A stretch of DNA of 64,000 bases, taken from positions 1 to 64,000 of the forward strand of contig DASPKU010000011.1 in the NCBI GenBank assembly GCA_035627955.1. Direction: 5' to 3'. The translations under genes and the position numbers were made by a program. Shown piece by piece: positions 1-64,000 of the stretch. The notes beneath the pieces are model-generated. The model was not told where the DNA came from, did not search any database, and worked only from the letters and a program-made list of their open reading frames with translations. The first letter of the stretch is position 1; every line of letters begins with the position of its first letter. Source of the stretch: Phycisphaerales bacterium (lineage in GTDB: Bacteria > Planctomycetota > Phycisphaerae > Phycisphaerales > UBA1924).

Positions 1-515
1 ACGAGGCCTTCTACACCAGCGGCGGCGTGGGCAGCCTCATCGAGTCCATGCAGAGTAAGGGCAAGGTGACGCCCGAAACCCGCATCGCCTACAAGACCAT
101 CCGCTACCCCGGCCACAACGTGCTCATGCGCTTCCTGCTCCAGGAGCTGCGCCTGGGCTGCGAGCACGCCCGCACCAACAGCAAGGGCCACTGCTTCGAC
201 CGCGCCATGGCCGTGGAGCTGCTAGACCACGCCATCCCCAACACGTCACAGGACGTCGTGGTCGTATTCGTCAACTGCGTGGGCGTCAAGAACGGCCGGC
301 GCGAGCAGGTGAACTTCAAGCGCGCGGTCCGCAGCCGCGAGCTGTGGGGGCGCGTGTGGCCCGCGATCGAGCTCACCACGGCCGCGGGCGTCTGCGGCAT
401 GGTCGAGCTGCACCGCTCCGGCAAGACCCGCGCAACCGGCTTCATTAAGCAGGAAGAGGTCACCCTCGAGATGTTCAACAACACCGAGTTCGGCAAGCTC
501 GGCTACCCCGAGTAA
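1..515 (+). CDS. Saccharopine dehydrogenase-like protein, C-terminal part (5' end outside window)
   Basis: Frame 3 is open from the window edge to TAA at 513-515, giving about 170 C-terminal residues. The segment KTIRYPGH is the usual signature at the start of the C-terminal domain of saccharopine dehydrogenase / lysine 6-dehydrogenase family oxidoreductases, and the downstream helix-rich stretch fits that domain. The NAD(P)-binding Rossmann half would lie upstream, outside the window. Family members act in lysine degradation or carboxyspermidine formation; which one applies here cannot be read from the C-terminus. A CGAGCCC-type repeat and a hairpin follow the stop. Confidence 0.75.
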   Translation, partial: EAFYTSGGVGSLIESMQSKGKVTPETRIAYKTIRYPGHNVLMRFLLQELRLGCEHARTNSKGHCFDRAMAVELLDHAIPNTSQDVVVVFVNCVGVKNGRREQVNFKRAVRSRELWGRVWPAIELTTAAGVCGMVELHRSGKTRATGFIKQEEVTLEMFNNTEFGKLGYPE

Positions 516-540
516 GCCCGTTCCATCGAGATGTCCCCAG

Positions 541-567
541 CGAGCCCCGAGCGTAAGCGAGCGGGTC
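541..567 (+). repeat. CGAGCCC-family dispersed repeat
   Basis: CGAGCCCCGAGCGTAAGCGA followed by GCGGG. Relatives occur at 19095-19120, 19133-19158, 25843-25868 (inverted) and as an inverted pair at 34429-34491. It lies between the first gene and the hairpin at the end of queG. Confidence 0.7.
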
Positions 568-580
568 TTCATCACACGTG

Positions 581-606
581 CCACCGAGATGTCTTCATCT
601 CGGTGG
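581..606. repeat. TCTT-loop palindrome (copy 1), overlapping the end of queG
   Basis: Perfect 11-bp inverted repeat, CCACCGAGATG (581-591) and CATCTCGGTGG (596-606), around a TCTT loop. The complement of 595-597, the last loop base plus CA, is the TGA stop codon of queG, so the right arm encodes its last residues. A near-identical copy lies at 21420-21445 and variants at 10855, 54060 and 54852. It could act as a bidirectional terminator or mRNA 3'-end stabiliser, but no T-tract follows. Confidence 0.8.
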
Positions 607-1743
607 TTCCCCTCCGTCCACACGCCCCACCTCCCAATCGCGCAACACCTCCCCCGCCGCCCCCCTCACCAGTTCACTCTCGCTGAGATCATCCCGCAGC
701 TCCACCAACCGCGCCCGCAGCGCCCCATCCTCGCGCACCCGCAGCAGGTTCCCCGCCGCGATCACCGCGTTGCGCTTCATCATCGCCAGCGTCGCCCGCT
801 TCATCGCAGACACCCGCAGCGCCTCGCGCCGGGCCCCGTCATCCCACCCCAGCACCTCCAGCAGCGGCAGCGACACCCGCCGCGCCTCATACTCCGGCAG
901 CCGCGCCCCCACATCCTGCCCGGGCCGCGCGGAGTTGTGCGGGCACACCTCCTGACAGATGTCGCACCCGTACACCCAATCACCCATCGCCCCGTGCAGC
1001 GCCGGATCGATCGGCGTCCGGTGCTCGATGGTCAGGTACGAGATGCACCGCGACCCGTCCACGCTGTAAGGCGTAATCGCCTGCGTCGGGCACGCCTCGA
1101 TGCACCGCGTGCACGTGCCGCAGTGGTCCATCACCACCGGTTGCTCGGCGGGCGGGACCAGCGGCATCGTCGTCGCCACCCCCCCGATCAGGAAGTAGCT
1201 CCCCAGTCGCGGGTTGATGATCATCGTGTTCTTGGCCTGCCACCCCAGCCCCGCCAGCTGCGCCAGTTCGCGCTCCAGCACCGGCACCGTGTCCACGAAC
1301 GACCGGAACCCCCATCCCGGGTACGCGCCCCGCAGCGCATCGCTCAAGTCGTGCAGCCGGTTCTTGATGGTGACGTGGTAGTCCCGCCCGTGCGCGTAGC
1401 GGGCGATCCGCCCGTGCCCCGGCGGCGTCTCAACCGGCGCGTCGTTCCGCGTCGCGTACAGGTCCGCGACCACGATGAACGCCCGCGTGTCCGGCAGCAC
1501 CCCCGCAGGATCAAACTTCAGTTCCAGGTCCCGCTCGAGGTAGTCCATCTGCCCGTGCCGCCCCGCACGCAGCCACTCCAGGATGTGCTCACGCCACTTC
1601 GTTGGCTGCGCGGGCGTCACCCCCGCCAGCGCAAAACCCAACCCATAGCACCGCGCCAGCACGTCGCGCGTGGCCGCGCCGATGTCCGCGATCTCGCTCC
1701 GCGGCACCGTCTTGAACGTCGGCCTGTGAACACGCGGCCTCAC
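595..1743 (-). CDS. queG: Epoxyqueuosine reductase
   Basis: This 382-residue protein matches QueG, the cobalamin-dependent iron-sulfur enzyme that reduces epoxyqueuosine to queuosine in tRNA wobble positions in the cytoplasm. The two 4Fe-4S clusters are visible as CGTCTRCIEACP (about 208-219) with C233, and CDICQEVCP (about 260-268). The FVDTVP segment at about 149-154 carries the conserved aspartate of the active site. Length and domain order are normal, with an N-terminal cobalamin-binding region and a C-terminal HEAT-like tail. It lies 32 nt downstream of the sugar-isomerase-like gene on the same strand and may be co-transcribed. Its stop codon lies inside a dispersed hairpin. Confidence 0.93.
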   Translation of the reverse strand: MRPRVHRPTFKTVPRSEIADIGAATRDVLARCYGLGFALAGVTPAQPTKWREHILEWLRAGRHGQMDYLERDLELKFDPAGVLPDTRAFIVVADLYATRNDAPVETPPGHGRIARYAHGRDYHVTIKNRLHDLSDALRGAYPGWGFRSFVDTVPVLERELAQLAGLGWQAKNTMIINPRLGSYFLIGGVATTMPLVPPAEQPVVMDHCGTCTRCIEACPTQAITPYSVDGSRCISYLTIEHRTPIDPALHGAMGDWVYGCDICQEVCPHNSARPGQDVGARLPEYEARRVSLPLLEVLGWDDGARREALRVSAMKRATLAMMKRNAVIAAGNLLRVREDGALRARLVELRDDLSESELVRGAAGEVLRDWEVGRVDGGEPPR

Positions 1744-1775
1744 GCCACGATGCTACCCGCGCCGCAACTGCTGGC

Positions 1776-2648
1776 TCAGGTCATCACCCGCTGGATGTCC
1801 GGCCGCAGCCCGCCCCGCCCGCGAGCCGCGCCGATCCACTCAAACAGCCGGCGCGCCGAGACCTCCAGCACCGCCGAGGGGTCCTGCATCGGCCCGCCCA
1901 GCCACGCCCCGTCGTACTCGTACGTCACCCACCCGGGGAAACCCAGCCGCCCCAGCGCGTCGATGGCCGAGCGGTTGTCGACCTGCCCGTCGCCCAGCGC
2001 ACAGGGCTTCCCATGGGCGAAGTCCCGCACCTTGAGGCACGCCAGGCGATCGCCGAGCACGTTGACGCCGTCGGCACCGCTTTCGCCCGCGAGGGCCGCG
2101 ACCGCTGGGGAGTACGCCGCGACCAGCAGCGGATGGTTCACGGCGTCCATGACCTCCGCCATCTGCGCCGCGGTGCTGAACGACCCGCCGTTCTCCAGCA
2201 TGACCTTCACGCCGCTGTTGCGTGCGTGGTCGCACGCCTTGTACAGGCGCGACGCGATCCGCGCCACCGCGCTCCTGCGGCTCTCGCTCCCCACGATCTC
2301 GTACCCGAACACGCGCACGAACGGCACCTCCAGCCGCACCGCCAGCGCGATCGCCGACTTGCTCTCGCGCACCGTGTGCTCGTGATCCAGCAGCATGCCC
2401 AGCACCGGCGGGGTGATCGGGTCGTCGTAGCGGATGCCCGTCGCCAGCGACACGAGCTCCAGCCCCGCCCGCTCCAGCAGCCCGCGCACCTTCGCCGGCG
2501 CGGTCAGGGCCGGCTCGCACGCGAAGTTGGTGGACGCGTACCCGAAGGTCCGCAGCTCTACACCGAGGAAGCCCCACTTCTCCGCGTGCGTCGCGATCCG
2601 CTCAAACGTCCACTCCGGGCAGGCCACGGTGCTGAAGGCTGGCTTCAT
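1776..2648 (-). CDS. Sugar phosphate isomerase/epimerase-like TIM-barrel protein
   Basis: The 290-residue protein from the ATG at 2646-2648 (MKPAFSTVACPEW) has the alternating strand/helix pattern of xylose-isomerase-like (AP endonuclease 2 family) TIM barrels. Candidate metal-ligand regions are GVELRTFG near the N-terminus, VMLENGG mid-protein and LKVRDFA followed by TYEYDG near the C-terminus. Substrate is not predictable; members act on keto-sugars, inositols or hydroxypyruvate. The longer in-frame start at 2690 was not used because the family N-terminus begins at MKPAF. An AGGGA lies upstream as a modest ribosome-binding site. queG follows after 32 nt. Confidence 0.8.
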   Translation of the reverse strand: MKPAFSTVACPEWTFERIATHAEKWGFLGVELRTFGYASTNFACEPALTAPAKVRGLLERAGLELVSLATGIRYDDPITPPVLGMLLDHEHTVRESKSAIALAVRLEVPFVRVFGYEIVGSESRRSAVARIASRLYKACDHARNSGVKVMLENGGSFSTAAQMAEVMDAVNHPLLVAAYSPAVAALAGESGADGVNVLGDRLACLKVRDFAHGKPCALGDGQVDNRSAIDALGRLGFPGWVTYEYDGAWLGGPMQDPSAVLEVSARRLFEWIGAARGRGGLRPDIQRVMT

Positions 2649-2968
2649 GAATGATCGTCCCTGAGGCAAACACCCCACGCAGCGTCCCACCGGGAGGGGG
2701 CTGTTGGGTGAGGCATCCTACGGGTCTTGGCCCAACCGTCAAATATGGCGCAGTTTCTCCGAACAGACCGCACCGCGCACCCGTTATGGACCGCCTGAGC
2801 AACCCGCTCGATGTGCGTAAGTAAGTAGCCACTGAAGCAATCACGTGAGCGATGAAACGTGCCGCGGCACGATCGTTTTCGTGGCAGGATGGGGAGCCGC
2901 ATTTGTACGCTCAATACGACAGGGCTGCGTGGGCCGTGGGCAGGCCGCCCTCCAGGAGTGTTCCGGCT
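2649..2968. other. 320-nt divergent intergenic region
   Basis: This separates the minus-strand isomerase gene from the plus-strand small lipoprotein gene and must hold both promoters. GTGCCGCGGCAC is a perfect 12-bp palindrome just after 2858 and could bind a dimeric regulator. TTGTAC with CAATAC 6 nt downstream near 2903-2918 is a weak -35/-10 candidate for the lipoprotein gene. No RNA gene or repeat was recognised. Confidence 0.4.
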
Positions 2969-3235
2969 ATGGCTGGACGCACGCAGCGCTCCTCATCAGC
3001 ACGTCGGGCCCTGAGTGTCCTCGCCCTCGCCGCGGCGACGCTCTGGATGGGCGCCTGCTCTGTTTCGGGCGCCGGGCGCGAGAGCTACTTCGCCGCCCGC
3101 GCCGACACCGTCATGTTCAAGTCCGGCAACGGCGAGACGCGCCTGAGCGTCTGGCCTGATAGCCCCTTCGGCAACGACATGGCCCTGGCCGAGCAGACCG
3201 ACGCCCGCTCGCGGTGGACCGACACCGGACGCTGA
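2969..3235 (+). CDS. Small predicted lipoprotein
   Basis: From the ATG at 2969 (AGGAG about 11 nt upstream) this is an 88-residue protein. It has a basic N-terminus, a hydrophobic segment [12 protein letters not shown] and a lipobox-like MGAC, followed by a short polar tail ending [11 protein letters not shown]. It is likely exported and anchored by the cysteine. No family was recognised. An in-frame start 117 nt upstream would place the signal peptide mid-protein, so I rejected it. kynA begins 64 nt downstream. Confidence 0.6.
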
Positions 3236-3299
3236 CCCCGACCACACCCGCGTACGCTCTCATCACGACGATTCACCCCGTCGCTTTGGGAGCCAACCC

Positions 3300-4172
3300 A
3301 TGTCCTACGGCCCGTCCGACCCCGGCGCCTCGCGTGACCCGCAGGGGATGCACGTCGACCTCAAGAACAAGCTGGACTACGCCGGCTACCTCCACCTCGA
3401 GCAGGTGCTGAGCGCCCAGCGGCCCCTGAGCGCCCCCCAGCACCACGACGAGCTGCTCTTCATCATCCAGCACCAGACCACCGAGCTGTGGTTCAAGCTC
3501 ATCGTGCACGAGCTGAAGGCAGCCCTGCGGCTCGTCGCGGAGGACAAGCTGGAGCCCACCTTCAAGATCCTGGCCAGGGTGAAGCACATCCAGGCGCAGC
3601 TCTTCAACCAGTGGAGCGTGCTCGCGACGCTCACGCCCAGCGAGTACGTGCAGTTCCGCCACGTGCTCGGCCCCTCCAGCGGCATCCAGTCCTACCAGCA
3701 CCGCCAGATCGAGTTCATGCTCGGGCGTAAGGACAAGCGCATGCTGGCCGTGTTCCAGCACAAGCCGCTGATCTTCAAGGAGGTCGAGGGCACGCTGCTC
3801 GCGCCCAGCCTGTACGATGAGTTCATCCGCCTCCTCGCCCGGCGCGGCCTCGCCATCGCCCGCGAAGTCCTCGACCGCGACGTCACCGAGCCGCACAAGC
3901 CGCACCCCTCCGTGATCGCCGCGTTCAAGCAGGTCTACGAGAAGCCCGAGCAGCACTGGGACCTGTACGAAATGGCCGAGAAGCTGGTCGACGTCGACGA
4001 GCAGTACTCGCTCTGGCGCTACCGCCACATCAAGACCGTCGAGCGCGTCATCGGCTTCAAGCGCGGCACCGGCGGCACCGCGGGCGTCGCCTACCTCCGC
4101 CAGATGGTCGACGACCGCCTCTTCCCTGAGCTCTGGGACGTCCGGACCGAGATCGAAGAGGTCAAAGGCTGA
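3300..4172 (+). CDS. kynA: Tryptophan 2,3-dioxygenase
   Basis: The 290-residue protein has all landmarks of haem-dependent tryptophan 2,3-dioxygenase, which opens the indole ring to N-formylkynurenine. [14 protein letters not shown] at about 27-40 leads into [20 protein letters not shown] (48-67, distal pocket). [15 protein letters not shown] lies at about 128-142, and the proximal haem histidine is probably H243 in WRYRH, followed by GTGGTAG (256-262). Length is typical for bacterial enzymes. No kynurenine formamidase or kynureninase lies beside it. hutU at 57.7 kb is the other amino-acid catabolic gene in this window. Confidence 0.95.
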
Positions 4173-4193
4173 CCGCCGCGCACGCCCGCCCGC

Positions 4194-5234
4194 TCACCGC
4201 CCCTCGCGCAGCGACGCCAGTGTCGTGTGCAGGTGCTGCACATCCGCCTCGATGAAGAACCGCTCGCTGGTGAGCGCGTGCCGCTTCTGGGCGTCCCGCA
4301 CCGTGATCTCACCCTTCGTGAGCGTCCACGCCGGGAACTCGCGGTCCAGCACCGCGCACTCGTTCTTCACCCGGTCGCACAGCGACACCAGCCGCCCCGC
4401 CGCGAACTGCCTCGAGCTCGCCGAAAAGTCCGCGCTCCACCGCATGGCCCGGTGGCGAGCATCGAAGCTCTCCAGCCCGGCGCGCGCGAGCTCCTTCTCC
4501 AGGTCGTCGCCAGCGTCCTTCAGCCGCCTCTCGATCCTCGTCAGCGCATTGCGCAACGCGTCGGCGTTGGCCGTGCGCTCCTTCAGCACCCGCTTGTCGT
4601 GCGCCGGCGGCTTGGCGATCTCCTTCGAGAACCCCTCCGCCGCGTCCGCCGCCAGCGTGATCTCCTCCTTCAGCTTCGCCTCGAACGCCTCGATGACCGG
4701 CCTGGCCTTCGCGTCGGCCGCCTTCGTGGCCGCCTCATGCGGAGAGGGGCCCGAAGGCGCGGGCGGTGCAGGCGCTGGCCGCTGCGCCTGGCCCGGCTGG
4801 GTCACCGGCGCCTGGCCATCCATCGGCGGTCGAGGCTGGGGCAAGGGCGGCGGAGGCGTGGTGTACGGGAACGCCGGCGCGCTCGGCCCCGCCCCGCTCC
4901 CCCGCTGCGCCACCACCGGCGCCTTCCTGCCCGTCAGCACGCGATAGACGTTGATCCCCACCGCCAGATTCATCAGCAGCAGGATGCCCCCGAACACCGC
5001 GTTCGCCGAGCCGTTGCCCCGCCGCTCCGCGAACCGCCCCGCCTGCCACACAAAGAACAGTGCCACCAGCGGGATGCCCACCGTCGGCCCCAGCCTGTTC
5101 CCTTTGTTGTACGCCGCGCTGGTCGTCTGCTTCGCCGGCGCATTCATTCCATAGACCACGCCCAGCGCCGCCGCGGAGATCGCCAGCAGCAGCACCAACG
5201 GCAGCAGCACAAACGCACGCCGACGCACCATCAC
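4194..5234 (-). CDS. Two-TM protein with proline-rich linker and coiled-coil C-terminus
   Basis: The 346-residue protein starts MMVRRRAFVLLPLVLLLAIS (TM1) and has a second hydrophobic segment around residues 75-97 (AVFGGILLLMNLAVGINVY). A Pro/Gln/Ala-rich linker at about 110-160 is followed by a charged, helix-rich C-terminal half that looks like a coiled coil. No enzyme motif is visible. It lies 19 nt downstream of the SDR gene on the same strand, suggesting co-transcription. Function unknown. Confidence 0.7.
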   Translation of the reverse strand: MMVRRRAFVLLPLVLLLAISAAALGVVYGMNAPAKQTTSAAYNKGNRLGPTVGIPLVALFFVWQAGRFAERRGNGSANAVFGGILLLMNLAVGINVYRVLTGRKAPVVAQRGSGAGPSAPAFPYTTPPPPLPQPRPPMDGQAPVTQPGQAQRPAPAPPAPSGPSPHEAATKAADAKARPVIEAFEAKLKEEITLAADAAEGFSKEIAKPPAHDKRVLKERTANADALRNALTRIERRLKDAGDDLEKELARAGLESFDARHRAMRWSADFSASSRQFAAGRLVSLCDRVKNECAVLDREFPAWTLTKGEITVRDAQKRHALTSERFFIEADVQHLHTTLASLREGR

Positions 5235-5253
5235 CGCATCTCCTCTGGAACCC

Positions 5254-6342
5254 TCACGTCAACCACCTCCCCCCATCCACCCGGATGATCTCCCCCGTCA
5301 GGTACGTCGCGTCGAACGCCAGCCACCGCACCACCTCCGCCGCGTCGTCGGGCGTGCCCGGCCGCCCCAGCGGGATCCGCCGCACGTACTTCCGCTGCAT
5401 CTCCGGGTCCGCGTCCGCCCCCTCCTCCGGCCACGCCACCACGCCCGGCGCAATCGCGTTCACCCGCACCTCCGGCCCCAGGTCCCGCGCCAGCGAGTAC
5501 ACCATCTCCGTCACCGCCGCCTTGCTCATCGAGTACGCCGCGAAGTCCTTCCGCGGCCGTCCCATCGAGTGGATGTCCGTGAAGCACACCACGCTCGCGC
5601 CGCCCTTCATCTCGCTCTGCATCAGCAGCGGCGCCAGCCGCGCCGTCAGCAGCAGCGGCGCCGCCGCGTTCACCTGGTATTGCCGCATCACGTCCTCGAG
5701 CGTCACATCCTGCAGCGGCGACGCCGAGTACACCGACGCGTTGTGCACCAGCACGTCCAGCCGGTTCATCGACGCTGCAAGGTCCCGCGCGAAGTCCTCG
5801 ATCACCGCCGGGTCCGTCAGGTCGATCTGGTAGAACGAACCCATCGATCCCAGCTCCGACAGTTCCCGCGCGAGCGACTCCGCCTCCTCGCCCGACTGGT
5901 GGTATGTGAAGAACACATCGCAGCCGGCCCGCGCCATCCGCAGCGCCACCGCCCGCCCCACGCGCTTCGCCGCCCCGGTGATCAGCACCACCGGTCGTCC
6001 GCTCTCGCCCGCTTCCCGCTCGGGGGATGCGCCAGGAGCAATCGCCCCGCGGATGGCCGTGTCCTCCAGCTCCGAAGAGCTGGGCGTCCGCACCCGCTTC
6101 GCGGCTTCCTCCCAGGGGTCCTTGTCGCTCACGACACGCGGAGGGCGCCCCCGTGCCTCGGCCTCAGCCCTCCGCCGGCGCGCTCGGGCTGCGTTGGCGA
6201 TCACCACCCACGCCAGGATCCCCAGCGTGAACAGCACCACCACGATCAGGTACACCATCCCCAGCTCGACCCGCTCCTCCTTCGTGAGCGGGCCCTTGGG
6301 CGGGCCGGCCGGGGTCGCAGCTTGTCCGATGGTCGCGTGCAC
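5254..6342 (-). CDS. Membrane-tethered short-chain dehydrogenase (pteridine-reductase-like)
   Basis: This is a 362-residue protein in which a classical SDR domain (about 115-362) is preceded by a TM helix (VYLIVVVLFTLGILAWVVIA, about 30-49), a basic stretch and a polar linker. The SDR has the cofactor motif TGAAKRVGR (122-130), NAS (201-203), and Y270 with K274 in YSMSK. At the catalytic Ser position the sequence reads CFTDIHSMG, so an Asp (D256) may take that place, as in pteridine reductases. The basic residues near the glycine motif suggest NADPH. FabG-like SDRs end near 250 residues; the membrane N-terminus is the unusual part. Substrate unknown. Confidence 0.82.
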   Translation of the reverse strand: MHATIGQAATPAGPPKGPLTKEERVELGMVYLIVVVLFTLGILAWVVIANAARARRRRAEAEARGRPPRVVSDKDPWEEAAKRVRTPSSSELEDTAIRGAIAPGASPEREAGESGRPVVLITGAAKRVGRAVALRMARAGCDVFFTYHQSGEEAESLARELSELGSMGSFYQIDLTDPAVIEDFARDLAASMNRLDVLVHNASVYSASPLQDVTLEDVMRQYQVNAAAPLLLTARLAPLLMQSEMKGGASVVCFTDIHSMGRPRKDFAAYSMSKAAVTEMVYSLARDLGPEVRVNAIAPGVVAWPEEGADADPEMQRKYVRRIPLGRPGTPDDAAEVVRWLAFDATYLTGEIIRVDGGRWLT

Positions 6343-6399
6343 GGGGCGGCCACTCTACCAGACCGCCGCCACCACCCGCGACGCGCCGATCGGCCACCC

Positions 6400-6756
6400 T
6401 CACCGGTGCTTTGGCCGCGGGTGGCGCGGCTGGTAGATCCCGATCTCGCCCCCTCCAGGCACCTTGAACCGCGCCAGCACCCCCCATCCCTGGTCGCTCG
6501 GCTCCATCGTGAACTCCACGCCCCTGGCCTTCAGCTCCGTCGTCGCCGCGGTGATGTCCTCGCACATGAAGTACAGCTCGTGCGAGGGCTTCTGCCCTGC
6601 CTCCAGCGGGTGGCACGCCACCTCCGCCGGCGGCAGTGCGAAGATCAGCCACCCGTGCCCCGCGTCCACGTGCTCAAACTTCAGCACGTCGCGCAGGAAC
6701 GCCCGCGCCTTCTCCGCATCCTCGCAGTACAGAATCGCATGGGCCCCGGTGATCAT
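6400..6756 (-). CDS. VOC (glyoxalase/bleomycin-resistance fold) family protein
   Basis: A 118-residue protein from the ATG at 6754-6756, preceded at 7 nt by GAGGAG, which decides this start over the longer 6828 start that would run into the tRNA gene. It shows the paired beta-alpha-beta-beta-beta pattern of VOC proteins: AHAILYCEDAEKARAFLRDV at the N-terminus, ELYFMCEDITAATTELKARG in the middle and GGEIGIYQP near the end. Likely metal ligands are the N-terminal His and E/H positions in the core. Substrate unknown; a dioxygenase or lyase role cannot be assigned. Confidence 0.8.
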   Translation of the reverse strand: MITGAHAILYCEDAEKARAFLRDVLKFEHVDAGHGWLIFALPPAEVACHPLEAGQKPSHELYFMCEDITAATTELKARGVEFTMEPSDQGWGVLARFKVPGGGEIGIYQPRHPRPKHR

Positions 6757-6778
6757 CGCCGCGCTCCTCAAAAGTGAC

Positions 6779-6807
6779 CAGGGCCGCCCCACACCGGAGC
6801 GGCCCTG
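6779..6807 (-). terminator. Rho-independent terminator downstream of tRNA-Arg
   Basis: Read on the minus strand, CAGGGCCGC (6799-6807) pairs with GCGGCCCTG (6779-6787) across an 11-nt loop and is followed by GTCACTTTT. It lies 19 nt beyond the tRNA 3' end and is suitably placed to end that transcript before the VOC gene. Confidence 0.7.
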
Positions 6808-6825
6808 CTCGTTGATCAACTCGAA

Positions 6826-6899
6826 CATGCCCGACAGGAGTTGAACCTGTAACCTCTGCCTTCGGAGGGCAGCGCTCTATCCAATTGAGCTACGGGCAC
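6826..6899 (-). tRNA. tRNA-Arg (anticodon CCG)
   Basis: The minus strand folds as a 74-nt cloverleaf. Acceptor GTGCCCG pairs with CGGGCA plus one wobble, the D-arm is GCTC/GAGC with AATTGGATA, the anticodon stem is CTGCC/GGCAG with loop CTCCGAA (anticodon CCG), the variable loop is AGGTT and the T-arm is ACAGG/CCTGT. CCA is not encoded. It reads the Arg codon CGG, which is frequent in this GC-rich genome. Confidence 0.95.
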
Positions 6900-6993
6900 A
6901 AAGCCGGTCAAACCGGCACACGATGCTACGATCGCACCCGGCGTGCGGCAAACGCCCCCGCGTTTTCCTCGCATCCGTCCACTCACCCCCGCG

Positions 6994-8289
6994 ATGAAGC
7001 CCGCCGAGCCCCCCACCACCCCTACCAACGTGCTCCTCCCGACCCCCGCCCACGCGGGAGTCCGGGCCGGCGTTTCGCCCCTGTGGGCCGTGTTCGCCTT
7101 CACTTTCCTCAACAGCCTGGGCAGCGGCGTCGTCACCAACGGCATCGTCTTCATGAGCACCGGGGGCTACGGCTTCACCGAACGCCAGAACGCCTGGCTC
7201 ATGGTCCTCCTGGGCGTCACCTACATCGCCGGCGCCCTCGCCACCCGACCGCTCGTCGAGTGGGCGCGTCGCGCCACCATCGGCACCCGCGGCCTCCTCG
7301 CCCTCCTCATGATCGCCGGCGCGGCCCTCTGCACCGTGCCGCAGCTCATCCAATGGCTCGGCGGCGGGCGCCCGACGTGGATCATCTGGCTGCTCGTCGG
7401 CGTCTACAGCCCGCTCACCGGCGTGCTCTGGCCGCTGGTTGAGAGCTACGTCAGCGGCGGCCGCTCGGGCCAGACCCTCCGCACCGTCACCAGCCGCTGG
7501 AACATCGTCTGGTCTTCCGCCGTGGTCGTCGCGTCGGTCGGCATCTCCCGCTACGTCGAGAGCCAGCCCGCGCTCATGGTGTTCCTGCTCGGGTTCATCC
7601 ACCTGCTCTGCCTCACGCTGCTCACACGCCTGCAGAATGAGCCCGCGCCGCACCTCCCCGACGAGCATGAGCCGCACCCGCCCGTTTACGCCAAGCTCCT
7701 GGTCACGTTCCGCCTCCTGCTGCCGATGAGCTACATCGTCGGCAGCGCCCTGGGCCCCTACCTCCCCAGCGCCATGAAGTCCCTGGGCATCAAGGTCGAG
7801 CTCTGGGCCATGCTCACCGCGACGTGGCTCCTCGCCCGTGTGCTCGTGTTCATCCTGCTCAACCGCTGGCACGGCTGGCATGGCCGCTGGTACCCCGCCG
7901 TGCTCGGCGGCGTCCTGCTCGTCACCGGGTTCGGCGCGTCCGTCTTCGCGGCGCCCATGGAGAGCATCGCGCTTCTCATCGCGGGCCTCGCGATGTTCGG
8001 CACCGGCATGGCCGTCGTTTACTCGGGCGCGCTCTACTACGCCCTCGAGGTCGGCCAGGCCGAGGTCGAAGCGGGCGGCAAGCACGAGGCCCTCATCGGC
8101 GCGGGCTACACCATCGGCCCCGGGATCCTGCTGGCCAGCAGCTACGCCGTCAGCACCGGCCTGATGCCCGAGCAGCACCGCGAACCCGTCGTTCTGGCCA
8201 TCGTCGGGGCGATCGCCATCGTGGTCGCCCTCATGGTGGTCCAGCGGGTCATGGCGCAGGTGAAAGACCCCCTAAAGGGGTCCCACTGA
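6994..8289 (+). CDS. MFS-type membrane transporter
   Basis: From the ATG at 6994 the protein has 431 residues with about 12 hydrophobic segments in two halves, beginning [21 protein letters not shown] and ending in the hydrophobic stretch after [10 protein letters not shown] longer cytoplasmic loop ([18 protein letters not shown]) separates the halves, as in the major facilitator superfamily. Short arginine-containing loops between TM2 and TM3 fit MFS topology. No substrate signature was recognised. It is divergent from tRNA-Arg. Confidence 0.75.
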
Positions 8290-8439
8290 AACCACGGCGC
8301 GAACCGTGCGGATTGTGTGGTCCTATATCATGGGTGACGGGGCCCGACCCGATCAGCATCCTTAACAGAGGGTGGTGTGGGGGCCGATGCTCACCAGTCC
8401 CCCAAACTCGGGCCACTGACGGCCCCCCGGAGCGTTTCC

Positions 8440-10839
8440 ATGGCCATCCTTCGTCGTGCCGCGGCCTGGTCGAGCGTGCTGCTGATCGGCCTCTCTCCCC
8501 TGACCCTCTCCGCCCAGCCCACCGACACTCAGCGCCTCGCCGACCGCGCCGGCACCGCCAGCGTCGCCGAGCTCTCCGCCGTGTGGAACACCGCCCGCAG
8601 CGGTGACATCGAGAAGCTCAACGAGGCCCTCCAGAAGCTCGACCGCCCCAACGCCGCCGACAACTCCATCTCCGATGCCGCGACCAGCCTCGCCCGCCAC
8701 ATCGAGCAGCGCGAGCAGGACCGCGCCGCCCGCACCACCGAGGTCCGGGCCGAGCTCGACAAGCACCTCGCCACCCAGCCGATGACCGACATCATCCTGG
8801 GCAAGGCCCTCCGCAACGCCATCGAGCTCCACCTCATCGCCGAGGACAAGGACGCTCTGCTCCGCGAAGGTCAGATCAAGAGCCTGACCGACCGCGCCCG
8901 CAGCGCCGCCGCCGACGCCGAGAAGCGCGGCGACGTCGTCGCCGCGGGCGAGCTCTTCGTGCTGCTCGACGCCCTCTACGACGTCCCCGGCACCTACCGC
9001 GCCGACGTCCGCCGCATCATCCAGCGGCAGGAGATGCTCCGCCTCTACGTTCCCGAGAAGCTCTACAACCAGCGCGCCGCCCGCGCCCGCGCCATGGGCA
9101 ACGACGAGGAGCTCCCGCCCTACAACCCCTTCGGCGACGACTACACCGTCAAGACCAAGGGCATCGACGAGGTCATGATCCTCCGTGCCGCGGCCCGCGC
9201 CCGCCAGCACATCGAGCAGAAGCCCATCAACTCGCTCGTGGTCGGCGGCCTCGAAGCCATCCGAACCATGATGACCACGCCCGACCTCGTCGCGGCGTTC
9301 CCCAACATCGGCAACGACCAGGCCCGTCAGGACATGCTCAGCTTCATCGATGATGAAGTCGCCAAGGTCCAGGCCCGCGCCGACCGGCCCGGCGGCGGCC
9401 AGATGGACCAGGTGCAGATCGACAATCTGCTCGACCGACTCACGACCATCAACTCCGCGAGCGTGAAGGTGCCCAAGCAGGCGCTCCTGCACGAGTTCGG
9501 CAACGGCATGATGGCTCAGCTCGACGAGCACTCCGCCATCATCTGGCCCGACGAGCTGCACAAGTTCATCAAGAGCACCGAGGGCCGCTTCGTCGGCATC
9601 GGCGTGCAGATCGAGTACGACGAGCTCTTCAACATCCGCGTTGTCACTCCACTCGAGGGCACGCCCGCGCAGAAGGCCGGCATCCACCCCGGTGACATCA
9701 TCAAGGAAGTCAACGGCCACAACCTGCTCGGCCTTTCGCTCGACCAGGCCGTGGAGGTCATCACCGGCCCCGAGGGCACCGAGGTCACCCTCACCCTCGG
9801 CCGCCCCATCGAGGAGCAGATTGACTCCGCCGCCCCGAGCCCCGACGCCAAGAGCGACCAGAAACCGGCAAACCTGAAGGAAGCGGCCAAGCCCGAGGCC
9901 AAGGACCCCGAGGCCGAGCGCAAGGCCGCCATCGCCAAGGCCAAGGCACGCAAGACCGAGAACGTCACGGTCAAGGTCAAGCGCAGCCTCATCAACGTCG
10001 CCAGCGTGAAGGGCTGGAAGCGTGAGGGCATCCGCGAAGACCAGTGGGACTGGTTCGTGGACAAGGAGAGCAAGATCGGCTACGTCCGGCTGCTCCAGTT
10101 CAGCGAGTCCACCGTCTCTGAGCTCGACCGCGCCGTCGCGGAAATGAAGCGTCAGGGCGTTGCCGGCCTGGTGTTTGACCTCCGCAACAACCCCGGGGGT
10201 CTGCTCGACCAGGCAGTGAAGGTCTCCCAGCGCTTCATCCGCGCCGAGAACGCCCCCATCGTCATGACGCAGGGCCCCGGCGGCGTGATCGACCGGCCCG
10301 AGCTCAGCGAGCCCAGCCGCGCCAGCCTCGCCGATATCCCGGTCGTGTGCCTCGTCAACGAGAGCTCCGCGTCCGCCAGCGAGATCGTCTCCGGCGCCCT
10401 CTCGGTCTACGGCAAGAAGGGCATGATCGACGCCGTTGTCCTCGGCAGCCGCTCCTACGGCAAGGGCTCCGTGCAGAACGTCTGGCCCCTCGCGGCCAAC
10501 GCCCGCATGAAGGTCACTACCGCCTACTACATGCTGCCCGACAAAACCATCATCCACCGCCGCCAGGGCGCCAAGGCCTGGGGCGTGGAGCCCGACCTCA
10601 AGGTCGAGATGCTCCCCAAGCAGATGGAGAAGGCCCTTGTTCTCCGCCGTAATGCCGACGTCCGCCCCATCAACGAGAAGGGCGAGATCGTGCAGAAGGG
10701 CGAGACCCCCAACCCCGAGGACCTCATCCAGAAGGGCATCGACCTCCAGCTCGAAACCGCCCTCATGATCCTGCGGGCCAAGACCGTCGCCGACGCCGCG
10801 CAGGCCAAGGGCGTGTCGCACGCACAAGTCGTCAAGTAA
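8440..10839 (+). CDS. Secreted PDZ-domain S41 (C-terminal processing) peptidase
   Basis: From ATG 8440 (GGAG 8 nt upstream) the product has 799 residues with a signal peptide (RRAAAWSSVLLIGLSPLTLSAQ). A long N-terminal helical region is followed by a PDZ domain at about 380-460 (GRFVGIGVQI, GIHPGDIIKEVNG), a Lys/Ala/Glu-rich insert at about 460-520 (PEAKDPEAERKAAIAKAKAR) and the S41 catalytic core. The Ser region NESSASASE lies at 640-648 and the general-base Lys at K675 in SYGKGS, so the Ser/Lys dyad is intact. It probably trims or degrades proteins in the periplasm. It is followed by a hairpin and a strong terminator, so it seems monocistronic. Confidence 0.9.
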   Translation: MAILRRAAAWSSVLLIGLSPLTLSAQPTDTQRLADRAGTASVAELSAVWNTARSGDIEKLNEALQKLDRPNAADNSISDAATSLARHIEQREQDRAARTTEVRAELDKHLATQPMTDIILGKALRNAIELHLIAEDKDALLREGQIKSLTDRARSAAADAEKRGDVVAAGELFVLLDALYDVPGTYRADVRRIIQRQEMLRLYVPEKLYNQRAARARAMGNDEELPPYNPFGDDYTVKTKGIDEVMILRAAARARQHIEQKPINSLVVGGLEAIRTMMTTPDLVAAFPNIGNDQARQDMLSFIDDEVAKVQARADRPGGGQMDQVQIDNLLDRLTTINSASVKVPKQALLHEFGNGMMAQLDEHSAIIWPDELHKFIKSTEGRFVGIGVQIEYDELFNIRVVTPLEGTPAQKAGIHPGDIIKEVNGHNLLGLSLDQAVEVITGPEGTEVTLTLGRPIEEQIDSAAPSPDAKSDQKPANLKEAAKPEAKDPEAERKAAIAKAKARKTENVTVKVKRSLINVASVKGWKREGIREDQWDWFVDKESKIGYVRLLQFSESTVSELDRAVAEMKRQGVAGLVFDLRNNPGGLLDQAVKVSQRFIRAENAPIVMTQGPGGVIDRPELSEPSRASLADIPVVCLVNESSASASEIVSGALSVYGKKGMIDAVVLGSRSYGKGSVQNVWPLAANARMKVTTAYYMLPDKTIIHRRQGAKAWGVEPDLKVEMLPKQMEKALVLRRNADVRPINEKGEIVQKGETPNPEDLIQKGIDLQLETALMILRAKTVADAAQAKGVSHAQVVK

Positions 10840-10854
10840 ACTGCGGTGCCTGTG

Positions 10855-10880
10855 CCACGATCACGTCCTCGTGATCGTGG
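10855..10880. repeat. TCCT-loop palindrome (copy 2)
   Basis: CCACGATCACG (10855-10865) and CGTGATCGTGG (10870-10880) form a perfect 11-bp stem around TCCT, 15 nt after the S41 peptidase stop codon. It is a variant of the family at 581 and 21420, with the same arm length, loop size and preceding GTGCCAC context. Confidence 0.75.
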
Positions 10881-10899
10881 TTCCAGCAGTCGTTCCCCC

Positions 10900-10935
10900 G
10901 AGGCCACCGGCTCACCCGGTGGCCTCGTCTTTTTT
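10900..10935 (+). terminator. Rho-independent terminator
   Basis: GAGGCCACCGG (10900-10910) pairs perfectly with CCGGTGGCCTC (10916-10926) across CTCAC and is followed by GTCTTTTTT. It is a canonical intrinsic terminator closing the S41 peptidase transcript. Confidence 0.9.
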
Positions 10936-10936
10936 G

Positions 10937-10975
10937 TGCCTGGATGCCTGGATGCCTCCTGCCTTGATGCCTTCC
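10937..10975 (+). repeat. GCCTGGAT quasi-repeat
   Basis: Three or four imperfect copies of the word GCCTGGAT/GCCTTGAT occur directly after the terminator. The short-word, 8-11-nt-period style resembles the other arm-like repeats of this window, but I found no complementary arm nearby. Confidence 0.5.
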
Positions 10976-11066
10976 TCCTGATCCGATCCCTCCGCCTTCC
11001 TATCATCCCTGTCCGCACTTTCCTCCCCCGAACCCGGGACAAGGCGGGCACTGAGGTAGCTACCCG

Positions 11067-12272
11067 ATGGCGAACGTGACCGCGCGTCCGATGAACCCCG
11101 CAATGACCGATGGCCGCGGCCCTAAGGCCGAGCAGAGCCCGCGCCCCAGCGACTCCCTGCCCGCCTCCACGTTTATGAAGTGGCTGCGCGACATGTACCT
11201 CATCCGCGAGTTCGAGAACCGCACCGCCCAGGCCTACCAGCAAGCCAAGATCGGCGGCTTCTGCCACCTCTACATCGGGCAGGAAGCCCTCGTCGTGGGC
11301 ACCATCAACTCGGTAAACCAGGACGACCCCATCGTCACCGCCTACCGCGACCACGGGCACGCCCTCGCCCGCGGCATGTCGCCCGAGGCCTGCATGGCCG
11401 AGATGTACGGCAAGATCGGCGGCTGCGCCAAGGGCAAGGGCGGCTCCATGCACATGTTCGACCGCCCCAACTGGCTCTTCGGCGGGCACGGCATCGTCTC
11501 CGCGCAGAACCCGCTGGGCACCGGCCTCGCCTTCGCCGCCAAGTACGAGGTCGAGGTGCTCGGCAAGGCCCTGCCCAACCCCGGCGTCGAGCCCGGCCAG
11601 CCCGCCAAGAAAAAGGTCGCCCTGTGCTACATGGGCGACGGCGCGCTCAACCAGGGCGCCCTCCACGAGGCCATGAACCACGCCGGCCTCTGGTCCCTTC
11701 CGATCATCTTCATCGTCGAGAACAACGGCTACTCGATGGGCACCGCCATCGGCCGCGGCACCACCATGGCCGACAACCTCACCAAGAAGGCCGACGCCTA
11801 CGGCATCCGCGGCGAGATCATCGACGGCTTCGACGTCGTCGACCTCTACGACGAGTTCAAGCCTCTCGCCGACTGGTGCCGCGAGAACCAGAAGCCCGCG
11901 TTCGTCGACCTCAAGACCTACCGCTACCTCGGCCACTCCATGTCCGACCCCCAGAAGTACCGCACCAAGGAAGAGGTGGAGCAGTTCAAGGCCAAGGACT
12001 CCATCGACCGCCTCGCCGCCCAGCTCATGAACGAGCGCAAGGGGCCCGACGGGAAGCCCATGATGACCGAGCAGCAGTTCATGGACATGCAGTCCGAGGT
12101 CAAGGAAGCCGTCAAGCGCTCCCTCGACTTCGCCGAGCAGAGCCCAATCCCCGACGCCTCGGAGCTCTACACCGACGTCCTGCTCAACCCCATGAAGAAC
12201 ATGAGCCCCTCCGCCGAGTACACCCGCGGCACGCCGAACCCGCTGTTCGACCTCCGCGAAAACCTCGACTGA
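11067..12272 (+). CDS. pdhA: Pyruvate dehydrogenase E1 component, alpha subunit
   Basis: The 401-residue protein matches the alpha subunit of thiamine-diphosphate-dependent 2-oxoacid dehydrogenase E1, which decarboxylates pyruvate for acetyl-CoA formation. The ThDP/Mg motif is MGDGALNQG (189-197) through ENN (218-220). The N-terminal substrate region FCHLYIGQEA and the loop TYRYLGHSMSDP, with the serines that are phosphorylated in mitochondrial homologues, are present. Length is normal with a slightly extended polar N-terminus. The usual partner genes (E1 beta, E2) are not adjacent: a 63-residue membrane protein follows. Pyruvate is the likeliest substrate; branched-chain oxoacids are less likely. 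Confidence 0.88.
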   Translation: MANVTARPMNPAMTDGRGPKAEQSPRPSDSLPASTFMKWLRDMYLIREFENRTAQAYQQAKIGGFCHLYIGQEALVVGTINSVNQDDPIVTAYRDHGHALARGMSPEACMAEMYGKIGGCAKGKGGSMHMFDRPNWLFGGHGIVSAQNPLGTGLAFAAKYEVEVLGKALPNPGVEPGQPAKKKVALCYMGDGALNQGALHEAMNHAGLWSLPIIFIVENNGYSMGTAIGRGTTMADNLTKKADAYGIRGEIIDGFDVVDLYDEFKPLADWCRENQKPAFVDLKTYRYLGHSMSDPQKYRTKEEVEQFKAKDSIDRLAAQLMNERKGPDGKPMMTEQQFMDMQSEVKEAVKRSLDFAEQSPIPDASELYTDVLLNPMKNMSPSAEYTRGTPNPLFDLRENLD

Positions 12273-12291
12273 AGCAGGACGGAGCGCGCCG

Positions 12292-12483
12292 GTGATCCAT
12301 CCACGCGTGCTCTCTGTCCTGCTGGCGCTCACCGCGGCAGGCATGTTCCTGCTGTGCGGATTTATTCGCATGTGGTTGGGGGAGCCCGTTCCCGGGTGGT
12401 ACCGCTGGATGTGCCTGACCTACCTGATCCCCGCCGCGGCTTTCCTGATGAATCTTCCACAGTCCCTGCGCCAAGAGCGCTAG
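12292..12483 (+). CDS. Small two-TM membrane protein
   Basis: A GTG start with GGAG about 7 nt upstream gives 63 residues with two hydrophobic helices (VLSVLLALTAAGMFLLCGFI and WMCLTYLIPAAAFLMNL). It lies 19 nt after pdhA and could share its transcript. The stop TAG (12481-12483) overlaps the stop of the convergent gene inside GCTAGC. Function unknown. Confidence 0.55.
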   Translation: MIHPRVLSVLLALTAAGMFLLCGFIRMWLGEPVPGWYRWMCLTYLIPAAAFLMNLPQSLRQER

Positions 12484-13307
12484 CGCCCGCGGCGTCGCAG
12501 GAGCAGCAGCCCTGCGACCCCGCCAAAGCTCGCGGGCGATGGAACGATGTGAACGGTCGCCGGCACGAAGGTCGGTGCGCCGAAGACGGTGTTCGCGAAG
12601 AGTTCTGCCTCGTCGGCGTACCACCGCAGCGTTGAGGTCCCAACGCCCGCGAAACCTTCGGCAGCCCCAAACTCCATCGTCCGCGGTGCCAGCGTCGGAT
12701 GAAGCGTGATGGCCAGCTTCAGCACGATGACGGCGGTGACCTGATTGCTGAACGTCGGGTAGCGGGGATCCGAGACCGAGATGGGGTACGGCACCTGGCC
12801 GATCGCCATCCCGAGGCCACCGGTCGTGTTGTTCCCCTGCCCGATCCAACTCGTTGTGTTGTACTGGGCGATCCGCATGTACGACGTGCCGTCCACGTGA
12901 TTCAGGTAGCCGTACAACGGCGACGGCGGGTCGTACGACCCCCACGGCGAAATCCGTCCATACACGCCGGGCACGTCCGGGACGTGCCCCAGCGGCGTCG
13001 TTCCTGCCCCACCATCGTTCACGAAGCCAGAGAGGAAGTCACCCACAGTCGCGGCCGCGTTCACGTTCCAGTTCTTGAACGTCGGCTGGAACCACATGTT
13101 GGCGAGCCCGAAGGGGGTCTGGTTGCCCGTGTACGAGATCTTGACACGGAAGTCCAGCACCTGCCCGGGCACGGCCGTGATGGTGCTGCTCCAGTTTTTT
13201 TCGAGTGCCGGCGATACCTCGAACTCGACGAGCCCCTGCGCAAACGCAGGTGCACCGAGCCCGGCGCACAGCACCAACGAACAACCGGCAGCGCGCAGTG
13301 TGAGCAA
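12480..13307 (-). CDS. Secreted protein with PEP-CTERM-like C-terminal sorting signal
   Basis: I chose the TTG at 13305-13307, preceded by GGGAGAG at a good distance, because it starts directly at a signal peptide (LRAAGCSLVLCAGLGAPAFAQ). The longer ATG reading adds an Arg-rich, non-coding-like N-terminus. The 275-residue mature part is beta-rich with Gly/Asn/Tyr-rich stretches (SYTGNQTPFG, YNTTSWIGQGNNTTGG). The C-terminus has the tripartite sorting form VPSPASFGGVAGLLLLRRRGR (PSP motif, hydrophobic helix, arginines), as in exosortase or archaeosortase substrates common in Phycisphaerae. It is likely a surface protein. No exosortase gene lies in this window. Confidence 0.75.
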   Translation of the reverse strand: MLTLRAAGCSLVLCAGLGAPAFAQGLVEFEVSPALEKNWSSTITAVPGQVLDFRVKISYTGNQTPFGLANMWFQPTFKNWNVNAAATVGDFLSGFVNDGGAGTTPLGHVPDVPGVYGRISPWGSYDPPSPLYGYLNHVDGTSYMRIAQYNTTSWIGQGNNTTGGLGMAIGQVPYPISVSDPRYPTFSNQVTAVIVLKLAITLHPTLAPRTMEFGAAEGFAGVGTSTLRWYADEAELFANTVFGAPTFVPATVHIVPSPASFGGVAGLLLLRRRGR

Positions 13308-13389
13308 TTGAACTCTCCCGTCCGCCCTCTCTCCTGCCGGCGCAGAGCCTACCACGAATGGGCGGCGAAGGAAGTCCTTTCCTAGGCCG

Positions 13390-13995
13390 CTACCTTCGCA
13401 GGAAGTACGCCGCATACTCAAACTCGTCCGCGTCCACCACCACCGGCACCCACGACGTCGAGCTCTCGCTGTACGCATCGGACCCGCGCCGGCTGAAGTC
13501 GGTGCCGGTCGTGTAGGTGGTCACCGGCTCCCGCACGATCTCCTCGGTCTTCCCTAGGTAGAACCGCGCCCACACCACCTCGTTGGCGCCGATCTTCCGC
13601 GCAAACCGCCGCAGGTCGCTGTCTAGCTGCGGCTTCAGCGGCGCCGTCGTGCGGAACTCCGTCCGCCCCAGGATGTGCACGCCCTTGGGCTCGCCCGTTA
13701 CCTGCAGCGTCCGCAGGAACGCGGCCTTGTGCTCCCGCTGCCGCGACTCCGGCCACTGCCCGCGCGGCACGTCGCTCCTGGCCTCCGCCTCCTTGAGCTC
13801 CTCCAGCCCATCGATCAGCCGTTTCCAATCCACCTCGCGCACGCTCACTGGCGCCTCCGTTGGTAATGGGCTCGCAACCGCGGAGTCCGACACCGGCGAC
13901 TCGGGGATGAACTCACGCTCCCAGTGCGACGCGGCACACCCTTGGAAGACAACAGGAACGAAGAGCACGAACGCAAGCACAGCCAGTCGGGACAT
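13390..13995 (-). CDS. Predicted lipoprotein
   Basis: The 201-residue product begins MSRLAVLAFVLFVPVVFQGC, a signal peptide with lipobox FQGC. The mature part has a charged helix (DWKRLIDGLEELKEAEARSD) and then a mixed alpha/beta domain ending DEFEYAAYFLRR. A second ATG two codons upstream (14001) is equally possible. It follows the phosphoesterase gene by about 10 nt on the same strand, so it is probably the last gene of that cluster. No known family recognised. Confidence 0.65.
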   Translation of the reverse strand: MSRLAVLAFVLFVPVVFQGCAASHWEREFIPESPVSDSAVASPLPTEAPVSVREVDWKRLIDGLEELKEAEARSDVPRGQWPESRQREHKAAFLRTLQVTGEPKGVHILGRTEFRTTAPLKPQLDSDLRRFARKIGANEVVWARFYLGKTEEIVREPVTTYTTGTDFSRRGSDAYSESSTSWVPVVVDADEFEYAAYFLRR

Positions 13996-14010
13996 GCCCA
14001 ACTGTAACTC

Positions 14011-14823
14011 TCAGCCGCACACCCATCCGTGCTCCCCCTTCACGAACGTCTCCGCCAGCGACGCCGCGAACGAGTTCCCGTCCGCGTTCCACAGGTACCG
14101 GTCGATCGACATCCGCTCCCGCTCGATCCGCACCACGTTGAACGCACCCGCCTCGCCCCTGGCCCGCATCGACACCGTCCCCGCCTGGATCAGCACCGTC
14201 CCCCACTCCTGCCGCCCCTCCAGCTCGCTGTGCACGGCCCGGCAGTGCGTCCACGAGGTGTGCAGGTGCCCCGTTAAAGCGGCGTCCACACGGCAGGCCG
14301 ACATCGCCCGCAGCGCCTCCGCCGCGTTCTCAATGGGCTCCTTGTCGGACTCCTCCGTGACCACGAACGGGTGATGACTCGCCAGCACCCGCACCCGCTC
14401 GCCCCCAGCCCCACAGAACACGCTCTGCATCCGCGCGATCTGCTCCTCGTTCAGCCGCCCATCCTGAATGGTCAGCGAGCGCGAGCTGTTCAGCCCCAGC
14501 ACCACCATCTCCTCATCCTCGTACACGGGCTCCGGGTCCGGGTTGATGTGCCGCTTGTACCCCCACAGCGGAGCCGCGAACCGCGCCGCCACGTTGTACA
14601 GCGGCACATCGTGGTTCCCCGGCACCACTAGGCGCGGCCCCGGGATCGACTCCAGGAACCGCGCCGCCTCCTTGAACTGCCACCCCCGCGCCCGCTGCGT
14701 CAGGTCGCCGGTCACCACGGTCAGGTCCGGCCTCACCTGCACAGCCGCCTCCCGCAGCGGCCGCAGAATGGCCGCGTCCAGCATGCCAAAGTGCAGGTCG
14801 GAAATGTGCAGGATCGTCCGCAT
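14011..14823 (-). CDS. Calcineurin-like metallophosphoesterase
   Basis: The 270-residue protein carries the five metallophosphoesterase motifs in order: HISDLHFG (6-13), VTGDLTQ, VPGNHD, SHHPF and ALTGHLHTS. These bind a di-metal centre for phosphodiester or phosphomonoester hydrolysis. The fold resembles CpdA/YfcE-type cytosolic enzymes; there is no signal peptide. It lies 9 nt downstream of the lipid-kinase-like gene, so it is likely co-expressed with lipid phosphate metabolism. A UDP-diacylglucosamine hydrolase-like role is possible, but the motifs do not decide substrate. Confidence 0.85.
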   Translation of the reverse strand: MRTILHISDLHFGMLDAAILRPLREAAVQVRPDLTVVTGDLTQRARGWQFKEAARFLESIPGPRLVVPGNHDVPLYNVAARFAAPLWGYKRHINPDPEPVYEDEEMVVLGLNSSRSLTIQDGRLNEEQIARMQSVFCGAGGERVRVLASHHPFVVTEESDKEPIENAAEALRAMSACRVDAALTGHLHTSWTHCRAVHSELEGRQEWGTVLIQAGTVSMRARGEAGAFNVVRIERERMSIDRYLWNADGNSFAASLAETFVKGEHGWVCG

Positions 14824-14832
14824 GGCAGCCAG

Positions 14833-15723
14833 TCACGCCTCCGCCGGCACGATCACCCGCAGCGCCCCCGGCAGCACGCGGCAGCGCAGCGGGGTCTTCA
14901 TCCGCACGATCTCGCCATCAATCCCCACCTTGATCGATCCGAAGCTCGTCCGGATCGTGATCTCTCTCCCGCACAGCTCATCCAAGTCGCGCGACCCCCG
15001 CAGCCGCCCCAGCGATGCCCGCAACGCCTGCATGATCAACCCCCGCGGCCCGCGCCTCCTTGTAATCACCAGCGACAACCGCCCATCGCTCAGCGTCGAA
15101 CGCGTGCCCGCCCCAGGCGCGTCCAGCCGGTACTCGTTGTTCCCCACCAGCACCGCTGGCGTGATCCGCGAGAGCCGCTGCCCATCCACATCGATGTGCA
15201 CCCACAGCTGCGGCAGCCGCCGGAACACCCGCAGCATCGCCCACGCCCGCTTCACATACCGCAGCACCTTCGGCAGCCGCCTCGCCTCCCCCCGCGCCTC
15301 CACGAATGCCGGGTACACCCCGATACTCAGGTTGTTCAGGAACCGCCGCCCGTTCACCTCGCCGACATCAATCGCCCGCGAAACGCCGCTCGCCAAGTTC
15401 GCAACAGCCCCCTCCAGCGTCAGCGGGATCCGCAGGTCCTTCGCGAGGTGGTTGAACGTCCCCAGCGGAAGGATCCCCAGCGCCGACCCGCTCCCCACCA
15501 GCACCGAAGCCACCGCCGACACCGTCCCGTCACCGCCCGCGGCCACCACCGTCTCCACCCCGCCCGCTACCAGGCTCCGCGCGATCACATCGACCTTCTC
15601 CTCGCCCTGCGGGCAATGCACCGTCGCCTCAATCCCCGCGCTCCGCAACAGCGGCTCCAGCTGCGCCGGCGTCGTCTGCAACGGCCCCGAACTCGCGTTC
15701 AGAATGATCGCAACGCGGGGCAT
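14833..15723 (-). CDS. Diacylglycerol/sphingosine kinase-family lipid kinase
   Basis: From the ATG at 15721-15723 the protein has 296 residues and begins MPRVAIILNASSG, the DAGK catalytic-domain N-terminus. The nucleotide-binding motif AAGGDGTVSAV lies at 61-71 and LPLGTFNHLAKD at about 85-96. The C-terminal beta-sandwich typical of YegS/DgkB ends in a region with IKVGIDGE. It phosphorylates a lipid hydroxyl at the membrane; substrate unknown. The start lies 2 nt beyond the PAP2 stop, so the pair (lipid phosphatase then lipid kinase) is translationally coupled. Confidence 0.87.
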   Translation of the reverse strand: MPRVAIILNASSGPLQTTPAQLEPLLRSAGIEATVHCPQGEEKVDVIARSLVAGGVETVVAAGGDGTVSAVASVLVGSGSALGILPLGTFNHLAKDLRIPLTLEGAVANLASGVSRAIDVGEVNGRRFLNNLSIGVYPAFVEARGEARRLPKVLRYVKRAWAMLRVFRRLPQLWVHIDVDGQRLSRITPAVLVGNNEYRLDAPGAGTRSTLSDGRLSLVITRRRGPRGLIMQALRASLGRLRGSRDLDELCGREITIRTSFGSIKVGIDGEIVRMKTPLRCRVLPGALRVIVPAEA

Positions 15724-15725
15724 GG

Positions 15726-16538
15726 CTACGGCGTTCCTTTCGCCCCACCCCCCGCCGCAACCTCGACCCGCTCCCGAAGCGCTCGCCGCCGAAGCGTATT
15801 GAGCAGGGTCGCGCTCAGCGCCACCCACGAGAACGCCACGGCCTGCGCCGCCAGCACGTCCGTCAGGTAATGAACGCCCAGGTACATCCGCGTGAACGAC
15901 ACCACCACGATCAGCAAGCCCGCCACCGCCACCACCCTCACGCGGTTCCTCGCCCCCCGCACCGACCGCACCAGAATCACCGCCACCGCCGTGTACAGCA
16001 GCGTGGCCCCCGCCACGTGCCCGCTCGGGAAGCTGTACCCGTGCGCACTCGCCAGCGGTTCGTCGAAGACGGGTCGCGCCCGCAGGAACGCGTGCTTCAG
16101 TGCCGTGTTCAGCGCCAGACCCGCCGGCACGCTCAGGAACAGGAACAGCGCCCGCCACCGCTCTCCTGCCTTCCAGAACAACCCCGCGAGCACCAGCCCC
16201 GTCACGATCACGACCACCGGGTCACCCAGCCCAGTCAATGCCAACATCACCACCGTGAGCCCCGCGCTCGCGCTGTCGTGCAGCCACTCCGCCACCGCTC
16301 CATCCCACCTCGCGATGTCGTCCTGCTCGTGCACTGCATCCGCGATCTCGACAAACGCCCACAGCCCGGCCGCGATGGCCAGCACCCCGATTGTGAATGA
16401 AAGCCCCAGGTGCCCCCTCCGGCTGAGCCGCCCGCGCACGAACAGCAGCACCACCATCGCGGCCTGCCGCCACCACGCACTCGACCTCAGCACTTTCACC
16501 TCCTCATCCTGCGCCCCCGTCCTCAAGCACCGCCGCAA
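15726..16538 (-). CDS. PAP2-family membrane phosphatase
   Basis: The 270-residue integral membrane protein shows the three PAP2 motifs: KHAFLRARP, YSFPSGHVAG and SFTRMYLGVHYLTDV (containing R and H-xxx-D). These form the active site for undecaprenyl pyrophosphate or phosphatidic acid dephosphorylation at the outer face of the membrane. About six TM helices are visible. A GTG 14 codons downstream is an alternative start. It heads a four-gene minus-strand cluster (PAP2, lipid kinase, phosphoesterase, lipoprotein) with gaps of 2-15 nt. Confidence 0.9.
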   Translation of the reverse strand: MRRCLRTGAQDEEVKVLRSSAWWRQAAMVVLLFVRGRLSRRGHLGLSFTIGVLAIAAGLWAFVEIADAVHEQDDIARWDGAVAEWLHDSASAGLTVVMLALTGLGDPVVVIVTGLVLAGLFWKAGERWRALFLFLSVPAGLALNTALKHAFLRARPVFDEPLASAHGYSFPSGHVAGATLLYTAVAVILVRSVRGARNRVRVVAVAGLLIVVVSFTRMYLGVHYLTDVLAAQAVAFSWVALSATLLNTLRRRALRERVEVAAGGGAKGTP

Positions 16539-16622
16539 CCCCGCGTGAACACACCGCCTGACCGCCCGCGCAACCCCACCAACATCGGCCCTACATTCAC
16601 CCAGCCAGAGCGGAGCCGCACC

Positions 16623-17189
16623 ATGATCTCATCCGCCGTTCACGCCCCGCCCACCTTCGCATGCCTGCCTCTGCCACCCGCCGACACCGACCTCGACGCC
16701 CTCGCTGACCTGCTCGTCGACGCCGTGGATTCCGGCGCTGCCGTCAGCTTCCTCGCGCCGCTCACGCACGCGCACGCCGCGGAGTGGTGGCGCAACTCGC
16801 TCGCCGCCGCCTCCACTTCCGGCGCCGTCATCCTCACCGCCCGCGATCAGCAGGGCCTCGCCGCCACCGTCCAGCTCCAGCCCGCCTGGGCACCCAACCA
16901 GCCCCACCGCGCCGAGGTCTGCAAGCTCATCGTCCACCGGCGCGCCCGCTCGCGGGGCCTCGCCACCGCACTCATGCACGCCGCCGAACGCGAGGCCCTC
17001 GCCCGCGGCTGGACGCTGCTTACCCTCGACGCCCGACGCGACGCCGACGCCGTGCACCTCTACCGCAAGCTCGGCTGGACCGAGGTCGGCACGATCCCCC
17101 GCTATGCCCTAAACGCCGACCGCACCGCCTACCACGACACCGTCATCTTCTACAAAGAGGTGGCCCCGCCGCCGCCCACCCCGCGGTAA
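16623..17189 (+). CDS. GNAT-family N-acetyltransferase
   Basis: ATG 16623 with GGAG 8 nt upstream gives 188 residues. The acetyl-CoA-binding region is VCKLIVHRRARSRGLATALM (the R-x-x-G-x-A signature with Ser-Arg) and the C-terminal part reads VHLYRKLGWTEVGTIPRYAL, a typical GNAT motif B. The closing FYKEV is like phosphinothricin/IAA acetyltransferases. The acceptor is unknown. It ends 73 nt before the fMet tRNA on the opposite strand. Confidence 0.85.
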   Translation: MISSAVHAPPTFACLPLPPADTDLDALADLLVDAVDSGAAVSFLAPLTHAHAAEWWRNSLAAASTSGAVILTARDQQGLAATVQLQPAWAPNQPHRAEVCKLIVHRRARSRGLATALMHAAEREALARGWTLLTLDARRDADAVHLYRKLGWTEVGTIPRYALNADRTAYHDTVIFYKEVAPPPPTPR

Positions 17190-17215
17190 CCAAGCGAACG
17201 CCCAGCGGCACACCC

Positions 17216-17253
17216 CAAAAACGACAAGGGCCCGCGCCTCGCGCGAGCCCTTT
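17216..17253 (-). terminator. Terminator downstream of tRNA-fMet
   Basis: On the minus strand GGGCTCGCGC and GCGCGGGCCC form a GC-rich hairpin with loop GAG, followed by TTGTCGTTTTT. It lies immediately beyond the tRNA 3' end. On the plus strand the same hairpin is followed by CCCTTT and may also stop the GNAT transcript. Confidence 0.7.
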
Positions 17254-17261
17254 CGTTGAAG

Positions 17262-17335
<74 letters not shown>

Positions 17336-17501
17336 ATCGTGGGGCGACTGTAGGGACGCGCCCCCGGTGGGTCAATCAAACCACACGCCGCGTGACATAA
17401 ACCCTTCCCGCACCCTCCGCAGCACCGCATCAACCCGGCGCAAACCGCGCCACACCCGCGCACACGCAAGCCCCTCCACCCCGCCGGGGTATGCTTGGCC
17501 C

Positions 17502-19091
17502 ATGACAGCAGGCGATGCGCCCAAGATCAACGTTCTCCTCATCGGCGGCGGCGGGCGCGAACACGCCCTCGCCGTCAAGCTCGCCGCCTCACCCCGCCTT
17601 GGCGACCTCTGGACCACCCACCCCGAGAACCCCGGGCTCGCCTCGCTCGCCAAGCCCGTCGACGTCCCCGTCTCTATCCGCGAGATCTACCGCCTCCAGC
17701 AGTTCGTCGCGAAGCACGCGATTGGCCTCGTCGTGATCGGCCCCGAAGACCCGCTTGCGGAGGGCTTCGCCGACAAGCTCAAGGCCCCCGGCGTGCACGT
17801 CTTCGGCCCCTTGAAAGACGCCGCCCGCCTGGAGTGGGACAAGTCCTGGGCCAAGCAGATCATGCGGGCCGCCTCGATTCCCACGGCCGAGGCCCAGACC
17901 TTCACCCACGCCGCCCACGCCCGCGCCTTCCTCGAGGCCCGCGTCCGCGACGAGGTCCTCCTCAACCAACTCCTGGGCCGCCCCACCGACTTCGGCAACC
18001 AGGACGAGAAGCGAACCTACATCACCAAGCGCATCAGCGAAGTCATGACCCGCATCACCGGCATCGGCGCTACCAAGGGCACCGGCGAGGGCATCGCCGC
18101 CATCCGCGCCCGCGCGGTCGTCTCCGCCGCCCTCGCTGCCGCCGAGACCTACCGCGACCCCGCCGACCGCTCCAAGTTCATCGACAACCTCCGCACCTCC
18201 GACCCCGTGGTCAAGGTCGCCTACGAAACCGAGCTCGATGGGCTGCCGGTCATCAAGGCCGCGGGCCTCGCCAAGGGCAAGGGCGTCATCCTCCCCAAGA
18301 CCCTTGCCGAAGCGCTCGAGACCATCGACCGCATCATGGTGAAGCGCGAGTTCGGCGACGCCGGCCAGAAGGTCGTTATCGAAGAGCGCATGGAAGGCCG
18401 CGAGGTCTCGGTCCTCGCCATCGTTGATGGCAAGCACATCCTCGTGCTGCCCCCCGCTCAGGACCACAAGCGCCTCGCCGACAACGACACCGGCCCCAAC
18501 ACCGGCGGCATGGGCGCCTACTCCCCCACCGACTCAATCGACGCGCCCCTGATGGCCAAGATCGAGCGCGAAGTCCTCGTCCCCACCGTCGATGCCCTCC
18601 GCCGCGAGGGCATCGAGTTCACCGGCGTGCTCTACGCCGGCCTCATGCTCACGCCCGCCGGCCCCAAGGTGCTCGAGTTCAACACCCGCTTCGGCGACCC
18701 CGAGTGCCAGGTGCTGATGTCCCGCCTCAAGAGCGACCTGCTCGAGCTGCTCCTGGCCGCGTGCGAGCAGCGCCTCGACACCGTGGACGTCGAGTGGGAC
18801 CCCGGCGCGGCGTGCTGCGTCGTCATCGCCAGCGGAGGCTACCCCGAGAAGCCCCGCACCGGCATCCCCATCACCGGCATCGAGGCCGCCGACGCCATGC
18901 CCGGCGTGCAGGTCTACCACGCCGGCACACGGCGCGGCCCCGACGGCGTCGTCCAGACCGCCGGCGGGCGCGTCCTCGGCGTCACCGGCGTCGGCAAGGA
19001 CCTCGCCGAAGCCCGCGACCGCGCCTACGCCGCCGTGAAGGTCATCCACTTCGCCGGCATGCAGGTCCGCTCCGACATCGGCACGAAGTAA
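17502..19091 (+). CDS. purD: Phosphoribosylamine-glycine ligase with a large internal insertion
   Basis: From ATG 17502 the protein has 529 residues, about 100 more than usual PurD (420-430). It catalyses the second step of purine synthesis. The N-domain begins VLLIGGGGREHALA (11-24), the P-loop-like ATP-grasp region is KAAGLAKGKGV (252-262), and the nucleotide/metal motif is NTGGMGAYSP followed by EFNTRFGDPECQ. The extra residues lie at about 147-247, between the helix after AQTFTHA and the ATP-grasp strand; they are helical and charged (DEKRTYITKRISEVMTRITG). The insert does not resemble the palindromic elements and its base use matches its neighbours, so it is probably an old lineage feature. 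Confidence 0.92.
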   Translation: MTAGDAPKINVLLIGGGGREHALAVKLAASPRLGDLWTTHPENPGLASLAKPVDVPVSIREIYRLQQFVAKHAIGLVVIGPEDPLAEGFADKLKAPGVHVFGPLKDAARLEWDKSWAKQIMRAASIPTAEAQTFTHAAHARAFLEARVRDEVLLNQLLGRPTDFGNQDEKRTYITKRISEVMTRITGIGATKGTGEGIAAIRARAVVSAALAAAETYRDPADRSKFIDNLRTSDPVVKVAYETELDGLPVIKAAGLAKGKGVILPKTLAEALETIDRIMVKREFGDAGQKVVIEERMEGREVSVLAIVDGKHILVLPPAQDHKRLADNDTGPNTGGMGAYSPTDSIDAPLMAKIEREVLVPTVDALRREGIEFTGVLYAGLMLTPAGPKVLEFNTRFGDPECQVLMSRLKSDLLELLLAACEQRLDTVDVEWDPGAACCVVIASGGYPEKPRTGIPITGIEAADAMPGVQVYHAGTRRGPDGVVQTAGGRVLGVTGVGKDLAEARDRAYAAVKVIHFAGMQVRSDIGTK

Positions 19092-19094
19092 CCC

Positions 19095-19158
19095 AACGAG
19101 CCCGACGCGCAAGCGAGGGTGCCCCGACCCGCAACGAGCCCGACGCGCAAGCGAGGGT
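19095..19158 (+). repeat. Two direct CGAGCCCGACGCGC repeats
   Basis: The 26-nt unit at 19095-19120 (core CGAGCCCGACGCGCAAGCGA) is repeated exactly at 19133-19158, separated by 12 nt. A near-exact inverted copy lies at 25843-25868 and diverged copies at 541 and 34429. It lies between the convergent ends of purD and the glycosyltransferase gene. Confidence 0.85.
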
Positions 19159-19194
19159 CTTCCGCGTCGAATCCCCGCGCCCACGCCGCCCAAC

Positions 19195-21396
19195 TCACCC
19201 ACTCCGCTTATTCCCCACCCCCAACCCCCGCTTGATCACCCCCTGCACGCCCATCCTCTTCAGCATCTCATTCACCCTATCCACCGCCCGGTACCGCGCG
19301 TTCTCCCCAATCATCGCCATCGCCCGCTCCCGCGCCCGCTCCTCCGCCCCCGCCTGCTCACGCCCAAGTTCGGCGCGCCAGTAGAAGGTCTCGCCCAGCA
19401 GCACCCGCGCCACGCGATCAGGTCGCCGCGACAGCCCCATGTGCTTCTCCAGGATCACCGCCCGCAGCGTGTGATGCTCCGACGGCCCCAGACTCCGCAG
19501 CATCGAGTCGCGCCGGATCCGGTTGAAGATCAGCTTCTCCGGGATCACCGCAAGGCGGCGCCCGGCCGCGCACAGCCGACACCACAGCTCCCAGTCCTCC
19601 AGCGCCGTCATCTCCGGGTCGTACCCGCCGACCTCTTCCAGCGCAGACCGCCGCACCATCGCGATCGCCGACGACGCCACGTTCCGCGCCGGCAGCAGGT
19701 CCCGCGCGAACCCCAGGGGCACGTAATCCACCACATGATCCCGCGCCCCTCCCGAAGCGTCCGTGTAGCACGCCATGCACGAAGTCACCGCGCTCAGCCC
19801 CGCGTCCTCACGAACCGCCGCCAGGCACCGCTCAATGAACGTGGGCGCGAGCATGTCGTCCGCATCCAGCGGCAGCACCCATTCCGACGCCGCGGCCGCG
19901 CACCCCGCGTTCCGCGCCATCGACAAGCCCTGGTTGTGCTGCCGCACCACGCGCACGCCTTCTCTCTCCAGCCCCGCGATCACCCGCACCGTCTCCGAGT
20001 CGGTCGAGCCGTCGTCAATGACGATGATCTCCTGCGCCGGCACGGTCTGCTTCCGCACCGACTCCACCGTCTCCGGCAGCGTCGCCCCCATGTTGAAGCA
20101 CGGGATGACCACGCTTACAGACGCACGCTGATCCCCGGCCTTCACAGCCCGACTCGACCGCGCCGCCTCGATCGCGTCCGCCCACGCCGCGGCCACCCGC
20201 GCCGGGTCGCACAGCGCCCGCACCCGCTCCGGCGCACCGCGCCCGATCCGATCGCGGAACTCGCGATCGGTGAGCACCCGCGACAACGCCCCCCCCAGCG
20301 ATCCCGCGTTCCCCGCGCGGAAGATCACGCCGCTCACCTCGTCTTCGATGATCTCCGGCATCCCCCCGCCATCAGACCCGACCACCGGCGCGCCCAGCCG
20401 CATCGACTCCAGGCACACATTGGGAAAGTTCTCCCACAGCGACGGGAAGCAGCACACCGTGGCCCGCGCGATGAGCGCCCCCAGCCGCTCGTGCGGCTGG
20501 TTGTCCTCGAACTCAAAGCACTCGCGCCAGCGCGGCTCGATCATCCGCTTGAGAAACGCCACGAACGACCGCCGCCCCGGGGCGGTGTCCGTGTCAACAC
20601 CGACGATCCGCACCCGCAGCTGTAGACCATCCGTCAGCAGCCGCTGCGCCGCCTCGACGAGCGTCTCGATTCCTTTTCGCCGTTCCAGCCGCCCGAAGCA
20701 CAGCACCTCGGGCACGCCTTCACCCGCGCTCGCACCCTTCCGCCGCGGCCGCAGCGCCCGCTCCCCATCCTCCATGCTCACCGCGTTTGGGATCACACGC
20801 ACCACCGGCCCGCCCGCCCGGCCATCCGCAAACACCGGCCCCAGCTCCTCATCGCCACTCAGCCGTGTCACCATCGCTCGGCTCAGCGATACCACCAGGT
20901 CCGCGCCCGCGATAGCCCCCCGCTCCATGTGCCCGATCGCGCCGACCTCGAGGTCAAACTCCGGCTGCCCGTTGATTTCCCGCAGCAGGAAGATCGAGCT
21001 CCGCAGCACCACGCCCAGCACGCACCCGCCGAAGGCCGCGCCGGTGCGCTTCGCACTCACCGCGAAGTACCCGTCCGCGTAGAAGTCGTTGAACCCGATG
21101 TAGTCGAACGCGTGCTGCGCGTGCAGCCCCTTCAGCCGCTCGTACACCGCCATCGGTCGGCGCGTCGAGAGGCACGGCACGTGCTTCTGCCGCTCCACCT
21201 CGCCCGCATCCAGCACGTGAACCACCGCGTCCGGGTACCACTCTTGTGCCCCCTCGCGGAGCCCCGGCAGGTCGTTCACCAGCAGGTGCACCTCGTGCCC
21301 CGCGGCCAGCAGCGCCCGCGTCAGCTCCCCATTCGCCGTCCCCACACCCCACCCATGGAACGGGGCCAGCTCGCTTGTCACCAGGCATATCCGCAT
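19195..21396 (-). CDS. Two-domain glycosyltransferase (GT4-type N-domain, GT2-type C-domain)
   Basis: From the ATG at 21394-21396 the product has 733 residues. The N-terminal half (about 1-430) is GT-B: MRICLVTSELAPFHGWGVG start, acceptor-binding region, and donor motif CFGRLERRKGIETLVEAA with the ESMRLGAPVVGSDGGGMPEI E-x7-E region. The C-terminal half (about 445-700) is GT-A family 2: SVVIPCFNMGATLPETVESV, IIVIDDGSTD, LPLDADDMLAP (DxD) and EDWELWCRLCAAG (ED, catalytic base). It probably adds two sugars in succession to a surface glycan. It lies 23 nt downstream of the TCTT-loop hairpin that separates it from a second GT4 gene. Confidence 0.88.
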   Translation of the reverse strand: MRICLVTSELAPFHGWGVGTANGELTRALLAAGHEVHLLVNDLPGLREGAQEWYPDAVVHVLDAGEVERQKHVPCLSTRRPMAVYERLKGLHAQHAFDYIGFNDFYADGYFAVSAKRTGAAFGGCVLGVVLRSSIFLLREINGQPEFDLEVGAIGHMERGAIAGADLVVSLSRAMVTRLSGDEELGPVFADGRAGGPVVRVIPNAVSMEDGERALRPRRKGASAGEGVPEVLCFGRLERRKGIETLVEAAQRLLTDGLQLRVRIVGVDTDTAPGRRSFVAFLKRMIEPRWRECFEFEDNQPHERLGALIARATVCCFPSLWENFPNVCLESMRLGAPVVGSDGGGMPEIIEDEVSGVIFRAGNAGSLGGALSRVLTDREFRDRIGRGAPERVRALCDPARVAAAWADAIEAARSSRAVKAGDQRASVSVVIPCFNMGATLPETVESVRKQTVPAQEIIVIDDGSTDSETVRVIAGLEREGVRVVRQHNQGLSMARNAGCAAAASEWVLPLDADDMLAPTFIERCLAAVREDAGLSAVTSCMACYTDASGGARDHVVDYVPLGFARDLLPARNVASSAIAMVRRSALEEVGGYDPEMTALEDWELWCRLCAAGRRLAVIPEKLIFNRIRRDSMLRSLGPSEHHTLRAVILEKHMGLSRRPDRVARVLLGETFYWRAELGREQAGAEERARERAMAMIGENARYRAVDRVNEMLKRMGVQGVIKRGLGVGNKRSG

Positions 21397-21419
21397 CGGG
21401 CCGCCATGGTAACGGCGTG

Positions 21420-21445
21420 CCACCGAGATGTCTTCATCTCGGTGG
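21420..21445. repeat. TCTT-loop palindrome (copy 3)
   Basis: Identical in arms and loop to the copy at 581-606 (CCACCGAGATG, TCTT, CATCTCGGTGG). It lies between two same-strand glycosyltransferase genes, 7 nt after the stop of the upstream one and 24 nt before the ATG of the next. It may reduce read-through or protect the upstream mRNA. Confidence 0.85.
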
Positions 21446-21452
21446 TTTTCGC

Positions 21453-23087
21453 TCACCGCGCGAGAGACTCCATATACACCCGCTCCACCCGCGCCGCATG
21501 CTCCGGCACGTTCATGGGCGCACGCACCCCGGCACGCAGCCGCACCAACTGCTCCGGCTCCCGCAGCACACCCGTCAACGTCTCACACAACGCCGCGCGG
21601 TCATTCCCCCTGAACAGCAGCCCGTTCTCCCCGTGGCGCACCAAGTCCGGGATCCCGCCCAGCTCCGCCGCGATCACCGGCATCCCACAAGCGAAGAACT
21701 CCATCACCGTCTGCGGCCCGTTGTCCCACCACACGCTGGGCACGATCCCGACGTCCTTACCGTGCAGCAGGCGCGGGATGTCCTCGTACTTGTACCCACT
21801 CCGCACCGACAAGCCCGCGAGCATGCGCTCCAGCGCATTCAGCCGCCACTCGATCGCCTCGACGTCCTTGGCGTACACGCACAGGTGCAGCCGTGCCAGC
21901 AGCGCGGGATCAACCATCTCCAGGGCGTCGGCCAGCATCGGCAGGCCCTTGTAGTAGTTGTTGTACCCCAGGAACACCGCCCGCACCGGCCGGCCATCCA
22001 GCGGCGGCGGCGGCTCCAGGCACTCGGGCGCCACCCGCGCCACGTCCGCCATCCGAGTGCCGATGTGCTCGACCGTCACCACGCGCGGATCAACGCCCAG
22101 CGCCTCGAACTTCGCCTTCACGAAACTGGACACCGCCAGCACGCGGTCGCAGCGGCTGAGCATCTCCACCATCGCGCGCCGCCTGCGGGCGTAGTCGCTT
22201 GTTGCTTCCGGCGTGAACGATGGATCCGGCAGCGCCGCGTTGCTCAGCGGCCGCAGCTCGGGGGCATCCGGGTCGCGCGGCATGGGCGCAGGCGGCGTTG
22301 AAAAACCAGACGCCTCCGATCGCTCGCGCGATCGGCTCTTTTCCTCATCCGGCACGATGTCCACAAAGCTCTGCACCGGCCGCCCCGGCAGCTGCATCGG
22401 CGGCGGCGGCTCCGGCGGCGGGGCCACGAACACCGCGCTCAGCCGCTCCCCCAGCCCCGGCCGCGCCTTCGGCGGCTCCACCCGCGGCATGTGGTACGCC
22501 GCCCGGTGCGCCCGCTCCTCCGCTGGCGCACGCATCTCCGCCATGCACCCGGCGCAGTCCTCCCCGCCGCGGAAGTCAAAGCACGCTACCCGCCCCCGCT
22601 TCATCAGGTACACCTGCGGGCAGATGGTGTGGTAGTTGTGCAGCGAGTACACCACCCGCGCACCGCCCCACTCCCCCCGCCCCTTCCGCGCAACGTCCAC
22701 GCACCCGCAGCTGAACCCCTCGATGTTGTGGAAGTGCACGATGTCGGGCGCTACCAGCTCAAAGAACCGCCCGACCTCCGCCTCCAGTTCCGGCGCCGAC
22801 ACCTCCGCCAGCGGCTCCCGTCCCTGGCACGGCCCCGGCGCCACCACCGGCGAGTTGATCACTTCGAACACGCGGACGCCGCGGTAGTCCTCCATCCGCC
22901 GCACCACGCACGGGCCGATCTGCCCGGTCGCGGGGTCGGGCACGTAGGTCAGCCCCCCGTGCAGCCACAGCACCTCGTGCCCCCGCTGCACCAGTTCCAG
23001 CGACAGCTGCTGGGCGTAGACGTTGGCCCCCCCACCATGGGTGGCCCCGTCGGCTATTCTGGCCCAGTTCACCATCACGATCCGCAT
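21453..23087 (-). CDS. GT4-family glycosyltransferase with proline-rich insert
   Basis: ATG 23085-23087 gives 544 residues. The N-terminal Rossmann domain begins MRIVMVNWARIADGATHGGG and contains VHFHNIEGFSCGC and VYSLHNYHTICPQ. A CxxC pair (CAGC) follows ACFDFRGGEDC, as in some GT4 enzymes. Then comes a long low-complexity Pro/Glu insert at about 235-300 (VFVAPPPEPPPPMQLPG). The C-terminal donor domain has VFLGYNNYYKGLPMLADALE and the EFFACGMPVIAAELGGIPD signature. It is probably cytoplasmic, adding a sugar to a surface polysaccharide with the downstream GT4-GT2 fusion. Confidence 0.83.
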   Translation of the reverse strand: MRIVMVNWARIADGATHGGGANVYAQQLSLELVQRGHEVLWLHGGLTYVPDPATGQIGPCVVRRMEDYRGVRVFEVINSPVVAPGPCQGREPLAEVSAPELEAEVGRFFELVAPDIVHFHNIEGFSCGCVDVARKGRGEWGGARVVYSLHNYHTICPQVYLMKRGRVACFDFRGGEDCAGCMAEMRAPAEERAHRAAYHMPRVEPPKARPGLGERLSAVFVAPPPEPPPPMQLPGRPVQSFVDIVPDEEKSRSRERSEASGFSTPPAPMPRDPDAPELRPLSNAALPDPSFTPEATSDYARRRRAMVEMLSRCDRVLAVSSFVKAKFEALGVDPRVVTVEHIGTRMADVARVAPECLEPPPPLDGRPVRAVFLGYNNYYKGLPMLADALEMVDPALLARLHLCVYAKDVEAIEWRLNALERMLAGLSVRSGYKYEDIPRLLHGKDVGIVPSVWWDNGPQTVMEFFACGMPVIAAELGGIPDLVRHGENGLLFRGNDRAALCETLTGVLREPEQLVRLRAGVRAPMNVPEHAARVERVYMESLAR

Positions 23088-23144
23088 GGGGCGGGCAGTA
23101 TACGGAAACCGAACCCGCCCCTTCCCCAAGGAGTCCCGCGCGAC

Positions 23145-23819
23145 ATGCAACTCACCTGCGACCGCTGCGAGCAAGCCTTCGAGGTCCCCAACGGCCAGCC
23201 CGGCCAGAAGGTCGCCTGCCCCTCCTGCGGCGACATCAACGTCATCCCCGGCCCCGTGGCCGTGGGCACGCCCGTGGGCGCGACCGCACCCGCCCCCACC
23301 ACCGCCGCGCCCCGAACAGACCGGGCCGCCGAGTCCGGCTACCCGCCCGCCAACGGCCCCGAGGTGGACGTCATGGTCGTCCGCCCCGCCATGCTGGGGG
23401 CCCACCCCATCCGCTTCCTTCTCCTCACCCTGGCCCTGCTGGGGGGCATCGCCGGCGCCATCTACTGGCTCGTCTACCTGAACCCCCGCCACCTTCCCTT
23501 GGGCGGCACCTCCGCGGCCATCGCCATCGTCGCGCTCAAGGTCTTCATCATCTGGAAGGTCCACACCCTATCCGAGGGGCTCCGCATCACCACCAAACGG
23601 GTGATCGAGACCAAGGGCCTGCTCAGCAAGGCCACCAGCGAGGTGCGGCACGCCGACATCAAGAATGTCCAGGTCGAGCAGACCTTCCTCGACCGCGTCT
23701 GGAACGTCGGCACCCTGAAGCTCTCGAGCTCGGGCGAGAACGAGGACCCCATCGAGATGCGGGACATGCCCAACCCGGCCAAGGTGCGGGACGTGATCGA
23801 CCTGTACCGACCCTTGTAG
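23145..23819 (+). CDS. Zinc-ribbon and bacterial PH-domain membrane protein
   Basis: ATG 23145 follows AAGGAG. The 224-residue protein begins with a zinc ribbon (LTCDRCEQAFEVP, ACPSCGDINVIPG; two CxxC), then a Pro/Ala linker, two TM helices (IRFLLLTLALLGGIAGAIYWLVYL and AAIAIVALKVFIIWKV, parts shown) and a YdbS-like bPH2 domain with KRVIETKGLLSK, VRHADIKNVQVEQ and WNVGTLKLSSSGENEDPIEM. Such proteins are membrane-associated; biochemical role unknown. The domain order (ribbon, TM, PH) is uncommon. Confidence 0.82.
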   Translation: MQLTCDRCEQAFEVPNGQPGQKVACPSCGDINVIPGPVAVGTPVGATAPAPTTAAPRTDRAAESGYPPANGPEVDVMVVRPAMLGAHPIRFLLLTLALLGGIAGAIYWLVYLNPRHLPLGGTSAAIAIVALKVFIIWKVHTLSEGLRITTKRVIETKGLLSKATSEVRHADIKNVQVEQTFLDRVWNVGTLKLSSSGENEDPIEMRDMPNPAKVRDVIDLYRPL

Positions 23820-23865
23820 ACCTCCGCTCAAGTTGCACCCCTCCCCGTCGCCGACTACTCTCCTG

Positions 23866-24219
23866 ATGGCCCTCCAGGAGCTCCGATCTGTGACCTTCCT
23901 GCATTCCATCCGGCGGCGGGTGCTGTGGATCGCCGTGGGCGTCGGCCTGACGACCCTGGGCGTTGTCTCCATGACCACACTCCCCGCCTGGCCCATCGTC
24001 GGGGCCGCGGTCGCCACCCTCGCCCTGGTGGTCAACTCCATGACCCGCTCCCTCCGCGGGCAGGTCTGCCTGGGCTGCGGCCAGTCCATCGCCAACCTCC
24101 CCCACGGCGACTACGGCGTCATTTGCCCCAGGTGCGGGCACGTCAGCAGCTCCATGCACCTCGCTGAGAACCATCCGGGGCCCAACCTGTCGGATGCCGA
24201 CGAGGACGCCCGGGCTTAG
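23866..24219 (+). CDS. Two-TM protein with C-terminal zinc ribbon
   Basis: From ATG 23866 (117 residues), two hydrophobic helices (VLWIAVGVGLTTLGVVSMTT, WPIVGAAVATLALVVNS) are followed by CLGCGQSIANLPHGDYGVIC and PRCGH, a four-cysteine zinc ribbon. It lies 46 nt behind the PH-domain gene and may be co-transcribed. Function unknown. Confidence 0.6.
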   Translation: MALQELRSVTFLHSIRRRVLWIAVGVGLTTLGVVSMTTLPAWPIVGAAVATLALVVNSMTRSLRGQVCLGCGQSIANLPHGDYGVICPRCGHVSSSMHLAENHPGPNLSDADEDARA

Positions 24220-24224
24220 TAATC

Positions 24225-24318
24225 TGAGACGGTGAGTGGGTGAGACGGTGAGACGGTGAGGGATCGCCCCTCGACGCCCGCTGTTGCTTGCCCGCTGTTC
24301 CCTCCACTCCCCGTCTCA
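24225..24318. repeat. TGAGACGG quasi-palindromic repeat
   Basis: Left arm 24225-24262 is made of TGAGACGG/TGAG words at 7-9-nt spacing; a shorter complementary arm (CCACTCCCCGTCTCA) lies at 24304-24318. It starts 5 nt after the stop of the zinc-ribbon gene and precedes the PGRP amidase. Same architecture as the AAGTGGC elements, different word. Confidence 0.6.
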
Positions 24319-24340
24319 TGGCTTTGCACGGACGCGGCCG

Positions 24341-25105
24341 ATGAAATCACCCGTGAAATCCTCCCCCGACACCGGCCTGCACTTCACCCGCCGCGAGCTC
24401 ATCGAGGGCGGGCTGCTCCTGGGCGCGATCTCGATGCTCACCGGCTGCCAGCCCGCGCGCTCGCAGGGGGTGGTCTCGCTGCCCAAGGACGTGTGGCCCG
24501 ACCCCACCGCACCGGTGGTCGCCAAGCCCGTGAGCGCCCCGCCGCGGGAGCCCGGGGTCACGCAGACCATTCTTACCCGCGCCCAGTGGACGCGGGCCAA
24601 GCCCAACTTCCGCGTCAGTAAGCCGATGAACGGCATCACGCGGATCACGGTGCACCACAGCGCCCTCAACTCCACCGGCATCCTGGGCAAGTCCGAGGTG
24701 GCCCGGATGCTGGAGAACATCCGCAGGAGCCACGTCTCCCGCGTTGACGCCGCCACCGGCGCCCACTGGGTGGACATCGGCTACCACTACATCATCGACC
24801 CCGCGGGGCGGGTGTGGGAGGGGCGGCCCACGCACATCGAGGGCGCCCACGTCAGCAAGACCAACGACCACAACCTGGGCGTGATGCTCCTGGGCAACTT
24901 CAACGAGCACCGCCCCACCAACGCCGCCCTGGCCACGCTCGACAACTTCGTGGCCGCGCAGATGCGCAGGCACAAGGTCCCCGCCTCCCGCGTGTACACG
25001 CACCAGGAGCTCAAGCCCACCGAGTGCCCGGGGACCAACCTGCAGCAGTACATGAAGCTCACGCGCCTCAGCAGCGGGCGGATGTACCAGCAGTGGAAGG
25101 CATGA
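24341..25105 (+). CDS. PGRP/amidase_2 N-acetylmuramoyl-L-alanine amidase, probable Tat lipoprotein
   Basis: ATG 24341 gives 254 residues. The N-terminus has twin arginine (FTRREL, R17-R18) before a hydrophobic stretch and lipobox LTGC (C36). The catalytic domain has ITVHHSALN (H105), YHYIIDPAGRVWEGRP (Y149), THQELKP (H221) and PTECPG (C229), the three zinc ligands plus the catalytic Tyr of amidase_2/PGRP. It should cut the amide between muramic acid and the stem peptide. Together with the L,D-transpeptidase, LysM proteins and PBP in this window it supports a peptidoglycan wall. Confidence 0.88.
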   Translation: MKSPVKSSPDTGLHFTRRELIEGGLLLGAISMLTGCQPARSQGVVSLPKDVWPDPTAPVVAKPVSAPPREPGVTQTILTRAQWTRAKPNFRVSKPMNGITRITVHHSALNSTGILGKSEVARMLENIRRSHVSRVDAATGAHWVDIGYHYIIDPAGRVWEGRPTHIEGAHVSKTNDHNLGVMLLGNFNEHRPTNAALATLDNFVAAQMRRHKVPASRVYTHQELKPTECPGTNLQQYMKLTRLSSGRMYQQWKA

Positions 25106-25110
25106 GGCCA

Positions 25111-25145
25111 AAGGGAAGAGTGAAAAGGGAAAAGTGAAAATGAGG
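25111..25145 (+). repeat. GGGAAAAGTGAAAA purine-rich quasi-repeat
   Basis: Purine-only words of the type GGGAAGAGTGAAAA repeat with 14-nt spacing, beginning 6 nt after the amidase stop codon. No clear complementary arm is seen. Same style as the other arm-like repeats placed at gene ends here. Confidence 0.5.
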
Positions 25146-25179
25146 GCGCAGCTGCCCTGTTGTGCGCTGCGCCTCCGGC

Positions 25180-25653
25180 TCAGGGGTTCAGCCGCCAGAT
25201 GGTGAGGTTGAGGGCGGTCGCGAAGGTGACCCACGCCAGGTAGGGCAGGAGGATCGCGCCTGCGGCTTTGTGCACCCGCCAGAAGAGCACGACGGTCGCC
25301 ACGATCGCGGCCCACAGCAGCACGATGTCGATCAGCGCCAGGTCCGGCCGCCGCAGGCCGAAGAACAGCGGCGACCACGCGGCGTTGAGGGCGAGCTGCA
25401 CGGCGTAGGCGGCGAGGGCCGCCCGCACATGCCTCGGCCTCCTTGCCCGCTCCCGCCACACCAGCCACGAGGCCACGCCCATGGTGGCGTACAGCGCCGT
25501 CCACACGGGCCCGAACACCCACGACGGCGGGTTCCACGCCGGCTTGCTGAGCGACTGGTACCACGCGTCGGGGCGGGAGATGAAACCGCCGAGGGCGGGG
25601 AGGAAGGCGATGACGAGGGCCGCGGGGAGGGTGAGCCAGTGCGTGAGGCGCAT
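25180..25653 (-). CDS. tspO: TspO/MBR (translocator) family membrane protein
   Basis: The 157-residue protein has five TM helices and the family residues: KPAWNPPSWVFGPVW after TM1, LNAAWSPLFFG in TM3, and LPYLAWVTFATALNLTIWRLN at the C-terminus (Trp-rich tetrapyrrole/cholesterol-binding cleft). Bacterial TspO binds or degrades porphyrins and affects stress and photosynthetic responses. Length is standard. No tetrapyrrole gene is nearby. Confidence 0.92.
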   Translation of the reverse strand: MRLTHWLTLPAALVIAFLPALGGFISRPDAWYQSLSKPAWNPPSWVFGPVWTALYATMGVASWLVWRERARRPRHVRAALAAYAVQLALNAAWSPLFFGLRRPDLALIDIVLLWAAIVATVVLFWRVHKAAGAILLPYLAWVTFATALNLTIWRLNP

Positions 25654-25829
25654 CGGGTGATGCTACGGGAGTGTCGCGTCCCGGCGCGTGTGCCGCGGGT
25701 GAAGGCGTGTGAGCTGGTGGTGCTGCTGGAGTGCTCGCGGTTTCCGGCGTGAGCTGTGATTTCGGAGTATGTGGCGGGCGCGGGGGTGCGCGGCGGACTC
25801 CCGGGCCGTCGTTGGGATCGGTGTCGTCG

Positions 25830-26257
25830 GGCGGTGGTGAGGACCCTCGCTGGCGCGTCGGGCTCGTTGGGTAGAGGGCGAGGCGGGCGGCGTGGATGGC
25901 GCGGAGGAGGGTGGTGGCGGCGCGGCGGGATTCGGTGTTGTGGTGGTCGAGTTGTTTGGTCGTGTTGTGCGGCGGGTTGAGGAGGCGGGCGAGGGTCTCG
26001 CAGGCGTGGGCCTCCATGCGGGCCATGGTGAGGACGCGGTGGGCACGGATGTAAGGAGCGACGTCGGCGCGGGCGCTGAAGATCACGATGTCCAGCGGCG
26101 TGGACTGAACGGCGCCGGCAGTGGTCAGCGGGTCGAAGTCGTTGAGCAGCAGCGCGGTGAGGGTGGCGCGGTCGCTGTTTGAGAGCGGCGGTAGCGGCGG
26201 GTGTGCGCTGCCAGGTTGGGCGCGGCAGGAGCAGGGTTGGTGTGGTTGCGAGACCAT
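25830..26257 (-). CDS. Unknown protein with indistinct C-terminus
   Basis: From the ATG at 26255-26257 about 135 residues look coding: a polar start with CSCRAQPGSAHPPLPPLSNS, then a helical domain (ATLTALLLNDFDPLTTAGAV, YIRAHRVLTMARMEAHACET, RRAATTLLRAIHAARLALY). Beyond that the frame runs into a CGAGCCC-family repeat (encoding TSPTRQRGS) and stays open far downstream over the TspO gene, which cannot all be real. The end given is an estimate. The gene may have been extended or broken by the repeat. No family recognised. Confidence 0.4.
25843..25868 (-). repeat. CGAGCCC-family repeat, inverted copy
   Basis: The reverse complement reads AACGAGCCCGACGCGCCAGC then GAGGGT, one substitution from the pair at 19095 and 19133. 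It falls at the probable 3' end of the unknown gene starting at 26257. Confidence 0.8.
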
Positions 26258-26297
26258 GACGGAAGCCTAACGCGGCGTTCCGCGGCGTCGAGGGGGA

Positions 26298-26327
26298 TTG
26301 TGCGCATGTCCACGACTTTGCGCACAA
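26298..26327. promoter_or_regulatory. TTGTGCGC inverted repeat, possible operator
   Basis: TTGTGCGC (26298-26305) and GCGCACAA (26320-26327) are perfect 8-nt inverted arms 14 nt apart, 41 nt upstream of the start of the minus-strand unknown gene. Arm size and spacing fit a dimeric repressor site or a weak hairpin. Nothing else was recognised between 26258 and 26494. Confidence 0.35.
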
Positions 26328-26494
26328 ACGTCGCCGATGGTGGCGTAAGTGGTGCTGTGAGCGGGCCATGCAATTTTGAGTGCCATTGATCCACCGTCGC
26401 TCTGGACGGTGAATCGATGGTGCGGCACGTCGAGACGCTCCGCCGCGTTCGCCGCAGGGTGCGTCGCCGCGGCGGGCGAGTCGCCTGGGAGCGC

Positions 26495-26737
26495 CTACCG
26501 AGAGCCTTCGCCAGTGCTCGCTCCGTCCTTAGGGTGTGAGCGACGCGGCCGCACCGAGAACAGCAGCGACGTTACTGCGACCCCCGCGATAATCCCGCGC
26601 AGATAGCCGACGTGGTACTCGCGGTCGATGGCGGCCGACGCTGGACCTAGCTGTGGCGCGAGCACCAGCTCGGAGTAGGTCACCAGCGCGAGCACTACCA
26701 AAACAACCGAGGTCCCGATCTTGTCTTGCAGCCTCAT
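26495..26737 (-). CDS. Small two-TM membrane protein
   Basis: ATG 26735-26737 gives 80 residues: MRLQDKIGTSVVLVVLALVT (TM1), a periplasmic loop with IDREYHVGYLRG, TM2 (IIAGVAVTSLLFSV) and a basic, polar tail. Unknown function. The 26738-26923 interval contains one CACTGGCGG-family repeat. Confidence 0.5.
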   Translation of the reverse strand: MRLQDKIGTSVVLVVLALVTYSELVLAPQLGPASAAIDREYHVGYLRGIIAGVAVTSLLFSVRPRRSHPKDGASTGEGSR

Positions 26738-26843
26738 GGGGTCAGCATACGCGGGAGGCCCGGTGCCCAGTGGAACCAACACCTCCCCTGCTAGTGCCGC
26801 GATTGCGACCATGCGCACTCCAGAGTTGTTATCGCGGCTGCAT

Positions 26844-26911
26844 CACCGCCGCGCTGGCGTACGAGCCGCCGGTGGCACTTCGCGGGGAGAGATGCACGTG
26901 CCACCCACCCC
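26844..26911 (+). repeat. CACTGGCGG-family repeat (copy 1)
   Basis: CACCGCCGCGCTGGCGTACG followed by AGCCGCCGGTGGCACTTCGC and a tail ending GTGCCACCCACCCC. Related units lie at 27371-27441 and 56418-56486. The front half is a palindrome (CTGGCG / CGCCGG around ACGAG). It ends 12 nt before the stop of the next minus-strand gene. Confidence 0.75.
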
Positions 26912-26923
26912 TACCGGATTTTT

Positions 26924-27229
26924 TCACCAGAAGAACGAGTGCCAGAAGTAAGGGACTGCGGCCTCGAGGGCCTCAGCGGAGAGGCCCGGGTGGGCGGCAG
27001 CGAGGCGCCGCATCGCCGCTTCAGAACGCGTGGTCGCATCACCCCGGAGTGGCCACTCTGCCGCGAGCACTGCCTGCAAGATCGTCTCGATCTGGGCTAT
27101 CACTTCCTGGGCACGGTCCTCTCCCACGAGCATCGCCACGGCATCCCCATCGAGCTTCGGGAAGCCCTGATCATTCCGGGCGAGGTAACGACAAATGGCT
27201 TCGCTGAGTTCCTTGTCGATGGGAGTCAT
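26924..27229 (-). CDS. Small acidic helical protein, unknown
   Basis: The 101-residue protein (MTPIDKELSEAICRYLARND start) has heptad-like helices (EVIAQIETILQAVLAAEWPL, SEAAMRRLAAAHPGLSAEAL) and ends in an aromatic tail VPYFWHSFFW. Composition and lack of low complexity support it being real. No family recognised. No clear ribosome-binding site. Confidence 0.55.
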   Translation of the reverse strand: MTPIDKELSEAICRYLARNDQGFPKLDGDAVAMLVGEDRAQEVIAQIETILQAVLAAEWPLRGDATTRSEAAMRRLAAAHPGLSAEALEAAVPYFWHSFFW

Positions 27230-27370
27230 AGGCTGGGACTGATGCTACTCACAGCTCGCGTGCCGGAGTGAGAGTCGCGGTTGCCCCCTCCCCCGCGTGG
27301 CCAGGTGCCATCGGGAGCTTGCCGCCGCGGTTGCGCTCGTGTGCACTTGCGATGATTCCGCACCCACGGT

Positions 27371-27441
27371 CGCCGCCGCACTGGCGGACGAGCCGAGTTG
27401 CACTTCGCGATCGACGGCAGCCCGTGGCACCCGCCCACCCC
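27371..27441 (+). repeat. CACTGGCGG-family repeat (copy 2)
   Basis: CGCCGCCGCACTGGCGGACG then AGCCGAGTTGCACTTCGCG and CCCGTGGCACCCGCCCACCC. It has the same order of words as copies at 26844 and 56418, with the distal palindrome half degraded. It lies just before the end of the next minus-strand membrane protein gene. Confidence 0.75.
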
Positions 27442-27454
27442 CCGCCCGCCCGTT

Positions 27455-27829
27455 CTACTCGCGGCGGTCGTCGGGCTTGCGGCGGAGTCCGTCGAGGAGG
27501 CTGGTCAGCATGCCCATGATGACCACGAGCACGACCGGCGTGGCGACGATGGCGAGCGCCACTGCCCTGGGGCCGTGGCGGGCGGCGAAGTCGACGCTGA
27601 AGACCGTGGAGAGTGCGATCACCAGGAGCGTGGCACTGCACCCGAGGCCCGGCTCGGGCTTCGTGTTCCTCTCCTTCCCGCCCCAGGCCCTGAGCACCCC
27701 GATGAACACGAGCATCACGGCTGCAACGGTCGGGTAGTACAGCCAGGGGTGGAGGTGTGCCGCGGCCCACCCCGCCCCCACCGGGGCTGCGACCAGGATG
27801 ATGAGCGCGGCGAGTTCGAAGAGGGTCAT
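27455..27829 (-). CDS. Small membrane protein (three to four TM)
   Basis: 124 residues with TM helices FELAALIILVAAPVGAGWAA, YYPTVAAVMLVFIGVL, a polar loop (GGKERNTKPEPGLG), ATLLVIALSTVFSV and LAIVATPVVLVVIMGML, and a basic tail RRKPDDRRE. No recognisable family. Confidence 0.6.
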   Translation of the reverse strand: MTLFELAALIILVAAPVGAGWAAAHLHPWLYYPTVAAVMLVFIGVLRAWGGKERNTKPEPGLGCSATLLVIALSTVFSVDFAARHGPRAVALAIVATPVVLVVIMGMLTSLLDGLRRKPDDRRE

Positions 27830-27853
27830 GCGGGCTACCCGCCTCTTCCAAAG

Positions 27854-27895
27854 GGAGGACTAGGACTCATAGGAGGCATAGGACTGATAGGAGCG
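27854..27895 (+). repeat. GACTCATAGGA repeat arm, left of the four-helix-bundle gene
   Basis: Imperfect copies of GGACTCATAGGA/GGCATAGGACTGATAGGA with about 10-nt spacing, ending GGAGCG 5 nt from the stop of the four-helix-bundle gene. The opposite flank of that gene (28461-28500) carries the same words in inverted orientation, so the gene sits in the loop of a large inverted repeat. Confidence 0.85.
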
Positions 27896-27900
27896 TGTGG

Positions 27901-28455
27901 TTAGTGGCCGCGGGATTGTTTGCGGGCTCTGGTCATGGCTTCGCGGAGGCCGCCGTTCTCCAGGAAGTCGGACTGGAGGCGGCGGAGCTGCTGGTCGAGG
28001 AGGTAGTTGGCCTGGTTGATGAGGCAGATGGCGATGTTGGCGACGACCTCGGGCGGGCGGGTCTCGGCGAAGGGGCGGTAGGTCTCGAAGGTTTCGTCGC
28101 GGCCCATCGTGCTGCCCAGGCGGCGGATGTAGCGGGCCTCGCGCGAGGCCTTGTCCCACAGCGCGAGGCGGTGGGTGCGGAGGTAGTCGTGGTAGTCGAT
28201 GAGGAGCTCTTCGAGGCTGGCCCGTGCCACGTTGGTGAGCTTGATCTCGGACTCTTTGCTGGTGAGGCCGGCGCGGCTGCCCTCGGCGATGTTCTGCTTG
28301 CCCGAGCGCGCGGCCTGGACCATCTGGTCAATGGTGCGGTCGCCGCGGGTGAGGAAGCGGTCGCAGAAGACGCGGGTGAGGTCGTAGACGACCTCGGCCT
28401 TGCGGTAGGAGAGCAGCCGCCGGTAGTCGCGCGGGGCGAGGAAGCCTTCGGGCAT
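27901..28455 (-). CDS. Four-helix-bundle protein of the 23S intervening-sequence/Avd-like family
   Basis: The 184-residue protein is all-helical. RKAEVVYDLTRVFCDRF, DQMVQAARSGKQNIAEGSRA, EIKLTNVARASLEELLIDYH and PPEVVANIAICLINQANYLL form four helices, and the SGKQNIAEGS segment is characteristic of S23/IVP-like proteins encoded by 23S rRNA intervening sequences and of Avd accessory proteins of retroelements. These proteins bind nucleic acid; most stand-alone members have no known function. No 23S rRNA or reverse transcriptase is near. The GGAG ribosome-binding site belongs to the right-hand repeat arm. The gene is bracketed by inverted GACTCATAGGA arms, as if it were the cargo of a palindromic element. 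Confidence 0.82.
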   Translation of the reverse strand: MPEGFLAPRDYRRLLSYRKAEVVYDLTRVFCDRFLTRGDRTIDQMVQAARSGKQNIAEGSRAGLTSKESEIKLTNVARASLEELLIDYHDYLRTHRLALWDKASREARYIRRLGSTMGRDETFETYRPFAETRPPEVVANIAICLINQANYLLDQQLRRLQSDFLENGGLREAMTRARKQSRGH

Positions 28456-28460
28456 CGGAG

Positions 28461-28536
28461 GCGCTCCTATGAGTCGTATGAGTCGTATGACATCCTATAG
28501 GAAGTCATAGGAGGTCATAGGACTCATAGGAGAGCG
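28461..28536. repeat. GACTCATAGGA palindrome right of the four-helix-bundle gene
   Basis: Left half 28461-28500 (GCGCTCCTATGAGTCGTATG repeated words) and right half 28501-28536 (GGTCATAGGACTCATAGGAG) are complementary over about 34 nt, a near-perfect palindrome with almost no loop. The left half is also the inverted partner of 27854-27895. It ends 3 nt before the stop of the YggS gene. Confidence 0.88.
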
Positions 28537-28539
28537 TAC

Positions 28540-29451
28540 CTACTCCTCGTCGGGTTCGGGGAGCTCGGCTTGCTCGGGGCCGGTCTTGGCGGCGCCGAAG
28601 ATCGCACTGCCCACCCTGACAATGTTCGCGCCCTCTGAAATGGCGACCTCGTAGTCGCCGCTCATGCCCATCGACAAGATGTTGAAGGGGCTGCCGGGCT
28701 CGCCGAAGCCGAGGGTCTGCATTTCTTCGAAGAGCTCGCGGCAGCGGGCGAAGTGGGGACGCGAGTCTTCCGGATGCTCCGACAGGGGGGCCATGGTCAT
28801 GAGGCCGCGGACGCGGACGTTGATCATGGATTGGATCTGCTCGGCCAGCGGAATCGCGGCGGGGAGGGGGCAGCCGAACTTCTGCTCTTCGCCCGAGCAG
28901 TTGACCTGGATCAGGACCTCGATGACGTGGTCCTTCTTGAGGGCGATGTGCTGGAGCTCCTCGGCGATGCGGAGGGAGTCGACGCTGTGGATGAGGCGGA
29001 CGAACTCGGTGACCTTCTTGGCCTTGTTGCGCTGGAGGTGGCCGATCATGTGCCAGCGCACGCCCTCCTTGGCGCCGGGGAGGCTGGCAACGGGCTTGAG
29101 CTCGACGCGCTTGGAGTTGGACGAGCCGGCGGCGAAGAGGGTGTCGTTGACGTCGGCCGCGAGCTTCTTGCCGCTGGGGATGAGCTTCTGGCGGTTGAGG
29201 TACTCCTCGACGATGGATGCGTGCTGGATGAGCTGCTGCACGCGGTTCTCGGCGAAGTCGCGGTGGCCGAGCTGGAGGAGGCCCTTGATCTGCTCGGGGT
29301 CGGCGGTCTTGGTGACGGCGCAGAGCAGGATGTCGGAGGGCTTGCGGCGGGCGCGGGCGGCCGCGTCGGCGATGCGGGCCTGCACCTCGGCGTAGCGGGC
29401 CTCGAGGGTGTCGGGCATGGCGTGGGGGGTCTTGGGTTGTGTGGTGGCCAT
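28540..29451 (-). CDS. YggS/PLPBP-family pyridoxal phosphate homeostasis protein
   Basis: The 303-residue protein matches the PLP-binding TIM barrel of YggS/PROSC. The Schiff-base lysine is K48 in LLCAVTKTADPEQI. AENRVQQL, WHMIGHLQRNKAKK, QVNCSGEEQKFGC and the phosphate-binding NILSMGMSGDYEVAI with NIVRVGSAIFG follow in order. A roughly 40-residue insertion after AENRVQ (IVEEYLNRQKLIPSGKKLAA onward) makes it longer than the usual 230 residues. It buffers free PLP in the cytoplasm. Confidence 0.92.
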   Translation of the reverse strand: MATTQPKTPHAMPDTLEARYAEVQARIADAAARARRKPSDILLCAVTKTADPEQIKGLLQLGHRDFAENRVQQLIQHASIVEEYLNRQKLIPSGKKLAADVNDTLFAAGSSNSKRVELKPVASLPGAKEGVRWHMIGHLQRNKAKKVTEFVRLIHSVDSLRIAEELQHIALKKDHVIEVLIQVNCSGEEQKFGCPLPAAIPLAEQIQSMINVRVRGLMTMAPLSEHPEDSRPHFARCRELFEEMQTLGFGEPGSPFNILSMGMSGDYEVAISEGANIVRVGSAIFGAAKTGPEQAELPEPDEE

Positions 29452-29520
29452 ATGGACTCCGTCCCGTGGCAGGTGTGAGCGCGGGCTCCGCCGCGTGTCT
29501 ATAGGATACCAAGACTTCTA

Positions 29521-29622
29521 CCGCGGAGTATGCGGAGAGAGCGGAGTTGCGCGGAGGGGAGCATGAAAGAATCTGCCCCGACTTTCTCCGCGAAACTCCG
29601 CCCCCTCCGCGTGACTCCGCGG
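29521..29622. repeat. CGCGGAG-word palindrome (copy 1)
   Basis: Left arm 29521-29556 starts CCGCGGAGTATGCGGAGAGA and repeats the word GCGGAG; right arm 29586-29622 is its imperfect complement and ends GTGACTCCGCGG. The loop is 29 nt. It occupies the divergent promoter region between the YggS and peroxiredoxin genes. Other copies lie at 30133-30242 and 48449-48712. Confidence 0.88.
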
Positions 29623-29643
29623 TGAGGTCTTCGAAAGGAACAC

Positions 29644-30120
29644 ATGCCGCAGAATGACCACCTGACGCCGCGTTCGTCGCCCCTTGCCAAGGGCGATACT
29701 GCCCCCGACTTCGTGCTGCCGGACCAGAACAAGAAGGACTGGCGGCTGTCGGACGCCCTCAGGCAGGGTGAGGTGGTGCTGTGCTTCTTCCCGATGGCGT
29801 TTACCGGGGTGTGCACGACGGAGATGAAGTGCGTGGACGCGGAGATGGCCGCGTGGAAGGGGAAGGGGGCCCAGGTCGTCGGTGTGTCGTGCGACAGCTT
29901 CGCCGTGCTGAAGGCGTGGGCGGATCAGCTGGGGCTGAAGCAGATGCTGCTGGCGGACATGCACCGGCAGGTGTGCAAGGCGTACGGGCTGTACTGGGCG
30001 GACCTGAACATCTCGTCGCGGGGGACGGTGGTTGTGGGGAAGGACGGAAGGGTGAAGTGGGTGCAGGCGCGGGAGCCGGGGAAGGCGATGGCGTGGGATG
30101 AGGTGCTGGCTGCGGTGTAG
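29644..30120 (+). CDS. AhpC/TSA-family peroxiredoxin
   Basis: The 158-residue protein has the thioredoxin-fold peroxiredoxin signature with APDFVLPDQN, FFPMAFTGVCTTEM (T54 and peroxidatic C57) and a C-terminal strand GTVVVGKDGRVKWV. It lacks the two-residue BCP-type resolving Cys (position 62 is K61-C62 in EMKC, a possible resolving Cys three residues after TTE) and resembles one-Cys AhpE/BCP-like enzymes that reduce peroxides in the cytosol. Two CGCGGAG palindromes flank the gene. It is preceded by GAAAGGAA. Confidence 0.88.
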   Translation: MPQNDHLTPRSSPLAKGDTAPDFVLPDQNKKDWRLSDALRQGEVVLCFFPMAFTGVCTTEMKCVDAEMAAWKGKGAQVVGVSCDSFAVLKAWADQLGLKQMLLADMHRQVCKAYGLYWADLNISSRGTVVVGKDGRVKWVQAREPGKAMAWDEVLAAV

Positions 30121-30132
30121 GAGAAGACTCCA

Positions 30133-30242
30133 CCGCGGAGTTTCGCTGAGTGGGCGGAGTTTCGCGGAGGAAAGGCAGGGGAGCGGGATCGGATTCATCG
30201 AGTCCTCTCCGCGCAACTCCGCTCCCTCCGCAAACTCCGCGG
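30133..30242. repeat. CGCGGAG-word palindrome (copy 2)
   Basis: Left arm 30133-30170 (CCGCGGAGTTTCGCTGAGTG start) and right arm 30207-30242 (ending CAAACTCCGCGG) are complementary over about 36 nt with a 36-nt loop. It starts 13 nt after the peroxiredoxin stop and ends 19 nt before the next gene's start. Confidence 0.88.
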
Positions 30243-30260
30243 TAGTGCCTTGACGCCTTT

Positions 30261-30857
30261 ATGACCAAGCAGGAACTGCGAGCGAGCCTCAAGCAGACCC
30301 TGAACAACCTGTCGCCTGAGGTGTGGCGGCGGGGGTCGGAGGGGGTTTGCGCGCGGCTGTCGGGTCTGGTTGAGCAGGCGGGGGCGCGTGCGGTGATGTT
30401 CTTCTTCCCCACGGCCGGGGAGGTGGATGTAGGGCCCGCGGCGGTTGAGTGCTTGGGGCGGGGCGTGCGGGTGTGTTTGCCGCGGGCGGAGTGGGCGACC
30501 GGGGGGATGTCGGCGCGGGTTGTGACTGTTTGGGGGGAGAACCTGTCGCTCACGCGGCATGGGCTCCGCGAGCCCGCAGAAAGTGCGCCGCCAGTAGACT
30601 TGGCCGACCTCGACCTGATCGTTGTCCCGGGGCTTGGGTTTGATGCCGCGGGGGGGCGATTAGGCAGGGGCGGCGGTTTCTACGACCGGTTTCTTTCGCG
30701 GCCCCAGGTGCGGGCGTGGAAGGTGGCGGTCGGGTTGGACGAGCAGGTGGTCGCGAGCGTGCCTCGCGACGCATGGGATGTGGGGATGGACGCGTTAGTG
30801 ACCCCTACGCGGACGCTGGTGTTCAACCCGTACGCGACGCCCCCCACCGCTCACTGA
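30261..30857 (+). CDS. 5-formyltetrahydrofolate cyclo-ligase
   Basis: 198 residues with the FTHF cyclo-ligase pattern: basic N-terminus MTKQELRASLKQTLNNL, FFFPTAGEVDVGP, and the hallmark substrate/ATP motif VVPGLGFDAAGGRLGRGGGF followed by YDRFL. The C-terminal half retains VGLDEQVV and the histidine-free end typical of shorter forms. It converts 5-formyl-THF to 5,10-methenyl-THF with ATP. Confidence 0.92.
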   Translation: MTKQELRASLKQTLNNLSPEVWRRGSEGVCARLSGLVEQAGARAVMFFFPTAGEVDVGPAAVECLGRGVRVCLPRAEWATGGMSARVVTVWGENLSLTRHGLREPAESAPPVDLADLDLIVVPGLGFDAAGGRLGRGGGFYDRFLSRPQVRAWKVAVGLDEQVVASVPRDAWDVGMDALVTPTRTLVFNPYATPPTAH

Positions 30858-30944
30858 AATGCCGCCGGTTTGTCGATGCTTTGTACCCGGCGCGCCGGTG
30901 GAATCGCGCCCGGGATCCACGGTCTACAGCACGGAAGGCACACG

Positions 30945-32258
30945 ATGGCACTCCCCTCTCAGGTTGAACGCACGAACGAGACGAACCGCGGCGTCATGAC
31001 CCGCGGCGGCGGGCGCGGCAAGGGGCCGAACAAGGTGATGGTGGGCGCGGCGGCTCTGGTGCTGGTCGCGGGGCTGTCGTGGGGCTTGTGGAAGTACATG
31101 CCCAAGGACGCGACGGGCCCGCAGCAGGCCACGGCCAAGGAGCCCGCGAAGCAGACGCCCCCGCCGCGGAGCTTGGCGCCGGATGTGCCCGCGAACGTGC
31201 CGGCGACGCCGACGGGCGTGAACTCGCTGGCGCACAACCCGCCGGTGCCGCCGGCGGATGCGCCGGTGGTGCTGACGCAGGGGCGGAGCGGGGGGATTCA
31301 GGACCCCACCAAGCCGCGGCCGGTGGACGTGACCGGGGGGAACACAACGGGGCCGGGGACCTCGCCGCTGACGGGGCCGGGGAATCCGCAGAACCCTGGC
31401 AGCGGGCCTGCCAACCTCTCGCCGGGGTCGAGCAACCCGGCGCTAGTTCCCACGCTCAACCCCTCGACCTCGGCGGCGGGCGTGCGGCAGCACATCGAGG
31501 CGGGCGACCGCGCCTTCGCGGCCAACAACCTGGTGCAGGCGCGGGTGTCGTACTCGCGGGCGCTGATGAGCGCGGACATCGGCGCGGCGGACGCGCAGGT
31601 GCTGCGGAGCAAGCTGGAGACGATCAACGAGGACCTGGTGTTCAGCCCGAAGATCGCCGCGGGCGACCCGCTGGTGGAGACGTACACCGTCGTCGCCAAC
31701 GACTCGCTGGAGAAGATCCGCAAGAAGCGGGACCTTGCGGTGGACCACCGGCTGCTGGCGCGGGTGAACCGGCTTTCGAACCCCAACGCCATCCGCGTGG
31801 GGCAGAAGCTCAAGCTCGTGCGCGGGCCGTTCAACGCCGTGGTGCACAAGGCGGACTACCGGCTGGACCTGTACGCGGGCAGCCCCGACGACCAGGAGAG
31901 CTGGGTGTTCATCCGCAGCTTCAAGGTGGGGCTGGGCGAGAACAACGGCACGCCGCTGGGCAACTTCGTCATCAAGAAGAACAGCAAGCTGATCAACCCG
32001 CACTGGGTGAACCCCAAGACGGGCGAGAAGTTCGATGCCAACGACCCCAAGAACCCCATCGGCGAGTTCTGGCTCGGGTGGGAGGGGCTGGGGGACTCGA
32101 AGGTGTACACCGGCTTCGGCCTGCACGGGACCATCGACCCCTCCTCGATCGGCGCAGCCAAGAGCATGGGCTGCGTGCGGATGGCCGACCAGGACATCGC
32201 CCTGATCTACGAGCTGCTGGTGGAGCAGATCAGCCGCGTGCAGGTGCTGCCGAACTGA
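30945..32258 (+). CDS. LysM-containing L,D-transpeptidase (YkuD)
   Basis: ATG 30945 after GGAAGG gives 437 residues. A cytoplasmic tail precedes a TM anchor (VMVGAAALVLVAGLSWGLW), then a long Pro/Gly/Thr-rich linker, a TPR-like helical region (AGDRAFAANNLVQARVSYSR), a LysM repeat (TYTVVANDSLEKIRKKRDLA...LSNPNAIRVGQKLKLV, in parts) and the YkuD domain with GTPLGNFVIKKN and GLHGTIDPSSIGAAKSMGCV (catalytic Cys about 410). The His and SxGCxRM motif are intact. It likely makes 3-3 peptidoglycan crosslinks or links lipoproteins to the wall. Confidence 0.9.
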   Translation: MALPSQVERTNETNRGVMTRGGGRGKGPNKVMVGAAALVLVAGLSWGLWKYMPKDATGPQQATAKEPAKQTPPPRSLAPDVPANVPATPTGVNSLAHNPPVPPADAPVVLTQGRSGGIQDPTKPRPVDVTGGNTTGPGTSPLTGPGNPQNPGSGPANLSPGSSNPALVPTLNPSTSAAGVRQHIEAGDRAFAANNLVQARVSYSRALMSADIGAADAQVLRSKLETINEDLVFSPKIAAGDPLVETYTVVANDSLEKIRKKRDLAVDHRLLARVNRLSNPNAIRVGQKLKLVRGPFNAVVHKADYRLDLYAGSPDDQESWVFIRSFKVGLGENNGTPLGNFVIKKNSKLINPHWVNPKTGEKFDANDPKNPIGEFWLGWEGLGDSKVYTGFGLHGTIDPSSIGAAKSMGCVRMADQDIALIYELLVEQISRVQVLPN

Positions 32259-32261
32259 GGG

Positions 32262-32298
32262 AAGTGGCAAAGTGGCAGAGTGGCTAAGTGGCAAAGTG
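32262..32298 (+). repeat. Lone arm of the AAGTGGC element
   Basis: 37 nt built of AAGTGGCAAAGTGGC and AGAGTGGC words, matching the left arms at 39037, 40593, 40991 and 49699. It begins 4 nt after the stop codon of the L,D-transpeptidase. No complementary right arm follows; instead a strong terminator starts 13 nt later. It is a solo arm or a decayed element. Confidence 0.88.
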
Positions 32299-32310
32299 TG
32301 AAAGACAGAA

Positions 32311-32339
32311 GGCCGCGCCTGGGTGGGCGCGGCCTTTTT
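32311..32339 (+). terminator. Rho-independent terminator
   Basis: GGCCGCGCC (32311-32319) pairs with GGCGCGGCC (32326-32334) around a 6-nt loop, followed by five T. It ends the L,D-transpeptidase transcript. Confidence 0.88.
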
Positions 32340-32340
32340 C

Positions 32341-32375
32341 ATTTCCGCTTTCCGGTTTCCGCTTTCCGGTTTCGG
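32341..32375. repeat. TTTCCGCTTTCCGG quasi-repeat
   Basis: Two direct copies of TTTCCGCTTTCCGG lie between the terminator and the stop codon (32377-32379) of the convergent lipoprotein gene. No complementary arm was seen. Confidence 0.5.
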
Positions 32376-32376
32376 A

Positions 32377-32982
32377 TCAATAGCGGTCGCGGTCCCAGTC
32401 GCGGTCGCGGCGGAAGTCGTCGTCGCGAGTGCGGCGGTCGAAGTCGCCGGTGCGGTTCATGTCGCGCATGGCGGCCACCACGCGCCGTGACACGCCCTGG
32501 TCGCGGAGCTGGTCCTCGTTGGCCTGGGTGAGGTCGAAGACCTGGCCGGTGCGCTCGAGCTTGTCGATCATCTCTTCGTCGCTGAAGCCGGCCTTCTCCA
32601 TGGCGACCACCTCGTCGATGGTGACGAAGCCGTCGTTGTTGATGTCGGCGGTGTTGGCGCTGCGGGCCTCCTGGGCGGTGGCGGGCTCGTTCTGCGACTT
32701 GCGGATCGCCTCGTGGGCGTCGTCGCGCTCGTTGCCCTGGATCTTGTCCCAGTTGGCTCCGATGAGGTAGCCGCCGCCGGCGCCCAGGGCGCCGCCGATA
32801 AGGCCGCCGAGCAGGCGGTTGTCGGTCACGGCCGCGCCGACCGCGGCGCCGGTGGCGCCGCCGATCACCGCGCCCTGCTGCTTCTCGTTACCGGGGAGAT
32901 TCTCGCAGCCGGTGGTGAAGGTCATGGCGGCGAGGAGGCCGGCGACCGTCGCGGCCGCGGCGTGGTTGGTTCTGATCTGCAT
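32377..32982 (-). CDS. Glycine-zipper lipoprotein with EF-hand-like segment
   Basis: ATG 32980-32982, with AAAGGAG upstream, gives 201 residues. A signal peptide ends in lipobox TTGC. Then comes a glycine-zipper membrane segment (GAVIGGATGAAVGAAV, GGLIGGALGAGGGYLIG) as in SlyB/OmpA-like YMGG proteins, and a C-terminal part with DINNDGFVTIDE, a loop resembling a calcium-binding EF-hand or dockerin type I. The tail is Arg/Asp-rich (DRDWDRDRY). It is probably an outer-membrane or envelope-stress lipoprotein. Confidence 0.75.
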   Translation of the reverse strand: MQIRTNHAAAATVAGLLAAMTFTTGCENLPGNEKQQGAVIGGATGAAVGAAVTDNRLLGGLIGGALGAGGGYLIGANWDKIQGNERDDAHEAIRKSQNEPATAQEARSANTADINNDGFVTIDEVVAMEKAGFSDEEMIDKLERTGQVFDLTQANEDQLRDQGVSRRVVAAMRDMNRTGDFDRRTRDDDFRRDRDWDRDRY

Positions 32983-33154
32983 GGGTGCTCCTTTCCCTGT
33001 GGGTGTGGTCCGCGGGGGCTCCGCCCCGCGCAAGTCGTTTCATGGCAACAGCTACCAACACTGGACCACGCCCCGGGGAAGTCAGCCGGGCCCTGAGGGT
33101 GATTTCAGCACAGATTGACTGCCACCCGGGCTCCCGAGCACGTACGACAGGGGC

Positions 33155-34411
33155 ATGAGCAGTTACCCGCATGGAAGCGAGGCCTCTGACCACCCCCACC
33201 GCTTTCCGGCACGCCAGCAGGGCGCGCCGGAAGGGCGAGCAAGAAGCACCGACAAGGGCGGCGTGATCGGGCGCGGGCTGCGGCTGCCGTTCTCGCTGAT
33301 GGGCATCCCGCTGATCCTCGATTGGTCGTTCTTGATCGTGCTGCCGCTGATGGCGTTTATGATCGGTGGCAATGTCGCCTACTTCGCCGACACGATCGGG
33401 ATCCCGGGCGGGGATCGCCTGGCGGAGCCGGCGACGCGGTACACGCTGGGGCTGGTCGCGGCCGTGGGGCTGTTCGTGTGCGTGCTGCTGCACGAGCTGG
33501 GGCACGCGGTGACGGCGCGCCTCTACAAGGTGGAGGTCAAGAGCATCACCCTGTGGTTCCTGGGGGGGATGGCCCACATCGCGGAGATGCCGCGCCGGCG
33601 CGGCGGGGAGGCGGTGGTAGCGCTGGTGGGGCCGCTGGTGAGCTTCGCGCTGGCGGCGGTGTTGTACGTTGGGCTGCGCGGGGCGGTCGCTTCGGGCGCG
33701 GTGGGGCCGGGGGCGATGTTCGTGCTGGCGTATCTGGCGCTCGTGAACGTGATGCTCGGCGCGTTCAACCTGCTGCCGGCGCTGCCGCTGGACGGCGGGC
33801 GGATCCTGCGGTCGCTGCTGGCGATGGCGATGCCGCACAGCAAGGCGACCAGGATTGCGGCTGTGATCAGCCGCGTAATCGCGGCGGGGCTGGCGGTGCT
33901 GGGGTTGATGACCGGCAACCTGTTCACGGTGTTCGTGGCCGTGTTCATCTTCCTGGGTGTGCAGGGCGAGCGGCGGCACTCGATCGTGGAGGGCACGCTC
34001 GAGGGGCTGCGGGTGAGCGACCTGATGTCGCGGGACGTCCGCTACGTGCACCCCTGGATGACCGTGAGCGAGCTGACCAGTGTGATGCTTGACGAGCACC
34101 ACCTCGGGTTCCCGGTGCTCGATGAGCAGGGGAAGCTGGTGGGGCTGATCTCGCTGCGGGAGCTGACGCGGTCGCCGCGGCCCAGCCCGGGTGCGCTCGT
34201 GGGAGAGGTGATGGTGTCGCCGGCGCCGACGATCTCGGAGGTGGCGGCGGCCACAGAGGCGGTGCGGCAGCTGGGGGTGGACACGCACGCGCGGCTGGTG
34301 GTGGTCGGTCGCGACGGGGGCGTGGCGGGGATCATCACGGGCGCGGACATCATGCGGGCGATTCAGGTGCGCACGCTGGGCGAGGAGTGGTACGGGCGGC
34401 GGGCGGCGTGA
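33155..34411 (+). CDS. Site-2 protease family (M50) metallopeptidase with CBS domains
   Basis: The 418-residue integral membrane protein has the zinc-binding HELGH at 113-117 in a TM helix and the distal ligand in NLLPALPLDGGR (205-216, Asp213). Both are intact. Six TM helices precede two C-terminal CBS repeats (VSDLMSRDVRYVHPWMTVSE and a second after GEVMVSPAPTISE). It resembles SpoIVFB/Rv-type S2P with CBS regulation by nucleotide binding. It may cut membrane-embedded substrates such as anti-sigma factors; no partner is adjacent. Confidence 0.9.
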   Translation: MSSYPHGSEASDHPHRFPARQQGAPEGRARSTDKGGVIGRGLRLPFSLMGIPLILDWSFLIVLPLMAFMIGGNVAYFADTIGIPGGDRLAEPATRYTLGLVAAVGLFVCVLLHELGHAVTARLYKVEVKSITLWFLGGMAHIAEMPRRRGGEAVVALVGPLVSFALAAVLYVGLRGAVASGAVGPGAMFVLAYLALVNVMLGAFNLLPALPLDGGRILRSLLAMAMPHSKATRIAAVISRVIAAGLAVLGLMTGNLFTVFVAVFIFLGVQGERRHSIVEGTLEGLRVSDLMSRDVRYVHPWMTVSELTSVMLDEHHLGFPVLDEQGKLVGLISLRELTRSPRPSPGALVGEVMVSPAPTISEVAAATEAVRQLGVDTHARLVVVGRDGGVAGIITGADIMRAIQVRTLGEEWYGRRAA

Positions 34412-34428
34412 GGAGGGTTTCTGCATGG

Positions 34429-34491
34429 CGAGCCCCGAACGTAAGTGAGGGGTGTATTGGCAGGAACCCGCTCGCTGACGCTCAGGGCTCG
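34429..34491. repeat. Inverted pair of CGAGCCC-family repeats
   Basis: CGAGCCCCGAACGTAAGTGA (from 34429) and CGCTCAGGGCTCG (to 34491) are inverted copies of the same unit separated by a 14-nt spacer, so this locus can fold as a long hairpin between the protease and serS. Confidence 0.8.
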
Positions 34492-34517
34492 TCACGTCAC
34501 GCCCTACACTTGGCCCC

Positions 34518-35927
34518 ATGATCGACCTCAAGCAACTCCGCGCCGAGCCGCAGCGTTTCAAGGACGGCTGCGCCAAGAAGAACATCCCCGTGGACATCGA
34601 CCGCCTGCTCGCGCTGGACGAGCAGCGGCGGGTCGCCATGACGCAGGCGGAGAACACGCGGGCGGAGCAGCGCAAGATCGAGAAGGAGCTGGGGCCGCAG
34701 ATCGGCAAGCTCGCGGGGGCGATCAAGAAGGCCGCCGGGCCCGAGAAGGAATCGCTCGAGAAGGAGCTGGAGGGCCTCAAGGCCAAGCCCGCGGCACTCA
34801 AGACGCAGATCGCCGAGTTTGAGTCGCAGATCGCCGCGATCGAGCCGCAGCTGAACGAGCTGCTGCTGCAGGTGCCGCTGCCGCCAGATGCCGACGTGCC
34901 GGTGGGCAAGGGGTCGGACGACAACGTCGAGGCGAAGCGCTGGAGCCCGGCGGGTTTTGACCCGAGCAAGCCGTGGAAGGCGCAGAAGGGCTTCGAGCCC
35001 AAAACGCACATCGAGCTCGTGCGCGACCTCAAGCTCGCGGACTTTGAGCGCGGCGTCAAGATGGCGGGCACCCGCAGCTACATCCTCACGGGCGACGGCA
35101 TGCGGCTGCACCAGGCGGTGACGCGGTACGCGATCGACTTCATGACGAACAAGAACGGCTTCCGGGCGATGTCGGTGCCCGTGATCGTGCGCGAGGAGGC
35201 GATGGTCGGCACCGGCTTCTTCCCCGCGGGACGCGAGCAGGCGTACCACATCGAGGAGGGCAAGCGCGGCGGCGGGTACGACCTGTTCCTCACCGGCACC
35301 GGCGAGGTGGGGCTGATGGGCATCCACCAGGGCGAGATCCTGGATGAAGCCGACTTGCCGCTGAAGTATGTGACGGTCTCGACGTGCTTCCGGCGCGAGG
35401 CGGGGGCCGCGGGCAAGGACACGGCGGGGCTGTACCGCATCCATCAGTTCGACAAGGTGGAGCAGGTGGTGATCTGCAAGGCGGACGAGGCCGAGAGCCG
35501 CCAGTGGCACAAGACCATGATTGGGTACGTTGAGGAGCTGCTGCAGGCGATCGGCCTGCCGTACCGGCTGCTGCAGTGCTGCACGGGCGACTTGGGCCCC
35601 AAGAACGCGGACATGGTGGACATCGAGTGCTGGATGCCCGGGCGCGGCGAGCTTGATGCGAACGGCAAGCCGACGGGGGCGTACGGCGAGACGCACTCGG
35701 CATCGCGGCTGTACGACTTCCAGTGCCGGCGATTGAACATGCGGTACAGGGCTGGGGGCGCGGCGGGGAAGGGCGAGACCTTGTTCTGCCACTCCTTGAA
35801 TAACACCGTGCTGGCGAGCCCGCGGTTCCTGATCCCGCTGCTGGAGATGAATCAGAATGCCGATGGGAGCGTGACGATTCCGGCGGTTTTGCGGCCGTAC
35901 ATGAATGGGCAGGAGCGGATCGGGTGA
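34518..35927 (+). CDS. serS: Serine-tRNA ligase
   Basis: 469 residues with the N-terminal tRNA-binding coiled coil (MIDLKQLRAEPQRFKDGC to about 110) and class II catalytic core. Motif 2 contains CFRREAGAAGKDTAGLYR and HQFDKVEQ; motif 3 contains NNTVLASPRFLIPLLE. The core shows TGTGE and a serine pocket including the YGETHSASRLYDFQ segment. It is somewhat longer than E. coli SerRS because of loops around the YHIEEGKRGGGYDLFL region. Charges tRNA-Ser in the cytoplasm. Confidence 0.95.
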   Translation: MIDLKQLRAEPQRFKDGCAKKNIPVDIDRLLALDEQRRVAMTQAENTRAEQRKIEKELGPQIGKLAGAIKKAAGPEKESLEKELEGLKAKPAALKTQIAEFESQIAAIEPQLNELLLQVPLPPDADVPVGKGSDDNVEAKRWSPAGFDPSKPWKAQKGFEPKTHIELVRDLKLADFERGVKMAGTRSYILTGDGMRLHQAVTRYAIDFMTNKNGFRAMSVPVIVREEAMVGTGFFPAGREQAYHIEEGKRGGGYDLFLTGTGEVGLMGIHQGEILDEADLPLKYVTVSTCFRREAGAAGKDTAGLYRIHQFDKVEQVVICKADEAESRQWHKTMIGYVEELLQAIGLPYRLLQCCTGDLGPKNADMVDIECWMPGRGELDANGKPTGAYGETHSASRLYDFQCRRLNMRYRAGGAAGKGETLFCHSLNNTVLASPRFLIPLLEMNQNADGSVTIPAVLRPYMNGQERIG

Positions 35928-35934
35928 TCCGACA

Positions 35935-36357
35935 TCAGAGCTGTTCCCGCGGATCGTTGACGATGAGCGGCAACAGCCCGAAGAGGACCTGGGCCGCGAT
36001 GCCGATGACGCCGGCGGGTGCGGCAATCTTTGCGGCGTAGCTCGGGGGCGTGTCGCCCATCGCGAGCGAGAGGCCGAACTCGGCGGTCTGCAGCAGCATG
36101 AATGCGACAGTGCCCAGGGCGGCGCGCTGCGCAGGTGTCGCGCCGGGTACGAAGCGACGCACAAGCCATCTCGCGGCCAGGAAAGAAACCGTGAGGACGA
36201 CCGGCACTTCGACGAGCACGGCAGCCACCGGGCCGATCCGCGGTTCGAGCAGCATGATGCGCACGGGCGCCATGACGAAGCCCGCGGCGAAGCCTGCCAG
36301 GCCATAGAGAACGCCCACGGTGATGAGGCGGGCCGGTGTGGGCGGTGTGGCGGTCAC
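35935..36357 (-). CDS. Four-TM membrane protein, unknown
   Basis: The 140-residue protein has four hydrophobic segments (ITVGVLYGLAGFAAGFVMAP, AAVLVEVPVVLTVSFLAA, RAALGTVAFMLLQTAEFGLS, PAGVIGIAAQVLFGLLPLIV). The VMAPVRIMLLEPRIGPVAA segment recurs in a family of small planctomycete and proteobacterial membrane proteins. Function unknown. It is convergent to serS. Confidence 0.7.
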   Translation of the reverse strand: MTATPPTPARLITVGVLYGLAGFAAGFVMAPVRIMLLEPRIGPVAAVLVEVPVVLTVSFLAARWLVRRFVPGATPAQRAALGTVAFMLLQTAEFGLSLAMGDTPPSYAAKIAAPAGVIGIAAQVLFGLLPLIVNDPREQL

Positions 36358-36431
36358 GGGTGAGGCTAGGGCGCGAGCTGTCGCCCTGTATCGGGCTGCA
36401 TCTTTGCGTGCGCGTTTGCCGATGTTGGGGC

Positions 36432-36725
36432 ATGGGCAAGCAGGCCTCCAACCTCCTGATGACCGTGTGCCTGTCGGCGGTGCAGCTGCTGGTGGTGGCG
36501 TACTGCGCCTGGCGGTTCCGGCACAGCACGCTGTTCGTGGTGATCCTGACCGCAGGCGTGGTCGTGACGTGGTTCATCCCGCGCCGGTTCGCCACGCTGG
36601 TGCTGGGTTGCTCGCTGCTGGCGGTGCGGGTCGCGGCCTTTCTGATGGAGCGCGACAACGAGGTGGGTTGGACGGCGGCGCTGCTGGTACTGACGACGGG
36701 GGCGGTGGTGGCGTGGCGGGAGTGA
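36432..36725 (+). CDS. Small three-TM membrane protein
   Basis: ATG 36432 gives 97 residues with three TM helices (LLMTVCLSAVQLLVVAYCAW, TLFVVILTAGVVVTWFI, LLVLTTGAVVAW). A longer in-frame start overlaps the divergent gene and has non-coding-like composition. No family known. It precedes the next membrane protein by 31 nt. Confidence 0.55.
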   Translation: MGKQASNLLMTVCLSAVQLLVVAYCAWRFRHSTLFVVILTAGVVVTWFIPRRFATLVLGCSLLAVRVAAFLMERDNEVGWTAALLVLTTGAVVAWRE

Positions 36726-36756
36726 GCTGGCGGGCGTGGGTCGTTATGCTGCGTGC

Positions 36757-37077
36757 ATGTCGCCACTGATGAAGGAACGCCTGGTCTCGGTCGGCATTCA
36801 GCTCGCGATCATCGCGGGCCTGTACTTCGCGATGGGTCCGCTGGACAAGTGGCTGATGGCCACGCTCGTCGGCGCGGTGGTGCTGCCGCTGTTCTTCCCG
36901 TTCCGGTTCGAGCGGATCGCGTCCGGGCTGGCGTACATCGGCGTTGGCGCATTCTTCTACTTCTACGGCGGGCCCGGGTACCTGCGGCTCGCGGGGCTGC
37001 TCGCGGTCGTGGGCGTGGTGATGATCGTGTACGGGGTAGTGAAGCTGCGGGGGCCTCAGGGTCACGTGAGCGAGTAG
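36757..37077 (+). CDS. Small three-TM membrane protein
   Basis: ATG 36757 gives 106 residues: basic start MSPLMKERL, then TM helices VSVGIQLAIIAGLYFAMG, LMATLVGAVVLPLFFPF and LAGLLAVVGVVMIVYGVV. Probably co-transcribed with the preceding small gene. Function unknown. Confidence 0.55.
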   Translation: MSPLMKERLVSVGIQLAIIAGLYFAMGPLDKWLMATLVGAVVLPLFFPFRFERIASGLAYIGVGAFFYFYGGPGYLRLAGLLAVVGVVMIVYGVVKLRGPQGHVSE

Positions 37078-37102
37078 GCACGACCCGAGGACGGATCGTG
37101 CC
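37077..37102. terminator. Hairpin between convergent genes
   Basis: GGCACGA (37077-37083) and TCGTGCC (37096-37102) pair perfectly across a 12-nt loop, between the stops of a plus-strand and a minus-strand gene. There is no T-tract. It ends in the GTGCCACC context shared with the TCTT-loop palindromes, so it may be a diverged member of that family. Confidence 0.4.
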
Positions 37103-37116
37103 ACCCGGCGGCACAC

Positions 37117-38256
37117 CTATTGGCTCAGGCGTTCGACCAGCTTCGCGGCGCCCTCGGCGTTGAGGGCGGCGGCGCGCTGGGCGTACTTGAGGGCCTGGAC
37201 CTTGTCCAGGGCGCGGTCGAACCAGAGCGCGGCCTCGTAGGCCCACTGGGCGTTGGCGGGCTCCTCGTCGCTGGCGGTGGCGTAGAGCAGCGCGGCGTCG
37301 CGGGGGCGCTGGAGCAGGCCGTAGCACTCGGCGATCTGGGGCATCACCCCCGGCAGCCGCTTCTGCGCGGCGTCAAGGTTGACCAGCAGCTGGAGGGCTT
37401 CCTCCGCCTTGCCTTGGCGCTTGAGGGCGCGCGATTCAATGAGGCGGAAGGTGGTGTTCGCGGGCTGGAGCGTGCGGGCCTTCTCGATGTGCTGGCGGGC
37501 GAGGTCGAGCTTGTTCTCGTCCAGGGCGAGCTGCGCGAGCGCGGCCCAGGGGGTGGCGTTGTCGGGGTTGAGCTTGGCCGCGAGGAGGTAGTTCTTCTTG
37601 GCCTCGTCCTTCTGGTTGAGTTTGACTTGTACGGCCGCGAGGTAGAGCGGGGGCTTGTCGTCGCTGGGGTTGGCGGTCTGGGCGGCCATGAAGTGCTCGA
37701 CGGCGCGGTCGTGCAGGCCCTGGAGGTTGGCGACGGTGCCCGCCGCGAGCTCGGTGGCCGCGTCGCGCGGGCCGATGGCGAGGGCCTTGACGTAGTTGTC
37801 GTAGCTCTCCGCCAGCCGCTTCTGCCCCGCGAGCAGCTCGGCGTACATGAGGTAGAAGGACTGCTCGCCCGCGTGCTGGGCGATGGCGCCCTTGAGCACG
37901 GCCTCCGCCTTCTCCGGCTCGCTGTTGTTGAGGTAGGTTTGCGCGGAGTTGAGGACGGCGTCGATGGTTTTGGTGTCGGCGGGCTTGCCGGTGCTGAGCG
38001 GGCGGGTTCGGGCGTCAACGATCTCGCTGCGCAGGGGAACTTCACCATTCGCAGGCGCGGGGCGGGTGGTCTTGAGGATGTAGCCAACGAGGGCGCCCAC
38101 GGCGGCCAGCAGCGCGACCATCGCGACCACCGGCAGCACCTTGCCCGAGGATGAGCGGCCCGAGGAGGCCGCGCGGCACCCGCAGCCGCCCTTACCGCAC
38201 CGGCAACCCCCACGGCCCCCACCACAGCCGCCCGACTTGCAACCGCAACTGCCCAC
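37117..38256 (-). CDS. Tetratricopeptide protein with N-terminal cysteine/glycine cluster
   Basis: A GTG start (38254-38256) preceded by GGAGGGAG gives 379 residues. The N-terminus is extreme: CGCKSGGCGGGRGGCRCGKG then GCGC, about eight Cys within 25 residues, before a single TM helix (VLPVVAMVALLAAVGALVGY). The rest is a TPR solenoid of about eight repeats (AEKAEAVLKGAIAQHAGE-like, LYLAAVQVKLNQKDEAKKNY, ALAQLALDENKLDLARQHIE). The cysteines face the cytoplasm in a simple N-in model and could bind metal or act as a redox or tether site. It lies divergent from valS. Confidence 0.72.
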   Translation of the reverse strand: MGSCGCKSGGCGGGRGGCRCGKGGCGCRAASSGRSSSGKVLPVVAMVALLAAVGALVGYILKTTRPAPANGEVPLRSEIVDARTRPLSTGKPADTKTIDAVLNSAQTYLNNSEPEKAEAVLKGAIAQHAGEQSFYLMYAELLAGQKRLAESYDNYVKALAIGPRDAATELAAGTVANLQGLHDRAVEHFMAAQTANPSDDKPPLYLAAVQVKLNQKDEAKKNYLLAAKLNPDNATPWAALAQLALDENKLDLARQHIEKARTLQPANTTFRLIESRALKRQGKAEEALQLLVNLDAAQKRLPGVMPQIAECYGLLQRPRDAALLYATASDEEPANAQWAYEAALWFDRALDKVQALKYAQRAAALNAEGAAKLVERLSQ

Positions 38257-38389
38257 GCGTGCTCCCTCCGTGGCCTTGCCTAAGGGACCGCCGGCGTCAG
38301 CCCGTGGCCCTGGCGATCCCCTATCCGCTGATCGGTCCGCGTACCATCGGCACTTGGAGCCGAGCGACTCGCAAACCGCCGTCAAACCC

Positions 38390-41300
38390 ATGCAAGAACT
38401 GCCCAAACAGTACCGCCCCGCCGAGCACGAGGACCGCATCTTTGACCGCTGGATGGCGAGCAAGGCCTTCCACGCCGACCCGACTCCCGTCCTTTCGGGG
38501 GAGCGCGAGCCGTACTGCGTGCTGATCCCGCCGCCCAACGTCACGGCCGCGCTGCACCTGGGGCACGCCCTCAACAACACGATCCAGGACATCCTGGTGC
38601 GGGCCCACCGCATGATGGGGTACGAGACGCTGTGGATGCCGGGGACGGACCACGCGGGCATCGCCACGCAGGCGGTGGTCGAGAAGCGGGTGATGAAGGA
38701 GGAGAAGAAGCGCCGCACGGACTTCACGCGCGAGCAGTTCATCGCCAAGATCCAGGCGTTCAAGGACGAGTACGAGGCGACCATTACGAACCAGCTGAAG
38801 AAGATGGGCTGCTCGTGCGACTGGGAGCGGCAGCGGTTCACCATGGACCCGATCTGCGCGCGGGCGGTGCGCGAGGCGTTCTTCCGGCTGTTCCGCGACG
38901 GGCTCATCTACCGCGGCAAGCGGCTGGTGAACTGGGACCCGGTGCTGCAGACGGCGATCGCGGACGACGAGATCGAGAACATCGAGATCGACGGGGCGTT
39001 TTACTACTTGCGATACCCGCTAGTGCGGCCGGCGGAAAGTGGCAAAGTGGCGGAGTGGCAAAGTGGCAAAGTGAAGGATGCCACGACCAATGCCTCCTCT
39101 TCGCACTCTGCCACTTTGCCACTTGGCCACTCTGCCACTTCCCCCGTGACATGGTCGGAGCTGGCCCGCGCCGGGTACCCGGGGGCCGAGGGGATGCCAG
39201 CGGACGAACGCGCGTACGTCACGGTCGCGACCACGCGCCCGGAGACCTACCTGGGCGACACGGCCGTCGCGATCAACCCCAGGGACCCGCGGGCGAAGGC
39301 GCTGCAGGGGCTGCACGTGGAGCTGCCGCTCGTGGGCCGCGTGATCCCGGTGATCGCCGACGAGTACGTGGTGATGCCCTCGGCCAAGGGGCCGTACGGC
39401 GCCGCGCTCAACCTGCGCGAGAGCGACGAGCCCGAGGACCCCAAGGCCGCGTTCGCGACGGGGTTTTTGAAGGTGACGCCCGCGCACGACCCCAACGACT
39501 ACGAGCTGGGCCGCAAGCACGGCCTGCCCATGATCAACGTGATGGCGCCCGACGCGTCCATCAGCGACAAGCACGGCTGGACGGACGTGGGCGACGCCCA
39601 CCTGTTCGTCGGCAGGAAGCGCGAGGAGGCGCGCAAGCTGGTCGTCAAGGAGTTCGAGGCCCGCGGCCTGCTGGAGAAGGTGCAGCCGTACCGGCACACC
39701 GTCGGCCATTCGGACCGCAGCAAGGCGGCGATCGAGCCGTACCTGAGCGACCAGTGGTACGTGCGGGTAACGGACGACCGTTTATCGGGCTCGGCCAATC
39801 GTGCGCTGGTTCGCGACCAGCGGACGAACGCTGGCCATCCCCCGGCGCGCTCAGGGGAGGCTCTGGCGCGAGTTGTTGAGGCTCCGGCGCGGTTTGTTGA
39901 GGCTCCGGCGCGATCTGCTGAGGCTCCGACGAGGTTTGTTGAGGCTGCGGCGCGATCTGCGGAGGCTCCGACGAGGTCCGCAAAGGCCCATTCGGCGACG
40001 CCCGGTGACACCGTGGACGGCGACGGCTCGCTGCGGTTCCACCCGGCCCGTTATTCGCGGACCTACGAGCTGTGGCACGACAACATCCGCGACTGGTGCA
40101 TCTCGCGGCAGCTGTGGTGGGGGCACCGGATCCCAGTGTGGAGCAAGAAAGTCACTCTGACCGCGGAAAACTGGTTCCGCGAGCTCGATCAGAACCCATA
40201 TACGGGCGGCCTTTCGCTGGGCGACTTCTTCAGCGGAAGTGTGCCCGGCGCATCAGTCCGCTGCTTCAACCTGAACACCGGGCATGAAGAGCCGATCGGA
40301 GACTTGGCTCCGCTCAAGGACCTTCTCACGGGCGACTACATCATCTATATCTGTCTTCTCGACGACGCGATCGCGAAGAGGCACAGGCTGGAATCATTCG
40401 GTTTTGAGCAGGACCCCGACGTCCTCGACACCTGGTTCTCCTCCGCCCTGTGGCCCATCTCCACGCTGGCGTGGCCGGAGGACACCGACGCGCTGCGGGC
40501 CTTCAACCCCAGCAGCACGCTGTGCACCGCCCGCGAGATCATCACGCTGTGGGTGTCGCGGATGGTGATGTTCAATCGGTACTTCCGGCAAGAAGTGGCA
40601 GAGTGGCAAAGTGGCGAAGTGGCAAAGTGCCCGACGCCCGGCCCCCACTCTGCCACTTTGCCACTTGGCCACTCTGCCACTTTCCGCGCTGGCCCCGTGC
40701 CCTTCCGCGACGTCTTCATCCACTCCGTCATCCAGGACGGCGAGGGGCGGAAGATGAGCAAGACGCTGGGCAACGGCGTCGATCCGCTGGACATCATCGC
40801 CACGCACGGCGCCGACGCGATGCGGTTCACGCTGTGCCACATGACGACGCAGACGCAGGACGTGCGGATGCCGGTCGTGAAGGACTCGGCGAGCGGGAAG
40901 AACACGTCGCCCAAGTTTGACCTCGGGCGCAACTTCGCGAACAAGCTGTGGAACGCGGCGCGGTTTGCGCTGGGCATCCTGGGGGACGAGAAGTGGCAAA
41001 GTGGCGAAGTGGCAAAGTGGCAAAGTGACAAAGGCACTTCGCCCGATGCTGCTGGTTCTGCGTCCTCCACTTTGCCACTTGGCCACTCTGCCACTTTGCC
41101 ACTTGTTGATCGCTGGATGCTCTCCCGCCTCTCCGTCGCGGTTGAGGCGTGCAACACGGCCCTTAAGGAGTTCCAGTTCGCCGACTACGCGACCACGATG
41201 TACGACCTCTTGTGGCGGGACTTCTGCGACTGGTACCTGGAGGCGATCAAGCCCACGGTCGCGGGCGATCCGCGGCAGCGGGCGGTGCTGGCGGCGACGC

Positions 41301-41977
41301 TGGACACCATCCTGCGGCTGCTGCACCCGGTGATGCCGTACGTGACCGAAGCCATCTACGAGCAGTCGCGGACGATCAGGACCGACGCGGTGCCCGGGAT
41401 TGAGCTCGGGGACGCACGCAAGGACGGACTGCTGGCGACCGCGGGGTGGCCGAAGGTGTCGGCTTCGCTGCGCAACGAGAACGCCGAGCGCGAGTTCGAG
41501 GAGCTCCGCGGCTTCATCACGGCCATCCGAGAGGTGCGGGCCCAGCACAACGTGGCGCCCAAGCGGAAGGTCACGCTGCACTTCCCGCCGCAGCTGCTGC
41601 GGGGCGGCTCGTTCCTGGGCGACCTCATGGACCCCACGAACCCCGTGCACACGCTGGTGCCGACGCTCGCGGGCGTGGCGACCATGGTCAACTCGCCGCC
41701 CAAGGGGCCGTCCGTCTCCTTCCCATTCAGCGCCCACGAGTTCAAGGTGAGCGACCTCGCCGACGAGGCCACCATGGACACTGGCGCGGAGAAGGCCCGC
41801 CTGGAGAAACTTGTCGCTGACCTCGACAAGTCCATCGCAACCTTCGAGGGCCGGCTCGCGAACCCGGGGTACGCCCAGAAGGCCCCCCCGCACATGGTGC
41901 AGCAGACCAAAGACCAGCTGGAGAAGGCGAAGGCCGAGCGGGCCGCGGCCGCGGCGACGCTGGCGACGCTTTCCTGA
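38390..41977 (+). CDS. valS: Valine-tRNA ligase carrying four in-frame repeat expansions
   Basis: ATG 38390 gives 1195 residues against the usual 880-950. All class I landmarks are intact: PPNVTAALHLGH (HIGH-type, 48-59), WMPGTDHAGIATQ, the editing-domain VATTRPETYLGDTAVA, WWGHRIPVW, DVLDTWFSSALWP, KMSKT (788-792), the anticodon-binding LWRDFCDWYLEAIKPTV and the C-terminal coiled coil. The excess comes from three palindromic AAGTGGC elements (residues about 216-251, 735-764, 868-905), a 21-bp tandem array (about 485-534) and an atypical segment of about 90 residues after WSKK where many ValRS have a zinc ribbon. Every insertion keeps frame and falls between conserved blocks, so the enzyme is probably active. 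No second valS is visible in the window. Confidence 0.95.
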   Translation: MQELPKQYRPAEHEDRIFDRWMASKAFHADPTPVLSGEREPYCVLIPPPNVTAALHLGHALNNTIQDILVRAHRMMGYETLWMPGTDHAGIATQAVVEKRVMKEEKKRRTDFTREQFIAKIQAFKDEYEATITNQLKKMGCSCDWERQRFTMDPICARAVREAFFRLFRDGLIYRGKRLVNWDPVLQTAIADDEIENIEIDGAFYYLRYPLVRPAESGKVAEWQSGKVKDATTNASSSHSATLPLGHSATSPVTWSELARAGYPGAEGMPADERAYVTVATTRPETYLGDTAVAINPRDPRAKALQGLHVELPLVGRVIPVIADEYVVMPSAKGPYGAALNLRESDEPEDPKAAFATGFLKVTPAHDPNDYELGRKHGLPMINVMAPDASISDKHGWTDVGDAHLFVGRKREEARKLVVKEFEARGLLEKVQPYRHTVGHSDRSKAAIEPYLSDQWYVRVTDDRLSGSANRALVRDQRTNAGHPPARSGEALARVVEAPARFVEAPARSAEAPTRFVEAAARSAEAPTRSAKAHSATPGDTVDGDGSLRFHPARYSRTYELWHDNIRDWCISRQLWWGHRIPVWSKKVTLTAENWFRELDQNPYTGGLSLGDFFSGSVPGASVRCFNLNTGHEEPIGDLAPLKDLLTGDYIIYICLLDDAIAKRHRLESFGFEQDPDVLDTWFSSALWPISTLAWPEDTDALRAFNPSSTLCTAREIITLWVSRMVMFNRYFRQEVAEWQSGEVAKCPTPGPHSATLPLGHSATFRAGPVPFRDVFIHSVIQDGEGRKMSKTLGNGVDPLDIIATHGADAMRFTLCHMTTQTQDVRMPVVKDSASGKNTSPKFDLGRNFANKLWNAARFALGILGDEKWQSGEVAKWQSDKGTSPDAAGSASSTLPLGHSATLPLVDRWMLSRLSVAVEACNTALKEFQFADYATTMYDLLWRDFCDWYLEAIKPTVAGDPRQRAVLAATLDTILRLLHPVMPYVTEAIYEQSRTIRTDAVPGIELGDARKDGLLATAGWPKVSASLRNENAEREFEELRGFITAIREVRAQHNVAPKRKVTLHFPPQLLRGGSFLGDLMDPTNPVHTLVPTLAGVATMVNSPPKGPSVSFPFSAHEFKVSDLADEATMDTGAEKARLEKLVADLDKSIATFEGRLANPGYAQKAPPHMVQQTKDQLEKAKAERAAAAATLATLS
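39037..39140. repeat. AAGTGGC palindromic element A inside valS
   Basis: Left arm 39037-39073 and right arm 39104-39140 (37 nt each) are inverted copies differing at about four positions, with a 30-nt loop. Left words are AAGTGGCAAAGTGGC; the right arm holds the core CCACTTGGCCACTCTGCC. It encodes SGKVAEWQSGKVK ... HSATLPLGHSAT between a catalytic-domain strand and the editing domain. Confidence 0.95.
39844..39990 (+). repeat. 21-bp tandem array inside valS
   Basis: Seven consecutive 21-nt units of the form GGCGCGRTYTGYTGAGGCTC plus C occur at 39844, 39865, 39886, 39907, 39928, 39949 and 39970. They encode a heptad alternating EAPARFV and EAPARSA/EAPTRSA (also EAAARSA). Unit length keeps the reading frame. 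It lies after the conserved YVRVTDD segment and before the WHDNIRDWCISRQ block. Confidence 0.92.
40593..40682. repeat. AAGTGGC palindromic element B inside valS
   Basis: Arms 40593-40629 and 40646-40682 (37 nt each) are inverted, with a 16-nt loop unrelated to the other loops. It encodes EVAEWQSGEVAK ... HSATLPLGHSAT between the SRMVMFNRYF helix and VPFRDVFIHSVI, upstream of KMSKT. Confidence 0.95.
40991..41104. repeat. AAGTGGC palindromic element C inside valS
   Basis: Arms 40991-41027 and 41068-41104 are inverted, with a 40-nt loop. It encodes EKWQSGEVAKWQSD ... STLPLGHSATLPL at the junction of the catalytic core and the anticodon-binding domain. Its right arm is shifted by one word relative to A and B but contains the same core in the same reading phase. 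Confidence 0.95.
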
Positions 41978-42133
41978 CGGCAATCGCGGGCGAGCGCGTC
42001 CGTTTCACCCGGAGAACGGCCCTGCAAACGCGGGAGGTTCCGTGCAGGACCCGCACGTTTGGGGGCCGCTCGGTGAGCGAACTTCATCGGCAACGGGGTT
42101 CGGGCCGAAGGTAGTATGGGAAGGATGGAACGG

Positions 42134-43267
42134 ATGCCGTTGCTCGCCCCCCACCCCCACCGTTCGCTCTCGCTCCGCATCCTGCTGCTGACGGCGATCG
42201 CCGGGCTGGCGGCCGCGTGCTCGAACCAGCCTCCCGCGTCACCCGGCTTGGCCGCCGCCCCGCCGCAGGCGGCCCCGGGCGTGGTCGACCCGACGCTGAA
42301 CGCCGCGAAGATCGTCATCGCCACCGCGCCCTGGACCTTCGAGCAGAAGGAGGGCAAGGTCATCGAGACGGCGAGCTACCGCATCATGACCACGGCCACG
42401 CGGGCTCAGCTGGTGGACCGCATCCCGGTGTTCATGGAGCTCGCGCTCAACAACTACACCAGCGCGGTGGGCACGCTGCCGCGGCCCAACGAGCAGATGG
42501 AGTCGTTCATCCTCGGCACCCGCCCGCAGTGGGCGCGGATGACGCAGCGCGTGATGGGCGCGGACAGCGAGATGTACCTGCGGATCCAGCGCGGCGGGTT
42601 CAGCAGCAACGGGCGGGCGATTCTCTACGACATCGGGCCGCGCGACACCTTCGCGATCGCCGCCCACGAGGGCTGGCACCAGTACACGCAGAAGACCTTC
42701 CGCAACTCGCTGCCGGTGACGTTGGAAGAGGGGCTGGCCACGTACATGGAGGGCTTCCGCTGGAACCCCGAGCAGATTGACCGGCCGGTGTTCATGCCGT
42801 GGGCCAACGTGGAGCGGTGGGAGCAGCTGCGGCAGGCGGAGCGCGCGGGCAAGCTGCAGCCGCTCGAAAAGCTCATGCGGAGCACGCCGCAGAACCTGAT
42901 GGCGGACGACCCCGACGCGGCCCTCATCTACTACGCGCAGGCGTGGGCACTCATCCACTTCCTCAACGACGCCAAGGACGGGGCGTACCGCGATGGGTTC
43001 CGCAAGATCGTCACCGACGCGGCCAACGGGCGGCTGGAGGCGCGGGTGCGGCATGCTCTTGCTTCGCGCGGCATCACGAGCCGGCGCGGGGCGGACCTGC
43101 TCGACATCTATCTGGGCGCGTCGGCGGCTTCACTCAACGACGAGTACCAGGCGTTCGTGAAGTCGATCGTCACGAAGAACGGGGTGCGCGGGAAGATCAT
43201 CCGGGGGCAGTCGCCGCTGAGCGAGGATGCGGCGGCGGAGAAGGCAGCGCCGGCGGCGGCGAAGTAG
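42134..43267 (+). CDS. Lipoprotein with HEGWH putative zinc-peptidase motif
   Basis: ATG 42134, 9 nt after GGGAAGG, gives 377 residues. Two ATGs lie 3 and 6 codons upstream but are badly spaced from this site. A signal peptide (LRILLLTAIAGLAAAC) ends in a lipobox. The mature domain contains AIAAHEGWHQYTQ (an H-E-x-x-H-like zinc motif) and LPVTLEEGLATYMEGF, in which Glu could be the third ligand, as in gluzincin or peptidase-MA-like DUF1570 proteins. It probably acts in the envelope. Substrate unknown. Confidence 0.72.
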   Translation: MPLLAPHPHRSLSLRILLLTAIAGLAAACSNQPPASPGLAAAPPQAAPGVVDPTLNAAKIVIATAPWTFEQKEGKVIETASYRIMTTATRAQLVDRIPVFMELALNNYTSAVGTLPRPNEQMESFILGTRPQWARMTQRVMGADSEMYLRIQRGGFSSNGRAILYDIGPRDTFAIAAHEGWHQYTQKTFRNSLPVTLEEGLATYMEGFRWNPEQIDRPVFMPWANVERWEQLRQAERAGKLQPLEKLMRSTPQNLMADDPDAALIYYAQAWALIHFLNDAKDGAYRDGFRKIVTDAANGRLEARVRHALASRGITSRRGADLLDIYLGASAASLNDEYQAFVKSIVTKNGVRGKIIRGQSPLSEDAAAEKAAPAAAK

Positions 43268-43271
43268 CCCG

Positions 43272-43311
43272 GCTCATACGAGTCATAGGACTCATACGAG
43301 TCAAAGGAGTA
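43272..43311. repeat. GACTCATA-word repeat between convergent stops
   Basis: Four words GCTCATACGAGTCATAGGAC/TCATACGAGTCA with about 10-nt spacing fill the gap between the lipoprotein and PBP stop codons. They match the words that bracket the four-helix-bundle gene at 27.9-28.5 kb. Confidence 0.8.
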
Positions 43312-43317
43312 GAACGA

Positions 43318-45471
43318 TCACTGCTGCGGCTGGGGGCTGGGGGCGGTGCCCAGGTAGGTGAGCGTGCGCTCCATGACGCGGCGGACCACCGGGCCGGAGA
43401 CCATCGAGCCGTAGTAGTTGTTTTTGCGGATGCGCTCGGGGCCGGGGTCGTCGATGACGACCAGCACCACCAGGCGCGGGTTCTCCAGCGGGCCGCCGGC
43501 GATGAAGCTGACGCGGTACTGGTCGAGGTAGCCGGGCGTGCCGCGCATCTTGCGCTTGCCCTCGGGCGGGGAGCCCACGGCGATCTTGCTGGTGCCGGAC
43601 TTGCCGAAGATCGTGTAACGCCAGCGCTGCCCCTCGGGCGGCGGGCAGTACTTGGTCTCCATCGAGCCGGTGACGCCCTTCATCGTCTCGCGCGTGAGCT
43701 CTGCGACGGAGCGCGGCAGCACGCGGTAGGTGACGCCCGGGCCCTCCCCTGTCTCGTTCATCGTGAGCCGCAGGCGCGGGAGGGTGCCGGCGAGCTCGCC
43801 GGGGCGGGAGAACGCGCAGAAGGCACGGACCATCTGCAGCGGCGTCACGGCGATCTCGTTGCCGAAGGCCACCGAGACCTGCGTGCTGTTCTTCCAGTGC
43901 TTCATCGAGGTCACGATGCCGCGGGACTCGTAGGGCAGGCCGAGGCCCGTGGCCTTGCCGAAGCCGAACCGGAGCACGGCGTCGTGCAGCTGCTGCGGCG
44001 TGAGGCGCTGGGCGCCCTTGATCATGCCGATGTTCGACGAGTTGACGAGGACGTCCTGCCACGTCATCGAGTCGCGGGCGGTGACGTCGCGGATGGGCTT
44101 GCGACCGTCGGGCGGGACCCATCCGCCGCGGCCCGTGGTGAAGACCTCATCGGGGCGGGCGAGACCGAGCTCCGTGATCGTGGCCCACACGAAGGGCTTG
44201 AAGGTGGAGCCGGGCTCGTACATGTCCTCGACGTTGCGGTTGCGGGCGAGGGCGGGGTGGATCTCGCGGGCGGGGTCGGGCGTGTTGACGATCCAGCGGC
44301 TCTTGCCGGGGAAGTCGGGCGCGGGCGGCTTCTTGGGCGCGGGGTTGCGGCGCGTCCAGCCGCCGGGCGGGGGCTCCACCTTGGGGTCGTCGGCCCAGGG
44401 GAACTCCTTCGCGTCAGGCGGCGTGCGGAGGATGTCGACCATCGCGAGGATCTCGCCGGTGATCGAATCGACGACCAGGCACCTGCCGCCCGCGGCGTCG
44501 GCGTCGGCGATGCCGCGCTGCACCTCCTCGTACGCGATCCGCTGCACCTCGAGGTCAATGGAGAGCCGCACATCGCCGCCGGGCTCGGCGGGCGCGATCT
44601 GCCCGGGCTCGATCCAGATGGGCTTGCCGGTGGCGTCGCGGACGAAGTCGACGTGGCCCTTGCTGCCGTTGAGCTGCTGGTCGAGGAGTTTTTCCGCGCC
44701 GAGCAGGCCCTTGTGATCGATGCCGACCTTGCCAACGATGGCCGCGCACTCGATGCCGCCGGGGTACTCGCGGACCTGACGCTTCTCGAGGGACACGCCC
44801 TTGATCCCGAGGGCCTTCACCGCGCGGGCCTTCTCGTCGTTGAGCGTGCCGCTGACGACCACATAGCGGATCGGCTTCTTGGGCGCGGCCCCCTCGGGCA
44901 GTGCCTCGGGCTCGGAAGGCGCGGGCGGCTGCGGCTCATCGTCCAGGCCCGCGATGGGCTCGAGCTTTTCCTTGAGCTTGGAGAGGAAGCGGCTGGTGAC
45001 CTTGGTGGGCTCGCCTGATTCCGGCGGCTTCAAGGCCGCGGCACGCCGCTCGTTCTCGACTACCGCGCGGAGGATGCGGGCGCCTACGGCGTCTGCGGGC
45101 AGCTCCATCGCCTCGGCGAGGCGCGTGATCGCGCCATCGATGTCCTGGGGCAGCAGCGTGGGGTCGACAATCACGCGCGAGCCGAAGCGGGTGACCGAGA
45201 GTGGCCGGTTGCGGCGGTCCACGATCTCGCCGCGGAGGGGCAGCTCGGTGCGGCGCGTCACGCGCGGCTCAAAGTGCTCGCGCAGCGAGTCCGAGGGGGC
45301 CACCTGCAGCTGCGCCACGCGCCCCAGCACCGCCACCAGCGCCAACGAGATGCCGCCCGCCAGGCACCACGCGACCGTGCCGAAGGAGGAGCGGCCGGCG
45401 CGTGCCACGGTCTGCGCGGCGGGGCTTTCGCCGCTGCGGCCAAGCTTGTCACGGAACATGAACGGGTTCAT
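43318..45471 (-). CDS. ftsI: Class B penicillin-binding protein (division transpeptidase, FtsI-like)
   Basis: 717 residues: short cytoplasmic tail, TM anchor (TVAWCLAGGISLALVAVLG), the N-terminal pedestal domain (LPLRGEIVDRRNRPLSV, typical of PBP2/PBP3), and the transpeptidase domain with EPGSTFKPFVW (active Ser 422, Lys 425), VNSSNIGMIKG (SxN) and GKSGTSKIA (KSG-T, Lys about 624). All catalytic motifs are intact. Its start overlaps the end of the FtsL-like gene by a base, and rsmH lies upstream, so this is the ftsI of a reduced dcw cluster. It crosslinks septal peptidoglycan. Confidence 0.9.
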   Translation of the reverse strand: MNPFMFRDKLGRSGESPAAQTVARAGRSSFGTVAWCLAGGISLALVAVLGRVAQLQVAPSDSLREHFEPRVTRRTELPLRGEIVDRRNRPLSVTRFGSRVIVDPTLLPQDIDGAITRLAEAMELPADAVGARILRAVVENERRAAALKPPESGEPTKVTSRFLSKLKEKLEPIAGLDDEPQPPAPSEPEALPEGAAPKKPIRYVVVSGTLNDEKARAVKALGIKGVSLEKRQVREYPGGIECAAIVGKVGIDHKGLLGAEKLLDQQLNGSKGHVDFVRDATGKPIWIEPGQIAPAEPGGDVRLSIDLEVQRIAYEEVQRGIADADAAGGRCLVVDSITGEILAMVDILRTPPDAKEFPWADDPKVEPPPGGWTRRNPAPKKPPAPDFPGKSRWIVNTPDPAREIHPALARNRNVEDMYEPGSTFKPFVWATITELGLARPDEVFTTGRGGWVPPDGRKPIRDVTARDSMTWQDVLVNSSNIGMIKGAQRLTPQQLHDAVLRFGFGKATGLGLPYESRGIVTSMKHWKNSTQVSVAFGNEIAVTPLQMVRAFCAFSRPGELAGTLPRLRLTMNETGEGPGVTYRVLPRSVAELTRETMKGVTGSMETKYCPPPEGQRWRYTIFGKSGTSKIAVGSPPEGKRKMRGTPGYLDQYRVSFIAGGPLENPRLVVLVVIDDPGPERIRKNNYYGSMVSGPVVRRVMERTLTYLGTAPSPQPQQ

Positions 45472-45891
45472 CTAGTTCCCCCCGGCACGTGCGACCCTGC
45501 TGCGGTTGTTGTGGCTCGCCTGCGAGCGTGGCCTGGGCTTGCTCGCGTTCGCCCGCGTGGGCTTGGGCATGGGGCCGACGAACTCCGCGGTCCCCGGCGT
45601 GTTGCGGGCGGCGAGCTTCTTCTCCATCTCCAAGCGGGTCTTCTCATCGATGACCGGCGGCACGAGCGGCCGCAGCGGGCCGACATCCGCGGCCAGGCGC
45701 TCGACCTGCTCGGGCGTGACGCGCTCGGCGATCCTGGCGCGGAGGACCCACAGGCGCTCGTCCTCCTGGTTGATGCGGATCTGCGTCTGCGCGATCTCGC
45801 TGGCGACCTGGAGGCGCGACTGGCGCAGAGCAAGGAGCGTGCACCCGCACGCTCCTAAGGCGACGACGACCGCGACAAGCTTTGGGAACAC
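45472..45891 (-). CDS. FtsL-like division protein
   Basis: The 139-residue product has an N-terminal TM helix (LVAVVVALGACGCTLLAL) followed by a coiled coil (EIAQTQIRINQEDERLWVLR) and a basic C-terminal tail (PKPTRANASKPRPRSQASHN). Topology, size and position directly upstream of ftsI fit FtsL, whose sequence is poorly conserved. I infer the identity from context rather than from a sequence signature. Confidence 0.6.
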   Translation of the reverse strand: MFPKLVAVVVALGACGCTLLALRQSRLQVASEIAQTQIRINQEDERLWVLRARIAERVTPEQVERLAADVGPLRPLVPPVIDEKTRLEMEKKLAARNTPGTAEFVGPMPKPTRANASKPRPRSQASHNNRSRVARAGGN

Positions 45892-45953
45892 CGCCGGCCT
45901 CTCGTTTCCCCGCGGAAACTCCCGCGGCCACTATTCGCGTTCATTCATCGGCG

Positions 45954-47201
45954 TTACGCCGCGGGCAGCTGGATGGTCACGCCCAGCGGCACGTTGTTGG
46001 GGTTCTTGATCAGCTTCTTGTTGAGCTCGACGATCTCCTTGGCCCGCTTGATGGTGCCGAGCTCCTTCTGAGCGATGGCCGCGAGGGAGTCGCCCTTCTT
46101 GATGGTGTAGGGGCGGGTCTTGGAAGCTGGAGTGCTGCCCGCCGTTGCCGCTCCACCGGCGGTCGGGCGGGGTTCGATGACCGGGACGCGCGCGGTGTTG
46201 GTGCCGCCGGGGACGGGCGAGACGCCGCGGATGGAATCGAAGTTGGTCTGGGTCAGCACCGGTGCGGGCGTCGTCGGCGCGGGCTTGCCGGTCAGCACCT
46301 CGCTGCTGGGGAGCTTGATCTTCTGGCCGATCTTCAGGGGCGTGCTGGGGTCGATGCCGTTGTACTTGGCCAGCTTCTTGGCGAGCTTGCCGTCGCCGTA
46401 GTGCTGCTTGCAGAGCTTGAAGAGGTGCTCGCCGCTGGCGACGGTGTGGACCTTGTCGTTGCTCACCGGTGCGGGGGGCAGCACGCTGGTGGGCGCGGGG
46501 GTGTTGTTCGCGGCAGCGGTGCGGTTGGCGAGCGGGTTGCCGCTGTTGAGCGGCAGCGGCTGCACGCCCGTGAGGTTCGTGTTCTGCGGCTGCGTGCCGG
46601 CGCCGTTGATTGGGTTCACGGCCTGGCGCGTGGTCTGCACGCCGGGGGTGAAGGAGATGGTGTCGCCCTGGAGCTGAGCGCCGACGTTGCGGACCACATC
46701 CTCAAGCCCGCTTGTGCGCCCGGTGTTGGAGGCGATGGGCTGCACCTGGTTGCTGATGTTCGCCGGCTGTTGCGCATGAGTCGTCCCGCCGATAGGGGCA
46801 GGAGCCGTTGATTGCGGCAGCGGGTTGATCAGGTCGATCGTGCCGGCGCCGGCCGGGGCCGCGCCGTTCGCGGGGCCATTCGTGCCTGCGAGCCCGTTCG
46901 CGTTGGCCAGCGTCGTGGGCGTGCCCTGCACGAGAACCAGCGGCTCGGTCTCGGCGGTGGGCATCGAACCGATCAGCGGCGCGGGGGCGTTGGGCGTGGG
47001 CTCGGTCACGGTGCCGCGGGGCAGGGTGTCGGCGCCGTTCTCCAGCGCAATGGGCGGCGGCTCGGTCACCTTGGCGGGCTCGGTGGGCAGGCTCGCGAGG
47101 CGCGTCTGCCGCGCGTGCGACAGGTGGTCGCTGATGAGCACCGTCACGACCAGCACCAGTGCGAAGCCGACAATCAACGCCAACTTGAGTTCACGCGTCA
47201 C
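45954..47201 (-). CDS. Membrane-anchored protein with two LysM domains
   Basis: GTG at 47199-47201 with AAGGA upstream gives 415 residues. An N-terminal TM anchor (LKLALIVGFALVLVVTVLIS) is followed by a long Pro/Thr/Asn-rich linker, a LysM domain (HTVASGEHLFKLCKQHYGDG), a second linker and a second LysM (YTIKKGDSLAAIAQKELGTI) ending VPLGVTIQLPAA. It should bind peptidoglycan glycan strands at the septum or cell wall. It lies between rsmH and the ftsL-like gene, where most dcw clusters have nothing. Confidence 0.85.
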   Translation of the reverse strand: MTRELKLALIVGFALVLVVTVLISDHLSHARQTRLASLPTEPAKVTEPPPIALENGADTLPRGTVTEPTPNAPAPLIGSMPTAETEPLVLVQGTPTTLANANGLAGTNGPANGAAPAGAGTIDLINPLPQSTAPAPIGGTTHAQQPANISNQVQPIASNTGRTSGLEDVVRNVGAQLQGDTISFTPGVQTTRQAVNPINGAGTQPQNTNLTGVQPLPLNSGNPLANRTAAANNTPAPTSVLPPAPVSNDKVHTVASGEHLFKLCKQHYGDGKLAKKLAKYNGIDPSTPLKIGQKIKLPSSEVLTGKPAPTTPAPVLTQTNFDSIRGVSPVPGGTNTARVPVIEPRPTAGGAATAGSTPASKTRPYTIKKGDSLAAIAQKELGTIKRAKEIVELNKKLIKNPNNVPLGVTIQLPAA

Positions 47202-47372
47202 GCTCAGCGTCCTTGCTTGCCCGCGGCGGCGGGCCTTTCTTTGCGGCGAGCTTTCGAGAGCGTCCTTGCCCTCAAACCACCCGCCGTAAACCGCGTTCCG
47301 TGCCTCTCGGCAGCGGCCGCAATGGTACTGCATTTCCTGCGCGTTTCAACGACGCGCAACTATCCACAGACT

Positions 47373-47448
47373 GGAGAGCGGAGAATGGAGAGCGGAGAGT
47401 GGTGGAAGGCAGTCCCGTTCTCGGCTCTCTGATCTCCGCTCACCCTCC
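47373..47448. repeat. GGAGAGCGGA palindromic element at the end of rsmH
   Basis: Left arm 47373-47409 (GGAGAGCGGAGAATGGAGAG word pattern) faces right arm 47424-47448 (CTCTCTGATCTCCGCTCACC and CTCC). The loop is 14 nt. The complement of 47440-47442 inside the right arm is the TGA stop of rsmH. Confidence 0.8.
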
Positions 47449-48420
47449 GGGCATCTTCACCGCCCGCAGCTTCGCCGACCTTGCCCTCGGGTTCCGCGAG
47501 AGCTCCTCCTCACCCGCAACCCGCGGGCCATCCGTCAGGTCCTCGCCCCCGAGCTTCACGATCTGCTCGACGGCCTTCTTGACGGGGCGGTCCTCGAGGC
47601 TGTGGAACGACAGCACCGCGAACCGCGCGCCCGGTTTCAGCCACGTTGCTTCCAGCTTTGAAGCGAGCCGCTCCGCGTCCCGCACCGCCGCGCCCAGGAG
47701 GGCCTCCAGGCTGCCGATCTCGTCGTTGACCGCCATCCGCAGCGCCTGGAAGGTGCGGGTGGCGGGGTCGATCCCGCCCCACTGGCCGGGGCTTGCGCTC
47801 CGCACCAGTTCGGCCAATCGGCCCGTCGTACTTATCGGAGACTCTGCCCGCGCCCGCACAAGTTTTGCCGCGATCCGGCGGGCGTTTCTGTCCTCGCCGA
47901 ACCGCTGGATGATGGACGCCAGCTCGCCCTCGGGCAGCCCGTTCACAAGGTCCGCCGCGGACACGGGTAACGTCGGGTCCAGCCGCATGTCCAGCGGCCC
48001 GTCCTGCGAGAAGCTGAAGCCGCGGGCGGGGTCGTCGACCTGGGTGGAGGCGAAGCCGAGGTCGGCGAGGACCATGTCGGCCTTAAGGCCCCCGCTTCCC
48101 CCACCGCCCCCAACACCCGCCGCCAGCAACGGCAGCTTGTTGGGAACCTCGGCGAAGTTGCCGGTCAGCACGTGCACGCTGACGCCCCCACCCGCCTGCT
48201 CCCGCACGTGCGCCTCCGCGCGTGTGAGGTTCAGGGGGTCGGCGTCGTTAATGATGACGGTGCCCCCGCCCGCCGATGCAAGGCGCGCCCCCACCGCCGC
48301 GGCGTGACCGCCCAGGCCCGCCGTGCAGTCTACATAGACCTCGCCCGGTCCCCGAACGCCGGGCGCGAGCACGCCCAGGCACTCGTCAAGCATCACGGGG
48401 ATGTGGCCGCGGTCGGGCAC
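47440..48420 (-). CDS. rsmH: 16S rRNA (cytosine(1402)-N(4))-methyltransferase
   Basis: A GTG at 48418-48420 gives 326 residues starting PDRGHIPVMLDE after the initiator, the invariant N-terminus of RsmH/MraW (HIPVM). The SAM motif is VDCTAGLGGHA. Later blocks include ADMVLADLGFASTQVDDPARG, GFSFSQDGPLDMRLDP and FAVLSFHSLEDRPVK. Length is standard. It heads the minus-strand group rsmH, LysM, ftsL-like, ftsI; mraZ is not present. Its TGA stop lies inside the GGAGAGCGGA repeat arm. Confidence 0.93.
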   Translation of the reverse strand: MPDRGHIPVMLDECLGVLAPGVRGPGEVYVDCTAGLGGHAAAVGARLASAGGGTVIINDADPLNLTRAEAHVREQAGGGVSVHVLTGNFAEVPNKLPLLAAGVGGGGGSGGLKADMVLADLGFASTQVDDPARGFSFSQDGPLDMRLDPTLPVSAADLVNGLPEGELASIIQRFGEDRNARRIAAKLVRARAESPISTTGRLAELVRSASPGQWGGIDPATRTFQALRMAVNDEIGSLEALLGAAVRDAERLASKLEATWLKPGARFAVLSFHSLEDRPVKKAVEQIVKLGGEDLTDGPRVAGEEELSRNPRARSAKLRAVKMPGG

Positions 48421-48448
48421 GCCCAAGCCTATCCGGTCAAGGCATCCA

Positions 48449-48712
48449 CCGCGGAGTTGCGCGGAGTGAGCGGAGATGCGCGGAGAACGCATTGTTAACG
48501 CGAAGAGCGCGAAGGGGGAGCAAAGGCGCGAAGGTGGAGAAGACGGGATCGGACCAGGAAGATGAAGGAGGAAAGCCCATGAGAGTGTCCGAAGTACTCG
48601 TCTTCCGTCTTCCCATCCCCTCTTCGCGCCTTCGCTCCCCCTTCGCGATCTTCGCGTTCACACTGCCCTGCCTTTCTCCGCAGAACTCCGCTCACTCCTC
48701 GCAACTCCGCGG
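48449..48712. repeat. Nested double palindrome between rsmH and the histidine kinase
   Basis: The outer arms 48449-48485 and 48676-48712 belong to the CGCGGAG-word family (CCGCGGAGTTGCGCGGAGTG start, CTCCGCGG end). Inside them, 48497-48534 (AACGCGAAGAGCGCGAAGGG start) and 48622-48658 (ending TTCGCGTT) form a second inverted pair with a different word. The innermost 87 nt has further partial complementarity (GAAGACG near 48538, CGTCTTC near 48599). The whole fills the divergent intergenic region. No gene is inside. Confidence 0.88.
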
Positions 48713-48753
48713 TAGAGCCTTCCCCTTGACCGCACCCCTAAACTCCCCGACTC

Positions 48754-50046
48754 ATGACGCCCCCCCACGCCCCCACCCTCGAAACCCTCCGCGACCTGCA
48801 CGAGACTCTCTCCCTGGCGATGAAGGGCGGGCGGATGGGCTGGTGGACGCGTGACCTCGCCACCAACACGGTCGTCTGGTCCCCCGAGCTTGAGCAACTG
48901 TTCGGCCTGCCGCCGGGGGGCTTCCCCGGCTCCGAGCAGGCGTTCTTCGACCTTGTGCACCCCGACGACCGCAAGGCCGTGGGCGACGAGGTGGCCGCGG
49001 CCATCATGCAGCAGCGCGACTACGTGATCGAGTTCCGCTTCCGCCACGCGAGCGACCACCCCAGCGTGTGGCGGTGGATGGACGGGCGCGGCCGCGCGGT
49101 GTACGTGAACAACCGGCCGACGATGCTCTACGGCATCGGCATCGACATCACCGACCGCCGCCGCGCCGAGGACACCATCCGCGCCAACGCGGCCAAGCTG
49201 GAGCAGCTGCTCGCCGACGCCGACGCCCACCGCACCGACCTCACCCGGGCCAACCGCGACCTCACCGACTTCGCCCACATCGCCGCCCACGACCTCAAGG
49301 AGCCCTTCCGCACGATCAACTTCCAGGCCAGCTTCATCCTCGACGACCACCGCGCCGCGCTGCCCGGGGACGCCATCAAGAAGCTCGAGGGCATCCAGAA
49401 GGCCGCCGTCCGCGGCGGGCGCCTCGTGGACGAGATGATGCGCTTCGCCCGCAGCGGCGACGTCAAGCTCAGCGACTCGCCCGTCGAGCTCGCCGCCCTG
49501 GTCTACGAGGCCGCGAGCACGCTGCCCGAGTACAAGGAGAAGAAGGTCGAGCTCACCATCGAGCCCAACCTCCCCTCGCTGAGCGTGGACCCCGTCGCCC
49601 TCTCGCAGGTCTTCCAGAACCTCCTCGCAAACGCGGCCCGCTACAACAGGAGCGAGGTGAAGCGGGTGCGGGTGTACGCCCGCGAAGCGGGCGGGGAAGG
49701 TGGCAAAGTGGCAGAGTGGCAAAGTGGCAAAGTGAAAGAGAATGCCCCCGGCGCTCCCGCCTTTCCCGCCTCTCACTCTGCCACTTTGCCACTTGGCCAC
49801 TCTGCCACTCCCGCCTTCATCTCCATCTGCCTCTCCGACAACGGCGTCGGCATCCCGCCCAATCAGCGGTCGACCGCGTTCCGCATCTTCAAGCGCCTGC
49901 ACCGCGAGGAGGACTTCGGCCCTGGCAGCGGCGTGGGGCTGGCCATCGTCAAGAAGATCGTGGAGGGTCACCGCGGCGAGGTGGTCATTGAAGACAACCC
50001 GGAGGGGCAGGGGTCCGTGTTCGTCATCACCCTGCCCCGGCGGTAG
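48754..50046 (+). CDS. PAS-domain sensor histidine kinase with palindromic insert
   Basis: 430 residues, soluble. A PAS_3-type domain (about 15-135; VVWSPELEQLFGLPP, VHPDDR, GIGIDITDRRRAE) is followed by a coiled-coil linker, HisKA with FAHIAAHDLKEPFR (phospho-acceptor H179) and HATPase_c with QNLLANAARYN (N box), DNGVGIP (G1) and GSGVGLAIVKKIVEGH (G2). Residues about 316-352, between the N box and G1, come from an AAGTGGC palindromic element. No response regulator is adjacent. The kinase core resembles phytochrome-like kinases. Autophosphorylation should still be possible because all boxes remain. Confidence 0.9.
   Translation: MTPPHAPTLETLRDLHETLSLAMKGGRMGWWTRDLATNTVVWSPELEQLFGLPPGGFPGSEQAFFDLVHPDDRKAVGDEVAAAIMQQRDYVIEFRFRHASDHPSVWRWMDGRGRAVYVNNRPTMLYGIGIDITDRRRAEDTIRANAAKLEQLLADADAHRTDLTRANRDLTDFAHIAAHDLKEPFRTINFQASFILDDHRAALPGDAIKKLEGIQKAAVRGGRLVDEMMRFARSGDVKLSDSPVELAALVYEAASTLPEYKEKKVELTIEPNLPSLSVDPVALSQVFQNLLANAARYNRSEVKRVRVYAREAGGEGGKVAEWQSGKVKENAPGAPAFPASHSATLPLGHSATPAFISICLSDNGVGIPPNQRSTAFRIFKRLHREEDFGPGSGVGLAIVKKIVEGHRGEVVIEDNPEGQGSVFVITLPRR
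49699..49809. repeat. AAGTGGC palindromic element D inside the histidine kinase
   Basis: Left arm 49699-49734 and right arm 49774-49809 (36 nt each) are inverted, with a 39-nt loop. It encodes GGKVAEWQSGKVK ... SHSATLPLGHSATP in the same phase as element A. It lies in the ATP-binding domain between two strands. Confidence 0.94.
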
Positions 50047-50207
50047 GGCCTCCCGGGGGGACGGAGGGGCCTATACTCGCCCGGCCTCAGTTCCTCCGCC
50101 GCCGGGATCGCCCCGGCCTTCGTGTCCGGATCGCACTGGCTCCCCGACGCTTCCTCCGCCCAGGTTCAAGCAGCGGTTCTCACTCTGGGCTCTTTGGAAG
50201 TATCGGT

Positions 50208-50537
50208 ATGAAGCTCTACGTCGGTAATCTGTCGTTCAACACGTCCGAGGGTCAGCTCCGCGAGATGTTCGAGGCCTTCGGCCCCGTCGCCTCCGCGTCG
50301 CTGGTCATGGATCGCGACACCGGCCGCCCCCGCGGCTTCGGGTTCGTCGAGATGAACGACGCCTCCCAGGCCCAGGGCGCCATGGCCGCCCTCAACGGCA
50401 AGAACGTTGACGGTCGCGACCTCACCGTGAACGAGGCCAAGCCTCGCGAGGCGGGCGGCGGCGGCGGTCGCGGCGGCTTCGGCGGCAGCCGTGGCGGCGG
50501 CGGTGGTCGCAGCAGCGGCGGGCGCGGCGGCTGGTAA
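50208..50537 (+). CDS. RRM-domain RNA-binding protein with glycine-rich tail
   Basis: 109 residues: a single RRM with RNP2 LYVGNL (3-8) and RNP1 RGFGFVEM (42-49), then a Gly/Arg/Ser-rich tail from about 80. This is the form of bacterial cold-inducible RNA-binding proteins (Rbp/GRP-like). The 161-nt leader before the ATG may fold and regulate expression, as in cold-shock mRNAs. A perfect terminator follows. Confidence 0.93.
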   Translation: MKLYVGNLSFNTSEGQLREMFEAFGPVASASLVMDRDTGRPRGFGFVEMNDASQAQGAMAALNGKNVDGRDLTVNEAKPREAGGGGGRGGFGGSRGGGGGRSSGGRGGW

Positions 50538-50573
50538 TCCCAGCAGCGGCCAATCGGCCAAGTGAAGGACGGA

Positions 50574-50601
50574 GGGCCGGGCATTGATGCCCGGCCCTTT
50601 T
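50574..50601 (+). terminator. Rho-independent terminator of the RRM gene
   Basis: GGGCCGGGCAT (50574-50584) and ATGCCCGGCCC (50587-50597) form an 11-bp perfect stem with a TG loop, followed by TTTT. Confidence 0.92.
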
Positions 50602-50650
50602 CATTGCGCACGCCGACAGCCGGTGTCCCACCTCTGCCTCGTGCTATACC

Positions 50651-52150
50651 ATGCACATGAGCACGACGGGGGGCGCCCATCAGCATCAGCACGGCGGCGA
50701 GCGCGGCCGCGCGGCGGCCAACCTCAAACGCGAGGACAACGCCGCCGCCGGCCTGGCCGCGTGCGACATCACGCCGGAGCTCGAGCGTCGCCAGTCCCGC
50801 GAGCGCGACTACGACCGCGAGCTCGCGGCCATGCGCCGCCTGGGGGCGAGCTTCGGCGGGAGCCCCGAGCACATCTTCGACACTCTCGCTCTGGAGGCCC
50901 TGGCCATGACCGGCGCGGGCAGCGCAGGGCTCACGCTCAGCGAGGTCCTGCCCGGCGGGGGGCACACGGTGCGCTGGTCGTCGCTGGCGGGCGTCATGAA
51001 GGGGCACGACGCCCCGCAGGTCGCGTGGCACGAGAGCATCGGCGGCGCCTGCATTCAAGCGGGGCGGCCGCTGCTGTACAAGGACCCCGCCATCGCCTTC
51101 CCGCGCCTGGCGGACCTCCGGCCGCTGATGCGGGAGGCGCTGGTGGTCCCCGTGCCGGGGCCGCACGGCGGGATTCAGGGCGGCAGCGCGGGCTCGGGGT
51201 CGGCGGCGTTCGGCCACGGCGGGCGCGACACCTCGCAGGTGCACGGGCCCATCGGGGCCGTGTGGGTGGCGCTGCACGAAGGGCAGGTCCGCACCGGGCC
51301 CAGCGGGGAGAACGGCGGGGCCCGGGTGCCCTTCGACCGCGAGGACGTGCGGCTGCTCACGGCCCTGGCGGTGTTCGCGGGCGCGGGCGTGGTGGCGGCC
51401 AAGCTCCAGGAGGAGAGCAACATCGCGCGGCGCGAGGCCGAGCAGGCGGCCGAGGACCTTCGCCGCAGCAACCGCGACCTCGACGAGTTCGCGCAGATCG
51501 TCGCCCACGACCTCAAGGAGCCGCTCCGCGGCGTCCGCGCCTATGCGGAGATGGTCCGCGACGACGCCGGGGCGGTGCTCGACCCTGCCAGCCTCGCGCG
51601 GCTGGAGTCGGTCGGGCGGCTGAGCGAGCGCATGAGCGGGATGATCGGGGGCCTGCTGGAGTACGCCCGCGCGGGGCACGGCGAGCTCAAGGTCGAGCGG
51701 CTGGAGCTGGGCACGCTGGTGCACGACGCGTTGGACGCTGTGCGCTGGCTCGTGGAATCCGAACGCGTGCAGGTGACGGTCGCCAGCGGCCTGCCCGCGG
51801 TGCGCGGCGACCGCTCCCTGCTGCTCCAGGTCCTGACCAACCTCCTGAGCAACGGCATCAAGTACAACCGCTCGCCGCTCAAGACCCTCGAGGTCGAGGA
51901 CAGCGAGCAGCACGGGGAGGTCACGCTCCGCATCCGCGACAACGGCCTGGGCATCCCGGCGGAGGAGCGCGACAGCGTCTTCCGCATGTTCCGGCGCGGG
52001 CGGGCCGCGGCCGCCGTGGCCCCGGGCACCGGCGTGGGCCTCGCCATCGTGCGCCGCATCGTCGAGCGGCACGGCGGGCGGGTGTGGGTCGAGCCTCGGC
52101 CTGACGGCCAGAGCGGTTCGGTGTTCTGCCTCACGCTGCCGCAGGCGTGA
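50651..52150 (+). CDS. GAF-domain sensor histidine kinase
   Basis: 499 residues with no TM helix. A His/Gly-rich N-terminus precedes a GAF domain (about 70-265; IFDTLALEALAMTGAGSAGL, ESIGGACIQAGRPLLYKDP, REALVVPVPG). HisKA follows with FAQIVAHDLKEPLRG (H286), then HATPase_c with QVLTNLLSNGIKYN, DNGLGIPAEERD and GTGVGLAIVRRIVERHGG. It is related in its kinase core to the PAS kinase 700 nt upstream, with the RRM gene between them. The TGA stop is the first repeat word of a GTGACAGAGC array. Confidence 0.9.
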   Translation: MHMSTTGGAHQHQHGGERGRAAANLKREDNAAAGLAACDITPELERRQSRERDYDRELAAMRRLGASFGGSPEHIFDTLALEALAMTGAGSAGLTLSEVLPGGGHTVRWSSLAGVMKGHDAPQVAWHESIGGACIQAGRPLLYKDPAIAFPRLADLRPLMREALVVPVPGPHGGIQGGSAGSGSAAFGHGGRDTSQVHGPIGAVWVALHEGQVRTGPSGENGGARVPFDREDVRLLTALAVFAGAGVVAAKLQEESNIARREAEQAAEDLRRSNRDLDEFAQIVAHDLKEPLRGVRAYAEMVRDDAGAVLDPASLARLESVGRLSERMSGMIGGLLEYARAGHGELKVERLELGTLVHDALDAVRWLVESERVQVTVASGLPAVRGDRSLLLQVLTNLLSNGIKYNRSPLKTLEVEDSEQHGEVTLRIRDNGLGIPAEERDSVFRMFRRGRAAAAVAPGTGVGLAIVRRIVERHGGRVWVEPRPDGQSGSVFCLTLPQA

Positions 52151-52214
52151 CAGAGCGTGACAGAGCGTGACAGTGTGTGACAGAGTGTGACAGAGCGTGA
52201 CACGGCCTGACACG
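52145..52214 (+). repeat. GTGACAGAGC decanucleotide array
   Basis: Seven imperfect 10-nt units (GCGTGACAGA) run from the kinase stop codon onward. Complementary 8-nt words (GTCACTCT/GTCACTCC) occur at 52801-52848, so the gene between them lies inside an inverted repeat. Confidence 0.85.
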
Positions 52215-52262
52215 GACGCGTCACGCGCCGTTGACGGCTCTTGTTCTTCACTGATCATCCGG

Positions 52263-52697
52263 TCAGGCCCCCGGCCGCTCGCTCCAGACCTGCTCCATGG
52301 TGCCCGCCTGCTCGTCAGTGAGCAGCATGACGCCGCGGTAGTGCTGCCGCCACACCCCCCACGTGTGCACCACCGGGCAGGCGAAGGGCTCGCAGTGGCG
52401 GGAATCGCCCTCGCGGGCCACGATGCGGCGCGCCCGCGTGCCCGAACTCTCCGCCAGGCCTCCGCTGTTCACCCCGCCCGCCTCCCCGCCGACCCCGCCG
52501 CTCGCGATACTCTCAACCACCACCCGCCCGCACAGCCCCGGCGTGCGGCGGGCGCCCGGCATGCGCTGCACCACCCACACGATGTCGCCAGCGGTGAGTC
52601 GATCAAGCTTCGCCCCGCCGCGGGCCTCCAGCGTGCCGAAGGCGGCGGAACCACCGCAGGGCGATTCCTGGGACGACGAGTAGATGATGGCGTGCAT
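52263..52697 (-). CDS. Unknown 144-residue protein bracketed by inverted GTGACAG arrays
   Basis: ATG 52695-52697, 5 nt after GGAAGGGGGG, gives MHAIIYSSSQESPCGGSAAF. The protein has a possible beta-barrel stretch (LDRLTAGDIVWVVQRMPG, LCGRVVVESIAS) and a conserved-looking C-terminus (CEPFACPVVHTWGVWRQHYR, then MLLTDEQAGTMEQVWSERP). I do not recognise a family; EVE/PUA-like small nucleic-acid-binding folds are one possibility. The longer start at 52775 lacks a ribosome-binding site. Both flanks consist of GTGACAG-type words in inverted orientation. Confidence 0.5.
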   Translation of the reverse strand: MHAIIYSSSQESPCGGSAAFGTLEARGGAKLDRLTAGDIVWVVQRMPGARRTPGLCGRVVVESIASGGVGGEAGGVNSGGLAESSGTRARRIVAREGDSRHCEPFACPVVHTWGVWRQHYRGVMLLTDEQAGTMEQVWSERPGA

Positions 52698-52800
52698 GGG
52701 GCCCCCTTCCAAGGTGGTACGCCCGCCGGACCCCCACCGGCCCAACCCCGCGGCCCGAATAACCCGCCCCCTCACTGCCCCAGCGCCCCACCTTCACTTG

Positions 52801-52848
52801 GTCACTCTGTCACTCTGTCACTCCGTCACTCCGTCACTCCGTCACTTC
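52801..52848 (-). repeat. GTCACTCC octanucleotide array
   Basis: Six 8-nt units (GTCACTCT twice, GTCACTCC three times, GTCACTTC) end inside the desaturase gene: the complement of 52842-52844 is its TGA stop. It is the inverted counterpart of the array at 52145-52214, but with period 8 rather than 10. Confidence 0.85.
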
Positions 52849-53906
52849 TTCCGCGCTGCCATCTTCTCAGCGCTGGGCACCTTCACGTGGCTGGCGAGCC
52901 GCAGCACGACCAAGCCGCGGATCACCCAGTAGCTCACGTCAAGCTCCCACCAGCGCAGGCCGTGCCGCGCCGAGGTGGGGAAGGCGTGGTGGTTGTTGTG
53001 CCAGCCCTCGCCCATCGCCAGCACGCCGACGATGGCGTTGTTGCGTGATTCGTCGTGGCTGACGAAGGGGCTCGTGCCCCACAGGTGGCAGATGGAGTTC
53101 ACGCTCCACGTGATGTGGTGGTTGACGAGGATCCGCACCAGGCCGCCCCACAGCAGCCCCAGCAGCGCCCCCTTGAAGGTCATCGTCAGCACGCCCCCAA
53201 GCACCGCCGGGATCACCAGCCCCATGATGACCCAGAACTTGAAGTGGCGGTTGGCCGCGGCCACCACCCGGTCCTCGCGCAGGTCCTTGGTGTACCGCGC
53301 CAGCCCCCGCTGGTGGCCCGCGAGCATCCAGCCCATGTGCGCGTGGTAAAAACCCTTGAGCGTGCCCATCAGCGTGGCCGCGAACTCACCGCCGGCGTGG
53401 TGGTGGGGCGAGTGCGGGTCGTGCTCGCCGTCGGCGTGCTGGTGGTGTTTGCGGTGGGCCCCCGCCCACTCGATCACCGGCCCCTGCACCGCCATCGAGC
53501 CCAGGGCCGCGAGGATGTACCGCACCGGGGCCACGGCGGTAAAGCTCTTGTGCGTGAACAGCCGGTGGTAGCCGACGGTGATCCCCAGCGCCGTCAGCAT
53601 CGACATCGACAGGGAGATCGCCGCCTGCGTCCAGTCGAAGGCCGTGCCCCACGCGAGGTAGATGGCGAGCCACAAGCCCAGCAGGGGCACCACCACCGCC
53701 GCCATGTTCACCCGCCGCACGGTGCGGTCGGCGGGGCTGAGGTGCTCGTGGGCGTGCGAGTGAGTGTGGGGGTGCGGGTGCGAATCCCCGTCCGCTTGGG
53801 TGTGATCATGCCCGTCACGGACGCCCGAACCCCCGTCTACAGGGCTCTCTACCACGGCTACGGATCCGACAGGCTCAGGATGTTCCGGCGTCAGTGTCTC
53901 TGGCAA
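52842..53906 (-). CDS. Acyl-CoA/acyl-lipid delta-9-type fatty acid desaturase with His-rich N-terminus
   Basis: The membrane desaturase has the three histidine boxes HRLFTH, HRKHH and HNNHH (in GEGWHNNHHAFPTSARHGLR), four TM helices and the GYHRLFTHKSF signature of delta-9 desaturases. The two HAGAHRKHH-proximal His/Asp runs are typical. The start is uncertain: the TTG at 53904-53906 is a plausible choice, with a later GTG possible. The N-terminus contains HDHTQADGDSHPHPHTHSHA, about ten His in 25 residues, probably metal-binding. It introduces double bonds into membrane lipids using a di-iron centre. Confidence 0.85.
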   Translation of the reverse strand: MPETLTPEHPEPVGSVAVVESPVDGGSGVRDGHDHTQADGDSHPHPHTHSHAHEHLSPADRTVRRVNMAAVVVPLLGLWLAIYLAWGTAFDWTQAAISLSMSMLTALGITVGYHRLFTHKSFTAVAPVRYILAALGSMAVQGPVIEWAGAHRKHHQHADGEHDPHSPHHHAGGEFAATLMGTLKGFYHAHMGWMLAGHQRGLARYTKDLREDRVVAAANRHFKFWVIMGLVIPAVLGGVLTMTFKGALLGLLWGGLVRILVNHHITWSVNSICHLWGTSPFVSHDESRNNAIVGVLAMGEGWHNNHHAFPTSARHGLRWWELDVSYWVIRGLVVLRLASHVKVPSAEKMAARKK

Positions 53907-53993
53907 CGCCCAGAGAGTAGCGGAATCGGGGGATCGACGCCCGGGGGGTTGATTGCCCCCCCACCCTTCGCCCCCACGGCTTCTTGGGGTTTG

Positions 53994-54027
53994 AACCACA
54001 GAGCACACAGAGGGCACAGAGGAAGGC
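53994..54027. repeat. CACAGAG quasi-repeat
   Basis: AACCACAGAGCACACAGAGG followed by GCACAGAGGAAGG: the word CACAGAG repeats at 8-10-nt spacing. It is an arm-like repeat without a partner, in the region upstream of the desaturase. Confidence 0.6.
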
Positions 54028-54059
54028 GGTTGGGTTCGGACGCAGCCGCACCCCGCGTG

Positions 54060-54084
54060 CCATGGCGACGTCTTCGTCGCTATG
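54060..54084. repeat. TCTT-loop palindrome (copy 4, variant)
   Basis: CCATGGCGACG (54060-54070), TCTT, CGTCGCTATG. Nine or ten base pairs including one G-U are retained, and the loop and GTGC prefix are conserved while the stem changed by compensatory substitutions relative to copies 1 and 3. Confidence 0.75.
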
Positions 54085-54117
54085 TCCCCTTCCCCCTCGC
54101 GTGCTATACCACGCTTC

Positions 54118-54459
54118 ATGCCCCCCAAGCCCCCCACCCTGCAGGTCCACGAGGTCATCAAGACCTTCGACATCGCCATCCCCGGAGGGCCCGAGTACCG
54201 CGTCGAGATCATCCGCGAGGCGCCCTCCCGCTACCGCCTGCGCACCTGGCTCTATGAGGTCATGCAGGTCGAGGTCCCCGACTTCATCCGCGCCGAGAAG
54301 ACCAGGGGCAAGAAGCCCTACCCGCGCACGTGGCACCCCACGGTGCTGGAAGAAAGCGGCGGCTTCCCCTGCCACCCTGAGAAACGCTACCGCACCGCGG
54401 CCGCGGCCAGGGCGGCGATGCTGAAGGCGTTCAGGCGGCAGTTCACAGTTGCGCAGTGA
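54118..54459 (+). CDS. Unknown basic protein
   Basis: ATG 54118 gives 113 residues: LQVHEVIKTFDIAIPGGPEY (beta-rich), RVEIIREAPSRYRLRTWLYE, then a basic, Pro-rich middle and a helical C-terminus (AAAARAAMLKAFRRQFTVAQ). No family recognised. It is preceded by a TCTT palindrome. Confidence 0.55.
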   Translation: MPPKPPTLQVHEVIKTFDIAIPGGPEYRVEIIREAPSRYRLRTWLYEVMQVEVPDFIRAEKTRGKKPYPRTWHPTVLEESGGFPCHPEKRYRTAAAARAAMLKAFRRQFTVAQ

Positions 54460-54851
54460 ACGTGCGTGAGTCTCTTGAGCGGCGGAGCCGCGCGCAGCCG
54501 GTAGCCCGGGGCGTGGGCCCCCGTGACGCGTACAGACGCGAAAGCCCCGGCGGGGCGGCAGGAGCATCAAGGCCAAGGCGAGAAGGCGTTGGCTCCGGTT
54601 GGGCACTCGGGGAGAGGTGCGGCAAAGCCGCGCACCCCTCCCCAGTGCCCAAATTCCCGGGGCGTTGGCGTCGCCGGTATAGATGAGCGTCGCCGTACCT
54701 CGGAGCGGTCAACGGCCGACCTGCTGGTGTCGGGCAAGAGGGGTGAGCGGTCGTGCGACCTCCTCCCGACACCTTCGCGAAGCGTCCCAAATGGTCTTTG
54801 CCTTTGTCCGCGCACCCGTGGCATCGGTCCGCGAGCGGAAGTCGTACCCCC
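54460..54851. other. Intergenic region with long hairpin and duplicated 38-mer
   Basis: 392 nt without a convincing gene. GGGCACTCGGGGAGAGGTGC (from 54601) and the complementary 54627-54650 form a 23-bp imperfect hairpin with an AAA loop. Its left side lies in a 38-nt segment (54590-54627) that recurs exactly as the reverse complement at 56860-56897. A GGGGTGAGCGG stretch occurs near 54741. The region may be a decayed mobile unit. Confidence 0.6.
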
Positions 54852-54877
54852 CCACCGCGATGTCCTCATCTCGGTGG
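54852..54877. repeat. TCCT-loop palindrome (copy 5), overlapping a gene end
   Basis: CCACCGCGATG (54852-54862), TCCT, CATCTCGGTGG (54867-54877); one arm mismatch. The complement of 54866-54868 is the TGA stop of the next minus-strand gene, the same position within the hairpin as in queG. Confidence 0.8.
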
Positions 54878-55171
54878 CGGGGCCGGTGCATGCTCCCTGT
54901 GGGCCAACCACACCACCGCTCCCGACACCGGCGCCAGCAGCACGAACAGGCACCACCACGCCCGCGCCTTTGCGGTCATCAGTGAACGCGTCGCGATCCA
55001 CGGCAGCAGCACCGCCGCCACCACCGCGTGCCCCAGCAGCGCCCACCCCAGCAACCCTACCACCGCCTCGACCGCACCGATGACCCCCATGAGGACAAGG
55101 GCGATGGGGTCGAGAGAGAGTGGCATGCCGCCGAGCTGGAGCAGGGGGAACATGTTTGTCGTGGAGGTCAT
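54866..55171 (-). CDS. Small membrane protein with PLDc_N-like two-helix layout
   Basis: ATG 55169-55171 (MTSTTNMFPLLQLGG) gives 101 residues with hydrophobic helices LSLDPIALVLMGVIGAVEAV, VGLLGWALLGHAVVAAVLLP and a third (WWCLFVLLAPVSGAVVWLAH). The last residues APAPPPR and the stop come from the hairpin repeat. Function unknown. Confidence 0.5.
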   Translation of the reverse strand: MTSTTNMFPLLQLGGMPLSLDPIALVLMGVIGAVEAVVGLLGWALLGHAVVAAVLLPWIATRSLMTAKARAWWCLFVLLAPVSGAVVWLAHREHAPAPPPR

Positions 55172-55246
55172 GCTGCGCTCCTTGCTCGCGCCGTGCGCCC
55201 TTCCGCGCGGACCCTCTATGCTCATTCGAGCGGCGCTGTGCTCCGT

Positions 55247-55918
55247 CTACGCTGCGCGTCGCGCCGCTTCCCCATAAGTGGACGCCCCAAACCGCACGCT
55301 GAACCGCGCCGGGTGGCCGCGCTTGGTGCTCCGCTCCGCGTGCACCTCGTACTCCACGCCGCGCACATTCGCGGGCACCGTGCCATCCACGAACGTCTTC
55401 GCGCCCGTGGTCCCGATGAACTCCCACCCGCCCTCACTGCCGCCCATCACGCGCCGCCGCACGAAGTACAGCACGCCGGTCGAGCCCGCGGGGTGCTTGC
55501 ACTCCCACCGCAGCGTGACGCTGCCGTCCTGCAGCAGCTCGGCGCTGAACCCCTCGGGTGTGCCGGGGATCGCGATGCTGCCGCCGGCGCTCGGCGGGGG
55601 GATCATCGCCCGCGCGTACACATCACGGTCCCCGCTCATCGCCGCGTAGGTGCGGATCGTCGCCATCGCCGCCGAGCCGGTCTTCGCCAGCGCCCCGACC
55701 GCGCCATAAAACTCCGCCGTCGCGGCCACGCTTTCCGCCCTCAGTCGGGTCATCGTCTCGTCCGCCGCCTCCGCCGCCGCGAGCTTGTCCTGCACGTCCG
55801 CCAGCAGCCCCGGGCCGATGCCGATCGACGCCGCGTGCGTCGCCCACGCCGCGATGTGCTCGCGGTAGAACGCCACCTTCTGCCGCCGGTCGTTGGGAAC
55901 CACCATCTTCTTGCCCAT
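55247..55918 (-). CDS. Unknown protein with fibronectin-III-like C-terminal domain
   Basis: 223 residues. The N-terminal half is helical (KVAFYREHIAAWATHAASIG, LAAAEAADETMTRLRAESVA, a toxin-like or spacer helix region). After a Pro/Gly hinge (MIPPPSAGGSIAIPGTPEGF) a beta-sandwich follows with SVTLRWECKHPAGSTGVLYF, GGWEFIGTTGAKTFVDGTVP, EYEVHAERSTKRGHPARFS, typical of Fn3. There is no signal peptide. Likely a binding protein; partner unknown. Confidence 0.65.
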   Translation of the reverse strand: MGKKMVVPNDRRQKVAFYREHIAAWATHAASIGIGPGLLADVQDKLAAAEAADETMTRLRAESVAATAEFYGAVGALAKTGSAAMATIRTYAAMSGDRDVYARAMIPPPSAGGSIAIPGTPEGFSAELLQDGSVTLRWECKHPAGSTGVLYFVRRRVMGGSEGGWEFIGTTGAKTFVDGTVPANVRGVEYEVHAERSTKRGHPARFSVRFGASTYGEAARRAA

Positions 55919-56096
55919 GGCTTCAAACTCCGAGAGGGCGTTGTGCCCACGCCTCTCGTCGGCCCGATCCCGCCCGCACTTTCGTCACAGGCGGCATATT
56001 CCATCCTGTCGAGGTTGAGCCTCCCTTCGCCGCTCACCGCTAAACCCCGGCATCTCCGCCGCTTACAGCGGGCGGCGAGCGCCGAGACCCCACCGC
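55919..56096. other. Promoter-side intergenic stretch before the 21-bp array
   Basis: 178 nt between the Fn3-like gene and the tandem array. TTGAGCCTCCCTT and similar stretches show no obvious promoter and nothing further was recognised. Confidence 0.3.
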
Positions 56097-56348
56097 CCCA
56101 CAGCCGCCGTAGGGCCTTCAAAAACGGCAAACAGCCGTCCCACAACGGATGTGGGACGCCCTACAGCGGCTGTGGGACGCCCCACAACGGCCGTGGGACG
56201 ACGGGTTGGAGCTGTGCAACGACCCACCGGCGTTGTGGGGCGGCGCACCGCGGCTGTTCAACGCCCCACGGCCTTTGTGGGACGGTGCACCGCGACCGTT
56301 CAACGACCGACGAGAGCCGCTGAACGCCTCACACGGTTCGTGAACAGT
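56097..56348 (+). repeat. Intergenic 21-bp tandem array
   Basis: Twelve contiguous 21-nt units. The consensus is CCCACANCGGCNGTGGGACG plus C; starts fall at 56097, 56118, 56139, 56160, 56181, 56202, 56223, 56244, 56265, 56286, 56307 and 56328. Many units are mini-hairpins (CCCACAACGGCCGTGGG). Units 1, 2 and 3 (56139-56201) are closest; the rest diverge. The minus strand could encode a GRPTAAV-type heptad repeat, but there is no good start codon or ribosome-binding site, so I call it a non-coding array. Confidence 0.88.
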
Positions 56349-56350
56349 GC

Positions 56351-56373
56351 CACTGGCAGCTCGCCTGCCAGTG
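56351..56373. repeat. CACTGGCA palindrome
   Basis: CACTGGCA and TGCCAGTG (56351-56358 and 56366-56373) pair across GCTCGCC. It is a shortened relative of the CACTGGCGG-family and directly follows the 21-bp array. Confidence 0.65.
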
Positions 56374-56417
56374 CCGCGGTGGCGCCGTGCGCACGGGAGA
56401 TTGACCGCGCCCCTCGT

Positions 56418-56486
56418 CACCGCCACACTGGCGGACGAGCCGCCAGTGGCACTTCGCGGGAGTTGCGCTGCCCGTGCCACCCGCCC
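56418..56486 (+). repeat. CACTGGCGG-family repeat (copy 3)
   Basis: CACCGCCACACTGGCGGACG then AGCCGCCAGTGGCACTTCGC and a tail CCCGTGCCACCCGCCC. The best palindrome of the family: CACTGGCGG, ACGAG, CCGCCAGTG. It ends 23 nt before the next gene. Confidence 0.8.
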
Positions 56487-56508
56487 AAGGCTTCGTTAGG
56501 ATGCCCGT

Positions 56509-56850
56509 GTGCAGCAGTTGATCCAGTCCATCCAGCAGCTTGACAGCGGCACGCACGTGCTGCTCGGCATCGCGTCCTTGCTGTACGTTGCCGCTGTCAT
56601 CCCCATCCTGTTCGCGATCGCATTAGTGTTCGTGCCGAGTCGGGCCCTCCGGTTCATCGGATTGATGACCCTCACGCTGCCTGCTATCGCCATAGCCGCC
56701 GTGTTCGCGTTCGCCGCGGCCACACATCCGGCACCTCGGACGTCCCATTGGAACACGACCACGCTCTTTTGCTGCGCGTATTGGGCCTGGTACCTGCCCC
56801 GGGAGAAAGGACCCACCCGACGCGGCAATCGGAAGCCGCCGAACAAGTAG
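56509..56850 (+). CDS. Small two-TM membrane protein
   Basis: A GTG start (56509) gives 113 residues: MQQLIQSIQQLDSGTHVLLG start, TM helices LYVAAVIPILFAIALVFV and FIGLMTLTLPAIAIAAVFAF, and a polar basic tail. It lies behind a repeat cluster. Function unknown. Confidence 0.5.
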   Translation: MQQLIQSIQQLDSGTHVLLGIASLLYVAAVIPILFAIALVFVPSRALRFIGLMTLTLPAIAIAAVFAFAAATHPAPRTSHWNTTTLFCCAYWAWYLPREKGPTRRGNRKPPNK

Positions 56851-56859
56851 TTGGACCCA

Positions 56860-56897
56860 CTTTGCCGCACCTCTCCCCGAGTGCCCAACCGGAGCCA
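56860..56897 (-). repeat. Inverted copy of the 54590-54627 38-mer
   Basis: Exact reverse complement of 54590-54627 (starts CTTTGCCGCACCTCTCCCCG on the plus strand). The other half of the 54.6-kb hairpin is missing here, so this is a half-site. Confidence 0.85.
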
Positions 56898-56905
56898 GGG
56901 CATTC

Positions 56906-57205
56906 TCATTGTTCTGCGAGACCGCTCGGGAGTGTCTTGGCAGGGTCGATGGTCTGCCCCGCCAGAAGAAGGTCTCGCAGCCGCCGCGCGTGCTTGAGAG
57001 CGTGGGGGATTGAGTCCAGGAGGTAGCGGAGCTCCTGCTCGGCGTGCGCCGGGTCGCTGGTGCGAGTGCGGGCGAAGTCGCTGGCGTGCTCGTCGATCCA
57101 GACGAGGTGGCACAGCGTGCGCGAGAGCGCGAATGCGACCGGGTCGATGTCCGTGCGCTGAGGGTCGATCGGGCTCTCGCCGGGCGGCGGCACGGGTTGC
57201 TCCAT
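56906..57205 (-). CDS. Small acidic helical protein
   Basis: ATG 57203-57205 gives 99 residues beginning MEQPVPPPGESPIDPQRTDI, then helices VAFALSRTLCHLVWIDEHAS and ELRYLLDSIPHALKHARRLR. The Pro-rich N-terminus and amphipathic helices suggest a small regulatory or adaptor protein. No family recognised. Confidence 0.5.
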   Translation of the reverse strand: MEQPVPPPGESPIDPQRTDIDPVAFALSRTLCHLVWIDEHASDFARTRTSDPAHAEQELRYLLDSIPHALKHARRLRDLLLAGQTIDPAKTLPSGLAEQ

Positions 57206-57375
57206 GGGTTGAGTGTACCTGGGGCGCTTCACCCGCCCCGCTGGGGCGGTGGCGTTGCGGGTGCACGCGTCCGGGGGTGTTGAGGACGCCACCCCCGGCT
57301 AGGGCCGTGCGCCGCGTCCGCGGCGGGGGCAGCACGACCAAAAGACGGACCGTGCCACCCGGTCGTTACACTGCG

Positions 57376-57699
57376 ATGATGCGACGCGGGGCCATACAGG
57401 TGACCATCGTGCTAGTGCCGACGTTCATGGCCGTGCTGGCAACGGGCTGCCGATCACGCCCGATCGACCGCATCACGCCGGTGTTCGGAGAGGCGGATGC
57501 GGTGCTCGAGGAATCAGGAAGCATCGCCCGTCTCCTCAAGCCCGGTGCTCCTACACCTCCGAAGTGGCGGGTGGATGAGCGGCATTGGTATTACGAGCGA
57601 TTCGGCTTCGTTCTCCGCGAGTCCGCAACGGGTGAGCTCAAGGCCTCGCCGATGACTGCGGAAGACCGGCGGAAACTCGAACTCTTTCGCCGCCCCTAA
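57376..57699 (+). CDS. Small predicted lipoprotein
   Basis: From ATG 57376, 107 residues: signal peptide [20 protein letters not shown] with lipobox LATGC, then [20 protein letters not shown] and a C-terminal domain with [20 protein letters not shown]. It ends 11 nt before hutU and may share its transcript. Unknown function. Confidence 0.55.
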
Positions 57700-57710
57700 A
57701 CTCCCCCACA

Positions 57711-59408
<1,698 letters not shown>

Positions 59409-59423
59409 CGGGTGTACCGGCAA

Positions 59424-59534
59424 GCTCCGCCCCGTCGGGGCGGAGAGGATGTGCGCGAGCTTCCACGGGTTCCGCTCGCCCGCGGACGGGCTCGCTCCAC
59501 CCGCGGCTACAGCACTGAGCCCCGTTCGGGGCTC
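59424..59534 (+). repeat. REP unit 1 of the Y1-transposase locus
   Basis: Contains the hairpin AGCTCCGCCCCGTCGGGGCG, then CTTCCACGGGTTCCGCTCGC, the block CTCCACCCGCGGCTACAGCA and the terminal hairpin GAGCCCCGTTCGGGGCTC. Repeated at 59571, and in part at 59735 (inverted) and 60328. Confidence 0.85.
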
Positions 59535-59570
59535 GATGCACTGAGCCCCGATCGCTGCTCGAGGGATCCA

Positions 59571-59683
59571 GAGCTCCGCCCCTCCGGGGCGGTAAGGATG
59601 TGCGCGAGCTTCCACGGGTTCCGCTCGCCCGCGGTCGGGCTCGCTCCACCCGTGGCTACAGCACTGAGCCCCGTTCGGGGCTC
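59571..59683 (+). repeat. REP unit 2
   Basis: Direct copy of unit 1, starting AGCTCCGCCCCTCCGGGGCG, with CTCCACCCGTGGCTACAGCA and the same end hairpin. A truncated copy of the end block (GCACTGAGCCCCGATCGCTG) lies between units 1 and 2. Confidence 0.85.
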
Positions 59684-59734
59684 AAGACAGCATGGGCACG
59701 ATCAATTTTCATTGTGACTACTTCCCCCTGGCCT

Positions 59735-59868
59735 TTGGCCCCGAACGGGGCCGAGTGCTGTAGCCACGGGTGGAGGTCGCCTCCGGCGACCGGAACCCGT
59801 GGACAAGGACGCCGTTATTCTCTCTTCCTCTCTCCCTTTCCCGCCCCGGAGGGGGCGGAGCAAGGAGC
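59735..59868 (-). repeat. REP unit 3 (inverted), upstream of the transposase
   Basis: GGCCCCGAACGGGGCC, TGCTGTAGCCACGGGTGGAG and CGCCCCGGAGGGGGCGGAGC are the reverse complement of unit blocks in order, ending at the transposase ribosome-binding site (AAGGAG). It faces unit 4 across the gene. Confidence 0.82.
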
Positions 59869-59874
59869 CATGGC

Positions 59875-60327
59875 ATGCCCGGCACGTACTCGCAGATTCT
59901 GCTGCACGTCGTCTTCTCCACGAAGCGCCGTCTCCCCTGGCTTACTGCTGACATCCGGCAACCTGTCTACGACTACATCGGCGGCATCATCCGAGGCGAG
60001 AAGGGCGTGCTCCACGCCATCGGCGGGGTCGAAGACCACGTCCACATGTACTTCCGCTGGCGCACCGACATGTGCATTTCCGATCTGATGCGCAATGTGA
60101 AGGCACACTCCTCCCTCTGGGTACACCAGAACTACACCGCGCTCCGCGACTTCGCATGGCAGGAGGGCTACAGCGTGTTCTCCGTCAGCAAGTCGCAGGA
60201 GCCCGCGGTCAAGCTGTACATCGCGAACCAGGCCGAGCACCACGCGAAGGAAGACTTCAAGTCCGAACTTCTGCGCATGCTGCGGTTGCACGAGATCGAT
60301 TTCGAGGAGCGGTACGTCTTTGACTGA
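59875..60327 (+). CDS. REP-associated tyrosine transposase (RAYT, Y1/IS200-like)
   Basis: ATG 59875, 7 nt after AAGGAG, gives 150 residues. The HUH metal motif is EDHVHM (HVH at 55-57) and the catalytic tyrosine is probably Y115 in AVKLYIANQAEHH, giving the Y1-transposase order of IS200/IS605 TnpA. A C-terminal basic helix (FKSELLRMLRLHEI) fits RAYTs. There is no TnpB. REP units in inverted orientation flank the gene, as expected for a host-adapted TnpA that acts on REPs. All catalytic residues are present, so it may be active. Confidence 0.9.
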   Translation: MPGTYSQILLHVVFSTKRRLPWLTADIRQPVYDYIGGIIRGEKGVLHAIGGVEDHVHMYFRWRTDMCISDLMRNVKAHSSLWVHQNYTALRDFAWQEGYSVFSVSKSQEPAVKLYIANQAEHHAKEDFKSELLRMLRLHEIDFEERYVFD

Positions 60328-60428
60328 TGCTCCGCCCCCTTCGGGGCGGCGACGGTCTGCCTGCTTGCCACGAGTTCCGCGGCGAAGCGCCGCTCCACCC
60401 GTGGCTACAGCACTGCTCCCATTCGGGA
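60328..60428 (+). repeat. REP unit 4, downstream of the transposase
   Basis: CTCCGCCCCCTTCGGGGCGG hairpin, GCCACGAGTTCCGCGGCGAA, then CTCCACCCGTGGCTACAGCA and a degraded end (CTGCTCCCATTCGGGA). With inverted unit 3 it encloses the transposase gene. Confidence 0.82.
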
Positions 60429-60556
60429 CGCGAGCCACGGCCCCGCACGTCCGCTAGCGAGCCTCACCTTCGCGCATCCCCCGCCCCCACCGCCCCTTGC
60501 CGCAGGCCGCGAGAAATCCCGCGGAAATCAGGCATCCGCCCGCGACCGCCCGCGTA

Positions 60557-62404
60557 ATGGCCGTGGCTCGCGCGCCCTCACGGTCCCGGCTGTCCGTTCG
60601 TCCAGGATCCGCCCCCTTGCAGCCCACCAACACGCGTCAGCTGGCGGAGTTTGCCACGCAGCTGCTGCACGCCAACCGGCGGGCCGAGGCCGCGCAGGTG
60701 CTCGCCGACGCCCTCACCGCGGCACCCGCGGACACGCACATCAACGAGCTCGCCGGGTACCTCGCTGCGACCGAGGGCCGCTGGGCCGACGCCGCCCAGC
60801 GCTACGCCCTCGCCCTCCGCGGCCGCCCCGAGAACCAGGTGCTCGCGCTCACCCTCGCCAAGGCCCACTTCCACGCGGGTGACCGGGCGGCGGCGCGGAA
60901 GGTGATCGAGAAGCCCGCGGCCGCGGGCAACCCCGAAGCCCGCCGCATGCTGGGGATGCTGCTGGCCTCGGGCGGCGAGCCCTTCGCCGGCGCGGCCCAC
61001 CTGCGGGCGTTCATCGCGTCGCGTCCAAAGGGCGCCCCCGCGGACCTGGAGGCGGTCGGAGCTCTCGCCCACGCGCTCAAGGAGTCAGGGCAGGCCGATG
61101 AGGCGTTGGCGCTGCTCCGGCCGCATGTCGAGGCCCGCAACGCCAACCCGCGCCTGCTGCACCTCTACGCTTTCACGCTCAACTACGCCCCCGGCGTGAG
61201 CACCGCCGATATCGCGGCCGCGCACCGCCGCTACGCCGCGGCCTTGGAAGCAGAGCCGGGGGCGCGGGCGGCCCCGGTGCACCGCATCCCCCCACCGGAG
61301 GCGGGCGGCGAGCGCCCGCGGCGGCTGCGGATCGGGCTGGTGTCCGGCGACTTCCGCCGCCACTCGGTCACCAGCTTCCTGCTGCCGCTGCTGGAGCACG
61401 TCGGCCGCGGACGCTTCGAGATCGTGTGCTACTCGACGCACGCCGCCGAGGACGACTTCACCCGCCAGTACGAGCGGCAGGCGACGCACTTCCGGCGCGT
61501 GCACACGCAGAACGCGGACGAGCTCGCGGCCACCATCGCCTCCGATCGCGTGCACATCCTCATCGACCTCGCGGGCTGCACGTGGAACAACCGTCTGGCG
61601 GTGTTCGCCCGGCGGCCCGCTCCCGTGCAGGTCGCGTGGCTGGGATACCCCGCGCCTACGGGCCTGAGCGCGATGGACTTCCGCGTGGTGGACGCGTTGA
61701 CGGACGCGGCGGACGGTGCACCGCTGGCGGTGCCCGAGCAGCCCCTGCGGCTTGAGCCCTGCATGCTCGCGTACCGCCCTTACCCCGATGCGCCCCCCGT
61801 GAATGAGCGGCCCGCGGGCGCGCCGCTGGTGCTGGGGTGCTTCGGGGCCGTGCCGAAACTCAACGCCCCGCTGCTCTCGCTGTACGCCCGCACCCTGGAG
61901 GTTGTCCCCGGGAGCGAGCTGCTGTTCAGGCACGTGTCGCTCGCGGAGGCCGGGCTCCGCGAGGACCTGGTCAAGCGCGTGATGGCCGCGGGTGTGAAGG
62001 ACCGCTCCCGCATCAAGGTGGAGCCGCCCGCGCCCGCCGAGGGCTCTGTCATGCCCGCGTACCACGCCGTCGACATCTCCCTCGACACGTTCCCCTACAA
62101 CGGCACCACCACGCTCTGCGAGTCGCTGTGGATGGGCGTGCCCGTGGTGTCGCTCACGGGCGACCGCACGGCCTCGCGCATGGGGCTCACCATCCTCTCG
62201 CGGGTGGGGCTGCCGGAGCTGGCGGCGAGCTCTGAGGACGCGTTCGTCAACACCGCCGCTCTGCTCGCAAGCGACCACCAGCGCCGGGCGGAGCTGCGGC
62301 GCACGCTGCGGGCGCGGGTGCAATCGGCGCTGTGCGATGCGGGCTCGTTCGCTCGGGCATTCGAGGACGCGCTCGAACAGTCGTGGTGCGCACGCAAGCC
62401 CTAG
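60557..62404 (+). CDS. TPR and O-GlcNAc transferase-like (GT41) glycosyltransferase
   Basis: From ATG 60557 there are 615 residues. The N-terminal third carries TPR helices (AEAAQVLADALTAAPADTHI, WADAAQRYALALRGRPENQV). The GT41 catalytic domain starts near RLRIGLVSGDFRRHSVTSFL, with RHS matching the OGT H-x-V region, VQVAWLGYPAPTGLSAMDFR, and the donor motif NGTTTLCESLWMGVPVVSLT. The ESLWMGVP region is the SPINDLY/OGT signature. It probably glycosylates proteins in the cytoplasm. No target is adjacent. Confidence 0.9.
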   Translation: MAVARAPSRSRLSVRPGSAPLQPTNTRQLAEFATQLLHANRRAEAAQVLADALTAAPADTHINELAGYLAATEGRWADAAQRYALALRGRPENQVLALTLAKAHFHAGDRAAARKVIEKPAAAGNPEARRMLGMLLASGGEPFAGAAHLRAFIASRPKGAPADLEAVGALAHALKESGQADEALALLRPHVEARNANPRLLHLYAFTLNYAPGVSTADIAAAHRRYAAALEAEPGARAAPVHRIPPPEAGGERPRRLRIGLVSGDFRRHSVTSFLLPLLEHVGRGRFEIVCYSTHAAEDDFTRQYERQATHFRRVHTQNADELAATIASDRVHILIDLAGCTWNNRLAVFARRPAPVQVAWLGYPAPTGLSAMDFRVVDALTDAADGAPLAVPEQPLRLEPCMLAYRPYPDAPPVNERPAGAPLVLGCFGAVPKLNAPLLSLYARTLEVVPGSELLFRHVSLAEAGLREDLVKRVMAAGVKDRSRIKVEPPAPAEGSVMPAYHAVDISLDTFPYNGTTTLCESLWMGVPVVSLTGDRTASRMGLTILSRVGLPELAASSEDAFVNTAALLASDHQRRAELRRTLRARVQSALCDAGSFARAFEDALEQSWCARKP

Positions 62405-62453
62405 TGCACGCGAGCGCAGTGCGGCGGCTGCCCGTCCTCTCCGAAGCTCAGCG

Positions 62454-63134
62454 TCACTTCCGCCCGGTCTTCAAGTCCTCGGGCTTGATTCCGTACTTCT
62501 TCACGGCCTTCTCCGCGTGCTTGACATTCTCCTGCCACTGCTTGAACGCCGGATCCTTCTCGCGGCTGGCGTCATAGGTGGAGGGCTCGGGCTTGCCGGT
62601 GGGAGCGTTGGACTTCGGCGGCTTGGGCGCCTTCGGGATAGTCGAGGTTTTCGAGGCCGAGCCACTCGTCACCGGCGGCTTGGGCAGCGGGCGCGACGTG
62701 TTGCCCGTCGGCTTGGGCAGGTTCGCGCTCATCGATCCGCCGGTTGGCTTCGGGGGCGCGATCGGAGCCTTGCCCAAGGCCGCAGGACCGCTGGCGCCGC
62801 TCGCCGATGCCGAGCCCGCGGAAGCAGAGGCGCCGGACTTCGCGGGGCCCGCAACGCCGGCGTTGCGACTCGTGCTCTTCGACGCTCCCGCGGAGCCGTT
62901 GACGGCCGCGGGCTTCTTGTCCTTCCCGGTGGGTGCGCCCGGACCGCCAGCGTTGGGGCCAGCGGGGCCCGGGCCGCGCCCACCTGCGGCGCCGGGTCCG
63001 GCTTTGCCGGGCGGCGCGGGTTTATTCGCGCCACTCGCCGCGGACTTGTCCTTGGCGGCCGGGGCGGCGCCCGGCGGCGTGGGCAGCGGGCGGTTCGCGT
63101 TCTTGTTCACGGGCTTGTTGGGGGGCGGCGGCAT
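62454..63134 (-). CDS. Disordered Pro/Ala/Lys-rich protein
   Basis: 226 residues, almost entirely Pro, Ala, Gly, Lys and Ser (PGAAPAAKDKSAASGANKPA, PKPPVTSGSASKTSTIPKAP). A short ordered, charged C-terminus (DPAFKQWQENVKHAEKAVKK) could be a helical binding element. It resembles basic low-complexity, histone-H1-like or ribosome/nucleoid-associated proteins. Function unknown; it lies near a similar basic protein downstream on the same strand. Confidence 0.55.
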   Translation of the reverse strand: MPPPPNKPVNKNANRPLPTPPGAAPAAKDKSAASGANKPAPPGKAGPGAAGGRGPGPAGPNAGGPGAPTGKDKKPAAVNGSAGASKSTSRNAGVAGPAKSGASASAGSASASGASGPAALGKAPIAPPKPTGGSMSANLPKPTGNTSRPLPKPPVTSGSASKTSTIPKAPKPPKSNAPTGKPEPSTYDASREKDPAFKQWQENVKHAEKAVKKYGIKPEDLKTGRK

Positions 63135-63172
63135 AGCAGAGTTCCAGTGGATGGGTGTGTTATTACCTTTGG

Positions 63173-63616
63173 TTAGGCCTTGGGCTTCTGACTTCCGGGC
63201 TTCGTCGTCGGCGCAGGCGTCGACGGGCGCGCGGGCGGCTTCGCCCCGGTGGGCGCGGGCTTCTTGATAGCCAGCTTGATCTCTTTCTGGGGCGTGGCGA
63301 CTTTCGGTGCCTTAGCCGCGGCCTTCGCGTCAGCCTTGGCGACGACCGACTTCTTGACACCCGAGGCGAACGCGGCGACCGGGCCCAGCGGCGTGACGCT
63401 GGCGGCGCCCATGGCGGCCGCGGCGGCCCGCGTGCCGGCGGGGATCTTGGGCATGTCCTTGCTCGTGCGCCCGGTCACGATGGCTTTGATGTTGTCCTTG
63501 GGCCCGCCGATGCCGCCCTGGCTCTTGTACAGCGCGTTGTAGGTTTTGCCGATCTGCTTCACGCCCTGCTTGAGGTGGTCGGCGACCTTGCGGTTCGCGG
63601 GGTTGTTCTTCGACAC
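63173..63616 (-). CDS. Basic protein with Lys/Ala/Pro-rich tail
   Basis: GTG at 63614-63616 with AGGAG upstream gives 147 residues. The N-terminal part (NPANRKVADHLKQGVKQIGK, TYNALYKSQGGIGGPKDNIK) is ordered and basic. The C-terminal half repeats Ala-Lys-Pro words (KADAKAAAKAPKVATPQKEI, PAPTGAKPPARPSTPAPTTK) and resembles the tail of histone-H1-like or DNA-binding proteins. It precedes the disordered protein gene by about 40 nt. Confidence 0.55.
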   Translation of the reverse strand: MSKNNPANRKVADHLKQGVKQIGKTYNALYKSQGGIGGPKDNIKAIVTGRTSKDMPKIPAGTRAAAAAMGAASVTPLGPVAAFASGVKKSVVAKADAKAAAKAPKVATPQKEIKLAIKKPAPTGAKPPARPSTPAPTTKPGSQKPKA

Positions 63617-63720
63617 GGCGCGGGCTCCTGTGAAGCAGCGCGCCCGCAGCGGTCCCCCCGCCCGGCACACGCGGGGGCGAGTATAACGGAGTCCCGTCAG
63701 CGATGTGCAGCTGGCGCCAG

Positions 63721-63948
63721 CTAGTGAGGCTTTGCCCGCTCGCCCATCAGCTTGCGGGCCTTCACAACGTCACCAACGAACTCCACCGTCCCGCAGTCCA
63801 AGCACATGTTGGCGTCAACGGCGACGTCATTGGACGCCATGGTGAGGAACGGCGTGTTCTTCGGGCGAAAGGTGAGGCTGAAGGAGCCGAGAGCCCCGGG
63901 CTCCAGCCGCGTGCCGCCGCATCGGATGCACTTCTTGGTGTCGCTCAT
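63721..63948 (-). CDS. Small zinc-ribbon protein
   Basis: 75 residues with two CxxC knuckles (KKCIRCGG near 6-13 and NMCLDCGTVEFVGDVV near 47-62). The form is that of PF10651-like or nucleic-acid-binding ribbons; the fold likely binds one zinc. It is the first gene after the incoming minus-strand gene at the window edge. Confidence 0.75.
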   Translation of the reverse strand: MSDTKKCIRCGGTRLEPGALGSFSLTFRPKNTPFLTMASNDVAVDANMCLDCGTVEFVGDVVKARKLMGERAKPH

Positions 63949-63963
63949 CGCCGGCCCCTGCGT

Positions 63964-64000
63964 CAGGACATCCCCGCCACGCGATCGACCTCGTCCAGGC
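63964..64000 (-). CDS. Possible C-terminal fragment of a gene entering from the right
   Basis: On the minus strand the last frame reads LDEVDRVAGMS followed by TGA (complement of 63964-63966), 15 nt before the zinc-ribbon start. The 37 nt visible are too short to identify a product. Confidence 0.25.

Follow-up and report, generated by a model that had tools for sequence, protein, structure and literature searches.

The palindrome inside a sensor kinase gene at positions 49699–49809 of the window (the whole 64,000-nucleotide stretch of DNA analysed) is a member of a dispersed repeat family in this bacterium (a planctomycete, in all likelihood, and probably one of the Phycisphaerae), whose arms are tandem arrays of the hexamer AGTGGC and a two-base spacer (AGTGGC-N2). 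Most likely, the family is a non-autonomous repeat for which the single arm is the spreading unit, and the kinase copy is a convergent pair of such arms, tolerated in frame. The features discussed below are collected in Table 1.

Table 1. Coordinates of the repeat arms, palindromes and host genes in the window.
Feature	Position	Strand	Remarks
Single AGTGGC arm	32263..32302	+	Starts 4 bp beyond the stop codon of a + strand gene
G+C hairpin with T run	32311–32339		Between the arms 32263..32302 and 32342..32373; by eye
Opposed arm, GGAAA-NC family, period 7	32342..32373	-	Directly beyond the stop codon of the converging - strand gene
valS with three in-frame palindromes	38390..41977	+	
valS palindrome 1	39038..39139		Missing in relatives covering the site
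valS palindrome 2	40594..40681		Missing in relatives covering the site
valS palindrome 3	40992..41103		Missing in relatives covering the site
Host gene, sensor kinase (PAS, HisKA, HATPase_c)	48754..50046	+	430 aa, frame intact
Left arm of kinase copy	49699..49738	+	Four AGTGGC-N2 units plus AGTG, with G for the first A; spacers AA AG AA AA
Loop of kinase copy	49739..49769		Likeness to loops of other copies at chance level
Right arm of kinase copy	49770..49809	-	Four AGTGGC-N2 units; spacers AG CA AA AG
Single arm, sister family AGTGAC-N2	52801..52846	-	The - strand gene ending at 52842 takes its stop codon from the first unit

The kinase copy and its host gene

The kinase copy consists of two opposed 40-nt arms, built from 8-bp tandem units and separated by 31 nt. 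An inverted-repeat search delimited the arms as 49700–49738 and 49770–49808, 39 nt each and 87% complementary. The first-pass annotation had described inverted arms of 36 nt with a core shared with valS; the arms and the common core are present, and the length is corrected to 39–40 nt. The spacer set of the right arm is that of two of the valS right arms. The 14-mer GTGGCAAAGTGGCA, allowing up to two mismatches, had 32 matches in the window where 0.44 were expected, and none of 100 shuffles reached that number. The folding z-score of the copy was -8.6 as DNA and -9.4 as RNA (-80.7 kcal/mol).

When the kinase reading frame was searched against Pfam, PAS_3 and HATPase_c scored above their cut-offs and HisKA slightly under (26.4 versus 26.9 bits). 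The HATPase_c match covers residues 279–429 and runs across the insert. A fold search returned 382 matches, and the 50 listed were all histidine kinases or carriers of such a module. Those residues of the H, N, G1 and G2 boxes that are invariant in a five-sequence alignment have been retained. The insert, of about 40 residues, falls between two strands, one following the N box and the other preceding the G1 box, a location on which the alignment and the first-pass annotation agree. It was missing from all four aligned homologues, namely the neighbouring paralogue (50651–52150) and three from named contigs. No orthologue was found in 100 relatives at E ≤ 1e-40, and identity to seven named loci was only 22–33%, so the comparison at this site is with homologues rather than with an orthologous empty allele. 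Of the two outcomes that the annotation had named as refuting, an insert shared with distant relatives and a clear pseudogene, neither turned up: the aligned homologues lack the insert, and the kinase has kept both its frame and its motifs.

In an AlphaFold2 model, residues 313–352 had a pLDDT below 50 (block means 31–40) and were flanked by strands 303–311 and 355–362. This supports the view that the insert is a disordered loop joining two neighbouring strands, with the caveat that the model is weak overall (mean pLDDT 59.5 from the five-sequence alignment) and supports a loop, not its details. The insert lies in frame and is open, and we infer that it is transcribed and translated as a disordered loop of about 40 residues within a kinase that would be expressed, folded and active.

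Two further observations concern the surroundings of the gene. Directly 5′ of the kinase, at 48450–48715, lies a nested palindrome with outer arms of GCGGAG-plus-spacer units and inner arms of GCGAAG units (by eye). Between the two kinases, 50208–50537 encodes a small glycine-rich protein, which we take to resemble an RRM-type RNA-binding protein.

A dispersed family in this genome and in its relatives

The pattern GTGGC-N2-AGTGGC-N2-AGTGGC was matched 106 times in the 4.26 Mb genome, compared with four matches to the reversed-pattern control. We assigned 103 of the 106 matches to 31 loci, comprising 22 palindromes and nine single arms, and left three unlocated. Two palindromes, L054 and L144, have one decayed arm each and were left out of the analyses of the 20 with two clear arms, which span 88–123 bp; a two-unit pair at 16283 was set aside as a chance match. 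Eleven of the 31 loci sit within eight protein genes, all open in frame in the stretches examined: valS (three copies), the kinase, carB, an error-prone DNA polymerase (two copies, the assignment resting on two partial stretches), a UbiD-type menaquinone decarboxylase, dusB, metH and mfd. These genes were named by NCBIfam, and the scores for dusB, metH and the polymerase were under the curated cut-offs, making those names family-level. Gene positions outside the named families were taken from a codon-usage predictor, not a standard gene caller.

With 31 loci on many contigs and at least eight host genes, local duplication within valS is ruled out as an explanation, and the annotation was right to call it insufficient. 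Chance, local slippage or assembly artefact is hardly credible as a source of the family. Tandem arrays could be made by slippage, and some contigs of a relative, G048, end near arms, but one hexamer recurs at all 31 loci, the matches in the window far exceed expectation, the number of units is mostly four and conserved genes keep open frames.

The valS gene was found in 60 of the 61 genomes searched. None of its three inserts was present in the relatives' rows that cover each site (21, 27 and 25 of 29 rows, read by eye; row L103 was a wrong ORF, and several rows were cut by sequence ends). The insert sites are loops of variable length among relatives, and some of these loops hold other repeats: an AGTGAC palindrome in G011, a AGCGAACA arm opposing an AGTGAC arm in G029, a GGCACGRA array in G024 and, in frame in loop 2 of G020 (L113), an inverted pair of GTAGG.. 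/ GTAGGTCGGCTC type, which we take for a GTAG-type REP pair. The valS loops are tolerant sites, refilled repeatedly by different repeat families. Weak Y1_Tnp matches were seen inside the valS frames of G036, G002, G007, G016, G015, G063, G067 and G068, between aminoacyl-tRNA synthetase segments. The 100 relatives drawn included none of this genus and provided no strain-level empty site; we infer the mobility of the family.

Among the 101 genomes searched, this one included, the AGTGGC pattern occurred in 12 and was missing from 89. It was abundant in three: this genome, G048 (117 matches) and G060 (91). A 28-base form was found in four of 294 genomes of a phylum-wide draw, G048 and G060 not among them. 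The sister hexamer AGTGAC occurred in eight of the 101, and was abundant mostly outside the AGTGGC-rich genera. Reversed-pattern controls also gave matches (33 in G049 and eight in G035 for AGTGGC, 18 in G028 for AGTGAC), and other tandem octads therefore exist in those genomes. At the loci examined in G048 and G060, 20 stretches that are a subset of their copies, there were 11 and 9 single arms versus 0 and 4 paired ones, respectively. Several G048 contigs (L145, L146, L148 and L153) end less than 1 kb from an AGTGGC arm, as if the repeats break assemblies, and copy numbers in G048 may be underestimated. Two contigs from a viral collection (L168 and L170), which are G+C-rich with a mirror-like gene layout, carry three single AGTGGC arms each.

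Arm anatomy and the unit of spread

The build of the copies is uniform, with mostly four units plus AGTG per arm, although some arms have three, five or more; the outer flank usually ends in GA. Mismatches to the hexamer numbered three among 228 positions for copies in genes and 11 among 468 for intergenic copies (14 of 696 in total). This count omitted the pair used for detection as well as the innermost unit; it came from a search favouring intact hexamers, in which an arm was extended only where four or more of the six bases agreed. About half of the spacers, meanwhile, differ from AA. That the hexamer is nearly invariant while the spacers vary suggests that it is read by some factor.

Because 8 and 3 have no common factor, an AGTGGC-N2 array encodes one cyclic octapeptide whichever frame is read, SGKVAKWQ and variants, with LPLCHFAT on the opposite strand. 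The kinase peptide is nearly equal to that of valS element A, as the first-pass annotation had pointed out, but this likeness follows automatically from the 8-bp period and is not independent evidence. An 8-bp period is a simple way for an insert to read alike in every frame. On average 4.4 of the six frames were open for copies in genes (n = 8) and 4.25 for copies between genes (n = 12), compared with 1.73 and 1.77 after shuffling; the in-gene copies showed no special openness. When weighted by the base composition here, 74% of octamers give arrays that are open in all six frames, so that the openness of the arms needs no special cause. Three things would make the kinase insert tolerable: its site is a surface turn that varies in length, most spacer pairs give arms without stop codons in any of the six frames, and any frame yields the same hydrophilic octapeptide.

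The first-pass annotation had taken the whole palindrome as the element. The palindrome is there, but it is probably the wrong unit, as its arms behave separately. The 20 loops resembled each other at chance level (best score 22, reached by nine of 100 shuffles), and were unrelated even at 39038, 40594 and 49699, whose right arms have one spacer pattern (AG CA AA AG, also found at L009, L054 and L055). Spacers were equal within one hairpin at 24 of 79 positions, against 29.3 ± 3.7 for swapped arms. The arms of one hairpin thus match no better than arms from different hairpins, and neither selection for arm–arm pairing nor correction of one arm by the other was seen. Opposed arms from different families were seen by eye at six places: 32263–32373 in the window, a further locus of this genome (L006), the G029 valS and three G060 loci, where AGTGGC opposes AGTGCC. 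Because the arms are independent, the loops unrelated, the pairs mixed and the hexamer fixed, and because single arms are placed after stop codons (see below), the unit of spread is probably the single arm and not the palindrome.

It is possible, but in our judgment unlikely, that a transposase working in trans moves an RPE- or MITE-like palindrome as one piece, together with its loop, and that loops decay fast whereas arms are kept as the recognised ends. Most of the 20 palindromes do have a uniform 4 + 4 build and polarity, and same-family palindromes prevail in this genome, making up 22 of the 31 loci, more than independent arrivals of arms would readily yield. In-gene, in-frame elements of such a kind are known as well (PMC2229807, PMC10969869). 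Movement of the whole palindrome sits poorly, however, with loops that are unrelated even where the right-arm spacers are the same, with the mixed-family pairs and with the single arms, which are common here and prevail at the G048 and G060 loci examined. Nor did inspection by eye of the flanks of AGTGGC copies reveal an obvious target duplication, though inverted arms are present.

On the reading that we prefer, in which the arm spreads, a single arm would be recognised via its fixed hexamer, and a hairpin would form when two arms, sometimes of different families, meet facing each other from both flanks. Such an origin is suggested by the independence of the arms, the unrelated loops and the mixed pairs. 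In the kinase, two convergent arms would have come together, in frame, at the turn between strands of the ATP-binding domain. A more radical version, which we consider speculative and improbable, is that arms are a new class of dispersed unit, written inwards from the flanks, which would make palindromes the scars of convergent addition. In each arm a constant hexamer would alternate with free spacers of 1–4 bases, about four times over some 36 bp, and the hexamer would vary by family and genus (AGTGGC, AGTGAC, AGTGCC, ATAGGA, GCGGAG and others). Arms would be added 5′ to 3′ from the flank inwards, often after a stop codon and on both sides at once, for example if both 3′ ends at a break were extended on a template and then joined. 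If true, this would account for the independent arms, unrelated loops, fixed polarity, mixed pairs and single arms. We know of no precedent for the writing of tandem repeats into a bacterial chromosome in this manner.

No enzyme that might mobilise the arms was found in a transposase search of this genome, done with Y1_Tnp. Mobilisation as a REP/REPIN system by a RAYT (Y1 transposase) is very unlikely. There are nine Y1_Tnp matches in the genome, and the G020 valS holds the presumed GTAG-type REP pair. REPs enter genes as well, as described in PMC3733652. However, the eight matches that are listed are each at a distance of over 10 kb from every copy seen, although a RAYT might still act in trans, and the arm is not itself palindromic and carries neither a GTAG nor a CGTC tag. 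The Y1_Tnp gene in the window (59887–60231, in the region 59400–60480) is flanked by its own, different repeats, of CCCCGTTCGGGGCTC and GTAGCCACGGGTGGA types; we take this gene for a RAYT with its REPs. The distance of the Y1_Tnp matches and the different repeats flanking the window gene thus disfavour a RAYT/REPIN origin.

Placement after stop codons and known systems

Of 27 single intergenic arms from the stretches examined in G000, G048 and G060, 14 are sense-oriented and start no more than 20 bp beyond a stop codon, and no arm does so in antisense. Random intergenic placement gave backgrounds of 0.049 and 0.051, respectively (P = 5e-12 for the enrichment; P = 1e-4 for the 14:0 orientation). 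Counted as misses among the 27 were L047 and several G048 loci at contig ends, which had no upstream gene call. L045, a single arm in antisense, is 22 bp away from a stop, barely beyond the 20-bp cut-off. The ten two-armed palindromes between genes of the same direction all start 2–13 bp from the stop, and eight of them leave at least 17 bp before the next start.

Hexamer arrays of other families are found in similar positions. A 464 kb sample of this genome contained 21 intergenic arrays of any family, ten of them within 20 bp of a stop; judged by the purine-rich strand, eight of the ten were sense and two antisense (window 27869 and 28497, both ATAGGA). Other arrays of 7–10 bp units lie between genes of the window at 24225, 25110, 27861, 28497, 30134, 43274, 47368, 52145 and 52801. 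Measured from the end of a stop codon, eight of these nine start between 6 bp before and 13 bp after it, those at 27861 and 28497 with the purine-rich strand in antisense; the one at 47368 starts at 37 bp.

That single arms follow stops in one orientation suggests either that they act as RNA at mRNA ends or that their copying is tied to the direction of transcription. We doubt, nevertheless, that the repeat is at heart a 3′ UTR RNA element, in which sense AGUGGC-N2 arrays would bind a protein or protect mRNA ends and the in-gene copies would be tolerated by-products. The sense arms within 20 bp after stops speak for it, as does the combination of a fixed hexamer with free spacers, which resembles repeated binding sites; one arm, at 32263, lies between a stop and a terminator-like hairpin (by eye). 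On the other hand, more than a third of the loci (11 of 31) are in genes, palindromes also bear an antisense arm, the pattern is missing from most genomes searched, no partner protein was identified and Rfam gave no match at gathering score in 32200–52900 of the window. With the arm as the spreading unit, a role in RNA at mRNA ends is compatible, and may explain the persistence of the copies that follow stops.

To our knowledge, protein-coding palindromes have been described chiefly in Rickettsia and Wolbachia, and the usual interpretation is of selfish DNA in reduced genomes. According to PMC6649704, such palindromes also occur in the mitochondria of Nematomorpha. In the present case core enzymes of a 4.26 Mb genome contain them, and their anatomy allows a direct question, whether the moving unit is the arm or the palindrome. 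The Rickettsia palindromic elements (RPE) and their Wolbachia counterparts are presented in PMC2229807 and PMC10969869 as palindromes of about 105–150 bp with many copies, in frame in conserved genes and intergenic. The AGTGGC palindromes are like RPE in size, in number and in their in-frame presence in protein genes. Unlike RPE, they belong to a host of another lineage, have arms of four hexamer-plus-spacer octads and share similarity in the arms only; arms also occur alone, oppose arms of other families and often follow stops. By analogy, the repeat would work like Rickettsia palindromic elements, with another lineage and build, and we claim membership of neither RPE nor REP. Bacterial MITEs with open frames (ERIC, Correia, QMITE and the MITEs of Coxiella) are non-autonomous and may fuse in frame, as PMC2229807 and PMC5896051 state; the target duplications and common body sequence of several such MITEs were not seen in AGTGGC copies.

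REPs, as portrayed in PMC3733652, are short units, single or in inverted pairs, mostly downstream of genes, with in-gene ones often in replication and repair genes. The AGTGGC units are likewise short and single or in inverted pairs, but the arm consists of direct octads without an internal palindrome or tag, and no linked RAYT was seen near the copies among the eight Y1_Tnp matches listed of nine. The TAACTGA heptamer repeats of Beggiatoaceae, cyanobacteria and Bacteroidetes, in tandems of two to six units in a Beggiatoaceae genome, are treated in PMC4679880 as gene-oriented, suspected post-transcriptional sites that have spread without an evident mechanism. AGTGGC arms share with them the organisation as sets of short tandem units oriented to genes. 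In contrast, that study places most sets of the Beggiatoaceae genome just before start codons, with stops in all frames of the forward sets, one inverted set versus 169 direct and a constant unit where the present family has a fixed hexamer and a free spacer. Searches of one open-access library listed no description of the AGTGGC family. New here are the fixed hexamer with variable spacers, the unrelated loops, the independent arms, the mixed-family pairs and the sense placement after stop codons.
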